Shown: positions 1-64,000 of the stretch, in pieces
Layout of the letters: each line of letters begins with the position of its first letter
Numbering within the stretch: position 1 is the first letter of the stretch
Source of the DNA: Oscillospiraceae bacterium
GTDB lineage: Bacteria > Bacillota > Clostridia > Oscillospirales > Oscillospiraceae
NCBI GenBank assembly: GCA_016282135.1
Contig: JAEEKA010000085.1
Coordinates: forward strand, 1-64,000
Direction of reading: 5' to 3'
DNA length: 64,000 nucleotides
Notes under the pieces: model-generated
What the model saw: only the letters and a program-made list of their open reading frames with translations
Told to the model about the DNA's origin: nothing
Database searches by the model: none
Made by a program: the position numbers and the translations under genes

Positions 1-245
1 AAAGGAAGGATTTCCATAGGAGAACGGATCCTTCGACTCCGCTAACGCTCCGCTCAGGATGACAGACTTGTGAGCGGGTTCCGGGACGGACCCCTCCACC
101 GGCCTTGAGGCCGGTCCCCCTCCCCTTGGCAGGGGAGGTTTGGGGACGCGGGCGCAGGATGCGGACGGCAAAGTGCCGTCCCTACAGGCGGGTGCGGAAA
201 CAAAGGCCAGGGGGCCATCCATTAAGGGCACAGGCGGCGGCCGGG
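1..245. repeat. Intergenic repeat-like segment (ggatccttcgactccgctaacgctccgctcaggatgacag; ccaccggccttgaggccggtcccc; ggacggcaaagtgccgtcc)
   Basis: Several short self-complementary modules with no supported ORF; resembles dispersed intergenic repeats seen in Clostridia genomes (from memory). Confidence 0.4.
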
Positions 246-247
246 AA

Positions 248-2425
248 TTACGAATTGAGCGGCTGAGCAGGGCCCTTATATTCGATGCAGAGCATGGTCA
301 AATCGTCAAACTGCTCCGCCTCCTGTACGAAAGCATCCACCGCGGTGCGGACATTTTGGAGGATCTGCTCGGGGGCAGCCATTGGGTCTTCGTTCAGGGC
401 ATCGATCATTCGGTCAGTGCCATACAGCTCCATTTCGGCGTTGGTCGCCTCGGGGACGCCGTCGGTGTACAGGAACAGCTTCGCGCCGGGCTCCATCTGC
501 AGTTCGTACTCCTTGTATCGGATTCCGTCCATGCCGCCGATCACTAAGCCGTGCTTATCCCTGTAGAGCTCGAAGCTGCCGTCAGGACGCCGGATCGCAG
601 GGAATTCGTGTCCGGCGTTGGCGGCGGTCAGCCTGCCGGTGGAAATCTCCAGGATGCCCAGCCAGACCGTGACAAACATCTGTTCCCGGTTGTTGGAACA
701 GATCGAGGCATTGGAATCGGTCAGTATTTGGGCGGGAGACTTCCCCTGCTTGGCCTGACTGGCCAGAATGATCTTGGATGCCATCATAAACAGGGCGGCG
801 GGAACGCCCTTGCCGGAAACGTCGGCAATCACCATGCACAGGTGGTCCTCATCCACCAGGAAGAAATCGTAGAAGTCGCCGCCCACCTCCTTGGCAGGGT
901 CCATGGAGGCGTAAATGTCAAACTCCGAACGCTCGGGGAAAGGGGGAAAGATGTTGGGCAGCATATCCGCCTGAATCCGGGTGGCAAGGGCAAGCTCCGT
1001 GCCGATGCGCTCCTTCTCTGCGGTGACCCGCTCGACCTCTTGCAGATAGCGGACCGTCTTGCCGGACAGCGCGGCAAAATTCTCCGCCAGAATCTCGATC
1101 TCATCCTTGGTGCGGAAGGAATCCTCCATGGTAAATTGCAGGTTGTCGCCCCCCAGGGTCTGAATCTTCCTGGTCATCCGCTCCAGAGGCCTGACCACCT
1201 TGGCGGCCAGCACCAGGGCCCCCGTGAGGGCCAGGAGCACAATAACCCCCGTCAAAACCAGGACGGTGCGGGTGGAGTTGGCAGAACCCTTCTCATATTC
1301 TGCCAGAGACTCCTTGTTGATGGCCTCAAATTGGGCCAGCAGCGCCTTGGTGGGCTGCTCGGTGATTTCTTTCTCCACCACCGAAAGCACGGTCCAACCC
1401 AGGGTCTCCAGGGGTGCGCCGGTGAGATAGTATGCCTTGCCGTCAATCTCCAGCAGGGTCAGAGGGGCTCTCTCCCGGAGGGCCCCGGTCACAAATTCTG
1501 CAAAGGCCTTGTTCTCGAGGCTGCGCAAGTCTGTGGCCTGTTCGGAAAGCTCCGCCTTGAAGACTCCCTCCTGAGCCGGGGAAAACAGAACCTGCCCATT
1601 ATCGTCGATAACACAGAGGAATCCTCCGTCGGTGGCGGTATCCCGGACATAGTCGCTAACGGAGGTCAGGAAAATATCCGCGCCGACCACGGCAACCAGC
1701 TCTCCGTCCACGTAGACCGGCGCGGCGCAGACCAGGCCGGGAATGTCGGTAAAAGCGTCCAGCTCCACGCCGGTGAAGATCAGCTCCCCCGCCTCCACTG
1801 CCTGCAAATACCAGGGCCGCTGGCGGGCGGCAAAGGGCTGGACCTCCCCGGTCTCCGATACATAGGCGTCGGAACGGTCGTCCACAAAGAGGATGCAGCC
1901 GTCCGCAGTGGCCACAAAGCAGGAGTTGAGCTTGCCGGAGCTCTCATACATGGCCAGCATGACCTCGCTCATGTTGGCCGCCAGCCCCAGGTCCTCCGAG
2001 TCCGCCGGGTCCACACCCGCCTCGTGCTGCATCTGGACCGTGGGAATGCCCGCCTTGGCTGGATCCGGCTCGTACCATGGATGGGGGGAAAAGCGTTCCC
2101 GGTGCTCGAAGAGCTGCGAGGCGAAGGTTTGCAGGGTCAGCACATCTGTCCGCACATCCGCGAACAGATCGTTGGCGATGTAGGCCTGGAGGGCGGTGGT
2201 CCGGGCCATGGAGGTCTCCAGCACCGCGGTCATGGTGTTTTCGGAAATTGTGGTGATGGCCGCCTGCTGCTCCTCGCTGGCCTTCCGCACAATATCCGCC
2301 AGATTTTTCTGGTGGTAGAGGGAGACAGCGGCATAAGCACCCACCAGGGCCAGAATGACGATCAGCATAAGATTGAAAATCTTCTGCTGCAGTCCGCCGA
2401 TTTTGAATCCTCGTATGATTTTCAT
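248..2425 (-). CDS. Membrane sensor with extracellular Cache-like domain, HAMP and C-terminal SpoIIE/PP2C-type phosphatase
   Basis: N-terminal TM, extracellular sensor, second TM and HAMP-like segment; phosphatase motifs EVGGDFYDFF, VIADVSGKGVPAALFM, LFLYTDGVPEA, FDDLTMLCIEY. Confidence 0.9.
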   Translation of the reverse strand: MKIIRGFKIGGLQQKIFNLMLIVILALVGAYAAVSLYHQKNLADIVRKASEEQQAAITTISENTMTAVLETSMARTTALQAYIANDLFADVRTDVLTLQTFASQLFEHRERFSPHPWYEPDPAKAGIPTVQMQHEAGVDPADSEDLGLAANMSEVMLAMYESSGKLNSCFVATADGCILFVDDRSDAYVSETGEVQPFAARQRPWYLQAVEAGELIFTGVELDAFTDIPGLVCAAPVYVDGELVAVVGADIFLTSVSDYVRDTATDGGFLCVIDDNGQVLFSPAQEGVFKAELSEQATDLRSLENKAFAEFVTGALRERAPLTLLEIDGKAYYLTGAPLETLGWTVLSVVEKEITEQPTKALLAQFEAINKESLAEYEKGSANSTRTVLVLTGVIVLLALTGALVLAAKVVRPLERMTRKIQTLGGDNLQFTMEDSFRTKDEIEILAENFAALSGKTVRYLQEVERVTAEKERIGTELALATRIQADMLPNIFPPFPERSEFDIYASMDPAKEVGGDFYDFFLVDEDHLCMVIADVSGKGVPAALFMMASKIILASQAKQGKSPAQILTDSNASICSNNREQMFVTVWLGILEISTGRLTAANAGHEFPAIRRPDGSFELYRDKHGLVIGGMDGIRYKEYELQMEPGAKLFLYTDGVPEATNAEMELYGTDRMIDALNEDPMAAPEQILQNVRTAVDAFVQEAEQFDDLTMLCIEYKGPAQPLNS

Positions 2426-2614
2426 GGCAGCCTCTTTTCCCGTTCTTCATGCGCGCTGCGCGGTACGACGGCCTTCACCGCATTTCTTCCTGCGAATGCC
2501 GTGAACCGCGCAATACTTTCTATGTCTATGTATAAATATTATCATACCGATCCGCATCCGTCAACACCTCCATGGAACAAAGCAGCCATTTTCTCGGTTA
2601 ATGGAGAAAATTCC

Positions 2615-2655
2615 GGGCCTGGCGCTGATACAGCGTATCAGCGCCAGGCCCGGAG
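2615..2655. terminator. Perfect 19-bp stem hairpin (CCGGGCCTGGCGCTGATAC-agc-GTATCAGCGCCAGGCCCGG)
   Basis: Intergenic, downstream of the ABC operon on the minus strand. Confidence 0.6.
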
Positions 2656-2693
2656 GCACATTAATTTTTGTTTTCTTTTATTCACATAATTTA

Positions 2694-4433
2694 TCAGATT
2701 TTCCATTCCGCACCGGCGCTTTGGAGCTGGGTCATGCGGCGGAAGACGCCGTTTTCTATCGCCAGCAGCTCTGCGGGACTGCCTTCCTCAGCAACTTTCC
2801 CGTCTGACAGAACTACAATCTTGTCCGCTGCCTGAACCGTGCGCATTCGATGGGCGATGACCAAAACGGTCTTCCCTTCCAGCAGCCTGGAAAGGGCATC
2901 CTGCACCTTGGTTTCATTTTCCACGTCCAGGGAGGCTGTAGCCTCGTCCAGCAGGACAATGGGGGCGTTTTTCAGCAGGGCTCTGGCAATGGAAATGCGC
3001 TGGCGCTCGCCGCCGGAAAGCTTGGCCCCGTTTTCGCCGATGGGCGTGGCGTAGCCCTGGGGCAGCTTCTGTACAAACTCGTCGCAGTTTGCCGCCTTCG
3101 CCGCCGCCAAAACTTCCCCGTTTGTCGCGCCGTGCCTGCCAAGTCGGATATTTTCCATCACAGTATCGTCAAACAGCACGACGTCCTGGAACACCATGGA
3201 ATAATCCGTCAGCAACACTTCGGAATCAACGGTGGAGATATCCACACCGCCCACGCGGATCGTCCCGCTCTGGATGTCCCACAGCCGAGCGGCAAGGCGA
3301 GCACAGGTGCTTTTGCCGGAGCCCGAAGGACCGACCAGTGCGGTAACCTCGCCCTCTTTTGCGGTGAAGCTGACGCCGCGCAGCACTGGGTGATCGTCAT
3401 AGGCAAAGCTGACGTTTTCAAAGCAAATATCATGCCCGTCAGGCCGAAACAACTCCGCACCATCTGCAATCGGCATCTCCTTGATCTCATTCAAACGGTT
3501 CGCCGAGACCTGCGAAACAAACATCTCCGCAATCAGCGCCAACGCCTGATCGAACGGCGCATAAACCCGTGTGATGACCATTAAGAACATGAACAGCAGC
3601 ATAAAATCGATCTTTCCGGAGAGGATCAGAGACGCACCGGTGAGGATCGTCGTCGCCACGCCCAGCCGCATGATGACGGAAGCGCCGTTGACGAAAAGCC
3701 CTATCACCAGCTCTCCGTTTTTCATTGTTTTTTCAAGGCGGTCGATTTTCTGATTTAGTCTGTCCAGAAACTCTTTTTCACGGTTGGTCGCGCGGATTTC
3801 GCGGACGTTTTCAAGGGATTCCTGAATACCGTCCGATACAGCCAGCGCGTGAGCTTTGAGCGTTTCGGATGCGCGCTTCTGAATCCTTCTGCTGCCGAAC
3901 AACAGGATAAATGCCACCGGTACGCCCCACAGGCAGGCAATCGCCATGCGCCAGTCGTAAAGGAACAGCACGACAGCGATGATCGCGGTGGAGATATACG
4001 CGCCGTAGAGATAGCCAAGGCAGTGAGACCAAACGTGCTCCAGACGGTTGACGTCACCCATGATTGTTTCGGTCAGATCTGCAAGATCGCGCTTACCGAA
4101 ATAGCCGAGCGGCAGACGGCGCAGTCGTTCCGCAAGTGTGATGCGAGTGTCCTTGATTTCTCTGTAAACCAGTCCGTAGGTATTGTGATATTGCTGCAAA
4201 TGTGTGAGAAAGGACAGAACAATGAACACGGCGACAAGGCCGACGAAGATCCAAGCCTTCGGCAAAGCGGCGCCGTCGGTCAGCGTGTTCATATACTTCT
4301 GCATCAGAAGATACAAAATGCCCATGCCTGCCATCATGGTGAGATTGACTACCACCGTCCAGGCGGCGCCGACTCTCGTATTTCGCAAGCCCTTGTCAGT
4401 CAGCGCGTATTTCCGTTTCAGTTTTTCGCCCAT
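2694..4433 (-). CDS. ABC transporter, fused permease and ATP-binding protein (exporter fold)
   Basis: Walker A GPSGSGKST, signature LSGGERQR, Walker B IVLLDEAT; start set at MGEKLKRKYALTDKG rather than the upstream ORF start. Confidence 0.9.
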   Translation of the reverse strand: MGEKLKRKYALTDKGLRNTRVGAAWTVVVNLTMMAGMGILYLLMQKYMNTLTDGAALPKAWIFVGLVAVFIVLSFLTHLQQYHNTYGLVYREIKDTRITLAERLRRLPLGYFGKRDLADLTETIMGDVNRLEHVWSHCLGYLYGAYISTAIIAVVLFLYDWRMAIACLWGVPVAFILLFGSRRIQKRASETLKAHALAVSDGIQESLENVREIRATNREKEFLDRLNQKIDRLEKTMKNGELVIGLFVNGASVIMRLGVATTILTGASLILSGKIDFMLLFMFLMVITRVYAPFDQALALIAEMFVSQVSANRLNEIKEMPIADGAELFRPDGHDICFENVSFAYDDHPVLRGVSFTAKEGEVTALVGPSGSGKSTCARLAARLWDIQSGTIRVGGVDISTVDSEVLLTDYSMVFQDVVLFDDTVMENIRLGRHGATNGEVLAAAKAANCDEFVQKLPQGYATPIGENGAKLSGGERQRISIARALLKNAPIVLLDEATASLDVENETKVQDALSRLLEGKTVLVIAHRMRTVQAADKIVVLSDGKVAEEGSPAELLAIENGVFRRMTQLQSAGAEWKI

Positions 4434-4437
4434 TATT

Positions 4438-6240
4438 TCAAGCGCCCTCCTTCCCCGACGCAATCTTCCACGCGACTGCCTGATTGTATTCCTTCCACAT
4501 GCGCTCGTACAGTCCGCCCGCGTGCGATAACGCGTCGTGCGTGCCTTCCTCGACGATATGGCCGTTATCGAGCACCACAATCTTATCCGCGCCAACGACT
4601 GTCGAAAGACGGTGGGCGATCATGATGACCGTGCGCCCCTCAGTCAGCGTTTTCAGCGCCCTTTGAATCAGCACCTCGTTTTCGGGATCGGCAAATGCCG
4701 TCGCCTCGTCCAGCACGATGATCGGCGCGTCCTTCAGGATCGCGCGGGCAAGTGACACACGCTGCTGCTCGCCCCCGGAAAGGTAGGTGCCCTCCGAACC
4801 GATCGTCGTATCGATCCCATTTGGGAGCTTTTCTATGATGTCGTCGCACTTCGCTGCACGCAGCGCTGCCAGAACCTCCTCCCGGGAAGCATCCGGGCGC
4901 GCAGCTCGGACGTTTTCCAGAATAGAGGTTTTGAACAGCCGCGTATTCTGGAAAACAAAGGAAACCTTGTTCATCAGAACGTGGGGGGCCACGTCCTTCA
5001 CGTTGACGCCGCCCACCTCGACCGCGCCGGAGGAAACGTCCCAGAATCGTGGAATTAAGCTGGCCGCCGTCGTCTTGCCGCCGCCCGACGGGCCGACCAG
5101 CGCCACCGTTTGACCGGGCAGGGCCTTGAACGAAACGTGTTCAAGCGCCGGGACGTCCGTACCGTCGTAGGTAAAAGTGACGTCCTTGAACGCCACGCCG
5201 TTATCCTTCGGCATTTTCGGATGCTTTGCGATTTGAAGCGCCGGCGCGTTCATGACCGTATCAATACGAGCAAGCGCCGTTTTTGCGAGCATCAGACCGG
5301 CTGAAGCGAACATAATCCGGGCAAGCGCCGTGGATATAATCGCCGAAAACACCGCGTAGAAAGCGAAATTCGTGATAAATTTGGAAAAGCTGCCGGCAGT
5401 CAGCGCGGAGGGCGCGATTAGCAGAACGACGGGAACAAGGAAGATGAACACTCCCTCCGTCGCGGTCAGGTTGACCGACTGGGGAACGCGGCAGACGCCG
5501 CCCGTGTATTTTTCTGCCTTCCTGCTGTAATCCTCGATCGCGGCCTTGAACGCCTTGAAGGAGTACACGGTCTGCTGAAATACCTTGACGACCGGGATAC
5601 CGCGCACGTATTCCGTGCCGGCCTTGCTCATCACATCCTGCGCCGTCTGATATTCCATCATCAGCTTTGCGTTTTTGCCGCCCATCATCGAAATCATGGC
5701 GATCACGGAAATCACCGCCGCAAGCAAGCAGGCGCAGCCCATCCGCCAGTCGAAAACAAACATCAAAACGACCATAGCAACGAACATCGCCGCCGTTCCC
5801 ACGATGTCGGCAAGGTTGTGGGCGAGCAGCGTTTCGGTCTCCGCCGCGCCGCCGTCCAGACGGTTGCGAAGAAAACCCGAGCCGTTGTTGTCAAAGAAGC
5901 CGAGCGGCGCTTTCAACATTTGTGCAACGCCCTGCTTGCGGATATTCGCGGCAGTGCGAAAGGCTGCCAGGTGGGTACACATCAGCGAGGCGAAATATAC
6001 GACGATCCCGCCGAAGGAAAAGCCAAACGCCATCCAGCCGTATTTCGTGAGTTCCTTTGCCTCTGACCAGTTCGGCGCGACTTGGATCAATTCTCTCGCC
6101 GCCAGCCAGATGCAGACGTAGGGGAGCATCCCCATGACCATGGCAACAGCCGAGAGGAACATGCCCAAAAACGTCAACCGCTTATAATTCCCGGCATAGC
6201 CGAGAAGGACTGATAGTTCGCTCTGTTTCTTCTCTTTCAT
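4438..6240 (-). CDS. ABC transporter, fused permease and ATP-binding protein (partner of 2694..4433)
   Basis: Walker A GPSGGGKTT, signature LSGGEQQR, Walker B IIVLDEAT; 4-nt gap to the next gene. Confidence 0.9.
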   Translation of the reverse strand: MKEKKQSELSVLLGYAGNYKRLTFLGMFLSAVAMVMGMLPYVCIWLAARELIQVAPNWSEAKELTKYGWMAFGFSFGGIVVYFASLMCTHLAAFRTAANIRKQGVAQMLKAPLGFFDNNGSGFLRNRLDGGAAETETLLAHNLADIVGTAAMFVAMVVLMFVFDWRMGCACLLAAVISVIAMISMMGGKNAKLMMEYQTAQDVMSKAGTEYVRGIPVVKVFQQTVYSFKAFKAAIEDYSRKAEKYTGGVCRVPQSVNLTATEGVFIFLVPVVLLIAPSALTAGSFSKFITNFAFYAVFSAIISTALARIMFASAGLMLAKTALARIDTVMNAPALQIAKHPKMPKDNGVAFKDVTFTYDGTDVPALEHVSFKALPGQTVALVGPSGGGKTTAASLIPRFWDVSSGAVEVGGVNVKDVAPHVLMNKVSFVFQNTRLFKTSILENVRAARPDASREEVLAALRAAKCDDIIEKLPNGIDTTIGSEGTYLSGGEQQRVSLARAILKDAPIIVLDEATAFADPENEVLIQRALKTLTEGRTVIMIAHRLSTVVGADKIVVLDNGHIVEEGTHDALSHAGGLYERMWKEYNQAVAWKIASGKEGA

Positions 6241-6279
6241 TTAATAACCTTCCTTCCGACAAGTCTGCCTTGATGCAGC

Positions 6280-8493
6280 TTACTGCCGAATCCAGCTGAT
6301 GGTCCCGTCGTCCGCGGTCAGTGTCAGCACTGCCTGGCCCGCGTCGTTCACGGTCATCGTATAGGGAGCGGCTTCCGCCTCGTATTCCGGATTGCTGTAG
6401 GCCACATAGAGGCCAACGCCGTCTCCCTTTGTGCCGTTGTCCACCGCGTAGGCTTCAAAGTCGGCAGTCTGAGCGCCGTCCATGGTCGTGACGCCGTGAC
6501 CGTTTTCGTCGATGGTCATACGCAGATCAACGGAGGCATATTCTTCTCCGAAATTGGAGAGGTCTGCTTTCCAATCGCCCACGAAGCCGAGCTCCGAGAG
6601 CTGGCGCAGCGATGCTTCGCCGTGGGCAGAATAATCCATGTTTTCCAGGCAGAACAGGGCGATCACGCGGTTGATCGTTTCTTCGTCAGCAGCTTCGTCG
6701 ATACCTGCTGCCAGCCAGTAGGCGTAGGGGCCGACCAGATAGCCCTGCAGTTCTTCCAGGTCTCTGCCGTAACGAAACTCGATGTGGTAGGTCTCGGCCA
6801 TGGTGTCTTCCCGCAGGAAGAAAAAGTTGAACTCGCCCGCCTCATCGGTGCTCTTATACACGTCAACGGAGAAGGCCATGGAAATCTCCGATCCCTGGTA
6901 CAGCATGGTTTCGGTTTCTCCCACATAATACTGACCGAGGTATTCGTACGTATGGGTTTCGCTGCCGCCGTCCGTTTTCTGAATCGTGACGGTATCGTCC
7001 CGGAAAGTGATGCGCTGTGCGCCGTTGATAAAATCGCAGTTGAAAGCGTAACCGCCGTCGGCAAACGCGGTCACGGCGGGCTCTCCGTAGAGCTCTGAGG
7101 TAATAGACCCTTGCAGACCAACCGTCAGATCGGCAGCGGCGTCCTCTCCGACAACTGCGCCAATGTAATCCTGCCAGACTGGCGTCCACTGGTCGCTGGT
7201 AATCACATCAAAGAGGCTGACATAGGTGGTGCCGTTTTCTCCTGCAATGGCTGGGAAAACGCCGCCGAGGCTTTCTGCATTCGAATCGGAGAAAAGGGTC
7301 ATGCCGCCCTCACAGTCTACGGACACCGCACAGGCGGGGTCTCCGACAACCGCGGCTACATGGCTCCCGCCACCAATGATGTTTCCGGAGACGGCGCAGT
7401 CTCTGACGATAAAGGAGGACATCACATCGCTGCCTTCCGTCATTTCCTTGCCCGCACCGATGAGACCGCCCACAGAATCTGTCGTTGCGGAGCAGTTGAT
7501 CGTCACGTCTTCCACCGTACAGCCGGTGATCTGTCCGGGGGCTGACGGGTCATAGCTTCCGCCGAAGCCGATCAGTCCGCCCACCAGGCGGTTGTTTTCG
7601 CCGCTCACGGTGATTACGGTTCCGCTGACCTTGCAGTCCGTAATCTCAGCCGCGCCCCAGGGAGCGCCGCAGAGGGCCCCGAAGCCCCAAGTCTGATTAC
7701 CCTCGGCGGTAATGCTTCCGCCTGTCACCGTGCAGCTCCGGATGGAGCTCATGGTCGTGCCGCCGGCGATCAAGCCCGCGCAGGCACCGTCGTCGCCCAG
7801 AACGGTAATGTCCGCCGTGGCGCTGCAATCGGAAATCAAATCGAATCCGGTTCCCACGATGCCGCCGACGCCCTGCATACCGCTCAGGCGATTCTCCCCT
7901 ATGAGATGTACGTCGGACACAGGGCAGTTCATAAATTGCAGGCCCACCGCGCCGCCGACCAGGTACATACCGGAGGCCGTCACGTTTTTCAGCGTAAAAT
8001 GGCCGATAAACGCTGCGCCGTTCTCCGTCCCGGCCGCACAGCCGAAAAGCCCCACGCCCATGGGCGCTTCCCCGGTAATCGTCAGATTGGAGATCGTATG
8101 CCCCGCGCCGTCGAAGCTGCCTGTAAAGGCGTAATCGGGATGGGGGACCTCCGCATCCTCCGGCGCGTCGGACTTCGGCTGAAATGCGCCGATGGGCGTC
8201 CAGTTCTCATAGCCGGAAAGGTCGATATCCTCCACCAGCACGTAATAGGCGGTCAGGTCCTCCCGAACGCGGTCAAGCTGCTCCGCAGTCGCAATCTGCC
8301 AGGGATCTTCCGCGGTTCCGGCACCTCCGGCGAAGACTGTATCCGCCCGGGCGCCCGCTTCCGTGGTCGTTACGGTATTTGACTCTGTGACAATACTGCC
8401 GGTTGTCGATTTCGGTTCCGTGCTTCCGCAGCCGCTCAATACGCTCAGCAGAAACAGCATTGCGAAAATCAAAGATAACGCTTTCTTTTTCAT
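6280..8493 (-). CDS. Large lipoprotein with GLUG-like repeats
   Basis: Lipobox LLSVLSGC; AGTAEDPWQIATAEQL and GLIGFGGSY/GGIVGTGF repeats. Confidence 0.75.
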   Translation of the reverse strand: MKKKALSLIFAMLFLLSVLSGCGSTEPKSTTGSIVTESNTVTTTEAGARADTVFAGGAGTAEDPWQIATAEQLDRVREDLTAYYVLVEDIDLSGYENWTPIGAFQPKSDAPEDAEVPHPDYAFTGSFDGAGHTISNLTITGEAPMGVGLFGCAAGTENGAAFIGHFTLKNVTASGMYLVGGAVGLQFMNCPVSDVHLIGENRLSGMQGVGGIVGTGFDLISDCSATADITVLGDDGACAGLIAGGTTMSSIRSCTVTGGSITAEGNQTWGFGALCGAPWGAAEITDCKVSGTVITVSGENNRLVGGLIGFGGSYDPSAPGQITGCTVEDVTINCSATTDSVGGLIGAGKEMTEGSDVMSSFIVRDCAVSGNIIGGGSHVAAVVGDPACAVSVDCEGGMTLFSDSNAESLGGVFPAIAGENGTTYVSLFDVITSDQWTPVWQDYIGAVVGEDAAADLTVGLQGSITSELYGEPAVTAFADGGYAFNCDFINGAQRITFRDDTVTIQKTDGGSETHTYEYLGQYYVGETETMLYQGSEISMAFSVDVYKSTDEAGEFNFFFLREDTMAETYHIEFRYGRDLEELQGYLVGPYAYWLAAGIDEAADEETINRVIALFCLENMDYSAHGEASLRQLSELGFVGDWKADLSNFGEEYASVDLRMTIDENGHGVTTMDGAQTADFEAYAVDNGTKGDGVGLYVAYSNPEYEAEAAPYTMTVNDAGQAVLTLTADDGTISWIRQ

Positions 8494-8551
8494 AGATACT
8501 TTCCTCCAATTTTTCTCGCTAAGTAGTTGTCTTTATCGGCAGCATGAATCA

Positions 8552-9220
8552 TCACTTTCTCGCCAGCACCGTTATCCAGGGCTTGGACGGGTGGTGATCT
8601 GCCTTCACCGCTGAAAAGCCCGCCTGCTTCAACGCGGCGGCAAGCTGCTGGACGGTGTAGCATTTCATGCCGTCAATGATTTTTTCGTACCTCAAGCTGG
8701 CCGCGTCCGTGCCGTCCGATTCGTTGCAGATCAAAAAGCATCCGCCGGGCTTCAAGACGCGGCAGACCTCGGCAAAGCACGCTCCCAGCCCCGGCCAAAA
8801 ATAGACGGTCTCAAAGGCTGTGGCAAGGTCAAAACCCGCATCCTCAAGGGGCAGCTTGTCGACGCTTCCCCGGAGCACTCTGCAGCGGCCGGCTGCGATT
8901 TCCGCCTGATTGAAGGCTTTGGCTTTCTCAACAGAAACGTCCGAATAATCCAGCGCCGTGAGCCTTGCGTTCCGGTAACGCCCCAGAAGGGCTCCGGCGT
9001 TTCGTCCGCCGCCACAGCCTAACTCAACAATATTTGCCGCATCGAAGCCGTTCAAATGCGTCATGCCCCAATCTGCCATCTTGGCGTGGCCGCCGTTCAT
9101 CCCGCCCACCATCAGCTTCCCGAGAAAGCCCTCCGGCTTTCTCGTTTGATTCACAAACTTCTTGAAAAGTCCCATTTTCAGCTTCACTCCTGTAATTGAT
9201 TTGGATTTCTCCTTTGTCAT
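8552..9220 (-). CDS. Class I SAM-dependent methyltransferase
   Basis: VELGCGGGRNAGALL motif I, LTALDYSDVSVEKAK, VCRVLKPGGCFLICNE; start could be internal at MGLFKKFVNQ. Confidence 0.85.
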   Translation of the reverse strand: MTKEKSKSITGVKLKMGLFKKFVNQTRKPEGFLGKLMVGGMNGGHAKMADWGMTHLNGFDAANIVELGCGGGRNAGALLGRYRNARLTALDYSDVSVEKAKAFNQAEIAAGRCRVLRGSVDKLPLEDAGFDLATAFETVYFWPGLGACFAEVCRVLKPGGCFLICNESDGTDAASLRYEKIIDGMKCYTVQQLAAALKQAGFSAVKADHHPSKPWITVLARK

Positions 9221-9308
9221 GATTCTTCGCTGCCAACGAATCCCAACAGAACGGACAGCTCGCTTCGCCTCTCTTCATTCATAAACTCTTTCTGCATTTT
9301 TTCTTTTA

Positions 9309-9324
9309 GTTAGCTTTTGCTAAC
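9309..9324. promoter_or_regulatory. DtxR-family-like box, GTTAGC-TTTT-GCTAAC
   Basis: Perfect inverted repeat about 90 bp upstream of the methyltransferase-lipoprotein-ABC gene string; same motif at four other sites. Confidence 0.65.
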
Positions 9325-9368
9325 CATTGTGCTTGATAACAGCCTCGCCGCGCAGCGAGGCTGTATGA

Positions 9369-10148
9369 TTATCCCAGGGCCACGTCCAGCGCCATCATCA
9401 GACTGAAGCCCAGGGCAAACAGAAGCACGCCCACATGGGAGTGCTTCCCTGCCGCCATATCAGGAATCAGCTCCTCCACCACAACGTACAGCATGGCGCC
9501 GGCGGCAAAGCTCAGCAGATAGGGCATGGCAGGTACGATCAGCCCCGCCGCCATTACGGTCACAAGACCGAAGACCGGCTCCACGGCGCCGGAGAGGACG
9601 CCGTACAGGAAGGCTCTGCCCTTGCCTGCCCCCTCGGCGTGGAGGGGCATGGAGATGATCGCCCCTTCGGGGAAGTTCTGGATGGCGATGCCCAGGGCCA
9701 GCGCCAGCGCGCCTCCCGCGGTGATCTCCCCGGAGCCGGAGACCAGGCCGGCATAGACCACGCCCACCGCCATGCCCTCCGGGATATTGTGGAGGGTGAC
9801 CGCTAGCACCATCATGGTGGTACGGGCCAGTCTGCTTCTGGGGCCCTCAACCGCGTTGGCGTTCCGGTGCAGATGCGGGATCACGTGGTCCAGGAGCAGC
9901 AGGAAGAGCACGCCCAGCCAAAAGCCGATGAACGCCGGCAGGAAGGCCCAGCTGCCCATTCCGGCGGCCTGCTCCATAGCCGGGATCAGCAGACTCCAGA
10001 CAGAGGCCGCCACCATAACCCCGGCAGCGAAACCGCTGAGGGCCTTCTGCACCGTCTGGCTGAGCGCCCTGCGCATAAAGAACACACAGGCCGCACCCAG
10101 GGCAGTCCCCAGGAAGGGAATCAACAGACCGATCACTGCCGTTTTCAT
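9369..10148 (-). CDS. ZIP family metal transporter
   Basis: HNIPEGMAVGVVYAG and QNFPEGAIISMPL motifs typical of ZIP TM4/TM5. Confidence 0.9.
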   Translation of the reverse strand: MKTAVIGLLIPFLGTALGAACVFFMRRALSQTVQKALSGFAAGVMVAASVWSLLIPAMEQAAGMGSWAFLPAFIGFWLGVLFLLLLDHVIPHLHRNANAVEGPRSRLARTTMMVLAVTLHNIPEGMAVGVVYAGLVSGSGEITAGGALALALGIAIQNFPEGAIISMPLHAEGAGKGRAFLYGVLSGAVEPVFGLVTVMAAGLIVPAMPYLLSFAAGAMLYVVVEELIPDMAAGKHSHVGVLLFALGFSLMMALDVALG

Positions 10149-10399
10149 TTTCTTCCAAACCAGCCTTTCTTTTCATATGGTTCGGATTCCACGCCCCTAC
10201 AGCAATAACCTGTGGCGTCGATGGCCGCTCGCAGGGCTGCGGCGTCCACCGGCGTCTCCGTCAGGAAAGAGGCCTCCTGCTTCCCCTTGGAGGCAGAGAT
10301 CTTTTTCGCCCCCGGGATTGCCTTTCGAATGGTTTCGCAGATATGGGCCTCGCACATGGCACACATCATGCCCTCGATTGTTACGACCGTCCGAAGCAT
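10145..10399 (-). CDS. Heavy-metal-associated (HMA) domain protein
   Basis: GMMCAMCEAHI (MxCxxC) motif; overlaps the ZIP start. Confidence 0.75.
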   Translation of the reverse strand: MLRTVVTIEGMMCAMCEAHICETIRKAIPGAKKISASKGKQEASFLTETPVDAAALRAAIDATGYCCRGVESEPYEKKGWFGRK

Positions 10400-12682
10400 T
10401 TAATCCACTCCCTTCAGGGACTCCACCATGTCGATGCTCCGGGTCCTGCGGGCAATCATCCAGCCCACCAGCAGACTGACGCCGAAGGTCAACAGGATGG
10501 ATACCGCGTAGGTTATGGGCCCCAGGGTGAGCTTCATCTCATAGTCCGAGGCCAGGGCGGTCAGCAGGTATTGCAGGACTCCCACTCCGGCAGGCAGGCC
10601 GATGACCACGCCCAGAACGGTCAGCCAGAGATTCTGGCCGATGAGGATCCGCCCGATCTGCCGATCCCGGAAGCCCACCACCTTCAGGGTGGCCATTTCC
10701 CGATACCGCTCGGTATAGCTCATAATTCCCAGGTTGTAGAGCACCACCAGGCCCAGCACCACGGCGGCCGCCACCAAGAGCAGGATCATGGTGTTCATCA
10801 GCTCCATGAATTTGTCAAAGGATTGCAGGATGCTCTGCTTGCTCTGGACGCTGGAGATCACGCCGCCGGCCTCGACGCCGGTTTCCCGGGTGTAGACGGT
10901 GTTGATGGAATAGGGAATGCCCAGCCGGTCGGCGGCCTCGTCGGAGAGGATCACGGATTCCGACAGGGAGCGCAGGATCCCCTGCACGGTGGCCTCGTAG
11001 GTCTCGCTGGAGCCGTAGGGGGAGAAGCTGATCCGGTCTCCAGGGGCCAGGCCGTTGTCCCGGGCGATGCGGTCGCAGATATAGACCCCCTCCGGGGACA
11101 GGCTCAGCTCGGACATATCCTTTCCGATAAAGCGGATCAGGCCGTGGGGCACATGGTAGATCTCCAGACCCACCGGAGCCTCCCCCACCTGGACGCTGGA
11201 CACAGCGGCCCAGTCCCCCTGCCGGGCCTCCGCCAGGGCCAGGGCAGCTTCGTTCCCGGTCTCATCCACCGACAGATTCAGCTTGCTTTCATAGGCGGTA
11301 GCCTCGTCATAGAAGACGGTGACAAAGGAGCGGGCCGTGTCGTTCATGCCCAGAGCGCCCACCAGCAGGACCATGCAGCCGATGATGCCGAACAGGGTCA
11401 TGCCGGTTCTGGACTTGTGCCGCAGGCTGTCCCGCAGGTTCCAGCGGCCGCTGAAGCGCATCCGCTTCCAGAACCCTGTCCCTTCCAGAGGCAGGGGGCG
11501 GACCCGCTTGGGGGAATAGGGCCGCAGGGCATCGGCGGCGCTGCCCCGGAGCATGGATTTCACGGACAGGAAGCTGATCAGCGTCAGGAAACCGATCACC
11601 GCCGCCAGCACGATCCAGCAGAAGGATGGCACATAGAGGGCCCAGTCAATGAGATCCACATAGGTTCCCATTGCTCCCTCCGGATTCATAATATACCAGG
11701 CCAGCAGACAGCCGATTCCTACTCCCAGGACGGAGCCCGCCAGGCCGATGGTCAGGCCGTAGGCGGAATAGTGCCGGAGGATGCGGCTGTCCTGAAAGCC
11801 CAGGGATTTCAACAGACCGATCTGGGTCTTCTCGGAGGCGGTCAGCCGGTGCATGGTGGTAACCATGGTCAAAATGGCGATAGCCAGGAAGAGCACCGGC
11901 AGGATGGAGCCCATGGTGATGCCCTCCTCGATCTCTCCCTGGGTCTCCGCCCAGGAAACCACCTCATCCTTGGACAAAACCAGGGAGGTCCTGCCCAGGG
12001 CCTTGTCAATCCGCGGAACGATCTCTTCCTTGGAAAGGTCGGAAGTCAGGTTGATCTGGGTGTAAGCCTCGATTCCCATGGACTCCCGCAGAAGCGCCGG
12101 GGACATGTAGACAAAGCCGTAGCTGTTGTAGTCCGGCATGATCTGGGTCTCGTCCTGGAGGCAGATCATGTACTCCGATGCCTTGGCCAGGCCAAGCACC
12201 GGGGCGGTGATCTCCACCGTGCCGAAGGGACCGGCATAAACCAGGGTCAGCCGGTCCCTCAGTCGGACGCCGTTTTTGGCCGCGTACTGATCCGAGAGCC
12301 AGAAGCCCCTGCCGGAGGGGTCGTAGTCCTCGCCGGATGTCACGAAGATACCGGAGACCTTGGGATTGGAGCTGACGCTCAGCCCCAGCAGGTCCGTATC
12401 CCCCTTCACCGCCACGTTGACCCGCAAAAAGCGGGTAGCGTCGAAAACGCCGGGGATGGCCGCCACGGCCTCCAGTTCCTCCCGGGTGAAGAAGCTTTCG
12501 GAAAGGATCCGATAATCGGCAAAGCCCGTGGCCTCATAGGTTTTGGCGGAGTTCCGATCCAGGGTGTACCACTCCATCTGGAAGCCCAAAAACACGCCGA
12601 TTCCCAGAGCCACCATAATCACCATGGAGATAAATTGAGCCTTGTAGCGCCCCATGGTGCGAAACAGCTTTTTCCTAAGCAT
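10400..12682 (-). CDS. FtsX/MacB-type ABC transporter permease
   Basis: Two FtsX-like halves ([40 protein letters not shown]); start set at [14 protein letters not shown]. Confidence 0.9.
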
Positions 12683-12683
12683 A

Positions 12684-13388
12684 TTACCACTCCACTTCTT
12701 CGGCGGACAGCGGGGTTTCCTGGGTCTCCACGCTGCGGATTCGACCGCTCTTGACCCGGACAATGACGTCCGCCATCTTGGCGATATTCTGGTTGTGGGT
12801 GACAATCACAATGGTCTTGCCCCGCTCCCGGGCCATTTTCAGCAGCAGCTTCAGCACCACTACGCCGGTTTCGGAGTCCAGAGCGCCGGTGGGCTCGTCG
12901 CACAGGAGAATTTTCGGATTCTTGGCCAGGGCCCGGGCAATGGACACCCGCTGCTGCTCGCCGCCGGAGAGCTCCGCCGGGAAGTTTTTCAGATGATCTC
13001 CCAGGCCCACCGCCTCCAGCATCTCCTCCGGGGGCAGGGCGTTTTTGACGATCTCCCGCACCAGAGCCACGTTCTCATAGACCGTCAGCGTAGGGATCAG
13101 GTTATAGTTCTGGAAAACAAAGCCCACGGTTTTCGCCCGGTATTCCGCCAACTGGTCGTTGGTCAGCATGGAGATATCAAAGCCGTCCACGGCGATTTTT
13201 CCCTCGGTAGGGCTGTCCAGACCGCCGATCAAATTGAGCAGAGTGCTCTTCCCCGCGCCGGAGGGGCCCAGCACCACAATGAATTTTCCTGCGGGCAGGG
13301 ACAGATCGATATGATCCAGTGCCCGCAGGCTATGGTCTCCCGCCGTATAGACCCGGGAGACGTCTTTGAAGTTCAGTATTTCAGACAT
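12684..13388 (-). CDS. MacB/LolD-type ABC transporter ATP-binding protein
   Basis: [44 protein letters not shown]. Confidence 0.93.
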
Positions 13389-13419
13389 TTTTCCTTCCTT
13401 TCTTCAAAACCAAGCGCAT

Positions 13420-13453
13420 AAACGGACCCACAGGCGCTCCCGTGGGTCCGTTT
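13420..13453. terminator. Hairpin AAACGGACCCAC...GTGGGTCCGTTT
   Basis: 12-bp inverted arms after the Feo operon (minus strand). Confidence 0.65.
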
Positions 13454-13457
13454 CGAA

Positions 13458-13649
13458 TTATTTGCTATGGCATTGACCTGCCATGGGGCAGCCTTGGCAG
13501 CCGCCCCCGCAGGAGCCGCAGGAGCCGCCGCAGATATGTTTACCGGCCTTTTTGTCCAGGACCAATCGTCGTACAATCAGAGAAACGATAACCAAAAGAA
13601 CGAAACCGATGACGATGGACGCCAGATTTGCTTGCAGCCAGGTTAACAT
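13458..13649 (-). CDS. FeoB-associated Cys-rich membrane protein
   Basis: One TM helix then CGGSCGSCGGGCQGCP; directly downstream of feoB. Confidence 0.85.
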   Translation of the reverse strand: MLTWLQANLASIVIGFVLLVIVSLIVRRLVLDKKAGKHICGGSCGSCGGGCQGCPMAGQCHSK

Positions 13650-13687
13650 AATTTGTCAGCTCCTTTCACGGCAACATGAATTGATGA

Positions 13688-15979
13688 TTACATTCTGAGC
13701 TTCCGGGTCAGCTTCGTGCTCTCCTTGTAGGGCTTGAAAAGCTGCCAGAGCAGCAGGGCCAGCAGGGCCAGCGCCACAATCAGGCCCACGGCGTTCACGT
13801 CGCCCACGAAAATCTTGCCCACCTGGTAGACAATCAGCGAAACCACATAGGCGAAGATACACATGTAGCCGATGGCGAACAGCGTCCACCTGGGGTTATT
13901 CATCTCCCGCTTGATGGCGCCCATGGCCGCGAAGCAGGGGGCGCAGAGCAGGTTGAAAATCATAAAGGCAAAGGCCGCCAGCTTGCCGTGGTCGCCCGAG
14001 TTGCGGTTGAAGTCCTCCGCCACGTTCTCCCAGATCTGGTCACCGTTCTCCTCCAGCTCCTCCTCGCCGTCCTGATCGTCGTAGTTGTACAGCACACCGA
14101 AGGTGCCCACCACATTTTCCTTGGCGATCAGACCGGTAACGGTAGCCACGGTGGGCTTCCAGGAACCGAAGCCCTGGGGCTTGAAAATCACGGACACCGG
14201 CTGGGCCACCCGGGCCAGAATGGAATCGTCAGAGGGGTTGACCTCCTCGGGCGCAATGCCCATGCGGTCGGCCACCTGCTGAACATAGGCTTCGTCCACG
14301 ATACTCTCGTCCTCGTAAAGCTCGTCAACCATACCGAACTTGCCGTTGACGGAGCCGAAGCCCTGGAGGAACCAAAGCACGATGGTGGACAGGACGATGA
14401 TGGTGCCGGCCTTCTTGATGAAGGACCAGCCCCGCTCCCACATGGCCCGCAGGACGTTGCCCACGGTGGGCGCATGGTAGGCGGGCAGCTCCATGACAAA
14501 GGGCGCCGGGTCCCCCGCAAAGAGCTTGGTCTTTTTGAGCATGATGCCGGAGATCACGATGGCCGCCACGCCGATGAAGTAGGCGGAGGTGGCAATCCAA
14601 GAGGAGCCGCCGAAGAGGGCGCCGGCAATCAGGCCGATGATGGGCATTTTCGCCCCGCAGGGCATAAAGCAGGTGGTCATGATGGTCATACGGCGGTCCC
14701 GCTCATTCTCAATGGTACGGGAGGCCATAACGCCGGGGATGCCGCAGCCGGTACCCACCAGCATGGGAATGAAGCTCTTGCCGGACAGGCCGAAGCGGCG
14801 GAAGATCCGGTCCATGATGAAGGCGATTCGGGCCATGTAGCCGCAGTCCTCCAGGATGGCCAGCAGCAGGAAGAGCACCAGCATCTGGGGCACGAAGCCC
14901 AGCACGGCACCCACGCCCGCAATGATACCGTCAGAAATTAGACCCACCAGCCAGGGCGCGGCGCCCCAGCCCTCCAGCAGAGAGCGGGAGCCTTCAATCA
15001 GCCATTCGCCGCCGAAGACGTCGTTGGTCCAGTCGGTGAGGAAGGTGCCGATGCCCACGCCGCCGTCGGCAATGGACTTGCCCATGGCCAGGGCGTAGAC
15101 CAGGAACATCACCAGCGCGAAGATGGGAAGAGCCAGCCAGCGGTTGGTGACAATCCGGTCGATCTTGTCAGAGGCGGAGAGTTTTCCGGTGCTCTTTTTC
15201 CTGTAAGAGGATTTGATGATATTGCCGATCCAGATGTAGCGCTCGTTGGTGATGATGGACTCTGCGTCGTCGTCCATCTCCTTCTCCACCTCGGCAATGT
15301 GCTGCTCCACATCCCGTTTCACGGGCTCCCGGAGATTCAACTGCTCCAGGGCCTTGCTGTCCCGCTCGAAGAGCTTGACGGCAAACCAGCGCTGCTGCGC
15401 GTCGGGCAGACCGGAAAGGGCGTGCTCCTCGATGTGGGCCAGGGCGTGCTCTACCGGGCCAGAGAAGCTGTGCATGGGAACGGTGCTTCCGGTTCTGGCC
15501 GCCTGGATCGCTGCCTCGGCAGCTTCCTGGATGCCGGTGCCCTTCAGGGCGGAGATCTCCACGATCTTACAGCCAAGCTGCTTGCTGAGCTGGGCGGTGT
15601 CGATCTTGTCCCCGTTCTTCATCACCACGTCCATCATGTTGATGGCGACGACAACGGGGATCCCCAGTTCTGTCAGCTGGGTGGTTAAGTACAGGTTGCG
15701 CTCCAGGTTGGAGCCGTCTACAATGTTCAGTATCACGTCGGGCCGCTCGCCGATCAGATAATTTCGGGCCACGACCTCCTCCAGCGTGTAGGGGGAAAGA
15801 GAGTAGATGCCCGGCAAGTCCGTGACAATCACGTCCGAGTGCTTTTTCAGCTTGCCCTCCTTCTTCTCCACCGTGACGCCAGGCCAGTTTCCCACAAACT
15901 GGGTGGAGCCGGTCAGGGCGTTGAACAGGGTCGTTTTGCCGCTGTTCGGGTTGCCCGCAAGGGCAATGCGAATATTCAT
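13688..15979 (-). CDS. feoB: Ferrous iron transporter B
   Basis: GNPNSGKTTLFNALTG, VTDLPGIYSLSPY, NMMD, GCGIPGVMASRTIENERDRRMTIMTTCFMPCGAKMPI. Confidence 0.97.
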   Translation of the reverse strand: MNIRIALAGNPNSGKTTLFNALTGSTQFVGNWPGVTVEKKEGKLKKHSDVIVTDLPGIYSLSPYTLEEVVARNYLIGERPDVILNIVDGSNLERNLYLTTQLTELGIPVVVAINMMDVVMKNGDKIDTAQLSKQLGCKIVEISALKGTGIQEAAEAAIQAARTGSTVPMHSFSGPVEHALAHIEEHALSGLPDAQQRWFAVKLFERDSKALEQLNLREPVKRDVEQHIAEVEKEMDDDAESIITNERYIWIGNIIKSSYRKKSTGKLSASDKIDRIVTNRWLALPIFALVMFLVYALAMGKSIADGGVGIGTFLTDWTNDVFGGEWLIEGSRSLLEGWGAAPWLVGLISDGIIAGVGAVLGFVPQMLVLFLLLAILEDCGYMARIAFIMDRIFRRFGLSGKSFIPMLVGTGCGIPGVMASRTIENERDRRMTIMTTCFMPCGAKMPIIGLIAGALFGGSSWIATSAYFIGVAAIVISGIMLKKTKLFAGDPAPFVMELPAYHAPTVGNVLRAMWERGWSFIKKAGTIIVLSTIVLWFLQGFGSVNGKFGMVDELYEDESIVDEAYVQQVADRMGIAPEEVNPSDDSILARVAQPVSVIFKPQGFGSWKPTVATVTGLIAKENVVGTFGVLYNYDDQDGEEELEENGDQIWENVAEDFNRNSGDHGKLAAFAFMIFNLLCAPCFAAMGAIKREMNNPRWTLFAIGYMCIFAYVVSLIVYQVGKIFVGDVNAVGLIVALALLALLLWQLFKPYKESTKLTRKLRM

Positions 15980-16000
15980 AGCCTTCTTCCTTTCTTCGCA

Positions 16001-16022
16001 GGAGTTAGCTTAATCTAACTCC
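16001..16022. promoter_or_regulatory. DtxR-family-like box, GGAGTTAG-CTTAAT-CTAACTCC
   Basis: 8-bp perfect arms, about 20 bp upstream of the feoB start. Confidence 0.65.
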
Positions 16023-16033
16023 GTGGCAAAAAT

Positions 16034-16255
16034 TTATCTTACTTCGACCATCTCGGCGTCGGCCTTCCGCAGGCTCAACTCATAGCCCCGGACCGTCAGC
16101 TCAACCGGATCTCCCAGAGGGGCCACCTTGCGAACGAAGACCTCCACGTTCTTCGTGATTCCCATGTCCATGATCCGGCGCTTCACCGCGCCTTCCCCGT
16201 GAATTTTGACCACGGTGACGGTCTCTCCGATTTTGGCGTCTCGTAAGGTTTTCAT
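16034..16255 (-). CDS. feoA: FeoA family protein
   Basis: GAVKRRIMDMGITKNVEVFVRKVAPLGDPVELTVRGYELSLRKADA. Confidence 0.92.
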   Translation of the reverse strand: MKTLRDAKIGETVTVVKIHGEGAVKRRIMDMGITKNVEVFVRKVAPLGDPVELTVRGYELSLRKADAEMVEVR

Positions 16256-16357
16256 TGTTCTATCCTTCCTTTCCTGTATTCTGACCGACGGGCTTCTCCG
16301 CCTGTCATTCTGCGCGAAGCGAAGAATCCACGTTCGCCAACGCCTGATTCCTGCTGC

Positions 16358-16570
16358 CTAAATCATAATTTTATTGGCCAGCTCCCGGCTGACGGCCACC
16401 CGGCATTCCTTGACGTTTACGATCAGGTTTCCGCCAACGGTATTGACCACGCTGACCTCACCGCCCACATGAAAACCCAAGTCTTCCAGATGCTTTTTGA
16501 CCTCCGGACTGCCGCCAATCTTCCTGATGATCTGGGACTGTCCAATCTCCGCAAAGCTAAGGGGCATCAT
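16358..16570 (-). CDS. FeoA family protein (second copy)
   Basis: EVKKHLEDLGFHVGGEVSVVNTVGGNLIVNVKECRVAVSRELANKI. Confidence 0.88.
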   Translation of the reverse strand: MMPLSFAEIGQSQIIRKIGGSPEVKKHLEDLGFHVGGEVSVVNTVGGNLIVNVKECRVAVSRELANKIMI

Positions 16571-16592
16571 ATTCCACCTCCAAAAGCAACAA

Positions 16593-16608
16593 ATTAGCCA
16601 ACGCTAAT
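16593..16608. promoter_or_regulatory. DtxR-family-like box, ATTAGC-CAAC-GCTAAT
   Basis: Perfect 6-bp arms upstream of the feoA gene at 16570. Confidence 0.6.
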
Positions 16609-16625
16609 CGCAGGGCCGAAAAATA

Positions 16626-16677
16626 GTTAGCTTTCTCTAACCGCACCCATTATAGTTAGCAGCCGCTTATTTGTCAA
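16626..16677 (-). promoter_or_regulatory. feo operon promoter (TTGACA-N17-TATAAT) with box GTTAG-CTTTCT-CTAAC
   Basis: Minus-strand -35 at 16672-16677, -10 at 16649-16654, 17-bp spacer; inverted repeat at 16626-16641. Confidence 0.75.
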
Positions 16678-16763
16678 GAGCTTTTGTAAACTTTTTTTCA
16701 TCCATTGCATTTTGGGAAGAAATATGGTAAGGTGAAAGCAGAAAGAAAGAGGAGGATCTGTCT

Positions 16764-17144
16764 ATGGCAATGCAGGAATCCGGCGAAATGTACCTGGAAA
16801 CAATTTACGTGCTGTCTCAGCAGACGGCAAGCGTCCGCAGCATCGACGTAGCGGATCATCTGGGCTATTCCAAACCCTCTGTCAGCCGGGCCGTGGGCCT
16901 GCTGAAGAAAGAGGGCCTGCTTTTGATGGACGAGATGGGCTATCTGAAACTCACCGAGACGGGCGAAGCCAAAGCCAAAAGCATCTACGAGCGTCACACC
17001 GTACTTTCCAGGCTGCTCATGAATCTGGGCGTGGACGAAAAGACCGCCACGGAAGACGCCTGCCGCATCGAGCATTATATCAGTGACACGTCCTTTAACG
17101 CAATCAAGGCCCACATGCAGAAACACCGCACGGAATCCGTATAA
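16764..17144 (+). CDS. DtxR/MntR family metal-dependent transcriptional regulator
   Basis: SGEMYLETIYVLSQQTASVRSIDVADHLGYSKPSVSRAVGLLKKEGLL...LTETGEAKA...DEKTATEDACRIEHYISD. Confidence 0.93.
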   Translation: MAMQESGEMYLETIYVLSQQTASVRSIDVADHLGYSKPSVSRAVGLLKKEGLLLMDEMGYLKLTETGEAKAKSIYERHTVLSRLLMNLGVDEKTATEDACRIEHYISDTSFNAIKAHMQKHRTESV

Positions 17145-17236
17145 AACGATCCATGTTTTGGGCTCTGCTGTCCCCTGCCGCGCCTGTCGCCGGCAGGGGA
17201 CATTTTTTTGTGTCGAAAAAAAGCAAAATATTTTTC

Positions 17237-17291
17237 TTGACAATCTGATTCTCCCATGCTATATTCTAAGCGCAGTTAGCGGTCGCTAACT
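17237..17291 (+). promoter_or_regulatory. Promoter (TTGACA-N17-TATATT) with downstream box AGTTAGC-GGTC-GCTAACT
   Basis: -35 at 17237-17242, -10 at 17260-17265, perfect 7-bp-arm inverted repeat at 17274-17291. Confidence 0.8.
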
Positions 17292-17323
17292 GTCGAATGA
17301 AGCAGAAAGGGGGGGCGGAACAG

Positions 17324-17893
17324 ATGTCCGAGCAGCAGTTCATTCGAAACACCGCGCCAACCCTGGCGGGGATCAAAACCGGCAGTCTCTTCCCCTGCCG
17401 ATACGCGTCAAAAGTTGACGCCATCCGGGAGCTGCGGCGCTATAACCAACGGCTGCGGCCAAAGGGCCTGCGGCTGCTGCCGCTGCGGATGACGGAAAAC
17501 TTCGCGATGCTCTACCTCTACCGGCCGGGCCGGCTCGGCGCGGATCTGCAAAACGCGGAAGCGGCCAGCCTGCTCCGCGGCGCGGGCTATCCGGTCTGTG
17601 ACGAAGTCGGCTGTCTCCGGGAGCTCTGCCGCCGCCTGAACGAAGAAGCGGATTTTCCCCATGAGATCGGACTTTTTCTCAGCTATCCTCCGGAGGACGT
17701 GCGGGGCTTCATTGAGCACCGGGACCGGGGCTGCAAATGCATCGGCTGCTGGAAGGTCTACGGCGACGAGCAGGCCGCCCGGAAGCGGTTCTCTCAGTTT
17801 AAGCGATGCACCGACTGTTATCTGCGCCGGAACGCCCAGGGCTGTTCGCTGGAGCGTTTGACGGTAAAAACCAATCGACTGAAAAAGGAGTAA
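17324..17893 (+). CDS. DUF3793 family protein
   Basis: GLFLSYPPEDVRGFIEHRDRGCKCIGCWKVYGDEQAARKRFSQFKRCTDCY; ATG at 17324 with purine-rich RBS. Confidence 0.8.
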   Translation: MSEQQFIRNTAPTLAGIKTGSLFPCRYASKVDAIRELRRYNQRLRPKGLRLLPLRMTENFAMLYLYRPGRLGADLQNAEAASLLRGAGYPVCDEVGCLRELCRRLNEEADFPHEIGLFLSYPPEDVRGFIEHRDRGCKCIGCWKVYGDEQAARKRFSQFKRCTDCYLRRNAQGCSLERLTVKTNRLKKE

Positions 17894-17898
17894 TGGAG

Positions 17899-18324
17899 AT
17901 GTCAAAAATCGCAATCGTTTATTGGAGCGGCACGGGCAATACCGAGCGCATGGCAAACGCCGTGATGGACGGCGTTCAGGACGCGGGCGCGGACGGGACA
18001 CTGTTCACCGCGGCGGAGTTTACCCCGGACCGTTTGAATGAATTCGACGCCTTTGCCTTCGGCTGTCCCTCCATGGGGGTGGAATCTCTGGAGGACAGCG
18101 AGTTTGAGCCGATGTTCCAAGCCTGCGAGCCCATGCTGGCCGGGAAAAAGCTGGCTCTGTTCGGCTCCTTCGGCTGGGGCGACGGCGAGTGGATGCGCAA
18201 CTGGGAGGACGCCTGCCGCGCCGACGGCGCGGAGCTGGTCTGCGACAGCGTCATCTGCTGTGAGGCGCCCGACGACAAAGCGGTGGAAAAATGCCGCAGA
18301 CTGGGCGCGGCCCTCTGCCAATAA
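17899..18324 (+). CDS. Flavodoxin
   Basis: IAIVYWSGTGNTERMANAV P-loop; FAFGCPSMGVESLEDSEFEP. Confidence 0.92.
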   Translation: MSKIAIVYWSGTGNTERMANAVMDGVQDAGADGTLFTAAEFTPDRLNEFDAFAFGCPSMGVESLEDSEFEPMFQACEPMLAGKKLALFGSFGWGDGEWMRNWEDACRADGAELVCDSVICCEAPDDKAVEKCRRLGAALCQ

Positions 18325-18505
18325 TTTTGCTTATACCGATATTGCTTTCACCGGCCGATTAAGCTATGCGGTCTGCGTGAAGCGTACGTTCCTTCGTGTT
18401 CCTTCCTTCTCGCCGCTGGGTCGGACTTACCTCCCCGGCCCGCGGCCCCGCGGCTACCTTTCCTCCGCCGCGGCAGGCGTGGAGTGACGAACCATGCCAA
18501 ACACG

Positions 18506-18542
18506 AAACCCGGGTACCGCCCGCCAACGGTATCCGGGTTTT
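18506..18542. terminator. Hairpin AAACCCGG...CCGGGTTT
   Basis: Inverted repeat between convergent genes. Confidence 0.6.
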
Positions 18543-18629
18543 AAACATTTTCGCTTTAAACTTGCGCTCAAAGCCTTTTACACCTGACACGATCCCAAAA
18601 AGAGGCCGCCTGAATTTGAAGTGACGGTT

Positions 18630-19424
18630 TCAGCTTCCCGTGGATTCGTAGCGGCGCTCGCAGAGGGTCCAAATCCGCACGGCAAGGGCGAAGAAAACGG
18701 CGGCGGCGCCGATGATCGCAAGACTGAGCAGCCACGGGCTGTGGGCGCCGGTGAGCAGCGTATCCACCGGCAAGGAGATGAACAGGCCGAAGGGCAGCGC
18801 GAAGATCAGCAGCGTCCGGATGACCAACGGATAGATGGCCAGCGGATACTTCGCGTAAGAGGAGAAGTTGTAGATGATCTGAAGCAGCGGCCCGCTGCGC
18901 TTGAAGATGAAGGCCAGCGCCGCCATCGAAACCTTGAGTGAGGTGATAATCACAGCGCCGAAGACCGCGCCTACCGCCAGCACCACGATTGCGCCGAAGG
19001 TGACCGTCACCGTGAGACGCAGGGCGCAGACGGTAATCAGCGCCACGCCCAGGATCATCTCACCGAAGCCCTCCGGCTGGAAGGTCTCGGCAAATACCTG
19101 GAATATCACCGGCACCGGACGCAGGAAGTGCATATCCATATCCCCGTCCTTGACGCGGCGGTAGGCCACAAGCCAAAACTCGTCGCTGAACAGATGGTCC
19201 AGGGAGATCGGCAGCATGGAAAAACCGTAGAAGAATCCCACCTCGGCCAGCGAATAGCCCGCCAGCACCGGGATGGCCTGCAGAATGAAATACACCGCGG
19301 CCAGCGAACAGAGGTTGGACAGGAAAAACGAGAACAGCGCGACAGCCGTGTCCTTTTTATACTCCAGCCGGGAGATCATGCTGCGCTTGATGCAGGTGAA
19401 ATACAGATGAACGTAATACCGCAT
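18630..19424 (-). CDS. ABC-2 type transporter permease (COG3694-like)
   Basis: Multi-TM; gene order permease/permease/ATPase; VKDGDMDMHFLRPVPVIFQVFAETF. Confidence 0.75.
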   Translation of the reverse strand: MRYYVHLYFTCIKRSMISRLEYKKDTAVALFSFFLSNLCSLAAVYFILQAIPVLAGYSLAEVGFFYGFSMLPISLDHLFSDEFWLVAYRRVKDGDMDMHFLRPVPVIFQVFAETFQPEGFGEMILGVALITVCALRLTVTVTFGAIVVLAVGAVFGAVIITSLKVSMAALAFIFKRSGPLLQIIYNFSSYAKYPLAIYPLVIRTLLIFALPFGLFISLPVDTLLTGAHSPWLLSLAIIGAAAVFFALAVRIWTLCERRYESTGS

Positions 19425-19425
19425 A

Positions 19426-20259
19426 TCAGCCTCCATGCACCGTGACCTTGCGAACGGCGCGGGAGAACAGCAGCTTGGCAAACAGCTCCAGCGCGACGAT
19501 CCAGGCCGCTGTCAGCGCCACGCAGCGCAGGGACCGGGCAAGGTCATATTTCATCATCAAAATCAGAACCGGGTTCTGGCTCATGCCTGCGAAGGGCATC
19601 CAATTCACCAGCTCCCGGAGGCCGGCCGGAAAAAAAGCCAGCGGCAGCAGCGTGCCGGACAGGAAGGAGATCAGCGTGGTCTTGAGCGAATTCAGGCCCC
19701 AGCCGGAGGAGGTGTAAAAACACAGCACACCGAAGATATAGGCGATGGTGTCGTTGAGCAGCGACGCGCACAGCCCGGCCGCCAGGAACAGCCCCAGGTG
19801 GGCAAAGAACGCCGGGAAGCTCAAGTCCGGCAGAAAGCCGAGACTGCGGAGAATCACCAGCGCCGCGGTGTAGAACGGCAGGCCGAACATCACCGTCATC
19901 GTGGCAAGGTTTCCCAGGCTGGTCGCGGCAAATTTCCCCCGATAGCTGATGGGCTTGATGAGGTAGTTGCCGATCGTGCCCTTCTTGATGTCGTTGTTGA
20001 TGTTCCAAAGCGTGTCGTTGTTAAAGGTCACAAAGCCGAAAATCGTGGTCAGGACCACGTAGGCGATCATCTCACGGTAGGTAAAGCCGTGGATTTCGGC
20101 GTCCATGCCGCCCGCGTTTGACCGGTAAACCGCCAGCCACAGGAAGACCAGGCAGGCAACCTGACATACCGTGATGCCCGCCCAGATCAGGATATTGAAG
20201 CGGTAGGCCATGGTGTCGATGGCACCGGCATGGAGAAAGGGCTTATACTTTTTCAGCAT
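19426..20259 (-). CDS. ABC-2 type transporter permease (COG4587-like)
   Basis: Multi-TM; DTLWNINNDIKKGTIGNYLIKPISY; adjacent to partner permease and ATPase. Confidence 0.75.
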   Translation of the reverse strand: MLKKYKPFLHAGAIDTMAYRFNILIWAGITVCQVACLVFLWLAVYRSNAGGMDAEIHGFTYREMIAYVVLTTIFGFVTFNNDTLWNINNDIKKGTIGNYLIKPISYRGKFAATSLGNLATMTVMFGLPFYTAALVILRSLGFLPDLSFPAFFAHLGLFLAAGLCASLLNDTIAYIFGVLCFYTSSGWGLNSLKTTLISFLSGTLLPLAFFPAGLRELVNWMPFAGMSQNPVLILMMKYDLARSLRCVALTAAWIVALELFAKLLFSRAVRKVTVHGG

Positions 20260-21247
20260 ACTCCGCCTCCTGTTGGGCCAGAATCGTCTTGACCACGTCG
20301 CCGACGGAAATCTCCGCGATTTTCATGTCCATCGCCCGCAAATCCCGGAAGGCGTACTGGATCACCTGTTCCAGCGGAAGCTTGTCCGCGTCGAAGCGCA
20401 GGATCAGACGGCCCTCCTCCTGGTCGAGGGCAAGCTCGGGGGAAAGCACAGGCGCGGTCTCGGCCCGGACCTCCGCCGGAACGGTCAGCGTCAGCGTTTT
20501 GAGATTTCCAAAGCGGTTTCTGAGCTGGCTGAGAGGACCGTCGTAAAGAATCGCGCCTTTTTCCAGCAGAATGATGCGGGAGCAGAGGTCCTCGATGTCG
20601 GTCATGTCGTGGGTGGTCAAAACAACCGTCGTGCCGTAGGTCTTGTTCAGCGTGTGAATCGCAAGCCGGATCTTCTCCTTCACCAGCACGTCCATGCCGA
20701 TGGTCGGCTCATCCAGAAACAGGATGCGGGGATTGTGGAGCATGGACGCGGCCAGGTCCGCCCGCATGCGCTCGCCCAGCGAAAGCGTGCGCACCGGCTG
20801 CGAGAGAAAGCGCGTAATGTCCAGCACCTCGCCGAGGAAGTCCATACGCTCCTTGTAGTCGGCGTCGGAGACACGGTAGATCTCTTTGAGCACCTTGAAG
20901 GACTCGATCAGCGGAATGTCCCACCAGAGCTGCGTCTTCTGACCGAAGACGACGCCGATGTGCTGCGCCACCTGCCGCCGCTTGCGGTAGGGCTCCGCCC
21001 CGTCGATCCGGACGCTGCCGGAGCTGGGCGTAAGAATGCCGCACATCATCTTAATCGTGGTGGATTTTCCCGCGCCGTTGGCGCCGATGTAGCCCACGAT
21101 CTCCCCGTCAGGTACGGTAAAGCTGATCCCGTCCACCGCGCGGACTTCTTCATATTGCCGCGAAAACAGCGTTTTCACCATCCCGGCCAGGCCGTTTCCG
21201 CGAATCGGTTTCCGGAATACTTTGCTTAAATCGTTTACTTCAATCAT
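20243..21247 (-). CDS. ABC transporter ATP-binding protein (COG4586-like)
   Basis: GYIGANGAGKSTTIKMMCGIL, LSLGERMRADLAASMLHNP, LFLDEPTIGMD. Confidence 0.9.
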   Translation of the reverse strand: MIEVNDLSKVFRKPIRGNGLAGMVKTLFSRQYEEVRAVDGISFTVPDGEIVGYIGANGAGKSTTIKMMCGILTPSSGSVRIDGAEPYRKRRQVAQHIGVVFGQKTQLWWDIPLIESFKVLKEIYRVSDADYKERMDFLGEVLDITRFLSQPVRTLSLGERMRADLAASMLHNPRILFLDEPTIGMDVLVKEKIRLAIHTLNKTYGTTVVLTTHDMTDIEDLCSRIILLEKGAILYDGPLSQLRNRFGNLKTLTLTVPAEVRAETAPVLSPELALDQEEGRLILRFDADKLPLEQVIQYAFRDLRAMDMKIAEISVGDVVKTILAQQEAEYAEKV

Positions 21248-21385
21248 GGGCGTGACGCCCCCTTTCCCCGCGCGTGTGCGTGTTCTTTATTATCTGCCAC
21301 GTATTTCTCTGTTTTGTCCCGTCAGTATAGCGCAAAATCGGAATATTTGCAATCCCCTTCCGTGATAAAAACGCGGAAAATGCGC

Positions 21386-21425
21386 AAAAAACAAGCGGTC
21401 ATAACCCGAATCCGTTATGACCGCT
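21386..21425 (-). terminator. Terminator following the tRNA 3'-end fragment
   Basis: AGCGGTCATAAC-n8-GTTATGACCGCT with a T-tract on the minus strand. Confidence 0.65.
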
Positions 21426-21430
21426 CGATA

Positions 21431-21459
21431 TGGAGCCACTGGCCGGACTAGAACCGGCG
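21431..21459 (-). pseudogene. tRNA 3'-end fragment (T-arm, acceptor strand, CCA)
   Basis: Minus strand GCCGG-TTCTAGT-CCGGC-CAGTGGC-T-CCA; no matching 5' acceptor (GCCACTG) found upstream. Confidence 0.55.
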
Positions 21460-21681
21460 CATTCTTATTACAATCACTCGTTCGAACTGCTTTTTCTTGT
21501 CGCGCTTGGCTTTCCGGCCCTTTCAGCTTGGGTCTTCATCCGTTTTTTAAACCTGCCACAGTCTCCACTCCGCATGCTACATCGGCTCCATAAAGATATC
21601 GTGGCTGCGCAGCAGTTTTTCGAAATGGCACAATTATTCTCCCTTAACATTTCTTCAATTTCTACCCGTGTAGCACGACAT

Positions 21682-21856
21682 GCAAACATCAAGCAACAGC
21701 ATCTGATGAAGTATCTCCGCTTCGCTGCGAAATGATACAGCGCGTTGTACGCGCAATGATGTGATGTTTGCTCATGTGCCACCGGCACACATCATTGCCA
21801 AAGGCAGCATCACGTGCAAAGCGCGCATCATTTGTCCGTCAGGGCAAACATCATCC
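21682..21856. repeat. Palindrome array with (A)TGATG/CATCA(T) spacers
   Basis: On the minus strand: TTTGCCCTGACGGACAAA, CGCGCTTTGCACG, CTGCCTTTGGCA, TGTGCCGGTGGCACA separated by TGATG, then CATCA-flanked hairpins TGCGCGTACAACGCGCT and TTCGCAGCGAAG. Confidence 0.6.
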
Positions 21857-21897
21857 AAAAATGCCTCTTTTGTCTACCGGACAAAAGAGGCATTTTT
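21857..21897. terminator. Perfect 18-bp hairpin AAAAATGCCTCTTTTGTC-taccg-GACAAAAGAGGCATTTTT
   Basis: Immediately 3' of tRNA-Leu on the minus strand; A/T tracts on both sides. Confidence 0.85.
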
Positions 21898-21899
21898 GC

Positions 21900-21984
21900 T
21901 GGTGCGGGCGGCGGGACTCGAACCCGCACACCGGATGGCAACGGAACCTAAATCCGTCGAGTCTACCAATTCCACCACGCCCGC
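21900..21984 (-). tRNA. tRNA-Leu (anticodon UAG)
   Basis: GCGGGCG acceptor, anticodon loop TTTAGGT, class II variable arm, T-arm, encoded CCA. Confidence 0.95.
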
Positions 21985-22447
21985 GGACGTGTGCTATCAT
22001 ATCACGGTGAAGCAGATTTGTCAATGAAAAAGGGCGGCGCAGGAAGGAGGTGGTCCTGCGCTGCAGGATGGAGGCAGGAAGCGGCAGCCGGGGATCCGAC
22101 CGCCCCGCGTATGGTTCGAGCAAAGCCGGGAGCCTGCCGACTCTGCTTCATCAGTTTTGAATCAGCGTAACGGTACCGCCCGCATCCCGGAGCGCCTGGA
22201 CCGGGCCGCTGATTTGCGTTGACTGGGAATACAGCGATCGTTTGAAAACACTCGGCACCAGAGCACTTCAAGTCTGTGCTCATTGGCTGCCTCGACTGCT
22301 GCAACAACCGCAGGATCAAGCGAAAACAAACGGGTCTGTCACCTGCGCAGCACAGATGCCAGACCCTTCCGGATACTTGAGTTTTTTAATGTCTAACTTT
22401 TGGCGTTCACTTCAACAAAAACGGCGTTTTTATGTAATGATCACAGC

Positions 22448-23035
22448 TCAGCCCAGGCCGCCCAGGAAAATTTTGAAGCCGATGCCGATCAGGATGATTC
22501 CCCCAAGAATGGAAGCGTAGCGGGCCAGCTTCGTGCCCAGGCGTCTGCCGAGCAGCAGCGCCGCCATGCAGAGAACGAAGGTCACGCCGCCGATCAGCAG
22601 GGAGGCCACATTGGCGGTGCCGAAATCATACTGCTCGATGGTGAAGCCCACGGAAAGAGCGTCAATAGAGGTGGCGATTCCCTGCATCAGCAGGTCCCGG
22701 TTGGAAAGGCGGCGATCCGCCGGAGCGGCGTCCGGGCCGTTCCGCTCCCGGAGTCCCTCCCAAAGCATTTTTCCGCCGATCCAGCCCAGCAGCGCAAAGG
22801 CAATCCAGGGGATGATCTTTTCCAGGGAGGAAAACAGACTGACCACCGTGTGCACGCAGATCCAGCCCAGCAGAGGCATGAGATACTGAAATACGCCGTA
22901 GACGCCGGCAATTTTCGCCATCCGACCCCGGCGCATTTGAGGTTCCCTCAGGCCGTTGGCCAGTGAGACGGAAAAGGCGTCCATGGCCAGGCCCACGCCC
23001 AGCAGAGCGTTTTCCAGGAAAAATGATCCGTCCAT
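22448..23035 (-). CDS. mntP: MntP-like manganese efflux pump
   Basis: GVGLAMDAFSVSLANGL and GIATSIDALSVGFTIEQ motifs. Confidence 0.88.
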   Translation of the reverse strand: MDGSFFLENALLGVGLAMDAFSVSLANGLREPQMRRGRMAKIAGVYGVFQYLMPLLGWICVHTVVSLFSSLEKIIPWIAFALLGWIGGKMLWEGLRERNGPDAAPADRRLSNRDLLMQGIATSIDALSVGFTIEQYDFGTANVASLLIGGVTFVLCMAALLLGRRLGTKLARYASILGGIILIGIGFKIFLGGLG

Positions 23036-23182
23036 TCGATCGTTCTTCTCTCTTCGAAAATGATTGCATAGATTGCCGTGATTATACCACCGTCAGCAGG
23101 CTTCGTCAATGAGAAAAACGAGGGGTTGTGGCACGCCGCCCCCTACGGGCGGAGAAACAGCCGGCAGATTGCCGGCGCTGCA

Positions 23183-24475
23183 TTACCTGCGTCGGCCGCC
23201 CTGTCCGCCCATGCCGCCGGGGCCGCCGCCCATGCCGCCGAACTGGTTGGTGATCTGGGTCGTCTCGACGCCGTTGACGATGATTGTGCCGCCGGTGTGG
23301 GTGAGGGTGCCGTCGTAGTCGAAGGGGCTCTGGGCGTTGACGCTGATGGCGCCGCCGGTGATGATCAGATTGCCGTTGGAGTCAATGCCGTCGGTGTCGC
23401 CCTGACCCATGGTAATGTTCAGGCTGCCGCCGTTGATCTCCACGCAGACGGGATAGGATTTGGACTTTTGGCCCCCGTTAATGCCGTCGTCGCCGGCCCG
23501 GATGATGATTTCGCCGTCGTTGATCTGAACCCAGGTGCCCTCGATGCCCTCGGCAGCCGTGACATTGACCGCGCCGCCGTCGACCTGGACGATGCTGACT
23601 CCGTGGATGCCGTCGTCGGCGGCGTTGACGTTCAGGGTGCCGCCGCAGAGATAGATCCAGCCCTCCCTGTCGTCATCCTCGTTTTCAGCGTGCAGACCGT
23701 CCTTTTTGCTGCTAGTCACAGTGAGCGTGCCGCCCGCGACGGCGATGGAGTCGTTGGCCTCGATGCCGTGATCCACGGCGTTGACATTCAGGATGCCGCC
23801 GGTAATCTTCAGATCGTCCTTGCAGCTGACGCCGTTGTCGGTGGAGCTGATCTGCAGCGTCCCCAGGCCGTTGAGGACCAGGTCGTCTCGGCTGAAAATC
23901 ACGGCGTCGGTATTGGTGGAGCCGTCGGCGGTGAAGGTCCCGGTGACGGAGAGACTATTCTCGCTGCCCTCGGCGGTGGTCACAAAGACCTTGTCGGCGT
24001 TCTTGACGTAGATCACAGGGAAGCTGTCGTTGGCAACATTCAGGCCGTCCAGCACCAGCTGAACCTTGTCCTCGTCCCCGGCGTCCACCACGACCGTGGC
24101 ATTCTTTGCGCTGCCGCTGAGCACATAGACGCCCTCGGCGTTGATTGTAATGTCCTTGCCGTCGGAGACGGCGCAGGCAACGGCCTCAGTCAGATCGGTG
24201 CTCTGCGCCAGGTCCCGCTCGGAGAAGAGCTCGGAGGCGTCAATCGCGCCCCCCCTGGTGGCGGCGACGGTGGTATCCACCGCGCCGCCGGGGGAAGAAA
24301 AGGAGAATGAGGATGAAGTGTCGGTTTTTGTTGTATTGCCGTTTTGCGCGGCGGAGGCCGTTTGCGCGCTGGCGTCAGCGGCGCAGGCTGCCAGGGAGAA
24401 GGCCAGCAGAACTGCCAGCGTCAGGGCCGCAAGCATTTTTAATTTGTATCGTTTCATGGTGGTCGCTCCCTTCAT
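23183..24475 (-). CDS. Carbohydrate-binding-domain-containing (DUF4353-like) lipoprotein
   Basis: Lipobox SLAACAAD; repeated GGTLTVTSSKKDGLHAEN / GGTLNVNAADDGIHG beta-helix-like units; Gly-rich C-terminus. Confidence 0.8.
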   Translation of the reverse strand: MKGATTMKRYKLKMLAALTLAVLLAFSLAACAADASAQTASAAQNGNTTKTDTSSSFSFSSPGGAVDTTVAATRGGAIDASELFSERDLAQSTDLTEAVACAVSDGKDITINAEGVYVLSGSAKNATVVVDAGDEDKVQLVLDGLNVANDSFPVIYVKNADKVFVTTAEGSENSLSVTGTFTADGSTNTDAVIFSRDDLVLNGLGTLQISSTDNGVSCKDDLKITGGILNVNAVDHGIEANDSIAVAGGTLTVTSSKKDGLHAENEDDDREGWIYLCGGTLNVNAADDGIHGVSIVQVDGGAVNVTAAEGIEGTWVQINDGEIIIRAGDDGINGGQKSKSYPVCVEINGGSLNITMGQGDTDGIDSNGNLIITGGAISVNAQSPFDYDGTLTHTGGTIIVNGVETTQITNQFGGMGGGPGGMGGQGGRRR

Positions 24476-24585
24476 ACAGAGGGCCCGTTGGCCTCGTTTG
24501 TTTCTGGCGTCAGTTTACCGAGAGAATCTTAGTTGAAGCTTAGACAGAAATGAACAATTTGAAAACGAAAAAAAAGGAAAAAACC

Positions 24586-24611
24586 GGAACATATTCCTTT
24601 GTCCCTCGTCT
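24586..24611 (+). promoter_or_regulatory. ECF-sigma-like promoter GGAAC-N16-CGTCT
   Basis: GGAAC 24586-24590, CGTCT 24607-24611, 46 bp upstream of the serpin ATG. Confidence 0.6.
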
Positions 24612-24657
24612 AAGCACCCAGGAACCCAAACAACGGAAATTTGAGGAGGGACTCATC

Positions 24658-25908
24658 ATGTTCAAGAGACTAACCAAGCTGATGCTTTGCCTGCTGCTGA
24701 TTGCGGCAATGGCGCTGAATCTCACAGCCTGCGTGGCAAAGGTTCAGGCCGCCGATCTGATGGACGGGATCAAGTCCAACACCCAGACAGGCTCCGTCAG
24801 CAAACCGGATGAAGGCCGCCAGGCCGCCGCCGCTGACTTCGCCCTGCGGCTGTTCCGGGCTGCCAACGAGAGCGGCAAGAGTACCCTGATCTCTCCCCTG
24901 TCCGTGCTCAGTGCCCTGTCCATGACCGCCAACGGCGCCAAGGGCGAAACCCTGGGCCAGATGGAGAAAACCCTGGGCATGACCCAGGCGGAGCTGAACG
25001 AATACTTCCTTTCCTACCGGAAGCTGCTGGAAGACGGCAAGAGCCTTCGGCTTGCCAATTCGATCTGGTTTCGGGATGGCTTTGCGGTCAACCGGGATTT
25101 CCTGCAGACCAACGCCGACTGCTACGGCGCGGACGCCTATCAGGCCCCCTTTGACAACAGCACCCTGAAGGACATCAACAACTGGGTCAACAACAAGACC
25201 GACGGGATGATCCCGGAGATTCTGGGCGAACTTTCCAAAGACACCGTGATGTGCCTGGTGAACGCCCTGGCCTTCGATTGCAAGTGGCAGGAGGAATACG
25301 AGGAGGACGACATCCGCAGCGGTGAATTCACCTGCGCCGACGGCAGCAAACGGACGGTGGACTTCCTGCACTCCGGGGAATCTGAATACCTGGAAACAGC
25401 CTATGCCACGGGCTTTCTCAGGCCCTACAAGGACAGCTGCTACGCCTTCGCCGCTCTGCTGCCCAAGGAGGGCGTCAGCCTGGAGCAGCTTCTGGCTGAT
25501 TTGGACGGCGTGGCCCTCCGGGACCTGCTGGAAAACCCGAAGTGGGAGTCCGTATCCGTGTCCTTACCCAAGTTTGAGACCAGCTACGACACCGAGCTTT
25601 CCCAGGTTCTGAAGGGCATGGGCATGGAGCTGCCCTTCAGCGAGCAGGCGGATTTCTCCGGTCTGGGCGGAACGGCAGGGGACGGAGTCCACATCAGCCG
25701 CGTTCTGCACAAGACCTTCCTGTCTGTGGACGAAACCGGCACCAAGGCCGCCGCGGCCACCGCAGTCATGATGGAAAAGGCCGCAGCGATTGACATAAGC
25801 TTCCATGAGGTGAATTTGGATCGTCCTTTCCTCTATATGGTGATTGACCGGGAAGCCAATCTGCCCCTGTTCCTCGGCACCATGCTGGACCCGACTCCGG
25901 GGGCGTAA
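24658..25908 (+). CDS. Serpin family lipoprotein (serpin 1)
   Basis: Lipobox NLTAC; NSIWFRDGFAVNRDFLQTNADCYGADAYQAPF, INNWVNNKTDGMIPEIL, hinge GTKAAAATAV, LDRPFLYMVIDREANLPLFLGTMLDP. Confidence 0.95.
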   Translation: MFKRLTKLMLCLLLIAAMALNLTACVAKVQAADLMDGIKSNTQTGSVSKPDEGRQAAAADFALRLFRAANESGKSTLISPLSVLSALSMTANGAKGETLGQMEKTLGMTQAELNEYFLSYRKLLEDGKSLRLANSIWFRDGFAVNRDFLQTNADCYGADAYQAPFDNSTLKDINNWVNNKTDGMIPEILGELSKDTVMCLVNALAFDCKWQEEYEEDDIRSGEFTCADGSKRTVDFLHSGESEYLETAYATGFLRPYKDSCYAFAALLPKEGVSLEQLLADLDGVALRDLLENPKWESVSVSLPKFETSYDTELSQVLKGMGMELPFSEQADFSGLGGTAGDGVHISRVLHKTFLSVDETGTKAAAATAVMMEKAAAIDISFHEVNLDRPFLYMVIDREANLPLFLGTMLDPTPGA

Positions 25909-26036
25909 GACAAATTGAAAAGGCAATGGGCAATCGGGAACGAAAGACGCGAAAAGTACGTTGATTTATCGTTTTCCTATTGCCTATTGCCTGTTTTTTA
26001 TGGTAGAATAGCAGAAAAAAATGGGAGGCTTCTGCC

Positions 26037-27059
26037 ATGAAGACAATCACCCTCGGCCGCACCGGCATTACCGTGCCGCAAAACGCCTTCGGCGCCCTGC
26101 CCATCCAGCGGGTGGATCAGGACACCGCCGTCCGGCTGCTGCGCATGGCCTTCGACGGCGGCATGCGCTTTTTCGACACCGCCCGGGCATACTCCGACAG
26201 TGAGGAAAAGGTGGGCGCCGCCTTTGACGGCATGCGGGAGAAAATCATCCTGGCCACCAAGACCCACGCCACCACCCCTGAGGACTTTTGGAAGGAACTG
26301 GAAACCAGCCTGCGGACCCTGCGGACTGATTACATCGACCTCTATCAGCTCCACTGCGCCAAGCAGTGTTACCGGCCCGGGGACGGAACCGGCCTGTATG
26401 AAGCCCTGCAGGAGGCAAAAGCTCAGGGGAAGATACGCCACATCGGCATCACCGCCCACCAGATCGGCGTGGCGGAGGAGATCGTGTCCAGCGGACTCTA
26501 TGAGACCTTGCAGTTTCCCTTCTCCTATCTTGTCGACGACCGGGAGATCGCCCTGGCCCGCGCCTGCGAGGCGGCGGGCATGGGCTTCATCGCCATGAAG
26601 GGTCTGGCCGGCGGTCTGCTGACCAACGCTGAGGCCTGCATGGCCTTCATGGGCCGGTTCAACGCCCTGCCCATCTGGGGCGTCCAGCGGGAAGAGGAGC
26701 TGCGTCAGTGGCTTTCCTTCTTTGACCGGGAGCCGAAGCTGACGCCGGAGCTGGAGGCCGTGATCGAGGCGGACCGGAAGTCTCTGGCCGGGGAATTCTG
26801 CCGGGGCTGCGGCTACTGCGCTCCCTGCACCGTAGGCATTGTCATCAACCAGTGCGCCCGGATGTCCCAAATGGTCCGCCGGGCCCCCTCCGCCGCCTGG
26901 CTGAACGAGCACTGGCAGACGGAAATGGCAAAGATCGACGACTGTGTGGAATGCGGGGCCTGCATGACCCGCTGTCCCTATGGGCTGGAGATCCCCCGGC
27001 TTCTGCGGAAGAATCTGGAAGACTACCGGAGCATTCTGAACGGAACCACCCGGATCTGA
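26037..27059 (+). CDS. Aldo/keto reductase with C-terminal 4Fe-4S binding motifs
   Basis: LGRTGITVPQNAFGALPIQRV, YIDLYQLHCA; CRGCGYCAPC and CVECGACMTRCP. Confidence 0.9.
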   Translation: MKTITLGRTGITVPQNAFGALPIQRVDQDTAVRLLRMAFDGGMRFFDTARAYSDSEEKVGAAFDGMREKIILATKTHATTPEDFWKELETSLRTLRTDYIDLYQLHCAKQCYRPGDGTGLYEALQEAKAQGKIRHIGITAHQIGVAEEIVSSGLYETLQFPFSYLVDDREIALARACEAAGMGFIAMKGLAGGLLTNAEACMAFMGRFNALPIWGVQREEELRQWLSFFDREPKLTPELEAVIEADRKSLAGEFCRGCGYCAPCTVGIVINQCARMSQMVRRAPSAAWLNEHWQTEMAKIDDCVECGACMTRCPYGLEIPRLLRKNLEDYRSILNGTTRI

Positions 27060-27073
27060 CGGAGGGGTGCGGC

Positions 27074-27358
27074 ATGGAAGAACATCACAATCATTACCAC
27101 GACCCGGAGGAGAAGAAACGTCAGCTCAATCGGCTGGCCAAGGCCATCGGCCACCTGAAGCACGTCCAGACCATGATGGAAAACGACGAGGACTGCGCCG
27201 ACGTGCTGACCCAGCTCTCCGCCGTGAACTCCGCGCTGAGGAGCCTCAGCCGGGAAATCGTCAATGAACACATGACCCACTGCATCACCCACGCCATCGC
27301 CGACGGCAATCTGGAAATGGTGGAGGAATTCCAAAAGGCGATGCAGAAGTTTATTTAG
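27074..27358 (+). CDS. Metal-sensing transcriptional repressor (CsoR/RcnR/FrmR family)
   Basis: KKRQLNRLAKAIGHLKHVQTMMENDEDCADVLTQLSAVNSALRSLSREIVNEHMTHCI. Confidence 0.9.
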   Translation: MEEHHNHYHDPEEKKRQLNRLAKAIGHLKHVQTMMENDEDCADVLTQLSAVNSALRSLSREIVNEHMTHCITHAIADGNLEMVEEFQKAMQKFI

Positions 27359-27528
27359 CGCTTTGTGATGCATAAGCGCGGAAATCGCCCATTGGCGCTT
27401 CCCCTTCTCAACGGAGAATGCGCGATTCGATCGACGTTTTCTTTGACTCAACCGATCTGTCTGAGCAGGAAATCACCCAGCGGGAAACGGCTTTGCAGTT
27501 TTCAGCTCTAAACTCATAACTCAACCAT

Positions 27529-27570
27529 CCCCCCCGGGGGCTTGCAGGCGTCTGCTTCTGTCGGTATAAT
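27529..27570 (+). promoter_or_regulatory. cbiMQO promoter with C7G5 tract operator-like element
   Basis: CCCCCCCGGGGG at 27529-27540, TTGCAG at 27542-27547, 17 bp, TATAAT at 27565-27570. Confidence 0.75.
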
Positions 27571-27602
27571 AATTCTATCATCCGACACGAGGAGGCGCTT
27601 GC

Positions 27603-28643
27603 ATGCATATTCCAGAAAACTACCTCTCCCCGGTGAGCTGCGCCGTGATGGGCGCGGCTATGATCCCGGTATGGATTCACGCGGTGAAAAAGACCAATCG
27701 GGAGCTGCCCAAGGAAAAGCTTCCCCTGCTGGGCGCTGGCGCGGCTTTCTCCTTCCTGGCCATGATGTTCAACGTGCCCCTGGTAGGCGGCACCACCGGT
27801 CACGCCGTGGGCGGCACACTGATTGCCCTGCTCTTCGGCCCCAACGCAGCCTGCATTGCCGTCTCCGTGGCACTGTTATTGCAGGCTGTGATCTTCGGAG
27901 ACGGCGGAGTTCTGGCCTTTGGGGCCAACTGCTTCAACATGGCCTTTGTCCTGCCCTTTGTGGGCTACGGGGTCTACAAGCTCATCATGGGGAAGCAGGA
28001 TATGTCTTCCCCGCAAAAGAGCGGCGCAAGGCCCTACGTTGCCGCCTTTATCGGCTCCTACATTGGCCTGAACGTGGCTGCTCTCTGCTGCGCGGTGGAG
28101 TTCGGCATCCAGCCCATGCTGTTCAAAGACGCCGCAGGCAACGCCCTCTACTGCCCCTATGACCTGGGTGTCGCCGTTCCCGCCATGATGATCCCCCATC
28201 TGGCGGTGGCGGGCTTCGTGGAGGCCGTCTTTACGGTGGCTGTCTTCGCCCTGGTGCGGAAAACCGCCCCGGACCTGACCTATGAGCGGATGCTGGCGGG
28301 AGCGCCTGCGTCCGGAAAAAAGAAGCATTACGTTCCTGTCTTTGCCCTGATTGCCGTTCTGATTGCCGCCAGCCCCCTGGGTCTGCTGGCCACCGGCACC
28401 GCCTGGGGCGAATGGGGCGCGGATGAAATCGCGGAGATCGTCACCGACGGAAAGGCTTTGGGCTATACCCCCACAGGTCTGGAGACCGGCTGGTCCATGG
28501 ACGTGCCCATGCCGGACTACACGATGGAGGGCATGAACGAAACTCTGGCCTATATCCTCTCCGCCGTCATCGGCGTTGCACTGCTGATCATCATTTTCAA
28601 GCTGATTTCCATTCCCATGAAGGGCCGGAGGAATCCCTCGTGA
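27603..28643 (+). CDS. cbiM: Energy-coupling factor Co/Ni transporter, CbiM with fused C-terminal CbiN/PDGLE-like region
   Basis: MHIPENYLSPVSCAVMGAAMIPVW, NVPLVGGTTGHAVGGTLIALLFGPNAA; C-terminal ALIAVLIAASPLGLLATGTAWGEWG. Confidence 0.93.
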   Translation: MHIPENYLSPVSCAVMGAAMIPVWIHAVKKTNRELPKEKLPLLGAGAAFSFLAMMFNVPLVGGTTGHAVGGTLIALLFGPNAACIAVSVALLLQAVIFGDGGVLAFGANCFNMAFVLPFVGYGVYKLIMGKQDMSSPQKSGARPYVAAFIGSYIGLNVAALCCAVEFGIQPMLFKDAAGNALYCPYDLGVAVPAMMIPHLAVAGFVEAVFTVAVFALVRKTAPDLTYERMLAGAPASGKKKHYVPVFALIAVLIAASPLGLLATGTAWGEWGADEIAEIVTDGKALGYTPTGLETGWSMDVPMPDYTMEGMNETLAYILSAVIGVALLIIIFKLISIPMKGRRNPS

Positions 28644-29350
28644 TCCCCGGCTGGATGAAGCAAACAGAGCAATACGCGCCGCCAAAGGATGGCGGCGCGT
28701 TTGCCCTGCGCACCCTGCGGGCCCTGGGCGGGATTCTGGCCCGGCTGCGGGTCCAGCGGGGCCGGGACGGGCTCAAGATTCCCCCTGTGTTGAAGCTCCT
28801 GCTGCTGCTTGCCGGGATTGTGACTCTCTCCCTGGCCCGGAAGCCGCTCCTGCTGCTGGGCATCGCCGCCCTGGTGCTGGGCTGGGTCTGTATGCTCCCG
28901 CCCCGGACGGTGCTGAACGTGCTTCGGCCCGCCCTCGGCGCGGCAATTCTTGCCCTGGCGCTGTTTCTGCCCGCCATGCTGCTCCGCCCCGCCGGGGCGG
29001 GCAATAACCTGATCCTGGTGGGAAAGGTCTTTCTCAGCGTCACCATGGTAAGCCTCTTCAACCAGCGGACCCAGTGGAACCGGATTACCGGGGCCCTGCG
29101 GACGCTCCGCGTCCCGGGGGTGTTTGTGTTCCTGCTGGACCTGACGCTGAAATACATCGTGCTGCTGGGCGGTTTGATCGTGGATTTGCTCACCGCCCGA
29201 AGCCTCCGGGCCGTAGGCCGGGACCGGCACAAATACCGTTCCGTGGGGGGCGTGATGGCCCTGACCTTCCTCCGGGCCTCCGAGCTGAGCCGGGAGACCT
29301 GGGAGGCTATGAGCTGCCGGGGCTTCACGGACGACTACAAAGGACTGTAA
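28640..29350 (+). CDS. cbiQ: Energy-coupling factor transporter transmembrane protein CbiQ
   Basis: Multi-TM between cbiM and cbiO; LKYIVLLGGLIVDLLTARSLRAVG, SCRGFTDDYK. Confidence 0.9.
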   Translation: MIPGWMKQTEQYAPPKDGGAFALRTLRALGGILARLRVQRGRDGLKIPPVLKLLLLLAGIVTLSLARKPLLLLGIAALVLGWVCMLPPRTVLNVLRPALGAAILALALFLPAMLLRPAGAGNNLILVGKVFLSVTMVSLFNQRTQWNRITGALRTLRVPGVFVFLLDLTLKYIVLLGGLIVDLLTARSLRAVGRDRHKYRSVGGVMALTFLRASELSRETWEAMSCRGFTDDYKGL

Positions 29351-29353
29351 GCT

Positions 29354-30022
29354 ATGAGCCTCATTGAACTGGAACACATCACCTTTGCCTACGGGCCGGA
29401 GGAGCCGCCGGTGCTCCGGGATTTCTCCATGACCGTAGAGGCCGGCGAATGCCTGGTCCTGCGGGGAGACAACGGCGCCGGCAAGACCACCCTCTTCCGG
29501 GTGCTGAACGGGCTCTCCTTCCCCCAGGAGGGGGTCTATCGCTTCGACGGAGCGGAAGTCACCCCCGCCCTGCTGAAAAAACAGCGGCAGGCCAAGCTGT
29601 TTCACATGCGGGTGGGTTATCTCTTTCAAAACCCCGACGTGATGCTCTTCAACGCCTCCGTCCGGGAGGAGATTGCCTTCGGGCCCCGGCAGATGGGTCT
29701 GCCCGAGGAAGACATCACGGCCCGCACGGCGGACTGCATGGCTCTCTTCGGTCTGGAGCCCCTGGCGGACAAGGCCCCCTATCACCTGAGCGGGGGCCAG
29801 AAGAAACAGGTGGCTCTGGCGGCGGTGCTGGCCCTGAACCCGGAGGTACTGATTCTGGACGAGCCCCTGGCCGGACTGGACCGCAGGACCCGGGAGCGGC
29901 TGATCGCTCTGCTGCTGGAGCTGCGGCAAGCGGGAAAGACCCTGCTGATTGCCACCCACGACGACGCCCTCTGCCAGGCGCTGGAGGCCCGGATCGTGCG
30001 GCTGGAGAACAGCGGCGAATAA
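29354..30022 (+). CDS. cbiO: Energy-coupling factor ATP-binding protein CbiO
   Basis: GDNGAGKTTLFRVLNGL, YHLSGGQKKQVALAAVLA, LILDEPLAGLD. Confidence 0.95.
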   Translation: MSLIELEHITFAYGPEEPPVLRDFSMTVEAGECLVLRGDNGAGKTTLFRVLNGLSFPQEGVYRFDGAEVTPALLKKQRQAKLFHMRVGYLFQNPDVMLFNASVREEIAFGPRQMGLPEEDITARTADCMALFGLEPLADKAPYHLSGGQKKQVALAAVLALNPEVLILDEPLAGLDRRTRERLIALLLELRQAGKTLLIATHDDALCQALEARIVRLENSGE

Positions 30023-30032
30023 CACAAAGGCG

Positions 30033-30067
30033 CAGCAGCCCGCCGCGAGACTCGCGGCGGGCTGCTG
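30033..30067. terminator. Perfect 17-bp stem hairpin CAGCAGCCCGCCGCGAG-a-CTCGCGGCGGGCTGCTG
   Basis: Just after cbiO; no strong T-tract. Confidence 0.55.
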
Positions 30068-30083
30068 CGTGTTTCCGGGCGGG

Positions 30084-30320
30084 TCAGGCTGTCAACGCAA
30101 CCCAGCTGCCCCGACTGTTCTTGATGTAGAAGCCGTCGTTCTCCATGCAGTACAGCATACTGCCGGGATCAAAGGATTCCAGCCGGGGCAGAGCAAAGTC
30201 GGATTCGTTTTCGATGATCCCCTCATAGATGCCCAGGATCCCGGCCTCGGGGTTCTCACCTTCCCGCTTGTGGTAGTTGATCCGCCCCGTTCCCTTCAGT
30301 TCCGCTCTGAGCAGAGCCAT
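30084..30320 (-). CDS. Small hypothetical protein
   Basis: MALLRAELKGTGRINYHKREGENPEAGILGIYEG...; good RBS (aggagg). Confidence 0.55.
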   Translation of the reverse strand: MALLRAELKGTGRINYHKREGENPEAGILGIYEGIIENESDFALPRLESFDPGSMLYCMENDGFYIKNSRGSWVALTA

Positions 30321-30605
30321 TCTGATTCCTCCTTTCATTTTGTCCGTCTTTGACTGTTTTTGCCGTCGGGCGGCTTTTCGTCGCTCCGAAAAGCTCCTTT
30401 AAAGCCACCCCACCGCTTCAAAGGTCTTTTCAAGATACTTCATGGTGAAAAAAAGAAGCCATCCCTCAGCACCTATATTATACCACAAATTCGCCGGAAA
30501 AGCAAGAACAAATGTTCGAATTTTCTGCGGTTTTTTGTTGGAATTTGCCGGGATTTTTCCCTTTCCGCGTCCCATTTTTGTATGAAAAATAGGGCCGCTT
30601 TGGGC

Positions 30606-30700
30606 TTGACATCTGGGGGATTGCGTTGTATATTGTCAGCGTTGAACAAAGACGTTCGTTTGCGGACCAGTGCCCCCAAATGGACGTCTTTTCTGTTTTT
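30606..30700 (+). promoter_or_regulatory. purC promoter plus terminator-like leader hairpin
   Basis: TTGACA (30606-30611)-N17-TATATT (30629-30634); 15-bp stem 30648-30662/30677-30691 followed by TCTGTTTTT. Confidence 0.7.
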
Positions 30701-30772
30701 CGGGAGAAGAACAGAGCCGTGTTCTTACGGGAAAATTCATCATCTGAGGAATCATCACGGAGGAAAAAAGCT

Positions 30773-31489
30773 ATGCAGAAACTGGAACAGCTCTACGAAG
30801 GAAAGGCAAAGCGCGTCTACGCCACCGATGACCCTGAACTGCTGATCGTCGATTACAAAGACGACGCCACCGCCTTTAACGGCGTCAAAAAGGGCTCCAT
30901 CGCCGGGAAAGGCATCATCAACAACCAAATGAGCAACCGCCTGATGCAGCGGTTGGAGCGAGAAGGCATTCCCACCCATTTTGTCCAGGAGCTCTCAGAG
31001 CGGGAAACCCTGGTCAAGCGGGTGCAGATCGTCCCCCTGGAGGTGATTGTACGCAATCTGGCGGCAGGCTCCTTCTCCAAGCGCTACGGCGTCCCGGAGG
31101 GGCAGCCCTTCGACCGCCCCACCATTGAGTTTTCCTACAAGAACGACGAGCTTGGCGATCCTCTGATTAATACCTCCCATCTGCTGGCCATCCACCTGGC
31201 CACGGAGGAAGAAGTGGAAACCATCAAGCGCTATGCCTTCCGCGTCAACGAAGTGCTCCGGGCCTTCTGGGCCCAATGCGGCGTGACCCTGGTGGACTTC
31301 AAGCTGGAGTTCGGGCGGCTGGCCGACGGCACCATTATTCTGGCCGACGAGATCAGCCCGGACACCTGCCGTCTCTGGGACAGCGCCACCGGGAAAAAGC
31401 TGGACAAGGACCGCTTCCGCCGGGATCTGGGCGGCGTGGAAGACGCCTATACGGAGGTCATGCGCCGTCTTTGCGAACATGACGCGTAA
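30773..31489 (+). CDS. purC: Phosphoribosylaminoimidazole-succinocarboxamide synthase
   Basis: [45 protein letters not shown]. Confidence 0.97.
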
Positions 31490-32930
31490 TCCGGTTTCCG
31501 CCCGCCACCTTGGCGAAGAGTGCGGCGTATTCGGAATCTACGCTCCAAAGCCCTTCGAGCTTGCGCCCCTGGTCTATTTTGGGCTTCACGCCCTGCAGCA
31601 CCGGGGCCAGGAGGGCGCCGGTATTGCCCTGAACTGCGACGGCGTTTTCTCCGCGCACCGGGATATCGGTCTGGTCAGCGAGGTATTCAGTCCGGAACGG
31701 ATCCGAGCCTTCGGCGAGGGCAACATCGCGGTGGGCCACGTCCGCTACGCTACCACCGGCGCAGACAACGTCCGGAACGTTCAGCCCCTGGTCATCAACC
31801 ACCATAAGGGCAGCATGGCTCTGGCCCACAACGGAAATCTGACCAACTCCTTCGAGCTTCGCAGCAAGCTGGAGCAGCAGGGCTGCATTTTCCACACCAC
31901 CACGGACTCCGAGGTGATCGCCTACGTCATCGTGGGCGAGCGCCTGCGCTGCGGCAGCATTGAGGCCGCGGTACTGGCCGCCATGGACAGCCTGCAGGGC
32001 GCCTACTCTCTGGTCATCTCCTCCCCCACGAAGCTGATCGCCGCCCGGGATCCCTACGGCTTCCGCCCGCTCTGTCTGGGCAGGCGGCCCGACGGCTCCC
32101 TGGTCTTTGCCTCGGAAAGCTGCGCCCTGGACGCGGTGGGTGCGGAGCTCCTGCGGGACGTAGAGCCCGGGGAGGTCATCACCGTGGACGCCGGCGGAAT
32201 GCACTCGGATCGCAGCCACTGCGGCACAAAGGGGCGGCGCATGTGCGTCTTTGAATACATCTATTTTGCCCGGCCGGATTCCCTGCTGGACGGCAGCAGC
32301 GTCTGCCTGGCCCGGCAGCAGGCCGGCGCCTTCCTGGCCCAGGAGCATCCCGTGGAGGCAGACGTGGTCATCGGCGTGCCGGATTCGGGTCTGGACGCCG
32401 CGGTAGGCTATGCGAAGGAGTCCGGCATTCCCTATGCCATCGGGCTCACCAAGAACAAATACGTGGGACGCACCTTCATCGCCCCCACCCAGGCGGAACG
32501 GGAAATGGGCGTCAGTCTGAAGCTGAATCCCATCAAGAGCGTCATCAACGGCAAGCGGATCGTGCTGATCGACGATTCCATCGTCCGGGGCACCACCTGT
32601 CGGCGCACCATTGAAATGCTGCGCCGGGCCGGAGCAAAGGAGATCCACATGCGGATCAGCGCTCCGCCCTTCGTAGCCCCCTGCTACTACGGCACCGACA
32701 TTGACAACGCCGACGCGCTGATTGCCAACCACCATACCGTGCCGGAAATCGCCCGGATCATCGGCGTGGACTCCTTGGGCTACCTGAGCCTGGAGCACGT
32801 CCGGCTGCTGACCGGAGGAGACGAGGGCTTCTGCACCGCCTGCTTCGGCGGCGGCTACCCCACCGAGGTCCCCAAGAACACCAGCAAGTCCCGCTTTGAG
32901 AAGAAGATCCACAAATCGGAGAACCCTTGA
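31479..32930 (+). CDS. purF: Amidophosphoribosyltransferase
   Basis: [74 protein letters not shown]. Confidence 0.97.
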
Positions 32931-32954
32931 TTTCTCCCGCCCGGAGGTATTGCT

Positions 32955-34370
32955 ATGTACGAAAAATATGAATCTCCCCTCTCCTCCCGCTACGCGTCCG
33001 AGGAGATGCTGAAGCTCTTCTCCCACCGCACCCGGATCGAAACCTGGCGCAAGCTCTGGACGGAGCTGGCCCGGGCAGAGCATGACCTGGGACTTCCCAT
33101 CACCGCCGAGCAGGTGGCCGCCCTGGAAGCAAAGATTCAGGATATTGACTTTGACCTGGCCGCAAAGCGGGAAAAGGAAGTCCGGCACGACGTGATGGCC
33201 CACGTTTACGCCTACGGCGCGGCCGCCCCCGAGGCGGCGGGGATCATTCACCTGGGCGCCACCAGCTGCTACGTCACCGACAACGCCGATCTGATTCTCT
33301 ACCGCAAGGCGCTGGAGCTCATCCGCGGCGCGCTGCTCCAGACGGCGGCCAACCTGGCTGCCTTTGCTGAGACTCACCGGGCGACGCCCACCCTGGGCTA
33401 CACCCACTATCAGCCCGCCCAGCCCGTGACCGTGGGCAAGCGGGCCACCCTCTGGATGCAGGACCTTCTCTCCGACGTAGAGGAGTTGGACCAGGTTCTG
33501 GGCTGCATCCGTTTCCTGGGCTGCCGGGGCGCCACCGGCACCGAGGCCAGCCTGCTTGACCTCTTTGAGGGGAACGGCGAACAGGTGGACGAGCTGAACC
33601 GCCGCCTGGCCGCCGCCTTCGGCTTTGACGCCTGCTTTGCCGTCTGCGGGCAGACCTACCCCCGGAAGCTGGACAGCCGGATTCTCAACGTCCTTTCCTC
33701 CGTGGCGCAGAGCTGCTGCCGGATGGCAACGGACATCCGGCTTTTGCAGCATGACCGCCAGCTGGAAGAGCCCTTTGAGAGCAGTCAGATCGGCTCCTCC
33801 GCCATGCCCTACAAGCGAAACCCCATGCGCTGCGAGCGCATTTGCTCTCTGAGCCGCTATCTGATCGCGGATGCCGCCAACGCCTCGGCAGTGGCCTCTA
33901 CCCAGTGGCTGGAGCGCACTCTGGACGACTCGGCAGACCGCCGGATCTCCATGCCGGAGGGCTTCCTCTGCGCCGACGCCATTCTTCGGCTGGCCCAGAA
34001 CATCACCGCGGGACTGCGGGTCAATGAAAAGATCGTGGAAAAAACGCTGATGGAATATCTGCCCTTCCTGGCCACGGAAAACCTGATGATGGAGGCCGTC
34101 CGACGGGGCGGCAACCGGCAGGAGCTTCACGAGATCATCCGCCGCTGCTCCATGGAAGCCACCCAGCGGATGAAAAACGGCGAGGACTGCGACCTGATTG
34201 CCCGGCTGGCCGGCGTCAGCGAATTCGGCATGACGGAGGCGGAGCTGCGGGCCCTCCTGAAGCCCCAGGACTACATTGGACGCTGCGGGGAGCAGGTGGA
34301 CGCATTTCTGGCCAAGTACCGGGCCAAATACGGCGCCGCTCAGGCGCAGAGCCGGGAGATCAACGTATGA
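32955..34370 (+). CDS. purB: Adenylosuccinate lyase
   Basis: SPLSSRYASEEM, GYTHYQPAQPVTVGKR, IGSSAMPYKRNPMRCERI. Confidence 0.95.
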   Translation: MYEKYESPLSSRYASEEMLKLFSHRTRIETWRKLWTELARAEHDLGLPITAEQVAALEAKIQDIDFDLAAKREKEVRHDVMAHVYAYGAAAPEAAGIIHLGATSCYVTDNADLILYRKALELIRGALLQTAANLAAFAETHRATPTLGYTHYQPAQPVTVGKRATLWMQDLLSDVEELDQVLGCIRFLGCRGATGTEASLLDLFEGNGEQVDELNRRLAAAFGFDACFAVCGQTYPRKLDSRILNVLSSVAQSCCRMATDIRLLQHDRQLEEPFESSQIGSSAMPYKRNPMRCERICSLSRYLIADAANASAVASTQWLERTLDDSADRRISMPEGFLCADAILRLAQNITAGLRVNEKIVEKTLMEYLPFLATENLMMEAVRRGGNRQELHEIIRRCSMEATQRMKNGEDCDLIARLAGVSEFGMTEAELRALLKPQDYIGRCGEQVDAFLAKYRAKYGAAQAQSREINV

Positions 34371-35746
34371 GTGAATTTCGGACCGAACACGACAGCATGG
34401 GGACCGTGGAGGTCCCCGCGGATCGGCTGTGGGGAGCTCAGACGGAGCGTTCCCGCCGCAACTTCCCCATCGGCGCAGGAAAGGAAACCATGCCCGCCGA
34501 GATGATCCACGCCTTCGGCCTGGTGAAAAAGGCTGCGGCCCTGGCCAACCGGGAGCTGCTGCCGGAGAAAATGACGGAGGAGAAATGCGCCTGGCTCTGT
34601 GCCGCCGCGGAGGAGGTCATCTCCGGAGCTCTCTTGGATCACTTCCCCCTGGTAGTCTGGCAGACCGGCTCCGGCACCCAGACCAACATGAACGCCAACG
34701 AGGTCATTGCCAACCGGGGCAATCAGCTGGCCGGAAAGCCGCTGCTGCACCCCAACGACGACGTGAACCGCTCTCAGTCCTCCAACGACACCTTCCCCAC
34801 CGCTATGCACGTGGCGGCGGTGCTGGCTCTGGAGGAGCGTCTGCTTCCCGCCCTGGAGGCAATGATCGAGGAGCTCCGGCGCCTGGAAAAGGAAAACGAA
34901 GACGTCGTTAAGTGCGGACGAACTCACCTGCAGGACGCGGTCCCCATTCGCTTTTCCCAGGAGATTTCCGGCTGGCGCGCCGGCTTCGAGCAGGACCGCC
35001 GGATGCTGCTGGCCGCCCTGCCTCCCCTGCGGGAGCTGGCCCTGGGAGGTACCGCGGTGGGCACCGGGCTCAACGCCCCGGCGGGCTTCGACGTTCTGGC
35101 CGCCGAGAAGCTCAGCGCGCTGACGGGTCGGGAATTCCGGACGGCGGAAAACAAATTCCACGCCCTCACCAGTCTGGACGAGATGGCCTTTGCCCACGGG
35201 GCCCTCAAGGCCCTGGCAGCGGATCTGATGAAAATGGCAAACGACGTACGGATGCTGGCCTCCGGCCCCCGCTGCGGTCTGGGGGAAATCACCATCCCCG
35301 CCAATGAACCCGGCTCCTCCATTATGCCGGGGAAGGTCAACCCCACCCAGTGCGAACAGGCCACCATGGTAGCCGTGCAGGTGATGGCAAACGATACCGC
35401 CATCGGCCTGGCGGCCTCCCAGGGCAACTTCCAGCTGAACGTTTTTCTGCCGGTGTGCGCGGACAATTTCCTCCGCTCAGCCCGACTGCTGACGGATTCT
35501 CTCTACGCCTTCCTGGAAAACTGCGTCCGGGGCATCCAAGCCAACCGGGCGCGGATGGAGGAAAACCTTCGCCGCTCCCTGATGCTGGTGACCGCCCTCA
35601 ACCCTCACATCGGCTATGAGAACGCCGCCCGGGTAGCCCAGCTGGCCCACCGGGAAAACCTCACCCTGCGGGAAGCCTGCCTGCGGCTGGGCTTCCTGAC
35701 GGCGGAACAGTTTGACGCCGTCTTCCACCCGGAAGAAATGGTTTGA
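34367..35746 (+). CDS. fumC: Class II fumarate hydratase
   Basis: EHDSMGTVEVPADRLWGAQTERSRRNFPIG, TGSGTQTNMNANEVIANR, GSSIMPGKVNPTQCEQATMV. Confidence 0.96.
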   Translation: MSEFRTEHDSMGTVEVPADRLWGAQTERSRRNFPIGAGKETMPAEMIHAFGLVKKAAALANRELLPEKMTEEKCAWLCAAAEEVISGALLDHFPLVVWQTGSGTQTNMNANEVIANRGNQLAGKPLLHPNDDVNRSQSSNDTFPTAMHVAAVLALEERLLPALEAMIEELRRLEKENEDVVKCGRTHLQDAVPIRFSQEISGWRAGFEQDRRMLLAALPPLRELALGGTAVGTGLNAPAGFDVLAAEKLSALTGREFRTAENKFHALTSLDEMAFAHGALKALAADLMKMANDVRMLASGPRCGLGEITIPANEPGSSIMPGKVNPTQCEQATMVAVQVMANDTAIGLAASQGNFQLNVFLPVCADNFLRSARLLTDSLYAFLENCVRGIQANRARMEENLRRSLMLVTALNPHIGYENAARVAQLAHRENLTLREACLRLGFLTAEQFDAVFHPEEMV

Positions 35747-35813
35747 TTGTATTTTTGTTTCTGACCGGCGGTCTGAATCGGGCCGCCGGTCTTTGTTCGT
35801 TCATAAAAAATCC

Positions 35814-35858
35814 TTGACATTTTCAGACTATCATGGTAGTATGGACTATAGAAATAGT
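35814..35858 (+). promoter_or_regulatory. blaI-like promoter with two dyad operators
   Basis: TTGACA 35814-35819, N17, TAGTAT 35837-35842; dyads ACTA-TCATGG-TAGT (35827-35840) and ACTAT-AGAA-ATAGT (35845-35858). Confidence 0.75.
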
Positions 35859-35871
35859 ATGGAGGGATACC

Positions 35872-36222
35872 ATGAAAGTTTTTGACAGTGAATTGAAGAT
35901 CATGGAGCTGATCTGGCAGCACGAGCCGGTCAGCGCGAAAGAACTGAGCCTGCTGGCGCGGCAGGAGATTGGCTGGAACAAGAACACCACCTACACGGTG
36001 ATCAAAAAGCTGATCGACAAGGCCTGCGTGCGGCGGGATGAGCCGGGCTTTGTGTGCTCCTCTCTGGTCACAAAGAGCGAGATTCAAAAAAGCGAGGCCA
36101 AGGGGCTGCTGGACCGGTTCTTCTCCGGTTCCAAAAAGGCGCTGTTTTCGGCGCTTTTGGAGGACGAGGACCTTTCCGACGCCGAGCTTGCCGAGCTGCG
36201 GGCCATGATCGACCGTCGGTGA
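35872..36222 (+). CDS. BlaI/MecI/CopY family transcriptional regulator
   Basis: SELKIMELIWQHEPVSAKELSLLARQEIGWNKNTTYTVIKKLIDKACVRRDEPGFVC. Confidence 0.92.
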   Translation: MKVFDSELKIMELIWQHEPVSAKELSLLARQEIGWNKNTTYTVIKKLIDKACVRRDEPGFVCSSLVTKSEIQKSEAKGLLDRFFSGSKKALFSALLEDEDLSDAELAELRAMIDRR

Positions 36223-36226
36223 GCCT

Positions 36227-37147
36227 ATGGACGGACTGTTTTACTGGCTGCTGAACATGAGCATCCTCGGCACCCTGACCGGAGCCGTGATCCTCCTGCT
36301 CCGGTTCGTCAGGCGAATCCGGCGGCGCTGGATCGTGATTCTGTGGGCAATTCCCCTGCTGCGCTTTTGGCTGCCGGTGAGCATCGGGGGGAAATACAGC
36401 CTGATGTCCCTTCTGTCCGGGTTCTCCACGAAAACGGTGGTGGTCTATCAAAGTCCGGGCGGGGAAAGGGTTTATTCCGCGATGAATTCCATCCAGGCCG
36501 CGGAGAGCTATTTCCCCATCACCTATCGGACCAATGTGCTGGAAGATGTGTTCCGCTGCGCCGCGCTGGTATGGGCCATTGTGGCGGCAGCCCTGATCCT
36601 CGCCCTGGGGATTCTGTACGTCTCCACCCTGTCGGAGCTCCGGGATGCGGAACGGCTCCGGGGCAAGGTGTATGTCTCCCCGAAGGTCACGGCCCCGGCG
36701 GTGTACGGGATTCTGCGGCCCCGGATTATTCTCCCCGCCTCCGCCGCGGCCTCGGAGGACCTGGAGCTGATCGTCCTGCACGAGGGGCGGCACATCCGCA
36801 GAGGGGACAATCTCTGGCGGATGCTCGCTTTTTTCACTGCCGCAATCCACTGGTTCAACCCGGCGATCTGGCTGTTCCTGAAGCTGTTTCTCTCCGACGC
36901 GGAAATCGCCTGCGATGAATCCGTTTTGTCCAGGCTTCCTGCCGATGACCACAGACGCTACGCCCACGCTCTGTTGAACGCCCGGACAGGAAAGACGGTG
37001 TTCGCCTCCGCCTTTGGCGGAGCCAAGGTCCGAACGCGAATTGAGCGGATCCTGTCCTTCCGAAGGATGACCGCCGCGTCAGGGATCGCCTTTGCGGTAT
37101 TGATTGCCGCCATCGCTTATTTCCTGCTGGCGAACGCGTCTGCATAA
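36227..37147 (+). CDS. M56 family (BlaR1/MecR1-like) membrane metallopeptidase
   Basis: HEGRHIRRGDNLWRML (HExxH), AIHWFNPAIWLFLKLFLSDAEIACDESVL; lacks a C-terminal penicillin-binding sensor domain. Confidence 0.9.
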   Translation: MDGLFYWLLNMSILGTLTGAVILLLRFVRRIRRRWIVILWAIPLLRFWLPVSIGGKYSLMSLLSGFSTKTVVVYQSPGGERVYSAMNSIQAAESYFPITYRTNVLEDVFRCAALVWAIVAAALILALGILYVSTLSELRDAERLRGKVYVSPKVTAPAVYGILRPRIILPASAAASEDLELIVLHEGRHIRRGDNLWRMLAFFTAAIHWFNPAIWLFLKLFLSDAEIACDESVLSRLPADDHRRYAHALLNARTGKTVFASAFGGAKVRTRIERILSFRRMTAASGIAFAVLIAAIAYFLLANASA

Positions 37148-37190
37148 GGACGCTGAATCCCGCCCTTTCTTTCACTGAATGGAGGTTAGG

Positions 37191-38012
37191 ATGAAAAACA
37201 AATTTTGGGTTTTACTTGTGCCGCTTCTGCTCCTTTTCGGATGCGGCGGGCACAGCGAAGTAACGGAGTCTCAGAATGCGGCTGAAAGCTACTCTTTCCG
37301 GGATGGCAGGTATACGCTTACGGAACCGAGCGCCAACCTGATCCCCTATCTCCTGGTCCGGGAGGGGCGATACACAGTCGTGAAGGATATCGCCGTATCC
37401 TATCAGCCGGGCGGAACGATTCAAAGGGCCGGCAATATGATCAAATTTGAGGGGAAATACTTAAACGAGGACTACCGCTATGCGTTTACTTTGATTGCGA
37501 ATGACGAGCTTCGCTTTGAACTCGACCAGTCGAAAATCCCGCAGAGCCAATCCGAGTGGAGAGATGGTATGGTCTTTTCAATTACAGAGGATTCTTCAGA
37601 CATGGACGACGCTGAAGCAGGCGATCAAACCGACATGAGCCAGGCGCGGACGGAACTCATGGAGCGCTTCCCGGAATACTTTGGGCTGGACCCGGTAAAT
37701 GGTCTGGATGTGATCGTCTGGCAAATGGCTCCTTCCAGTTACTCCTTCGGCTTGCTGGAGCACTCCGAAACGCCGCGCGATTGTATCGACAAGGACCTGT
37801 TTAACCTAACGAAAGTCGGCGGCGTCAGTGCGGAACAGATGAAAGAAATTCTGGCAACCTATGCTGTTTCTGAAGACGAGGTCTATATCATTCCGTGGCA
37901 GAATCCGATTTCAAGCTATCTTCCGGAGTTTTGCATCAACCGCGGCGGCGAGGATATGGATGCAAAAACAGAGGCGTACATAGCTGATATCCGCGAGATG
38001 CTGTTTGGATAA
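37191..38012 (+). CDS. Hypothetical lipoprotein
   Basis: MKNKFWVLLVPLLLLFGCGGHSE signal/lipobox; no recognised domain. Confidence 0.7.
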   Translation: MKNKFWVLLVPLLLLFGCGGHSEVTESQNAAESYSFRDGRYTLTEPSANLIPYLLVREGRYTVVKDIAVSYQPGGTIQRAGNMIKFEGKYLNEDYRYAFTLIANDELRFELDQSKIPQSQSEWRDGMVFSITEDSSDMDDAEAGDQTDMSQARTELMERFPEYFGLDPVNGLDVIVWQMAPSSYSFGLLEHSETPRDCIDKDLFNLTKVGGVSAEQMKEILATYAVSEDEVYIIPWQNPISSYLPEFCINRGGEDMDAKTEAYIADIREMLFG

Positions 38013-38044
38013 ACGAAGTGCCGCAGAATACAGAGGTGATCAAT

Positions 38045-39034
38045 ATGCAAAAAAAGTTTGCGCGCTTTTGGCTGTTCTCTCTCGTCGCCGTGCTTGCGGC
38101 GTCCTTCTATCCGCTTCTCATGGGAGGCCGGGTCATTTCCGATATGCTTCGGGACGGCACGGTTCTCAAGGAGAACTATCCGAAGTACATCATTCCATAT
38201 ACGCCGATTGCAGTCGCTTTGATTCTGGGCGTGCTGCTGTTGCCGCTGTTTGTCAAGCTGATGAAGCGCTTCGCGGTGCTCGGCAGCTCGGCGCTGTCGG
38301 TCGGCGCATTTTTCGGGCTGGAGCTCCTGTTTGAGCGGAAGGTTGTCGTTACCTCAACGGAGACGGCGGCAACGCTTGCGGATTGGCAAATGTTTTTGTG
38401 CAGATACATCCCGCCGGAGGAATACGCGGGGGAAACAGTAACGACGATTCGTACCGAAACAGCAGTCGATCTCCTGATCGGAGATTACAACCCCGCTTTC
38501 AAGCTGCATTTCTATTTGATCTCCGTTGTGCTGATCCTGGCCATTCTGAACTGTATCTACGGCTTCGCGCAGATTGCCAAAACCGGCAATCCCGCCCGGA
38601 AAAAAGCGCTGATCCTGCAATCGGTTTCCGCGGCGCTCTTCCTGGGGCTTTGCATTCTGGCCTGCTTCACGGCCTTCTGGCGGGACGGCAGCATCTTGGT
38701 TTCGCCGCTGTCTGCATGCCTGATGTCGGTGTTCTTCATTCTGTTGGGCGTTACGGTCGGCCTGTTTTTCGGGTCCCTCCTGCTGGGAAAGGCCAAGGTC
38801 CTCTCCCGCCTTCTGCCCGCCGTCATCGCCTCGGCCACCACCCTTTTGATGTACGTGGGGGAAATGATTCTGCTGCACGGGCACCTGTACCGCTTCGGGA
38901 CCGGCTTTTTCTTCGACGGGCTTCCGGACATGGTACTGGCCCCCGCGGATCTTCTCGTCATTTTGGCCGCTGGGGGAATCACATGGCTCCTGACCCGGAT
39001 TGGAAATCCAAAACCAAGCGCCGTAACGGCGTAG
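38045..39034 (+). CDS. Hypothetical multi-pass membrane protein
   Basis: Several hydrophobic helices; no recognised family. Confidence 0.65.
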   Translation: MQKKFARFWLFSLVAVLAASFYPLLMGGRVISDMLRDGTVLKENYPKYIIPYTPIAVALILGVLLLPLFVKLMKRFAVLGSSALSVGAFFGLELLFERKVVVTSTETAATLADWQMFLCRYIPPEEYAGETVTTIRTETAVDLLIGDYNPAFKLHFYLISVVLILAILNCIYGFAQIAKTGNPARKKALILQSVSAALFLGLCILACFTAFWRDGSILVSPLSACLMSVFFILLGVTVGLFFGSLLLGKAKVLSRLLPAVIASATTLLMYVGEMILLHGHLYRFGTGFFFDGLPDMVLAPADLLVILAAGGITWLLTRIGNPKPSAVTA

Positions 39035-39112
39035 ATTCAGCCGTCTGGCGTCCTTTACACCGCGGATTCGGAGCATGGCTCCGGGTCCGCGGACTTTTTT
39101 CAAAAAATATGG

Positions 39113-39138
39113 GGAACCGTAAGGAGTTTTCAGCGTCT
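39113..39138 (+). promoter_or_regulatory. ECF-sigma-like promoter GGAAC-N16-CGTCT
   Basis: GGAAC 39113-39117, CGTCT 39134-39138, upstream of the sigma factor gene. Confidence 0.6.
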
Positions 39139-39194
39139 CAATTGTATAAAAGATGCGCGGTCAGACGTGAGCGCAGCAATACAGGAGGAACCCT

Positions 39195-39740
39195 ATGGAC
39201 AACGGTACAAGCAGCTACCGCCGTTTTCTGGATGGCGATGATCACGCCGTCGACGAGATCATGGAGGAGTTGTTCTTCCCGCTGGTCTTTTTCATCAACC
39301 GCTATGTGCAGGACGTTCCCGCCGCGGAGGACATCGCGTTGGACGCCATGACAGAGCTGTTTGTACATCCCCGCCGCTACAACTTCAAAACCTCTCTGAA
39401 AACGTATCTGTTCATGCTGGGGAAGAGTCGGGCGCTGAATTACTGCAAGCGTCGGCGGATCCTGCCCATGGAGGAGCTGTCCGAAGCCCTCCCGGCCCAG
39501 CAGGCGGAGCTGGAGGATCGGGCCCTGGACGACGAGCGAAAGCGGGTGGTCAGCCAGGCCCTGGCCCGGCTCCCGGAAGAGATGCGGGTGGCCGTCCACC
39601 TGGTTTTCTTTGCGGAATTGAGCTATGAGGAGACGGCCCGGGTGATGAAAAAGAACCGCAAGCAGGTGGACAACCTGCTCTACCGCGCGAAGAAGGAGCT
39701 TCGCGGGATGCTCGGAGAGGAGGGCCGGCAGCTGTTATGA
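39195..39740 (+). CDS. RNA polymerase ECF-type sigma factor
   Basis: HAVDEIMEELFFPLVFFINRYVQDVPAAEDIALDAMTELF (region 2) and LPEEMRVAVHLVFFAELSYEETARVMKKNRKQVDNLLYRAKKELR (region 4). Confidence 0.92.
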   Translation: MDNGTSSYRRFLDGDDHAVDEIMEELFFPLVFFINRYVQDVPAAEDIALDAMTELFVHPRRYNFKTSLKTYLFMLGKSRALNYCKRRRILPMEELSEALPAQQAELEDRALDDERKRVVSQALARLPEEMRVAVHLVFFAELSYEETARVMKKNRKQVDNLLYRAKKELRGMLGEEGRQLL

Positions 39741-40282
39741 GAGAAATCGACGAATACACCGCGGAGCTGCGCCAGAGAATCGCCCAAAAGCTGGAGCAGC
39801 GGCGGTTGGCCCGGAAACGGCTGGCAGCCTGCGCCGCCTCTCTGGTCCTGGTGGTTGGAATCACCGCGGCAGTGCTCCTGCCGGGCCTCCGCCCCGGAAC
39901 AGACGGTCGATCGGGAGAGGCCAGGGAAAGCACGGAGGCCGCCCCCGTCAGTCTCTGCGGCGCGGAGCTCTGGCGGATGGATCAAAGCGGTCAATGGGAG
40001 CGTTCGGACAGGCAGCCCCGGGCCCCTGCGGGTTTGAGCGTCTGGATTCGCAGCGCTGACCCCCTTGCCTACGCGGAGTCGGATGGCGATTGCCCGGTGG
40101 ATGACAGTCCTGAAACTGCCAGCGAACAGGAGCCTGTCCGGATTCTGCTGACCGATGAGAACGGCATTCAGATGGAATACCTTTTTGACGGCGCGGCGTT
40201 GATCCGATTGCCGGAAAACCGGCGGGTGGCCCTGACCGACCAACAAATCAAAGAGCTGAAGTCACTGTTGTTTGAGGACTGA
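39737..40282 (+). CDS. Single-TM protein, putative anti-sigma factor
   Basis: ATGA overlap with the sigma gene; short cytosolic N-terminus, one TM (LAACAASLVLVVGITAAVLL), extracytoplasmic C-terminus. Confidence 0.6.
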   Translation: MREIDEYTAELRQRIAQKLEQRRLARKRLAACAASLVLVVGITAAVLLPGLRPGTDGRSGEARESTEAAPVSLCGAELWRMDQSGQWERSDRQPRAPAGLSVWIRSADPLAYAESDGDCPVDDSPETASEQEPVRILLTDENGIQMEYLFDGAALIRLPENRRVALTDQQIKELKSLLFED

Positions 40283-40297
40283 AAGGAGAACGTGAAC

Positions 40298-41620
40298 ATG
40301 AACGTGAAACAATGGAAGATGAAGCGAGCGCTCTGCCTGCTGCTGGCCGCTGTGCTGCTCAGCTTCGGCGGCTGCACCGCCGCCAACCAGCCCGGCTCCC
40401 CCGGCGGAACGGGCGGCTCTACCCAGCCGGCCGCCCCGGCAGTCCGGACGCGCTCCGTGGACCTGATGGCCGAGGTCAATCCCACGGCTGACACCCGGAA
40501 GACCTCCGGCATGAGCCCGGAAGCCGCCGCGGCCGCGGCGGACTTTGCCCTGCGGCTCTTCCGGGCGGGCAGCAAGGCCGGAGAAAACAGCCTGATCTCC
40601 CCCCTGTCCGTGCTCAGCGCCCTGGCGATGACCGCCAACGGGGCCAAAGGCGAGACCCTGGAGCAGATGGAACGCACCCTGGGGCTGAGCCGGGAGCAGT
40701 ACAACGAATTCTTCCGGGGCTATCTGGCCGCCCTGGGCGAGGACAGCAAAAACGCACTGCGGCTGGCCAACTCCGTCTGGTTCACCAACGATCCTCGCTT
40801 TACCGTGAATCAGGATTTTTTGCAGACCAACGCCGATTTCTACGGCGCAGGGGTCTACCAGGCTCCCTTTGACAATACGACTCTCCGAGACATCAACAAC
40901 TGGGTCAAGGAGAAAACCGCCGGAATGATCCCCGAGATTCTGGACGAGATCCCGCTGGAGGCGGTGATGTATCTGGTCAACGCCCTGGCCTTTGAGGGCA
41001 AGTGGATGACGCCGTATAACAAATATTCCGTTGCGCCGGGGGAGTTTATCGCGGCAAACGGGAACGAGCGAAGCGTGGATTTCATGTACGCCGAGGAACA
41101 CGCCTATCTGGAGGACGAAAACGCCACAGGCTTCCTCAAGTATTATGAGGGCGGGCGCTATGCCTTCGCCGCTCTGCTGCCCAGGGAGGGCGTCAGCGTG
41201 GAGCAGTACCTGGCCGCCCTGGACGGAGCCGCCCTGCGGGCCATGCTGACAAATCCCCGGCCCGAGGCAGTGCAGACCTCCCTGCCGAAGTTCGAGGCCG
41301 CCTGGTCCGGGGAACTTTCCGAGCTTTTGAAGTCCATGGGCATGACTGTCCCCTTCGACAGCAGCGCGGCGGATTTCTCCGGTCTGGGCAGCTCCACCGG
41401 CGGGAATATCTTCATCAACCGGGTGCTCCACAAGACTTTTATCTCCGTGGCGGAGCAGGGCACCCGGGCCGGCGCGGCTACCGCGGTGGAAATGACTGAC
41501 GAGGCCGTTATGGAGATAACCCGTCAGGTCTATCTGGATCGTCCCTTCGTCTATATGCTGGTTGACTGCGAGACAGGCCTTCCCTTCTTCATCGGTACCA
41601 TGCTGGATCCCGCAGGCTGA
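40298..41620 (+). CDS. Serpin family lipoprotein (serpin 2)
   Basis: Lipobox LLSFGGC; NSVWFTNDPRFTVNQDFLQTNADFYGAGVYQAPF, hinge GTRAGAATAV, LDRPFVYMLVDCETGLPFFIGTMLDP. Confidence 0.95.
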   Translation: MNVKQWKMKRALCLLLAAVLLSFGGCTAANQPGSPGGTGGSTQPAAPAVRTRSVDLMAEVNPTADTRKTSGMSPEAAAAAADFALRLFRAGSKAGENSLISPLSVLSALAMTANGAKGETLEQMERTLGLSREQYNEFFRGYLAALGEDSKNALRLANSVWFTNDPRFTVNQDFLQTNADFYGAGVYQAPFDNTTLRDINNWVKEKTAGMIPEILDEIPLEAVMYLVNALAFEGKWMTPYNKYSVAPGEFIAANGNERSVDFMYAEEHAYLEDENATGFLKYYEGGRYAFAALLPREGVSVEQYLAALDGAALRAMLTNPRPEAVQTSLPKFEAAWSGELSELLKSMGMTVPFDSSAADFSGLGSSTGGNIFINRVLHKTFISVAEQGTRAGAATAVEMTDEAVMEITRQVYLDRPFVYMLVDCETGLPFFIGTMLDPAG

Positions 41621-41635
41621 TACCTTTCCAGATAA

Positions 41636-41678
41636 ACAGACAGTCCCTTGGGAGAACCGCTCCCAAGGGACTGTCTGT
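41636..41678. terminator. Bidirectional terminator hairpin ACAGACAGTCCCTTGGGAG-aaccg-CTCCCAAGGGACTGTCTGT
   Basis: Perfect 19-bp arms between convergent genes. Confidence 0.8.
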
Positions 41679-41695
41679 CACGAACAATCAAGAAC

Positions 41696-44254
41696 TCAAA
41701 GCACCAGAAGGATCAGCAGACTGACGATCAAAAACGCCAAAACGCCCCATGCGCTCAGCGCCGTCTTTGTCCGGACGCCATTTGGGGAAATATTCCGCTC
41801 CCGGACGCCGAAGAAGAACACCACGGCGCCGAAGAGGGAGAGAATCAGCAGCAGGGCCACGTAAAGCAGCAGGCCGAACACCGCCGGCTTGGTGATGACC
41901 TCCGCCAGCTCCACCTCCCGCAGGGCCAGATTGGGCACAGCCCTCGCCGCCAGGGTCAGCAAGACGGGAAGCACCGCCGAGGACAGGGTGTTGATGAGGA
42001 TATGAAGGGCAGTGGAATACCGGAGCTTTCCGGTTTTCAGGTACACGTACCCGAACACAAGCCCCAGCAGGAAGGCATAGCAGACCTGGTTCACCGACCG
42101 GTGGAACAGGGCGAAGAACAGTGCGGAAACGATCAGCGCGGCCTTCTCCCCATAGGGCAGCAGCCGATTCAGTACGCAGCGCCGGAAGACAAATTCCTCC
42201 ATAATCGGAGCCGCGACGGCCACCACCGCCACCTGGAGTGCCGGAAACGCCGTCGTTCCCGTGTCCGCCGCCTGGAGGCCAAGCCGCCGGTAGAACAGCA
42301 CGCCGGTGATCCTTTGCAGCAGCAGGCCCACGATGTTCCCCGCGTACATGACGAAGAAGCAGGCCGGGATCAGCACCAGAAACTCCCGGAGGCGGAGGGT
42401 GCGCCGGGGGAGAATTGTCTTCTCCCGCTGCCTTCCCACCGTCAGCAAGAACACCGGTAGCCCCACCGCATAGATGGGCAGGTACAGGGCGATCAGCGGA
42501 TCCAAGTCCATCCGCGACAAAACAAACTGGGCAGCCAGGACTGCCACGGACATCAGGCTCAGCGCCAGGGCAGCTCTGGTATAGGTCTTTCCCACGGTCT
42601 TCCGCTTGGGCTCAGTGGTCCTGTCCCGGACGGCTTTCCCTTTGCAGGGGTAGAGCCACACGCCGGTCAGTCCCAGGAACATCCCGCCGAACAGCACATT
42701 CAGAATCGTAACCAGAATGAACCCTGCCGCGCTGTGACCGTAATTGATTCCGTAGCTCAACACCACGCCGTCAAAGATCAGACCCACGTACAGCAGAATG
42801 ATCTGAATCACCTGCTTGAAGCTTACGCCCACCGACGAGGGAATGGAAACGTCCGTGAACACCCCGGAGGCGCTGGCAAAGAAATCCAGCGACATGAGCA
42901 TGGGCAGATACAGCAGTCCCCGCAGCGGCGGGAAGCCGGCCGCCGCGCTGCCGATCACCAGCGGGAAAAACACGTCCAGCGCGCAGTTGCAGCTTCCGCC
43001 CAGGAGAGAGTAGAACAGCTTGGACCAGATGGGCTCTGGCTGCAGCAGGAAGGTATCCTTGCGGATGTCCTCCGTGACGGGAGACACAATGGTGCGGAAA
43101 AACACCATCACCGCCAGCACCAGGATCGGGATATAGTCAATGGGCTTATCCATGAAATGCCGGACGTAGAGTCCCCCCGCCAGAGCCGCGAAGCTGTAGG
43201 TGAGCATGGTTTTGGAGATGAAAAACCGGGAGAAACGCCGCCGGTTATGGAAGACCCGGTAGAAATATACGCTGCTTCCGATACCGTGACGGAAGCCGTC
43301 CCAGGTCACCGTCCGCTCCTTGGTGCGCATCATCAGCAGGGACGCGCCCTCGCTGTTCACAGCCTCATGCAGCAGCGAAATCTCTTGGGCGGAGCGCAGA
43401 GTCTCCTCGTAATAGTCCGCCGGCAGCTTCCGCACCGTCAGAATCAGGATCACGATCAAGGCGGCGCTCATGCCCAGCAGGCAGAGGGAGAGTCCGGTCT
43501 CTCCCTCCAGGGCGAACAGCATAGTCCCCTTGACCCAGCCCCAGACAGGAATCCATCTGGTTACCGGCGCGTTGAAAAACCGCTGGGCCGTTTGGAACAT
43601 GTCCTCGTCGCCGCCGGCTTTGTACATGCGGTAGAAGGCAAAACCCATCACCGCCAGCAGGGCAAAGATGACCCACCGCAGATTCCTGCGGAAGAAGGGG
43701 TGGCGGCTGCCCAACTCATAGATCAGAATTTTCAGCAGCGAACAGAACGCCAGGGTCAGACACCAAGCCAGCAGAATAGACAGGGTTCCGTAGACTGTTA
43801 AATCATACTTCCCGGCCAAAAACGGCAGCCGGATCGCAAGAAGCAGTCCCGCCAGAATGGGAAGCTCCAGGGTATTGGTCACCCGGAACGCCAGCACCGC
43901 CTGGGGTGACAGATCGCTGGCAAAGAGCAGATTCACGTCGGCGTGCTTGAACATGGTGGAAACACTTCGCTCTGCGCCGATGATCTGAATCACCAGCAGG
44001 CCAAGAACCATAATCCCCGCAGCCAGCTCCAGAAAATTCAACCCGCTCATGCCGGTGGCTTCGAAAATCTCCTCCAGGCTTGTGGGCAGTTCACTGTTCG
44101 ACTCGGCAAGGCGGCGCAGATACCAGCGGATGCCGTAGAAAAGGATCCCGCCAACCCCTGCCAGCCCGAGAAAGAGGTAGAATGCCCAGGTGCGGATAAA
44201 GGAGCGAATCTGATTCCAGGTGGTATGGAAAAAATAGTAGAAAAACATCCGCAT
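41696..44254 (-). CDS. ABC exporter permease fused to a C-terminal CPBP intramembrane protease domain
   Basis: N-terminal ~560 aa multi-TM permease; C-terminal PIMEEFVFRRCVLNRLLP, FFALFHRSVNQ, TALHILINT (CPBP motifs) in one 852-aa ORF. Confidence 0.85.
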   Translation of the reverse strand: MRMFFYYFFHTTWNQIRSFIRTWAFYLFLGLAGVGGILFYGIRWYLRRLAESNSELPTSLEEIFEATGMSGLNFLELAAGIMVLGLLVIQIIGAERSVSTMFKHADVNLLFASDLSPQAVLAFRVTNTLELPILAGLLLAIRLPFLAGKYDLTVYGTLSILLAWCLTLAFCSLLKILIYELGSRHPFFRRNLRWVIFALLAVMGFAFYRMYKAGGDEDMFQTAQRFFNAPVTRWIPVWGWVKGTMLFALEGETGLSLCLLGMSAALIVILILTVRKLPADYYEETLRSAQEISLLHEAVNSEGASLLMMRTKERTVTWDGFRHGIGSSVYFYRVFHNRRRFSRFFISKTMLTYSFAALAGGLYVRHFMDKPIDYIPILVLAVMVFFRTIVSPVTEDIRKDTFLLQPEPIWSKLFYSLLGGSCNCALDVFFPLVIGSAAAGFPPLRGLLYLPMLMSLDFFASASGVFTDVSIPSSVGVSFKQVIQIILLYVGLIFDGVVLSYGINYGHSAAGFILVTILNVLFGGMFLGLTGVWLYPCKGKAVRDRTTEPKRKTVGKTYTRAALALSLMSVAVLAAQFVLSRMDLDPLIALYLPIYAVGLPVFLLTVGRQREKTILPRRTLRLREFLVLIPACFFVMYAGNIVGLLLQRITGVLFYRRLGLQAADTGTTAFPALQVAVVAVAAPIMEEFVFRRCVLNRLLPYGEKAALIVSALFFALFHRSVNQVCYAFLLGLVFGYVYLKTGKLRYSTALHILINTLSSAVLPVLLTLAARAVPNLALREVELAEVITKPAVFGLLLYVALLLILSLFGAVVFFFGVRERNISPNGVRTKTALSAWGVLAFLIVSLLILLVL

Positions 44255-44266
44255 GGCCCGTTCCTC

Positions 44267-44983
44267 CTACTTCTCCGCCGCGGCGGCCTCCCCTTCCGTG
44301 GTTGCAAAAAACAACTCCTCCAGAGACGCGCCGCTGCCGCTCAGTTCCTCCCGCGTCATGGTCCTGCGGACGGTACCCCTCTGCATAATGATCGCCCGAT
44401 CCCACAGCATGTCCACGGATTCGATGATATGGGTGCTGACCAGAAGCGTGGCCCCCTGATCCCGCAGCTCCTCCATCACATGCTTCAGCTCCTTGATGGC
44501 GTGGGGGTCCAGGCCGATGAAGGGCTCGTCCAAAAGCAGAACGGTGGGCTGGGTAAAGAGGCCCAGGCAGATGCTCAGCTTCTGGGCCATGCCCTTGGAC
44601 AGGGCGGAGCCCAGCTTTTTCTTGTGCTCCGTCAGGGAAAAGCGCTCCAGAAGCGCCGCCGCCCGGGCCTCGTAATCCTGCAGCCGATAGGCTCGGGCCA
44701 CAAATTCAAAATGCTCCGAAACCGTAAGGTTCGGGTAGAAGGACGGGATCTCCGGGATATAGCCCAGCACCCGGCGGCTGGCGGGGTCGTTGTTGGGCAT
44801 GCCGTTGATCAGAATCTTCCCCTCAAAGCGCAAAAAGCCTGTAATACCCTTCATCAGGGTGGACTTTCCCGCGCCGTTGGGGCCCAGCAGCACCGTAACG
44901 CTGCCATCCGGCAGGCTGAAGCTGAGATCGTCGCAGGCAAGGGTATTGCCGTAGCGTTTGGTATAGTGAGATACTTCAAGCAT
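44267..44983 (-). CDS. ABC transporter ATP-binding protein
   Basis: LLGPNGAGKSTLMKGITG, ALSKGMAQKLSICLGLF, LLLDEPFIGLDP; overlaps the nitrilase stop by 8 nt. Confidence 0.92.
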   Translation of the reverse strand: MLEVSHYTKRYGNTLACDDLSFSLPDGSVTVLLGPNGAGKSTLMKGITGFLRFEGKILINGMPNNDPASRRVLGYIPEIPSFYPNLTVSEHFEFVARAYRLQDYEARAAALLERFSLTEHKKKLGSALSKGMAQKLSICLGLFTQPTVLLLDEPFIGLDPHAIKELKHVMEELRDQGATLLVSTHIIESVDMLWDRAIIMQRGTVRRTMTREELSGSGASLEELFFATTEGEAAAAEK

Positions 44984-45809
44984 GGTAATTCTCCCGTACT
45001 TCATAAAGATCCCTTCTTCGGTGGGCAAGAAGGGGCAGCTCCGCACGAATCTGATCCGCCAGGTCCAGATCCAGCGTCACGGTTCGGATTTCTTCCTCCG
45101 CCTCCAGCTGGGTCAGCACCCTGCCCCAGGGGTCCGTCACAATGGAATGCCCCCAGGCATTGTAGCTCGCCTCCAAATCCCGGGCAGGGGATGTCCCCAC
45201 ACAGAATACCTGATTGTCCACTGCCCGCTGGCGGAACAGAATTTCCCAGTGGGCCGGACCGGTAGTCAGATTGAAAGCGGCAGGCACCAGTACCATTTTG
45301 GCGCCCCGGTCCACCATCAGCCGGAACAGCTCCGGGAACCGGGCGTCATAGCATACGCACAGACCCATTTTGCAAAACTCTGTCTCAAAGACCGTCACGC
45401 CGCCGCCTGCCGACAGCGTCTGGGATTCCATAAAATGCTGGCCGCCGGAAATTCGGACGTCGAACAGGTGCATCTTGCGATGTCGGGCCGTCTCCTTTCC
45501 GGAACGGTCAAACACGTACGCGGTGTTATAGACCTTGCCTTCCTCCCGCTCCGCGATAGAGCCCCCGGACAGCCATATCCCGTATTCGGAGGCCAGCTCC
45601 GAGAGAAGCTGCCAGGAGGGCCCAAACCGGGGCTCGGCGAAGGAGGGGAAAAGGTCCTGCTGATAGGGCCCGTTCCAGATCTCCGGCAGGGTCACAAGAT
45701 CCGCCCCCTGCCCTGCGGCCTGCTTTACCAGGTCCCGGATATGTTCTCTGCGCTCCGCTGCGGAGCCCCGCATAAGCGCCTGAATGACTGCGACTCGTAT
45801 CTGATTCAT
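44976..45809 (-). CDS. Carbon-nitrogen hydrolase (nitrilase / omega-amidase-like)
   Basis: LVTLPEIWNGPY (E), RHRKMHLFDV (K), GLCVCYDARFPELFR (C). Confidence 0.92.
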   Translation of the reverse strand: MNQIRVAVIQALMRGSAAERREHIRDLVKQAAGQGADLVTLPEIWNGPYQQDLFPSFAEPRFGPSWQLLSELASEYGIWLSGGSIAEREEGKVYNTAYVFDRSGKETARHRKMHLFDVRISGGQHFMESQTLSAGGGVTVFETEFCKMGLCVCYDARFPELFRLMVDRGAKMVLVPAAFNLTTGPAHWEILFRQRAVDNQVFCVGTSPARDLEASYNAWGHSIVTDPWGRVLTQLEAEEEIRTVTLDLDLADQIRAELPLLAHRRRDLYEVRENYHA

Positions 45810-45851
45810 GTCGTATAATCTTGTATCCTTTCCGCCGCAGGGCAGCCGAAG

Positions 45852-47243
45852 TCAGCGGTATTTCTGCTCCGGGTGATCCGCGTAGTATTCCTTCTTGTCG
45901 GCGTACATCGCCTGATCGGCAAAGCGCATGGCGGCGCGGATGTCATCGTCGCCCCGAACCATGCAGGCGCCCACGGCAAAAACCAGACCTTCCACAGCGT
46001 TCGCCGCTTCCTTGATCTTCCTTTTCCTGTCCCGGAGGGTCGCTTCATCCATGCCGGGGGCAACTACCATAAATTCGTCGCCGCCCGCCCGGTAGATGTC
46101 ACAGCGGGGGAAGGTGGCCCGGAGAACCTCCGCCGCCTTTTTCAGGATCAGGTCGCCGGCGATGTGGCCCTCCTCGTCGTTGATCCGTTTCAGGCCGTTC
46201 AGGTCCGCGAACACAACGGCGTAGGGCGTCTGTATGACCGTCCTTCCGCTGACCACGTCGTCCACCATCAGATTCATCTTGTTTCGGTTCTGTACGCCGG
46301 TCAGGGTGTCAATGGAGCCCAGGACCTCCAGCCGCTGCAGCAGCTGGTAGTTGGAGATTTCCGAGGCCACAAAGAAGCTGGTCAGTTCCAGGGTCTCCTT
46401 GATTTTCACCGTGTTTTCGGTATTGAAATTGACGGCCCACAGATAGCCGATGGTCGCCCGGCTGTTCTTCAGGGGAAGCAGCACAAGGCTCCTGGTTCCG
46501 GCGTTCGTCAGGGATTTGTGCCACAGGGGATTGCCAGATCTCAGCCATTCCATATCCCGTTCGTCCTTGAGAATGACGCAGGTGCTGTCGCCGATGGTAT
46601 CATCCCAGGTCTGCACCACGTCATAGAAGCTCTCGTCCAGATAGGCGTCCATGGACAGCAGACCGCAGCCGGGCTTGATGGCCTCGCAAAAATTGATGCA
46701 GCTTCGGGTTTCCCGGTCCGTGAGCAGAATGCAGCACAGGTCGGAATCACAGATCTGCCGGATGTCCTCTATGATTTCCCGGAAGGTTTGACGCAGATCC
46801 TCGGAGCCCCGCAGCTTGATGCAGGTCTTCAGTACCGCGGCGGTGGTGTCCGCGGAGAGGGCCGCCCGCTTCTCCGAGTCGGCCTGGGGCGCAATATCGT
46901 AGGAATAGACGCAGTACCCCAGGTCCTCCCGATCCGATTCCAGGGGCAGCAGAAACATATTCAGCCAAAGGCCCATCTGGGGCAGCGGGACGTAGGCGTG
47001 CAGGGGCTGTCCGAGAATCGCGCAGCGATAGCAGTAATCCTCAAAGTTCTTGTTCTGGGGCAGGTATTCCCCATAGGGAGAATCCGGCACAAAGGGCCGG
47101 TGCATTACCTGAAGCATATCGTCGCAGTGGGCCTTGTTGCCCGCCGCAATCCGAATGTTCCCGTAGCCCCCGTCGGGGTACTTTTCCACGGATATCACAC
47201 AAGTCTTGGACCGATAGTCCGAGAGGATTCGATCAAAGTTCAC
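45852..47243 (-). CDS. GAF-GGDEF diguanylate cyclase
   Basis: RAGGDEFMVVAPG, YAVVFADLNGLKRINDEEGHIAGD; no RxxD at the usual I-site position. Confidence 0.9.
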   Translation of the reverse strand: MNFDRILSDYRSKTCVISVEKYPDGGYGNIRIAAGNKAHCDDMLQVMHRPFVPDSPYGEYLPQNKNFEDYCYRCAILGQPLHAYVPLPQMGLWLNMFLLPLESDREDLGYCVYSYDIAPQADSEKRAALSADTTAAVLKTCIKLRGSEDLRQTFREIIEDIRQICDSDLCCILLTDRETRSCINFCEAIKPGCGLLSMDAYLDESFYDVVQTWDDTIGDSTCVILKDERDMEWLRSGNPLWHKSLTNAGTRSLVLLPLKNSRATIGYLWAVNFNTENTVKIKETLELTSFFVASEISNYQLLQRLEVLGSIDTLTGVQNRNKMNLMVDDVVSGRTVIQTPYAVVFADLNGLKRINDEEGHIAGDLILKKAAEVLRATFPRCDIYRAGGDEFMVVAPGMDEATLRDRKRKIKEAANAVEGLVFAVGACMVRGDDDIRAAMRFADQAMYADKKEYYADHPEQKYR

Positions 47244-47490
47244 GTCTGGCTCGCCTCCCTCAAAACGCCGTATGTTTATTCGCCCTTCGACAGCTTTTCC
47301 CTGCTTATCCCGAAGGTAACGCTGCCCCTTTATTCCTTATTTTACAGGAAGCTTGGCAAACTGTCAAGGGAAAACAGCCATCCTGCATGGGGCAGGAACA
47401 CGAAAACTTATTCAGGCTGATTTCTGTTGCAATCGTTCACGATTTTTGCTATAATCCGACAAAAGGCAACTGTTATAGGAAGGAGCCGCC

Positions 47491-48984
47491 ATGCTGTTCA
47501 ATTCCGTCCCGTTTCTGCTGTTTTTCGCGGTAGTGACCGCGCTCTTTTTTGTCGTGCCCCAGCGGGCCAAGAACTATATTCTGCTGGCGGCCAGCTACGT
47601 CTTCTACATGTGGTGGAATCCCAAGCTCGTCACTCTTATCCTGTTCACCACCCTCGCTTCCTATTTTGCCTGTCTGATCATGGAGCGGTATCCCGCTCGC
47701 CGCAAGCCCACGCTGATCGCGGCGGCCGCAGTGATCTTCTCCTTTCTCTTTTTCTTCAAATACTACAACTTTTTCGCGGACGGGGCTGCCGCTCTGCTGG
47801 GACTTGCCACGGGGAAGACCTACTCCTTCCACCTGGATATCCTCCTGCCCGTGGGCATCTCCTTCTATACCTTCCAGACCTTTTCCTATGTGGCGGACGT
47901 GTATCGCGGCAAGATCGCCGCGGAACACAACGTGTTCGCCTATGCGCTGTTCGTCAGCTTCTTCCCGCAGCTTTTGGCGGGACCGATCGAACGGCCCGGC
48001 AACCTTTTGCCCCAGTTGAAGGCGGCGCACCGTTTTGACGCTGAAAACGTGATCGCCGGCGCCAAGATGATGATCGTCGGCTTTTTTGAAAAGGTGGCCG
48101 TGGCGGATATTGCGGGCGTGCTGGTCAACCGGGTGTATGAGGACATCGACAGTGCCAACGGCCTTGCGCTGGCCATGGCTACCGCGCTGTTTTCGGCGCA
48201 GATTCTGGGGGACTTCAAGGGCTACAGCGACATTGCGAAGGGCATCGCGCGAATCTACGGCATCCGTCTCACAAGCAATTTCAATCACCCCTACGGCGCC
48301 GCGTCCATCAAAGAATTCTGGAACCGCTGGCATATCACGCTCTCCACCTGGTTCCGTGACTACGTTTACTTTCCCCTGGGCGGCAGTCGGGTATCCTTTC
48401 CGCGCTGGTGCCGCAATATTCTGGTCGTGTTTCTTCTCAGCGGCCTTTGGCACGGCGCCGACCTGACCTTCGTGCTGTGGGGGCTGCTGCTGGCCCTGTA
48501 CCGCATTGCAGAACGCCTGATTACGGGCGGAAAGGAGCCTGGGGCGGAAGGCCGGGACTCGACGGCAGCCGGAGCTGCCCCGCGGCCCCGCCGCGCCGCC
48601 AGGGCGGCACGCCACGGGCTGACCCTTGTGCTGATCGCGCTGGCCTGGATGATGTTCCGCAGCAACAGCATCGCCGACGCGGGGAAGGCCTACCGTACGC
48701 TGTTTACAGACTGGCAGGTTTCCGCCGGTTTTTTTACCGCGACCTGGCAGTATTTCGATCTTTCCCTCTTCAAGCTCCTGTTCCTCACGGCAGTACTGGT
48801 GCTGTTCGCGTTCTATGAGAAATGCTTCGCATGGCTGTACCGGCCCCGGGAGGGCAAGGCGGCCGCCCTTGCCCGGGTGGGCCGCACCGCACTCTATGCC
48901 GTAATGATTTGGGCGACGATCGGCAGCTTCATTTACCTCAACGCCGCGGACGTGGAATCCGCGTTCATCTATTTCCAGTTCTGA
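47491..48984 (+). CDS. MBOAT family O-acyltransferase (AlgI/DltB-like)
   Basis: FNSVPFLLFFAVVTALFF, YYNFF, FNHPYGAASIKEFWNRWHITLSTWFRDYVYFPLGGSR, LSGLWHGADLTFVLWG. Confidence 0.95.
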   Translation: MLFNSVPFLLFFAVVTALFFVVPQRAKNYILLAASYVFYMWWNPKLVTLILFTTLASYFACLIMERYPARRKPTLIAAAAVIFSFLFFFKYYNFFADGAAALLGLATGKTYSFHLDILLPVGISFYTFQTFSYVADVYRGKIAAEHNVFAYALFVSFFPQLLAGPIERPGNLLPQLKAAHRFDAENVIAGAKMMIVGFFEKVAVADIAGVLVNRVYEDIDSANGLALAMATALFSAQILGDFKGYSDIAKGIARIYGIRLTSNFNHPYGAASIKEFWNRWHITLSTWFRDYVYFPLGGSRVSFPRWCRNILVVFLLSGLWHGADLTFVLWGLLLALYRIAERLITGGKEPGAEGRDSTAAGAAPRPRRAARAARHGLTLVLIALAWMMFRSNSIADAGKAYRTLFTDWQVSAGFFTATWQYFDLSLFKLLFLTAVLVLFAFYEKCFAWLYRPREGKAAALARVGRTALYAVMIWATIGSFIYLNAADVESAFIYFQF

Positions 48985-48997
48985 GGGGGTACGCGAC

Positions 48998-50413
48998 GTG
49001 AAAAAGGTTTTCCGATACATGGCGCTTTATCTCCTGCTGGCTCTGTTGCCCTTCGGCATCTTCGCACTGGTGGGCGAGTCCGCGAACAACAACTATCACA
49101 ACGCCTTCCATGCGGCATTGGTGGACAAGTACCACCGGCTGACGGAGGTACAAGGTCAAAAGCTCATCTTCGTGGGGGGAAGCAGTCTGCCCTTCGGCCT
49201 GCGCTGCGATCTCATCGAACAGGAGCTCGGTTACACGGCGGTAAATTTCGGGATGTACGCCTCGCTGGGCACGCGGGTGATGACGGAGCTCTCCCTTGAC
49301 GGGGTGAAGCGCGAGGACGTGGTGGTGCTGGCGCCGGAGTTGAATCCGCAGACCTATTCCGAGTACTTCAACGCCGAAGCACTGTGGGAAGCCGCAAACG
49401 AGGAGCGGAGCATGATTCGCGCCCTCTCCTGGGACGAGAAAACGTCCATGGCATACCATTATTTCCCCTTTCTGTGGAATAAATTGTCAGTGAGAAACGC
49501 CGAGGCCGTGGCGGAGGGCGAGCTCTACGCCCGTTCCTCCCTCAACGAGTACGGCGACGTTGCCTATCCGCGGGAACACAACATTATGCCTGGGGGCTTT
49601 GACAAAAGCCAAACCGTCACCCTCTCCGATCTTTACGACGAGGCGTTTTTCGCTGATATGGCCGCCTATGTCCAGGCCGTACGGGCCAAGGGCGCGGAGC
49701 TGTATTTCGCCTTTTCCCCCACCAACGCGGCGGCGGTGCGTTTCACGCCGGAGGAGGCCGCCGCCTTTGAACGCTTCGTTGCGGAAAAACTGGACTGCAG
49801 GGTGCTGGGCAGCATTGCTGACGTCACCTACGATCCGGGCTATTTCTACGACACCAACTTTCACCTGAACGATACCGGCGCGATTGTGCACACCGTCCGA
49901 TTGATTGATCTGCTCAAAGAGCAGCTGGGCCGCGACGGGCCCACGGATATTGAGATTCCGCCGATGCCGGAGACCGAAAGCAGCGACACGCCGCAGGAAA
50001 CGGAGGAGCCGCAGGAAATCATGTTCGAAGTCTCGGACGAGGGCGGCATGCTCTACCTCACAGCCATCAAGGACGCGTATAAGGACGAGACCGCGATCCG
50101 CCTGCCCGAGCGTTACAACGGGCGCCCCATCCAGGGGCTGACCGGCGGTTTCCTCTCCGGGTGCGGTCAGTTGACCGAGTTGGAGATCCCCGCCTGCTAT
50201 ACGATCTATGATGCCGGAATCTTTTCCGGCTGCCCCGCGTTGGAAAAAGTCTATCTTGAGCTCCCGGAACCGAGCAAATCCTTCGTGCCCGCCGAAGGGC
50301 TGATGGACGGCGCTGCCGCCGCGGTTAAGCTGTATATCCCCGCCGCCAAAATAAACAAATTCCGCAGCAACTACACCTGGCGCAATTACGCGGATTATTT
50401 TGCGGTCTACTGA
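48998..50413 (+). CDS. SGNH/DltD-like acyl-transfer partner with C-terminal BspA-type LRR-like region
   Basis: IFVGGSSLPFGLRCDLIEQELGYTAVNFGMYASLG; NFHLNDTGAIVHTVRLID; C-terminal LTELEIPACYTIYDAGIFSGCPALEKVYLE. Confidence 0.75.
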   Translation: MKKVFRYMALYLLLALLPFGIFALVGESANNNYHNAFHAALVDKYHRLTEVQGQKLIFVGGSSLPFGLRCDLIEQELGYTAVNFGMYASLGTRVMTELSLDGVKREDVVVLAPELNPQTYSEYFNAEALWEAANEERSMIRALSWDEKTSMAYHYFPFLWNKLSVRNAEAVAEGELYARSSLNEYGDVAYPREHNIMPGGFDKSQTVTLSDLYDEAFFADMAAYVQAVRAKGAELYFAFSPTNAAAVRFTPEEAAAFERFVAEKLDCRVLGSIADVTYDPGYFYDTNFHLNDTGAIVHTVRLIDLLKEQLGRDGPTDIEIPPMPETESSDTPQETEEPQEIMFEVSDEGGMLYLTAIKDAYKDETAIRLPERYNGRPIQGLTGGFLSGCGQLTELEIPACYTIYDAGIFSGCPALEKVYLELPEPSKSFVPAEGLMDGAAAAVKLYIPAAKINKFRSNYTWRNYADYFAVY

Positions 50414-50468
50414 GAAATTCCCCTGCAGATCGCAACCGACAATACTTACATGAAAGAGGAAACCGTCC

Positions 50469-52559
50469 ATGAAAAAAAGAATTCTGACCGTTCTGCTTCT
50501 CTTATGCGCCATTCTTTTGTGCTTCGCAGCCTGCGACAATAACGACCCGGCGGAAGCTGAGCTGCGCGCTTTGAAAATTACGCAGGCCCCCGCCAAAACG
50601 GCGTACACCGCGGGCGAATCCTTCGACAAAACAGGCATGATCGTGATGGCCGTGTATTCCGACGGCTCGGAAACCGAGATCACAGCTTACACCGTGGACA
50701 AGACCACGCTGACCGAGGACGATGCCGCTGTAACCGTCAGCTACAAAGGCCTGAGCGCCGCCCAGGCCGTTACTGTGTCGGCTGTCGCGCCCGTCTCTTC
50801 CGGCGACGAAAGCCCCAGTACCGAAACGCCAAGCACCGAATTCGCCACATCCGATCCCTCCGCCTCGGAGTACGACTCGGTAAGCCTGGTCAACGCCCCC
50901 ATACGCGAGACCTATGTGGCCGGTGAGATCTTCGACCCAACCGGCATCCTGCTGCGCTGCACGAAGGGCGCGGAGGAGACCTTGACAAGCGCCTGCACCT
51001 TTCCTGACACAGCGCTGACCGAAGATACCACAGCCGTGACGGTAAGCTGCGGCGGTCTGACCGTAGACGTGCCCGTGACCGTCGCGGCCGGTTCTCCCAT
51101 GACCTGGGGCGAACCGTCCTACGCCCAGGAGACGGTGGACGCGCTGATCAACGAACTGAAAAACGTCGCCGCGACGCAAAGCGACATCGATATCGGCCTC
51201 GTTTACAACGGCCAGGTTTTGAACAAGCTCCTGCCCCACAGCTATGCTGCGGGCGTCTCCTCGTTTGCGGAGCTGCTGGCGGAGCTGGACTACCATCTGT
51301 TCTACGGCTGCAGCAGCATGGTCATCAAGGTCAATTACGATTACGGCGATCTGGAAGAAACCCTGGACAGGCTGTACTTTGAAAGCGGCTTTGTGGGCGG
51401 CTGCATGTCCATCAAGGGCCAGGCGCTGGCGGACGGCTACGTTCAGATTATCGTCAAATATTACAGCAACACGCTGATGTCCGTCACCCCCACTGCGCTG
51501 ATCCCCTCCTACCTGGATTTCGCGCATATGGATTCCACCCGGGCCGCGGATTACCAGTTTGCCAAAATCGACGCCGCGAACGGTATCGCGGTGTACAACT
51601 CCGAGCAGGCTGTCTGGGCGCTGTCACACGGCTATTCTATCGCTCCCGTGGCGGGCAGCCCCGTGGAAACGGTGCTGGCGCGCGCCAAGCAGATCCTCAT
51701 TTCTTGCTGTGACGATACCATGTCGTCTTATCAGAAAATGTACAACGTGTACTATTATATTCAAATCCACGTGACCTACGATTTCACCGGTGAGGAATGG
51801 GCAGCCCGTTCTCCCGATCCCGCAAACGAATCGGATATGCTCAGCTCCATGCTGGTTTCCTTCCGTGCGGAGGGGCCACTGCTCTACGGCAACGCGGCCT
51901 GCTACGGTTACGCCAAGGCCATTACGCTGCTCCTCGGCCTGGAAGGCTTTGATATCACCCGCGTGGTGGGCAAGTATTACAACATCGTGGGCCGCAGCCA
52001 GAATGAATACGACTCTTATAACGGCGAGTACATGGAAAGTATCGGCACGCACTCCTACAGTTACGTACGCATTGACGGATACGATTATCTGATCGACGGA
52101 ACTTACGCGATTGCCGGAATCCCTTTCGTACAGGATCACGAATGCACCGTGTACCGGGATTTCTGCGTGGGCTGCTCCAAAGAGCGCCACGCTCAGGTCT
52201 ATACGCGTTTACAGGATGATTCCTACTGCACCGCCCCCGACTATAACCCCGCAAACTTTGACAACGAGCTGCTTGCCTCCTACGACGGCGGCGCCCATGA
52301 CTGCCTGCTGGAAAGCGAGGAGGAAGTGAGCGCCTACCTGGCCGCGCTGGCAGACCAGGTGACGGAACGGAACAGCTACTACGCATTCTACGTCACGGTA
52401 AGCGCCGACGTTTATTTCGATGAGTTCGCTTTCCGCGATGCGGCAACGGCCCAGCTGGAAGCCGCCTTCGGCAGCTGCTATTACTGGCGGTATGCCAGGG
52501 TGCGCGACGTGAACGGCATGGATTGCTATACGATGACAGGCGTTGTCTATCCCGCCTGA
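50469..52559 (+). CDS. Lipoprotein with two bacterial Ig-like domains and a transglutaminase-like domain
   Basis: Lipobox LLCFAAC; TAYTAGESFDKTGMIVMAVYSDGS and ETYVAGEIFDPTGILLRC; NAACYGYAKAITLLLGLEGF...THSYSYVRIDGYDYLIDGTY. Confidence 0.85.
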   Translation: MKKRILTVLLLLCAILLCFAACDNNDPAEAELRALKITQAPAKTAYTAGESFDKTGMIVMAVYSDGSETEITAYTVDKTTLTEDDAAVTVSYKGLSAAQAVTVSAVAPVSSGDESPSTETPSTEFATSDPSASEYDSVSLVNAPIRETYVAGEIFDPTGILLRCTKGAEETLTSACTFPDTALTEDTTAVTVSCGGLTVDVPVTVAAGSPMTWGEPSYAQETVDALINELKNVAATQSDIDIGLVYNGQVLNKLLPHSYAAGVSSFAELLAELDYHLFYGCSSMVIKVNYDYGDLEETLDRLYFESGFVGGCMSIKGQALADGYVQIIVKYYSNTLMSVTPTALIPSYLDFAHMDSTRAADYQFAKIDAANGIAVYNSEQAVWALSHGYSIAPVAGSPVETVLARAKQILISCCDDTMSSYQKMYNVYYYIQIHVTYDFTGEEWAARSPDPANESDMLSSMLVSFRAEGPLLYGNAACYGYAKAITLLLGLEGFDITRVVGKYYNIVGRSQNEYDSYNGEYMESIGTHSYSYVRIDGYDYLIDGTYAIAGIPFVQDHECTVYRDFCVGCSKERHAQVYTRLQDDSYCTAPDYNPANFDNELLASYDGGAHDCLLESEEEVSAYLAALADQVTERNSYYAFYVTVSADVYFDEFAFRDAATAQLEAAFGSCYYWRYARVRDVNGMDCYTMTGVVYPA

Positions 52560-52569
52560 CCCCTTCCAT

Positions 52570-52607
52570 GCAAAAACGGCGCCTGCGAAGGCAGGCGCCG
52601 TTTTTGC
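52570..52607 (+). terminator. Terminator GCAAAAACGGCGCCTGC-...-GCAGGCGCCGTTTTTGC
   Basis: 17-bp stem with A/T tracts just after the transglutaminase gene. Confidence 0.85.
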
Positions 52608-52625
52608 AATAATACTATTTCTTAT

Positions 52626-52651
52626 GGAACTTTTTCCTTTGCACATCGTCG
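52626..52651 (+). promoter_or_regulatory. ECF-sigma-like promoter GGAAC-N16-CGTCG
   Basis: GGAAC 52626-52630, CGTCG 52647-52651; spacer shares TTCCTTTG with the serpin 1 promoter. Confidence 0.55.
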
Positions 52652-52686
52652 AAAAACTGACAGACATAAAAAAATGGAGGCAAATC

Positions 52687-53895
52687 ATGATGTGCAAAAA
52701 AGCAGTGATTTATCTTCTGGCGGCCCTGCTCCTTTTTGCGGCGGGCTGCGACAAAAGCCAAACAACATCCGACACTGAATCCACCGCCCCCATCTCCACC
52801 CAGCCGAAGCACCCTGTGGACCTTCTGGCTGAGGACGGCAGCCGCGCCGCCGCCCCCGACGCCCGCTGTCTTTGCACGGTGACGGAAAAAGGCGTGCTCT
52901 ACGACGAATTCGACCAGGGTGGCGCGCCCACGAGTACGGCAATCTACCACTGGATCGACACCTCCGCCCGGGAGGACGTCCCCTTAATGACGCTGGAGGA
53001 CCAGGGCTACGAGGCAGTCTACACCCGCACAGAGCTGGGCGGCGCCGTTTACACCCTGGCGCTCACGGGCAATCCCACGGACGACGCTCCGGATACGCTG
53101 TGGCTTCTATGCATTGACGGGCCCGGGCGGACTGCGGAGAAATATCGGATTACGGACAACGGCTTCCCCTACTGCTCCATGGCCGCGATGGAGGACAGGC
53201 TCCTGATTGTCAGCCATGAGATGACCCATCCGGCCAGCGATAAGGTCTATGTCTTCGATCCCGCCGACAAGACCGTGCGGAAGCTCCTGTCTTTTCCGGC
53301 AGGCGACGACGTCACCGATACCCTGCGGGCGGTCTGTGCCGACGAAGACGGTTTTGCCCTGCTCCGCCTGCACCTGGAAGGGGGAAGCTCCGAGCTGTAT
53401 CTGGACCGTTATGATCGCTCCGGTCAAAATCGCTCCGAGTTGGCATTGAACGAGCAGATGATTGCCGCGGCAATGAATGTTCACGGCGTTCTCTCCCGGC
53501 GGGAAGCCCTGGATGAATTCGGCATGATGGTAAGCGGCTTCCGCTTGGAGGAAGGGCGGTACCTGTACTATGAAAATTTCGGCCGACTGCGTCTGATTGT
53601 GGACCTGGAAACGGGCCTGCCTCTCTTCACGGGGGATGACCTCTACGCCATGTCCGTAGGCAGCGGGCGTCCGGCCTTCTACTTCCTGGATTTCTTCATG
53701 CCGGGAGGCGACGAGCTCCACACTCCCGGGATCTACGTCCTGCGGGAGGGTGAGATGACCCGGCTCCCTTTTACGCCGGCAGAGGAACGGAGCATGATCC
53801 GGCACATCTCCCATGCCGCCGACGGGACCTGGCTGATCCGCGTTACCGACGGCAATGAGGAAAACGACGCCTGGCACTTGTGGAAGGAGCCCTGA
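52687..53895 (+). CDS. Hypothetical lipoprotein, possibly repeat/propeller-like
   Basis: MMCKKAVIYLLAALLLFAAGCDKSQ; repeated YVFDPADKTVRKLLSF / LYLDRYDRSGQNRSEL-like segments. Confidence 0.75.
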   Translation: MMCKKAVIYLLAALLLFAAGCDKSQTTSDTESTAPISTQPKHPVDLLAEDGSRAAAPDARCLCTVTEKGVLYDEFDQGGAPTSTAIYHWIDTSAREDVPLMTLEDQGYEAVYTRTELGGAVYTLALTGNPTDDAPDTLWLLCIDGPGRTAEKYRITDNGFPYCSMAAMEDRLLIVSHEMTHPASDKVYVFDPADKTVRKLLSFPAGDDVTDTLRAVCADEDGFALLRLHLEGGSSELYLDRYDRSGQNRSELALNEQMIAAAMNVHGVLSRREALDEFGMMVSGFRLEEGRYLYYENFGRLRLIVDLETGLPLFTGDDLYAMSVGSGRPAFYFLDFFMPGGDELHTPGIYVLREGEMTRLPFTPAEERSMIRHISHAADGTWLIRVTDGNEENDAWHLWKEP

Positions 53896-54168
53896 GCCGC
53901 AGCAGCCTATTCTCCCCTGCCGGATAATCCCGTTTTCAATTTCAAAGCCGCTGAAAAAACTTACCACGGGTTCCTTTACAAACAAAGAAAAACGTGCTGG
54001 TGTTATTTCGAACGATTGCGAAAAGTTCATAAAAAATCATATTACATCGCCGAAGGCAAAACGAAATAAAGCAAATACTAAGTATTTCTGGTGTGCTTTT
54101 GTGGAGGCGGCGGAACTTGCGTTCGTTCTTTCCTCCCCCGGAAAGTGTACGTTTGTTCCATCTCCCCC

Positions 54169-54216
54169 CAACAAAGGAGGCTCTTTTGTCAGCAGACAAA
54201 AGAGCCTCCTTTGTTG
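54169..54216. terminator. Perfect 22-bp stem hairpin CAACAAAGGAGGCTCTTTTGTC-agca-GACAAAAGAGCCTCCTTTGTTG
   Basis: Between convergent genes; shares the CTCTTTTGTC/GACAAAAGAG core with 21857-21897. Confidence 0.8.
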
Positions 54217-54290
54217 TTTCTTTCTACAGCACTCGGTAGATATGCCCGCTCCACCGGATCCAAAGCGGCAATAAACGAACGAGCCCTGCG

Positions 54291-54683
54291 CTATTTCAAT
54301 CCAAAATGCTTCTTAACACGCTCAGAACAAAGCACCTTGCCCTTGACATTGATTTCTTCGATGGTTTCCAGTGCCAGCGCATCCAAGCTGCTGTCAATCA
54401 CAGCCAGGCCATAGCCTCTGACCTTAATCTTTTGGCCGGATTCCTGCGCACGGAGGAGCTGCGCCGCCGTAAAGCCGTAGACGCCGATAAACCAGTGCTT
54501 GTTATAGGATTGCTGCCGCTGTGTTTCCCCTTCTATAATCGCGCGCTTCTGTTCCAAAACCTGCCGTACCGATTGGTTGATAAAGTCGCTGCGGTTGGAA
54601 TAGTATCCCAAATCTACCAGCAGATCAATTTGAGACAGTGTTCCAATGTTCATGTTGACAGATACCTTTTCCGTGGATTCCAT
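54291..54683 (-). CDS. Ribbon-helix-helix (CopG/NikR-like) transcriptional regulator
   Basis: KVSVNMNIGTLSQIDLLVDLGYYSNRSDFINQSVRQVLEQK. Confidence 0.8.
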   Translation of the reverse strand: MESTEKVSVNMNIGTLSQIDLLVDLGYYSNRSDFINQSVRQVLEQKRAIIEGETQRQQSYNKHWFIGVYGFTAAQLLRAQESGQKIKVRGYGLAVIDSSLDALALETIEEINVKGKVLCSERVKKHFGLK

Positions 54684-54697
54684 AATGATCCCCCTTT

Positions 54698-54754
54698 CTA
54701 AATATGCTCTATTTGGAGCATATTTAGAGTATCACAGACCGCCGCATTTGTCAA
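54698..54754 (-). promoter_or_regulatory. Promoter with 12-bp-arm palindromic operator CTAAATATGCTC-tatttg-GAGCATATTTAG
   Basis: Operator 54698-54727; minus-strand TTGACA (54749-54754)-N17-TACTCT. Confidence 0.75.
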
Positions 54755-54943
54755 TCGTTTTTTTCGAACCCGCTTTTTCCACTGCGCTTCGCCGTCCCGG
54801 AACACTTTTTCCCGTCAGGGCAAGGTTGATTCCCGGATTCGTGATCTGCGTTGTTCTTTCCCTGACCGTAGACCTCTTGCAATAATTGCTTTTTTGCAGT
54901 ATAATTATAAAGGCAGGATCAGCGATTGAAAGGGGTAGGTATT

Positions 54944-56326
54944 ATGAAAAAACGCTTTGTACTCGACACGAATATTTTGCTGCAAGACCCAACTGCCCTC
55001 CTGGGATTCTCGGATAATGACGTCATCCTGACGAGCACCGTACTTCAAGAGTTGGATGAATACAAAAATGCGCGGGGCGAGCTCGGGCATCATGCGAGAG
55101 GTGCGATTCGCCTGATTGAGGAGGCGCGGGCCGGCGGGGACCTGACCAAAGGCGTCAAGCTTCAGAGCGGCGGTGTTTTGTATGTGGAGCCAAACGGCGT
55201 ACACGGGGATTACCTGCCAAACGGTTTTTCGATTTCTGTTCCGGACAACAAAATCATTGCAACCTGTGTCTATCTGACAAACAAGGAGCCGTCCAATCAC
55301 GCGCCTGTCATTCTGGTCAGCAATGATATTGCGATGCGCATCAACGCATCCGTCATTCTCGGCCCGGCCCATGTCCAGGAATACAAGAATCTCGTCGTCA
55401 ACCAAGATCATTCCTTTACCGGATATACCGACCTGGAAGTGCCCTATGAGGCCATCACATCGATCTATCAAAACGGAAGCTGGGTCGGAAAGGCAGCGGG
55501 CAAAAAAAACCAGTGGAATGATAGTCTCACGGAGAATCTCTTTGTGACTGCGCAAGCAATCGACCCGGAAGGCAATGAGAAAACGGCGCTCACGGTTTAC
55601 CGGGACGGCGCGCTGCGCCGCATCGATGAGAAAAAAACGCTGTTCGGCGGGGTCACACCAAAAAACGCCCTGCAGCGCTATGCCATCTGGGCGCTGACCA
55701 ACCCGGAGATTCCTCTGGTCATCTTAAGCGGCCCGGCGGGAACCGCAAAGACCTTCCTATCCCTGGCTGCCGGTCTGGAGCAGACCTATACCTCTCAAAG
55801 AGTGCGTGACCGTCTGTATCAGAAAATTTTGATTTCCAGACCGAACGCGGAGGCGGGCGACCCAAGCTTCGGTTATTTGCCGGGCTCTTTGCATGAGAAA
55901 ATGACGCCGCTGCTTCTCCCCTTCTATGATAATCTGGAAAATCTGCTGGCCCGCAATGATGAGGAAATGACAAGAACGCAGATCGACGATCTGTTTGCCT
56001 CCGGCGTAATCGAGATGTGCGCCCTGTCCTATATTCGAGGCCGGTCGCTGACGAAAAGCTATCTGATTTGCGACGAGGCACAGAACGCCTCTCAGCTCTT
56101 GATCCGCGACATCATTACCCGCGCAGGACAGGGCACGAAAATCATCCTTGCCGGAGACCCGGAACAGTGCGACAGTCTGAACCTGGATTCGCACAACAAC
56201 GGACTTGTCTATGCCATGGAGCGCTTCCGTGACGATCCGCTCGCGGCCATCATCCGCTTCAGCGACGAGCAATCCGTACGTTCCGCCCTGGCCAAGGATG
56301 CGCTTTCCAGAATGAACAGTCTGTAG
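54944..56326 (+). CDS. PhoH family protein with N-terminal PIN domain
   Basis: RFVLDTNILLQDPTALLGFSDNDVILTSTVLQELDEYK; LSGPAGTAKTFLSLAAGLEQ; LICDEAQNASQLLIRDIITRAGQGTKIILAGDPEQCD. Confidence 0.95.
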   Translation: MKKRFVLDTNILLQDPTALLGFSDNDVILTSTVLQELDEYKNARGELGHHARGAIRLIEEARAGGDLTKGVKLQSGGVLYVEPNGVHGDYLPNGFSISVPDNKIIATCVYLTNKEPSNHAPVILVSNDIAMRINASVILGPAHVQEYKNLVVNQDHSFTGYTDLEVPYEAITSIYQNGSWVGKAAGKKNQWNDSLTENLFVTAQAIDPEGNEKTALTVYRDGALRRIDEKKTLFGGVTPKNALQRYAIWALTNPEIPLVILSGPAGTAKTFLSLAAGLEQTYTSQRVRDRLYQKILISRPNAEAGDPSFGYLPGSLHEKMTPLLLPFYDNLENLLARNDEEMTRTQIDDLFASGVIEMCALSYIRGRSLTKSYLICDEAQNASQLLIRDIITRAGQGTKIILAGDPEQCDSLNLDSHNNGLVYAMERFRDDPLAAIIRFSDEQSVRSALAKDALSRMNSL

Positions 56327-56519
56327 ACACAGCATTTTCTTTTTCAGGAACATCCCTCACATATTTTCAACTTTTTGAGTCTGTTTCATATCATGGCAAC
56401 GCCTGAATCCCTGTCCTTCGATCTGTCGCGGTCACCGTTGACAGAGCACAGTACACTTGCTATAATGATTTCATCCTCAAAATAATCGTCCCGAAAGGGC
56501 AGAGAAAGGAAGTAAGCCC

Positions 56520-57962
56520 ATGTTTTGCAGCAGCTGCGGCGCGCAGATTTCAGGTCAATCTGCATTCTGCCCCTCCTGCGGAAAGCCTGTCCAGCAACCA
56601 CCCGCTCAGCCTCAGTTCAACCCGAACGACCCCAAAACTATGTTGCATCGTTCCACAAATTCCGAAAGAATGACAGAGAACAGCAGCGCATATCACCAGC
56701 CGTCCGAAGGGCATAGACCTGAACGTGCTTCTGGAATGTACTATATGCAGGGAAGATCGGAGCAGCCTGCCTTTGCGGCCCGGGGAGTACCGACGCAGCA
56801 GGGCTATCTGCCGCAGAGTCCCGCCCCGGACGGGAAAAAGCCGAAAAAAGGGCTCAAGGTTTTCTTGTTCACGATGCTTTTCTTAATCCTTGGCGCAGGG
56901 TTAACTGTGGGCGGTATTTTTATCGGGAAGGCGCTTCACGCTTCTGAGCAGGATTCCGGCAGCACGGCACTTACATCGTCGAATCAGATTATGCGTTCCG
57001 ATTCCGCGTATGCGGAGGGCGAATTTACATACTCTGTAAACCCCAGGGACATACGCGTTGAGATTGATGCGAAAGACGGAAAGCATATTCAGGAAATAAG
57101 ATTTTTCGGCGTAGGAGATATCGACAGATTGTTTCCGAAGTACTACGAAAACGATAAGCAGTATTATTCGTGGAATTTATTTTTTCACGACATATTGGTG
57201 TCTTTGTATTTCGAAGGAAACGGTGAGAAGGGCGACATTCATCCCTCGGAAATGCAGCCAAGGCTGAAGGTCTACCGGCATGACGAAGGCATCGCGACGA
57301 CAGATACGTATGATATTCCTGTTGAGATAAAAGACAACGAAATCATTTTCCGGGATATTGAGATTCCCGAGGACGCCCATTTTGATCTGTACAATGAAAA
57401 CTGGGGATGCGATGTCTATATTTACAGAAATGCGGACAAAATCGTCGACGTGGATGACGTTTTTCTACTCATAAACAATGAAAGATATGATTATAATCAT
57501 CACTGTCTCCCAAGTCAAATCCCTGCTGAATCTACGGAAGCGTCCACCGAACCCATGACGGAAGCACCGGCCGAAACGACCAAACACACACCAACCGAAG
57601 AAGCGGCAGGCTTCAATCCTTCGGAAGAGAATTACTTTATTCAGGGTACTTACCTTTCCGCGGACCCGAATCTTGTCGGAGGCTCGGAGTCAACATTGAT
57701 ATTCTATCCCAACGGTTCTTTCTATATGAATATCAATTTTGGGGAAGGCTTCTGCGAATATAACGGAACATATACAACGTCAAAAAAGCAAAGCGAGATG
57801 GATGACATCTACGTCTACATGACATTTAACAATACGACGAACGGTATTCCGAAAAATGCAACCGTCGTGTTTTCGGACACATGTGATTACTGTGAGTTTT
57901 TGACCGCGGGCTTCGGCCTGATCGGTTACGGTGATCCGCCGTACGGTTTTAGCAAAAAATAA
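56520..57962 (+). CDS. Zinc-ribbon membrane-anchored protein
   Basis: MFCSSCGAQISGQSAFCPSCGKPVQ; single TM; Thr/Glu-rich linker. Confidence 0.8.
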   Translation: MFCSSCGAQISGQSAFCPSCGKPVQQPPAQPQFNPNDPKTMLHRSTNSERMTENSSAYHQPSEGHRPERASGMYYMQGRSEQPAFAARGVPTQQGYLPQSPAPDGKKPKKGLKVFLFTMLFLILGAGLTVGGIFIGKALHASEQDSGSTALTSSNQIMRSDSAYAEGEFTYSVNPRDIRVEIDAKDGKHIQEIRFFGVGDIDRLFPKYYENDKQYYSWNLFFHDILVSLYFEGNGEKGDIHPSEMQPRLKVYRHDEGIATTDTYDIPVEIKDNEIIFRDIEIPEDAHFDLYNENWGCDVYIYRNADKIVDVDDVFLLINNERYDYNHHCLPSQIPAESTEASTEPMTEAPAETTKHTPTEEAAGFNPSEENYFIQGTYLSADPNLVGGSESTLIFYPNGSFYMNINFGEGFCEYNGTYTTSKKQSEMDDIYVYMTFNNTTNGIPKNATVVFSDTCDYCEFLTAGFGLIGYGDPPYGFSKK

Positions 57963-58153
57963 AACGTCACGGGGCTTCTTGGCGCGTCGGAATCGATGGG
58001 CGCCGCCCCAGTCCGCTCCGCAAACCCGGCGCACTCTCCCCCGGTGTTGAAAAAACAGCACTGTCTATCCGTCAAGAAATCTAATACAAGCTGGGAGAAA
58101 CGGCAGCATCGTTTCTCTCAGCTTCTTGTTGTCCGATTATTTCTGACAAATTG

Positions 58154-58186
58154 CTCTTGACAAGAACACTTGGCAGCAGTATAATC
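58154..58186 (+). promoter_or_regulatory. Sigma-70 type promoter (TTGACA-N17-TATAAT)
   Basis: ttgacaagaacacttggcagcagtataat upstream of the 58229 gene. Confidence 0.75.
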
Positions 58187-58228
58187 TGGTTGCGCCAAGA
58201 AAACTTGGCACAAAGGAGGGAGCCTATT

Positions 58229-58561
58229 TTGGAGAAGGATTATATTTTAAAAATGAGCCGTGAGGAGAACGCAGGTCGACGGGATGAACGCGAGATGGCG
58301 GTCGCTGCTGCGGCGTCTAAAGTTGGCATGCTGGTCGGTGGGTTCGTGTGCATTGTGCTGGTTTTTCTTGGCACGCTCGTTTTGAATGCCCCCGAAATCA
58401 GTTTTGCCGGGTGGATGGTGTATTTTTCCATGTATGCCAGCTGTAATTTTGTGCTGTTCCGGAAATTAGGGAATCGTCAAAACCTGATCTGGGGCATTAT
58501 TGCTGCTGTCGTTGCGGCAGGATTCTGTGCGGCGTTGGTGCTGAAAAGCGTGATGAAGTAA
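58229..58561 (+). CDS. DUF6442-like small membrane protein (TTG start likely)
   Basis: LEKDYILKMSREENAGRRDEREMAV...two or three TM helices; RBS aaaggaggga before TTG. Confidence 0.75.
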   Translation: MEKDYILKMSREENAGRRDEREMAVAAAASKVGMLVGGFVCIVLVFLGTLVLNAPEISFAGWMVYFSMYASCNFVLFRKLGNRQNLIWGIIAAVVAAGFCAALVLKSVMK

Positions 58562-58562
58562 A

Positions 58563-58769
58563 ATGAACGAAAAACTGATATTACAGAACAGGCTCAAAGA
58601 AACCCGTATCGAGAAAAAGCTGTCTCAGCAGCAGCTGGCAGATCTGGTCGGCGTGTCCCGCAATACGATCAGTTCCATTGAGACCGGGCAGTTTAATCCC
58701 ACCGCAAAGCTGGCTTTGATTCTGTGCATTGCATTGGATAAGAAATTTGAAGAACTGTTTTACTTTTAG
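58563..58769 (+). CDS. XRE-family HTH regulator
   Basis: LKETRIEKKLSQQQLADLVGVSRNTISSIETGQFNPTAKLALILCIALDKKFEELF. Confidence 0.93.
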   Translation: MNEKLILQNRLKETRIEKKLSQQQLADLVGVSRNTISSIETGQFNPTAKLALILCIALDKKFEELFYF

Positions 58770-58779
58770 GGAGGTTTCC

Positions 58780-59034
58780 ATGGATACGCAAACAGAAGGA
58801 ATTGTTGTTTCCGTCAAAAAACAATGGTGGTTATCCATCCGTACCAAAGCACTGCGGACCGGCCCGCTGGATGGCACGATTTTCCCCCACGTCATAAAAG
58901 TCAAGTATATCGCAGATGGGAAGGAATACTTCAAGCGGGTGTGGATCAATGCGGGGCAGCCGGTACCGCAGGAAGGAAGCACTGTGCGTGTCATGTACAG
59001 TGCAGAAAAACCCTCTAAGGCGAAAGTGATGTAA
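58780..59034 (+). CDS. Small hypothetical protein
   Basis: MDTQTEGIVVSVKKQWWLSIRTKALRTGPLDGTIFPHVIKVKYIADGKEYFKRVWI; gggaggt RBS. Confidence 0.6.
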   Translation: MDTQTEGIVVSVKKQWWLSIRTKALRTGPLDGTIFPHVIKVKYIADGKEYFKRVWINAGQPVPQEGSTVRVMYSAEKPSKAKVM

Positions 59035-59200
59035 CGCACATCTGGTTATAGGCTTTACTCAGCAAACGCGCTGTAGAGCGGCCAATGGCCGCCAGCAACA
59101 CGCAAGTTTTTCCTTGGATTCACAAAACAGTTCGTTTTTACCTTGGACGGGCGACCGATACTCGGAGAGAGAAATCTGAATCAATCGGAGGAATATTTCA

Positions 59201-59818
59201 GTGATCGGGGTTTATTTCAGCGGAACCGGAAACACGAAGCACTGTGTTGAGCGCTTAGTGCATTTGTTGGATGGCGCAGCACAGTGTGTCCCAGTAGAAG
59301 ATACCCAGATAGAAGTTTTATTGGGAAAAGAGGACACCATCGTTTTGGGTTATCCGGACGCCAAATATCAGCGCTGCACGGTGCATTTCTACCGAAACGT
59401 GTTCAGTGTCGTCCCACGATCCAAGGTCAAGCTGGTCGCCAAGATGCTAAAAGCGATTCATGCGCAGGAGAGCAAGAAAGCCTCGAGAGAAAAAGCCCGT
59501 GCTGTTGTGGCAGAGCTTAAGGCGATGAAGCTCAAGGAAGCGGCGAAAAAAGTTGAGGACGGTTTCGAAGAAACGCTGACCTATTGTGACTTCCCTTCGG
59601 AGCATTGGACAAAGATCCGAACGAACAATGTGATTGAACGATTGAATCGGGAAATCCGGCGACGGACCAGGGTGGTCGGCTGTTTCCCGGATGGGAACTC
59701 TGCGCTGATGCTGGTCTGCGCCAGGCTGCGTCACGTTGCCGGTACCCAATGGGGCAACAAGAAGTACATGAATATGAAGCATCTGGAAGCAATGGAGCAG
59801 CCTCAGATGGCCTGCTGA
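59201..59818 (+). pseudogene. Chimeric ORF: flavodoxin-domain N-terminus joined to an IS256-family transposase C-terminus
   Basis: MIGVYFSGTGNTKHCVERL...EDTIVLGYP then AKYQRCTVHFYRNVFSVVPRSKVKLVAKMLKAIHAQES...EHWTKIRTNNVIERLNREIRRRTRVVGCFPDGNSALMLVCARLRHVAGTQWGNKKYMNM. Confidence 0.85.
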
Positions 59819-60002
59819 CCATAGCAGACCGGAAGCCCAGCGTCAAGGACAAGCAAGCGGCTGCGCCGTCCTTGACGCCAGCCTCCCGGCCCGCTCTACG
59901 GTTGACAAGAGGGCTGCCGCCCTCCGGTCATACTCGTACTGGCTTCGTTTTTCAGTTTTTGCAAACAAATTTGCGCATAATACTTGACACTACCGACACT
60001 AC
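59360..60002 (+). mobile_element. IS256-family insertion sequence remnant (3' part)
   Basis: Transposase C-terminal half only; downstream 11-bp inverted repeat GCGTCAAGGAC/GTCCTTGACGC at 59840-59878; right end not resolved. Confidence 0.6.
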
Positions 60003-60081
60003 CACACTACCCGGATTCCTGGAACGACGCTTTTGAAAAAAAGGCAAAAGCGCCCCGGCTCACCTCGAGGGGGTGAAAAAC

Positions 60082-60116
60082 AAGGATTCCCGACCACTTT
60101 CGTGATCGGGAATCCT
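60082..60116 (-). terminator. Terminator hairpin aaggattcccga...tcgggaatcctt
   Basis: T-tract on the minus strand; directly 3' of the tRNA-Cys fragment. Confidence 0.7.
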
Positions 60117-60117
60117 T

Positions 60118-60161
60118 GGAGGTGACGACCAGATTTGAACTGGTGAATGACGGTTTTGCAG
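60118..60161 (-). pseudogene. tRNA-Cys 3' half (from anticodon loop to CCA)
   Basis: Minus strand CTGCAAAACCGTCATTCACCAGTTCAAATCTGGTCGTCACCTCCA; the 5' half is absent from adjacent sequence. Confidence 0.7.
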
Positions 60162-60576
60162 GACGACCTCCTGCATCTCAAAAACCCTTGTTTTTCCCGG
60201 GTCTTTCGAGGGTCCCGAAAAAAATATCCATGGGAATATCCATCGCGCACCTTGTATATCCTAAAAAGCGCTGACTTGATGTCATTTTCGCTAATGAGAA
60301 AACGTGCCTTCTGTCTTTTTCGTTCGTATTGAGTTCGCGTACTTGGTCCTGTTATTGCTCTGCGTTAGCCCTCCAATATTTTCCCCACAACAAAAAACTA
60401 TAGCATTCTATCACAGAAAGCTAATTGTCCTGCTTGCGTGGAATAAATATTTATGCTATGATGCAATTGGAGGTAGCCGGAGAGTCAAAATTGCTCTGGT
60501 GCGAAACATGAAACAAACTCACCGGTCTGTGCGGCAAGTGCGGGACTTGGAGAAGCCGAAGCAGGAGGTAACTAAA

Positions 60577-62442
60577 ATGAAATATACATATCCGCCTTCG
60601 GAATATATGCAACAACTGTTGGAATATAATGCGCTTGAAAAGCTTGTCTTTACCCCTACGGACAGCAAGGCGCATATAATCGCAACGCTGGAACAACGCT
60701 CTGCAAAAAAGCGTGTAATCGCTGACATTGCCAACACGATAATCCGGGAGTATGTTGAAACTTTCGAAAAGGAGCCAGACATTCTCCGTGCCGAGGACGT
60801 TGAGGCGCTGGAATCATTTGCGGATATCCTGATCCCGGACGGCGGCAGGCCCGGCAAACTTGTGACGGATTTTGGCATTTACTACCGCATTTCAAAGCTC
60901 CTGACCGATTATTACCGAAAACAGGAAGATTGGGACCGATATGCGTTTGCGCTGAACCGATGCACACTTGGCTTCGATCTGCTGATAAATGCGCATGCCT
61001 TTAAAAATCAGGCCTCGCCCTATTTTGACGACAGTTTGGCGCTGTCCCGACAGCTTGACAGCGACAAGCTTCACGGGCGGGCCCGGAGCAAAGTGCTGCT
61101 TACACTTACCCGTGTGGCTTATGGCGGCGTAAGCCAGTTTTCAGCCGCAAAACTACGTGAAGTCAACTCGGTGCTGCTCTCCCACATGGAGCAACCGCCG
61201 ACCGAGTATGAAGAGAAGATTCTGCTCTCATTCCATGTCTCGCTTCTTGATTATTTCAGCGACTATTGCATCTATGCACGTGATTGCGGACTTGCGATTG
61301 ATCTCCCTTCTATCCGGCCATTCCTGATGGGAATCTGTGGAGGCCTTCGGGAAAGGCTGGAACAAGATCGGCTTCTCGGCATGGACTCTGGACAACTGCG
61401 GCTCAATCTGCTGACTTGTGACTTCTTCTTAGGCAACCTCACACTGGAGGCCATGCTTGATGGGTTGAGTACGATGCAGGAGGAGGTTTGGCATCAACCG
61501 AGCCCGCTGGCTCAAGCGTTTGGACTTGCAGGAATCAACAGTATTTTTCTGACCGTTCTTTACAAATTCAGCCCTCTGCCAAAGGATGAAATCTGCCGAA
61601 TATGCCGGAAGCGGATTCAAGAGGTTATTCCGAAGATGATAGCGGTGTCCCAGATGGCAAACAACGTGTATTTTAACCGGTTTATCGTCATGTTCCTGCA
61701 CGCTGCCTCCCTGACTGGATCCTTTGACGAATTCGCGGAAATCATTCTGGAGACCACTGTGTACGCGGATAAGCCGCTTTTCGTTCACACCGCCATGGTG
61801 CGGGAAATGAGTTTGGCAATTTTTGACTACATGGTTGCGGCGACGCCTGAGGCCTTTGACGGAGTAGCCGGAAAAAACATGACCTATATCCTGCAGCACT
61901 CAGTTAAAATGAGGCAGCTTCTGTCTGACTGCTGTATGTACCACGATGTAGGAAAGTTCTTCATGCTCGACATTGTCGGAAACTCTATGCGGCATCTTAC
62001 CGAGGACGAATTCCGACTCATCAAAGAACATCCCGGCCATTTTGAACACATATTTCAAACTGTCGGAGAGCAGGATGAGCGGGTCAAATGCATCCATGAT
62101 TGCGCTCTGACCCACCATCTCTGGCACGACGGCACTGCGGGATACCCCCTGATTCCGCAAACCAAAAACCGCCCCTTTGCAGACATTCTTGCAATTGCGG
62201 ACAGTATTGATGCATCGACGGACTTCCTTGGCCGGCCATACAACAGTGGCAAAACAATTGATCAGTTGATTACAGAGTTTCAAGCGCAATCTGGAACCAA
62301 ATACGGCCCGGAGGCCGTTGCGGCCTTATCTGCTCCGTCGGTCCGTGATCGGCTGCAATATCTCATTAATGATGGCCGCAGGGAAATTTACTATCAGATC
62401 TATGCTTTTAACCGGCTGCCCGAATTGGAAAAAGGTTTTTGA
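60577..62442 (+). CDS. HD-GYP-like domain protein with a long uncharacterised N-terminal region
   Basis: CCMYHDVGKFFM, LIKEHPGHFEHIF, THHLWHDGTAGYP, ILAIADSIDASTDFLGRPYNSGKT; start set at MKYTYPPSEY (aggaggt RBS). Confidence 0.8.
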   Translation: MKYTYPPSEYMQQLLEYNALEKLVFTPTDSKAHIIATLEQRSAKKRVIADIANTIIREYVETFEKEPDILRAEDVEALESFADILIPDGGRPGKLVTDFGIYYRISKLLTDYYRKQEDWDRYAFALNRCTLGFDLLINAHAFKNQASPYFDDSLALSRQLDSDKLHGRARSKVLLTLTRVAYGGVSQFSAAKLREVNSVLLSHMEQPPTEYEEKILLSFHVSLLDYFSDYCIYARDCGLAIDLPSIRPFLMGICGGLRERLEQDRLLGMDSGQLRLNLLTCDFFLGNLTLEAMLDGLSTMQEEVWHQPSPLAQAFGLAGINSIFLTVLYKFSPLPKDEICRICRKRIQEVIPKMIAVSQMANNVYFNRFIVMFLHAASLTGSFDEFAEIILETTVYADKPLFVHTAMVREMSLAIFDYMVAATPEAFDGVAGKNMTYILQHSVKMRQLLSDCCMYHDVGKFFMLDIVGNSMRHLTEDEFRLIKEHPGHFEHIFQTVGEQDERVKCIHDCALTHHLWHDGTAGYPLIPQTKNRPFADILAIADSIDASTDFLGRPYNSGKTIDQLITEFQAQSGTKYGPEAVAALSAPSVRDRLQYLINDGRREIYYQIYAFNRLPELEKGF

Positions 62443-62544
62443 CAGATTTTGGGTATTAAACCACAAGTTACTTTACAAACCCCGAAAACTGTGCTATATT
62501 TGGCGCAGAAAAAACCAGGGCAGCCGCCCGGAAAGGACAAAGAA

Positions 62545-62676
62545 ATGATCCGTATTCAGAAGCTTTTTTCTAAAGAATATTTGGAGCATTCCCTGTGCAG
62601 CTATTATTATGGCGTGCACGGTCCTTTGGCGCGCCCGTATGAGACAATTCTTTACGACCGACCGGAATGCCCGTAG
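62545..62676 (+). CDS. Small ORF, hypothetical (43 aa)
   Basis: MIRIQKLFSKEYLEHSLCSYYYGVHGPLARPYETILYDRPECP; weak support. Confidence 0.3.
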   Translation: MIRIQKLFSKEYLEHSLCSYYYGVHGPLARPYETILYDRPECP

Positions 62677-62751
62677 AGGAAATCCGGAGTATCAGGCCGC
62701 TTGTCTTGTATGAGGCAGGCGGCCTTTTCGTATGCAAAGGGGGAAAATTGA

Positions 62752-62829
62752 ATGGAAACCAGTTATGAAAAATCAGGCGAATCCTTTTATCAGGCGTTCG
62801 TCAGTCACCCAATCAATCAGGCCGCGTAA
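62752..62829 (+). CDS. Small ORF (25 aa) upstream of an HTH gene
   Basis: METSYEKSGESFYQAFVSHPINQAA; preceded by ggggg RBS-like tract. Confidence 0.35.
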   Translation: METSYEKSGESFYQAFVSHPINQAA

Positions 62830-62873
62830 GCCGGACTCTTCCGGCCAAGCGGCCGGAAAGGAGCGAAAACACC

Positions 62874-63128
62874 ATGAACATATGGCCGGTCGTTGATATG
62901 ACCGCAACCGGAAGAAACATCGTTCGTCTGCGCAAGCAGGCAGGGATGACGGTTCGGGATCTACAGGATATCTTCGGATTCAGCAACCCGCAGGCAATTT
63001 ACAAGTGGCAGCGCGGACAGGCGATGCCGACGATTGACAATCTGGTCGTTCTGGCTGCCGTCCTCGGCGTCGGTCTGGACGATATCATAATTGTCGGTGA
63101 TCCTTTTCGAGTAAAGAGCACCGCATAA
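62874..63128 (+). CDS. XRE-family HTH regulator
   Basis: MTATGRNIVRLRKQAGMTVRDLQDIFGFSNPQAIYKWQRGQAMPTIDNLVVLAAVLGVGLDDII. Confidence 0.92.
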   Translation: MNIWPVVDMTATGRNIVRLRKQAGMTVRDLQDIFGFSNPQAIYKWQRGQAMPTIDNLVVLAAVLGVGLDDIIIVGDPFRVKSTA

Positions 63129-63164
63129 ACTTAAACTGTTTCAGCTCCATCATGGAGCTGTCAT

Positions 63165-63241
63165 GGCCCTTTCGTCTAACAGGCAAGGACACCGCCCCTT
63201 CAAGGCGGCAATGCCGGGTTCAAATCCCGCAGGGGTCACCA
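63165..63241 (+). tRNA. tRNA-Glu (anticodon UUC)
   Basis: Acceptor GGCCCTT/AGGGGTC, anticodon stem-loop CCGCC-CCTTCAA-GGCGG, encoded CCA; C at position 33. Confidence 0.88.
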
Positions 63242-63245
63242 ATAT

Positions 63246-63333
63246 GGGTCAGTAGAGCGTAATTGGTATCGCACCGGACTGTAAATCCGGTTCCTGACGG
63301 ACGTTGTTGGTTCAAGTCCAACCTGGCCCACCA
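63246..63333 (+). tRNA. tRNA-Tyr (anticodon GUA)
   Basis: GGGTCAG/CTGGCCC acceptor, CCGGA-CTGTAAA-TCCGG, long variable arm, CCA. Confidence 0.95.
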
Positions 63334-63338
63334 AATCT

Positions 63339-63423
63339 GTGCAGATGATGGAACCGGTAGACAAATCGGTCTCAAAAATCGATGCCGAAAGGCTTGTGGG
63401 TTCGAATCCCACTCTGCACACCA
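63339..63423 (+). tRNA. tRNA-Leu (anticodon CAA)
   Basis: GTGCAGA/TCTGCAC acceptor, TCGGT-CTCAAAA-ATCGA, long variable arm, CCA. Confidence 0.94.
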
Positions 63424-63427
63424 ATAT

Positions 63428-63503
63428 GCGTCTTTAGCTCAGATGGTAGAGCAGCAGACCTTTAATCTGCGGGTCGTGGGTTCGATTCCCGCAAGACGCA
63501 CCA
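63428..63503 (+). tRNA. tRNA-Lys (anticodon UUU)
   Basis: GCGTCTT/AAGACGC acceptor, GCAGA-CCTTTAA-TCTGC, T-arm, CCA; C at position 33. Confidence 0.92.
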
Positions 63504-63536
63504 AATACAGACGCGGCAAAAAGGGAGGTATTTTTA

Positions 63537-64000
63537 TGAATCATTCTCTGTTTGAAACGCTCCGGGAGCGCGGATACATCTACCAGTGCACCAACCTGCA
63601 AGCGGTCAAAGCCCTGCTGGAGTCGGAGCAAAAAATCACGTTTTACCTCGGCATTGACCCGACCGCTGACAGCCTGCATATCGGCCATTTCTTTGCGCTG
63701 ATGATGTTCCGCTATCTCCAGGATGCGGGTCATCACGGGATTGTTGTAATCGGCGGCGCCACTGCAATGATCGGCGATCCAAGCGGAAAGTGCGATATGC
63801 GAAAAATGCTGTCGCGCGAGCAGGTCCAGCACAATCTGGAGGAAGTCCGGCAGCTGATCCAGCGCTTTGTCCGCACGGAGGGCGAGAATCCAGCCATTAT
63901 ATTGAACAACGCAGATTGGATGGATCCATACAGCTACGTCGATTTCATGCGTCTGGTGGGCGTCCACTTCAACATGAATACCATGCTCTCTGCCGAGACC
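63537..64000 (+). CDS. tyrS: Tyrosyl-tRNA synthetase (N-terminal part; runs off the window)
   Basis: ERGYIYQCTNLQAVKALLESEQKITFYLGIDPTADSLHIGHFFALMMFRYLQDAGHHGIVVIGGATAMIGDPSGK. Confidence 0.95.

Follow-up and report, generated by a model that had tools for sequence, protein, structure and literature searches.

The promoter of serpin 1, a predicted GGAAC-N16-CGTCTAA element at positions 24586-24613, is probably read by an RpoE/SigW-like ECF sigma factor encoded on contig C22 of the same genome, and not by the ECF-type sigma factor encoded at 39195. The element was examined in a stretch of 64,000 nucleotides (the window) belonging to a 2.5-Mb Oscillospiraceae metagenome bin that is 86% complete, and it was compared across approximately 120 related genomes. 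Because these relatives are also bins, 70 to 90% complete, absences of genes from them are uncertain. Among named records, the nearest one containing serpin 1 (93%) is a water-buffalo rumen bin assigned to the Oscillospiraceae. The serpin 1 locus contains the following features:

24586..24590, + strand: predicted -35 box (GGAAC) of the serpin 1 ECF promoter, from sequence; kept in serpin 1 orthologs and upstream of other stand-alone serpins
24607..24613, + strand: predicted -10 box (CGTCTAA), 16 bp past the -35 box; same box in orthologs
24643..24649, + strand: Shine-Dalgarno sequence (GAGGAGG) of serpin 1, from sequence
24658..25908, + strand: serpin 1, a 416-aa lipoprotein (PF00079, E=9e-89; lipobox LTAC)
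23183..24475, - strand: divergent gene encoding a lipoprotein with a Cthe_2159 carbohydrate-binding domain

The first-pass annotation had described serpin 1 as a lipoprotein preceded by GGAAC (24586-24590), 16 bp, and CGTCT (24607-24611). The element is present base for base, and the lipobox LTAC agrees with the lipoprotein assignment. The promoter lies within the 182-bp gap between the divergent lipoprotein gene (23183-24475) and serpin 1, whose ATG at 24658 is 72 bp from the first base of the motif. Serpin 1 contains a full serpin domain, matching positions 2 to 370 of the 370-position Pfam model PF00079, and is 58% identical to serpin 2, the third gene of the sigma operon described below. 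Its hinge sequence, GTKAAAATA, looks to be of the inhibitory type. The bases at 24586-24597, like those at several other motif sites, form a GGAA-N4-TTCC dyad (GGAACATATTCC, GGAACTTTTTCC) that the promoter boxes do not explain.

Counts of the motif within one genome gave a mixed picture. The window contains six matches to GGAAC-N15..17-CGTC versus 1.94 expected, a number reached in none of 100 shuffles. Genome-wide, the bare GGAAC-N15-17-CGTC pattern was not enriched, with 94 matches versus 193 for the reversed control pattern. A mechanical test for sites lying upstream of a gene was passed by 9 of 45 sites versus 2 of 29 control sites, a difference that was not significant (p=0.18). The case for something more than chance therefore rests on conservation across genomes. 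One further window site may mark another member of the regulon, with a weak spacer score (z 1.1):

52626..52650, + strand: third GGAAC-N16-CGTC site, a possible further regulon member, 61 bp ahead of a lipoprotein gene
52687..53895, + strand: lipoprotein behind this site, of unknown family, with no Pfam match

Conservation was evident upstream of serpin genes in the other genomes. GGAAC-N15..17-CGTC was found within 150 bp upstream of 13 of 24 stand-alone serpins, with a spacing of N16 in 10 cases and N17 in 3, and no motif appeared upstream of these serpins at any other spacing between 10 and 24. When 5,000 permuted patterns were searched upstream of the same 24 genes, the mean was 0.03 matches and the maximum was 2. 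The strict motif was absent from the remaining 11 serpins, and AGAAC-N16-CGTCTAA precedes a serpin in G020. In the two closest serpin 1 orthologs, from G002 (93%) and G006 (74%), both boxes were kept and the spacer had changed. The serpin 1 element thus has the boxes, the 16- to 17-bp spacing, and the conservation around a variable spacer that are found in ECF promoters of the RpoE/SigW type. Judged from sequence, it is an evolutionarily conserved, putative stress-response promoter. Control of serpin 1 by an ECF sigma factor is very probable, through a genuine ECF-type promoter common to several serpins.

The first-pass annotation had also reported the same boxes and spacing ahead of the sigma operon that includes serpin 2, and these are indeed present (GGAAC at 39113-39117, N16, CGTCT at 39134-39138). 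The operon and its upstream region are composed as follows:

39113..39138, + strand: GGAAC-N16-CGTCT ahead of the sigma operon, coincidental or secondary
39121..39149, + strand: conserved sigma-operon promoter AAGGA-N18-GTATAA, with boxes at 39121-39125 and 39144-39149
39195..39740, + strand: ECF-type sigma factor encoded in the serpin 2 operon (PF08281/PF04542)
39737..40282, + strand: single-pass membrane protein, presumed anti-sigma factor, overlapping the sigma gene by 4 nt; no match in Pfam and NCBIfam searches
40298..41620, + strand: serpin 2, a lipoprotein (PF00079, E=8e-85), gene 3 of the operon

We compared 17 copies of this operon, comprising the window copy and 16 more, one of them on contig C93 of the same genome. 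GTATAA occupied the same position in all 17, and [AT]AGGA-N16..19-GTATAA was present in 16, with AGGA-N17/18-GTATAA as the conserved form. GGAAC-N16-CGTC was present in only two copies, those of this genome and G001. It was missing from the copies in G005 and G013, which belong to the same genus, and from all copies outside the genus; the G004 and C93 copies carry AGAAC-N16-CGTC instead. A search for more copies found the sigma operon in only five genomes of the genus. AAGGA-N17..19-GTATAA matched the genome once, at the sigma operon itself (39121-39149), and AGGA-N17/18-GTATAA was not found upstream of serpin 1. Since the 39195 operon conserves AGGA/GTATAA, its sigma factor's own promoter would differ from that of serpin 1. 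Further copies of the 39195-type sigma gene, 80% and 88% identical, lie at the ends of contigs C93 and C60 (L117 and L118); these are either paralogs or foreign contigs in the bin.

The candidate reader of the serpin 1 promoter is encoded at positions 4004-4612 of contig C22 (L156 2502-3113). Its protein contains Sigma70_r2 and Sigma70_r4_2 domains, and the next gene encodes a zf-HC2 anti-sigma factor. Scores of 168.1 bits (cutoff of 209 for NF007223) and 157.2 bits (cutoff of 243.1 for TIGR02948) fall below the NCBIfam SigW equivalog thresholds; the protein is SigW-like and is not filed as SigW. In all 30 C22 orthologs examined (47 to 100% identity; loci including L174-L202), the 3' end of the sigma gene contains GGAAC-N16-CGTC, some tens of base pairs ahead of the anti-sigma start. 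The motif lies in another reading frame in L202, and the sigma stop codon falls inside its spacer in L201; therefore, it is the DNA and not the protein that stays conserved. A promoter in this position would let the anti-sigma factor be made apart from the sigma factor. Among the other sigma genes of the genome, every one of which was scanned, only that at 39195 has GGAAC-N16-CGTC upstream.

The motif at this sigma factor's own locus is matched by its co-occurrence with the sigma factor across genomes. GGAAC-N16-CGTCTAA had 130 matches in the 80 genomes with a C22-type sigma factor and 4 in the 38 without (Fisher p=5e-12, an optimistic value because the genomes are not phylogenetically independent). 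A reversed control motif gave 67 and 36 matches in the same genome sets (p=0.7). Nine genomes with a 39195-type but no RpoE-like sigma factor contained a single GGAAC-N16-CGTCTAA in total. G005, G038, and G048 have one or two motifs each with no RpoE-like sigma factor detected. In G002 and G006, the serpin 1 motif was kept though no 39195 ortholog was detected in these incomplete bins; an RpoE-like sigma factor was detected in both (86% and 81%, respectively).

Site scores and sigma factor residues point in the same direction as this distribution. We scored the 45 N16 sites found in the genome with a matrix trained only on anti-sigma promoters of other genomes, with the core boxes excluded. 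The serpin 1 site ranked 3rd, and the sigma-operon site ranked 13th, among sites inside genes. Against shuffled flanks and spacers, the z-scores were 3.57 and 0.88, respectively, from a training set that also held serpin sites, two of them from serpin 1 orthologs. With the core boxes disregarded, the score of the sigma-operon match is at background level. By eye, region 4.2 of the C22 sigma factor (GTVKSRLARAR) resembles that of Escherichia coli sigma-E (GTVRSRIFRAR) and of SigW, and the corresponding KQVDNLLYRAK of the 39195 sigma factor, compared by eye in printed alignments, is unlike both. CGTC is experimentally established as an ECF -10 element for Thermoanaerobacter tengcongensis RpoE1, in which a DXXR motif is tied to it (PMC3397946). 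At the DXXR position in region 2.4, the C22 sigma factor reads DWLR and the 39195 sigma factor reads NYCK (by eye).

The first-pass annotation had proposed that both serpins belong to one ECF regulon. The part of this proposal that stands is the ECF-type promoter of serpin 1, found before 13 of 24 serpins elsewhere; its assignment to the 39195 sigma factor is not supported, as that operon has an AGGA/GTATAA promoter of its own and the motif tracks the C22 sigma factor. A single regulon read by the 39195 sigma factor at its own operon and at serpin 1 would explain why the motifs at 24586 and 39113 share the same boxes and spacing and why serpin 2 is found inside the sigma operon. We nevertheless consider it very improbable in view of the 2 operon copies with GGAAC-N16-CGTC versus 16 and 17 with the AGGA/GTATAA elements, the lone motif in the nine genomes that have only the 39195-type sigma factor, the persistence of the serpin 1 motif where no 39195 ortholog was detected, and regions 4.2 and 2.4 that are unlike those of sigma factors reading GGAAC or CGTC. 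The sigma-operon match itself may be due to chance or may be a young secondary site. If the latter, overlapping promoters would let the RpoE/SigW-like sigma factor drive the 39195 sigma gene and serpin 2, so both serpins would answer to that sigma factor and not to 39195 in this subclade. The exact match in G001 and the AGAAC variant in the G004 and C93 copies favor such a young second promoter, as do the AGAAC form before a serpin in G020 and the low likelihood of an exact chance match at a given promoter (on the order of 0.1%). On the other side, the site is missing from G005, G013, and every copy outside the genus, its spacer and flanks are background-like, and its boxes overlap the conserved AGGA/GTATAA promoter; on balance, we regard this arrangement as rather unlikely.

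The dyad at the serpin 1 -35 region raises a different explanation, that the element reflects chance or another signal such as an operator at GGAACATATTCC. A weak hairpin accompanies the dyad there, and several other motif sites read GGAACTTTTTCC, but the dyad is not retained in the serpin 1 orthologs (GGAACAAACCCGG, GGAACCAATCC) in which the promoter boxes were kept, making this explanation hardly credible. Other ECF sigma factors of the genome could share the GGAAC/CGTC specificity. The RpoE/SigW-like C22 sigma factor remains our preferred reader of the serpin 1 promoter.

The genes behind the motif extend beyond serpin 1. In this genome, N16 sites also precede two more serpins (C86:112031- and one on the minus strand of C20), two kinds of lipoprotein, one of the von Willebrand factor A (vWA) type and one ending in a C-terminal membrane segment, as well as a protein resembling transglutaminases, membrane proteins, and the zf-HC2 anti-sigma factor. 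At 30 motif loci from relatives, the next gene often encodes a zf-HC2 anti-sigma factor, a serpin (L223, L225, L226, and L231), or a PstS-like lipoprotein, and other lipoproteins also follow the motif; family names without a library match were assigned by eye. The set looks like an envelope-stress regulon. In such a regulon, envelope stress would presumably cause the zf-HC2 anti-sigma factor to release the C22 sigma factor. The freed sigma factor would then transcribe the anti-sigma gene, from the promoter inside the 3' end of its own gene, and the lipoprotein and envelope genes, three stand-alone serpins among them. Serpin 1, if it inhibits proteases, would shield surface proteins from them.

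Serpin domains also occur beside ECF genes in another form. Two ECF genes of this genome (C86:15467- and C104:34820-) overlap by 4 nt a gene whose membrane protein product has a short segment at its N terminus, a single transmembrane stretch, and an outer serpin domain. The arrangement occurs in about 20 genomes, at these loci:

L154 1117-3488 (G000:C86) and L155 1067-3057 (G000:C104): ECF gene and serpin membrane protein in this genome
L234-L248, L250, L252, L253, L257, and L261: further loci with an ECF gene and a serpin membrane protein

Other ECF genes of the genome likewise overlap by 4 nt with genes for membrane proteins that have a similar N terminus and other outer domains. From their position and architecture, the serpin membrane proteins are apparently anti-sigma-serpin fusions. 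In three of them, inspected by eye, the reactive-loop hinge has Tyr at approximately position P9; serpins 1 and 2 differ. Protease attack on the reactive loop might change the conformation of such a protein and release the sigma factor. We tentatively suggest that serpins could be both an output and a sensor of ECF signaling in these gut Clostridia. Seven other open reading frames (ORFs) of approximately 600 aa begin with an ECF sigma domain followed by a long C-terminal extension (L045, L046, L048, L049, L050, L051, and L055), and ORFs of this type have many paralogs in one genome.

Little is known of how bacterial serpins are regulated, and these results would place them in a defined envelope-stress regulon. 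They also show that a motif of identical appearance at a distance of 14.5 kb can suggest the wrong sigma factor. Searches of the literature for serpins together with ECF sigma or anti-sigma factors found no case of ECF control of a serpin, and nothing usable was found on two-component control of the bifidobacterial serpin. Serpin 1 resembles known gut bacterial serpins, such as the siropins of Eubacterium siraeum (PMC5127057) and groups T and U (PMC8233489), in having a full serpin domain, in being exported, and in its occurrence in host-associated Firmicutes. The apparent anti-sigma-serpin proteins would work in a similar way to RsgI, the Clostridium thermocellum family of anti-sigma-I factors (PMC3413522, PMC12203970), which are membrane anti-sigma factors with a swappable extracellular sensing domain. 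RsgI proteins pair sigma-I with carbohydrate domains, whereas here an ECF sigma factor is paired with a serpin domain, and we do not claim membership in the RsgI family. The closest parallel for the promoter is with the RpoE/SigW-type systems, which include E. coli sigma-E (GGAACTT), Bacillus subtilis SigW, and T. tengcongensis RpoE1 (PMC3397946; reviewed in PMC8103513). The GGAAC -35 box, the CGTC -10 box, the spacing of 16 to 17 bp, the envelope and lipoprotein gene targets, and autoregulation together with an anti-sigma factor are common to both. Unlike in those systems, stand-alone serpin lipoproteins are recurrent targets here, and the predicted autoregulatory promoter is located within the 3'-terminal part of the sigma gene, ahead of the anti-sigma gene, which this conserved promoter appears to drive separately.

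Follow-up and report, generated by a model that had tools for sequence, protein, structure and literature searches.

Positions 39113-41620 of the window (the whole 64,000-nt stretch of Oscillospiraceae DNA that was analyzed) hold what is, at a probability of about 0.6, an operon of an ECF sigma factor, a membrane anti-sigma factor and a serpin, autoregulated from one promoter element (P1), linked by a second (P2) to the regulon of a SigW-like ECF sigma factor, and with proteases as the most likely signal. In the mechanism we propose, the single-TM protein would keep the sigma factor at the membrane until that protein is inactivated by a signal from outside the cell, for which proteases attacking the envelope are the likeliest source. 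Once released, the sigma factor would direct transcription of the operon that encodes it at P1 (AAGGA-N17/18-YGTATAA), thereby raising the level of the serpin, which would be lipid-anchored outside the cell and trap serine proteases there. The overlapping P2 (GGAAC-N16-CGTCT) would join the operon to a wider envelope-stress regulon of the SigW-like ECF sigma factor that includes stand-alone serpins. The evidence throughout consists of sequence and predicted structure, mainly from fragmented metagenome assemblies; the source genome, that of a herbivore-gut Oscillospiraceae bacterium, comprises 2.5 Mb in 120 contigs (completeness 85.6, contamination 4.4). Gene starts and class labels were derived by script and include a few miscalls, e.g. 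the start of L180. The features of the window are summarized in Table 1.

Table 1. Genes, promoter elements and hairpins of the serpin operon and of the second serpin gene in the window.
Feature	Positions	Strand	Basis
Terminator-like hairpin of the upstream gene	39060..39092	+	15-pair stem, then T run
GGAAC-N16-CGTCT element (P2)	39113..39138	+	Exact match
AAGGAGTTT-N14-GTATAA element (P1)	39121..39149	+	Conserved in 78/81 clade-A loci
Imperfect leader hairpin GCGCGGTCAGACGTGAGCGC	39155..39174	+	Sequence; kept in relatives
ECF sigma factor (clade A), 181 aa	39195..39740	+	Pfam Sigma70_r2 + Sigma70_r4_2
Probable anti-sigma factor (cytoplasmic N-terminus, one TM helix, small ectodomain)	39737..40282	+	ATGA overlap, TM, conservation
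Serpin lipoprotein, hinge EQGTRAGAAT	40292..41620	+	PF00079, E 8e-85
15-bp inverted repeat	41640..41674	.	Sequence; part detected on - strand by scan
Second GGAAC-N16-CGTCT element	24586..24611	+	Upstream of second serpin gene
Second serpin lipoprotein, stand-alone	24658..25908	+	62% identical to first (window operon) serpin

The gene order of the original prediction, an ECF sigma gene overlapped by the gene of a single-TM protein and followed by a serpin lipoprotein gene, was recovered in full. The end of the sigma gene and the start of the single-TM gene share the ATGA at 39737-39740, and the predicted distance of about 15 nt from the anti-sigma stop to the serpin start holds for the ATG at 40298; the alternative GTG at 40292 lies 9 nt past the stop. 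Sigma70_r2 (residues 32-88) and Sigma70_r4_2 (residues 119-169) are the only Pfam domains of the sigma factor, both above cut-off, and regions 2 and 4 alone within about 180 residues are what defines an ECF sigma factor. The terminator-like hairpin sets the operon apart from the upstream gene (38018-39034), and the operon probably ends at the inverted repeat, which separates the serpin gene from the convergently oriented ABC-exporter gene and has a T-rich tail on the - strand. Together, the two structures suggest a three-gene transcription unit. The exporter gene (41696-44254, - strand) encodes a single protein with an ABC exporter domain and a Rce1-like CAAX protease domain, and further upstream of the operon, at 35833-37147, a BlaI-type repressor gene adjoins that of an M56/BlaR1-type sensor (both by Pfam).

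The single-TM protein is probably an anti-sigma factor that binds the sigma factor, to judge from its position and architecture: its gene adjoins the sigma gene, and it has the single N-terminal TM helix expected of a membrane anti-sigma factor. Its N-terminus and its C-terminal region are conserved, and the predicted model has a helix at residues 2-47. No Pfam or NCBIfam family was matched above cut-off, known anti-sigma families included, and a fold search with the ectodomain gave no significant structural match, with weak hits to subtilisin inhibitors at E 0.4-0.8. In the serpin, a lipobox (...LLSFGGC) precedes a PF00079 domain of 360 aa, whose closest solved structure is that of tengpin (2pef, E 4e-101). 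The hinge is of the canonical inhibitory type, with Thr at P14 and small residues at P12-P9, as in most operon-linked serpins (P14 Thr in 37/41 and small P12-P9 residues in 36/41, a few of the 41 rows being partial or misparsed). Tengpin, miropin and the siropins share the serpin domain, and to our knowledge none of them has an ECF linkage or an anti-sigma fusion.

A search for the sigma factor across 396 genomes of the order defined a compact clade A with members in several families. Orthologs are about 56-81% identical to the window sigma factor, and most clade-A members from this search about 55-68%. When longer neighbourhoods were used, a serpin gene followed on the same strand at 18/40 clade-A loci, a slightly biased count since five of the 40 were first reached via their serpin, vs 2/20 loci of more distantly related control ECF sigma factors. 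A separate search of named genomes, a set that overlaps the 396 in part and shares some genomes with it, gave 80 orthologs, titled mainly Oscillospiraceae, Clostridia and Lachnospiraceae and mostly sampled from the gut or rumen of goat, sheep, deer, buffalo, yak and comparable hosts. In 66/80 of these orthologs the ATGA overlap is preserved, and 71/75 overlapping partner proteins have an N-terminal TM helix. Where enough downstream DNA was available, a serpin lies within 2.5 kb of the sigma gene in 35 of 70 orthologs, 33 times as a separate protein and twice as an anti-sigma-serpin fusion; these ortholog counts are not phylogenetically independent. The gene order is thus kept in relatives, and the lack of synteny that would have counted against the original prediction was not found. 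That the serpin is a passenger, co-transcribed through chance gene order and without a functional output role, is very improbable: serpins of this group do also occur outside sigma operons and change contexts on the serpin tree, but recurrence in half of the 70 loci, the two clade-A fusions and the intact inhibitory hinge all argue against it.

The serpin is the commonest recognized cargo of clade A; about half of the orthologs carry other cargo or none that is recognizable, so the serpin is not the sole output. The alternative cargo at six loci (L087, L089, L091, L101, L106, and L110) consists of proteins sharing a KPVIYLYPEEETEVSVKL-type stretch. By Pfam, one such protein contains DUF3221, another that was scanned has no significant family, and most alternative cargo is likewise without a family.

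We also found a new arrangement, in which an ECF sigma gene is followed by a gene encoding an anti-sigma-like N-terminus, a TM helix and a serpin in one protein. Within clade A, the second gene has this form in two loci (L095/L309 and L097/L323). On the serpin tree, L309 groups with the operon serpins (support 99/90 with L315) and L323 has a different, less well supported position, a pattern that indicates separate fusions. Fused proteins are the norm in a second ECF clade, 17% identical to the window sigma factor. A script assigned an overlapping preceding ORF to 18 of the 22 TM-type serpins, and those ORFs that were inspected end like sigma region 4. The source genome itself has two second-clade fusions (C104 and C86). 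For C104, Pfam confirms the sigma factor by region 2 and places the serpin at residues 125-478, and the AlphaFold model (pLDDT 78) has a long helix at 33-57 in addition to short helices at the N-terminus; its serpin fold is closest to tengpin, and its reactive loop is of low confidence. Since a serpin is joined to an anti-sigma-like protein in two ECF clades, the inhibitor itself is linked to signalling. The fusions strengthen the protease-response function that we infer for the window operon, and together with the kept operon linkage they suggest a sigma switch through which these bacteria detect protease attack and respond to it.

A more specific reading, which we offer as tentative, is that serpins are sensor domains of anti-sigma factors. 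In the fusions, where an ATGA joins the ECF sigma gene to that of an N-terminal TM protein with a serpin at its end, an outside protease would cut the reactive loop, the large rearrangement of the serpin that ensues would release the sigma factor, and the matching effectors would be the stand-alone serpin lipoproteins. Hinges in the second-clade fusions are altered (P14 is Val, Ile or Cys and P9 is Tyr or Phe, L036 being the one outlier), which might fit a sensor rather than a trap, and this difference may set them apart from the operon-linked serpins as traps. That serpin ectodomains would sense proteases is argued by analogy with two known systems. In SigV/RsiV of Bacillus subtilis, likewise an ECF sigma factor with its anti-sigma factor, RsiV itself binds lysozyme and is hence receptor and sensor (PMC4183432), a precedent for an anti-sigma factor that binds the attacking enzyme. 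Unlike RsiV, the window protein has no Pfam match to an RsiV-type ectodomain, and in Oscillospiraceae a serpin takes the place of the lysozyme-binding domain and also occurs as a separate lipoprotein. The RsgI anti-sigma factors of cellulolytic Clostridia similarly have exchangeable sensing ectodomains (PMC12484212, PMC3413522). Those ectodomains are carbohydrate-binding and the partner is SigI, whereas here the partner is an ECF sigma factor, the fused ectodomain is a serpin, and the window protein has no Pfam match to an RsgI-type domain. The serpin of Bifidobacterium breve is protease-inducible via a two-component system (Alvarez-Martin 2012, cited in PMC8012564). There, too, serpin expression is coupled to a neighbouring signal system that responds to proteases, in that case a two-component system of an actinobacterium rather than an ECF sigma/anti-sigma pair. 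A review of bacterial serpins stresses how scarce data on their regulation and role are (PMC6718151), and no link between ECF sigma factors and serpins was found in the literature that we searched by full text and judged in part by title and abstract. In gut Oscillospiraceae and their relatives, serpins look like products of ECF sigma regulons and, where fused, are probably the sensor domains of anti-sigma factors. If true, uncultured gut bacteria would have an envelope response that senses proteases, the conformational switch of serpins would have a new use, and there would be specific promoters and proteins to test.

Two promoter-like elements overlap upstream of the window sigma gene, of which P1 is far more conserved. 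The P1 pattern, [AT]AGGA-N17/18-GTATAA, is present at 78/81 clade-A loci, usually 40-48 nt ahead of the sigma start codon and with a spacer of 18 in 55 loci and 17 in 23, counts from related genomes obtained with patterns that were chosen after inspecting part of the data. A pattern search of the whole source genome gave three occurrences, each before a copy of the clade-A sigma gene. Confined in this genome to copies of its sigma gene, P1 is probably autoregulatory, serving only its own operon and presumably read by the clade-A sigma factor itself. Two further clade-A sigma copies, each preceded by P1, lie at contig ends of G000 (C93:1-525 and C60:3687-3881) and are either paralogous modules or strain variants.

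P2, the GGAAC-N16-CGTCT element of the original prediction, is indeed an exact match upstream of the sigma gene. Two copies occur in the window, where shuffled sequence would be expected to give 0.05, and the coding region of another serpin starts 46 bp past the end of the second copy. In a pattern search of the source genome, four of the six serpin loci have the motif: besides the window operon, these are three stand-alone serpins, including the second serpin gene of the window. Across 21 genomes, the core GAAC-N16-CGTC precedes 28/35 stand-alone serpin lipoprotein genes vs 3/398 other genes (Fisher p 3e-34, relatedness ignored; the motif was defined on partly the same data). With all 12 unclassified serpin matches added, five of which have the motif, the count becomes 33/47; none of the 22 TM-type serpin genes is preceded by it. 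ECF-type control of serpins therefore appears to reach wider than was proposed, but the accompanying claim that the adjacent sigma factor reads this motif and thereby regulates the serpin is unlikely to hold. In its favour, the motif lies in the promoter region of that sigma factor in the window and four relatives, and at the source-genome sites that were examined it never lies directly upstream of any other sigma gene. However, these five are the only cases among 81 clade-A promoter regions, the motif being missing from the other 76, and in most genomes of the genus whose serpins carry the motif, among them G021 at 100% completeness, the clade-A sigma factor was undetected.

The motif instead tracks a SigW-like ECF sigma factor with a zf-HC2 anti-sigma partner. 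In 27/30 genomes it is kept near the end of the SigW-like gene, just before the zf-HC2 anti-sigma gene; SigW-like loci with such an internal promoter-like element are L152 and L232-L261. Protein-coding constraint is unlikely to be the whole explanation for a motif inside this gene, since it stands in a different frame in L255 and beyond the stop codon in L258. The simplest reading of this arrangement would be an internal promoter at the locus of the sigma factor that reads P2. The SigW-like sigma factor, encoded elsewhere, is thus a likelier reader than the adjacent one. It resembles SigW/RsiW-type systems in its zinc-finger partner and differs from them by having serpin genes in its predicted regulon. 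Other P2 sites of the source genome precede DUF4349, PBP-like and other lipoprotein-like genes. With P2 at stand-alone serpins, at the SigW-like locus and at these genes, serpins in Oscillospiraceae would be part of a wider ECF regulon, to which the window operon appears to be joined in this genus.

SigW-type regulons are general envelope regulons, and the operon may accordingly respond to cell-wall or membrane stress in general (antibiotics, bacteriocins), with the serpin as one of several protective outputs and proteases not the signal. We regard this as the less probable explanation, although a serious one: non-serpin or unrecognized cargo in half of the orthologous loci and the range of genes behind P2 speak for it, but the serpin is the leading recognized cargo of clade A, and the serpin fusions to anti-sigma-like proteins occur in two ECF clades.

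Directly 3' of P1 lies the leader hairpin, of the GGGGTCAGACGTGACCCC type, for which a scan of the window gave no Rfam family. It is present in many relatives, where pair-preserving variants occur (L265-L344), among them GCGGCCAGACGTGGCCGC, GGAACAGACGTGTTCC, and GCGCCGGACGCGGCGC.
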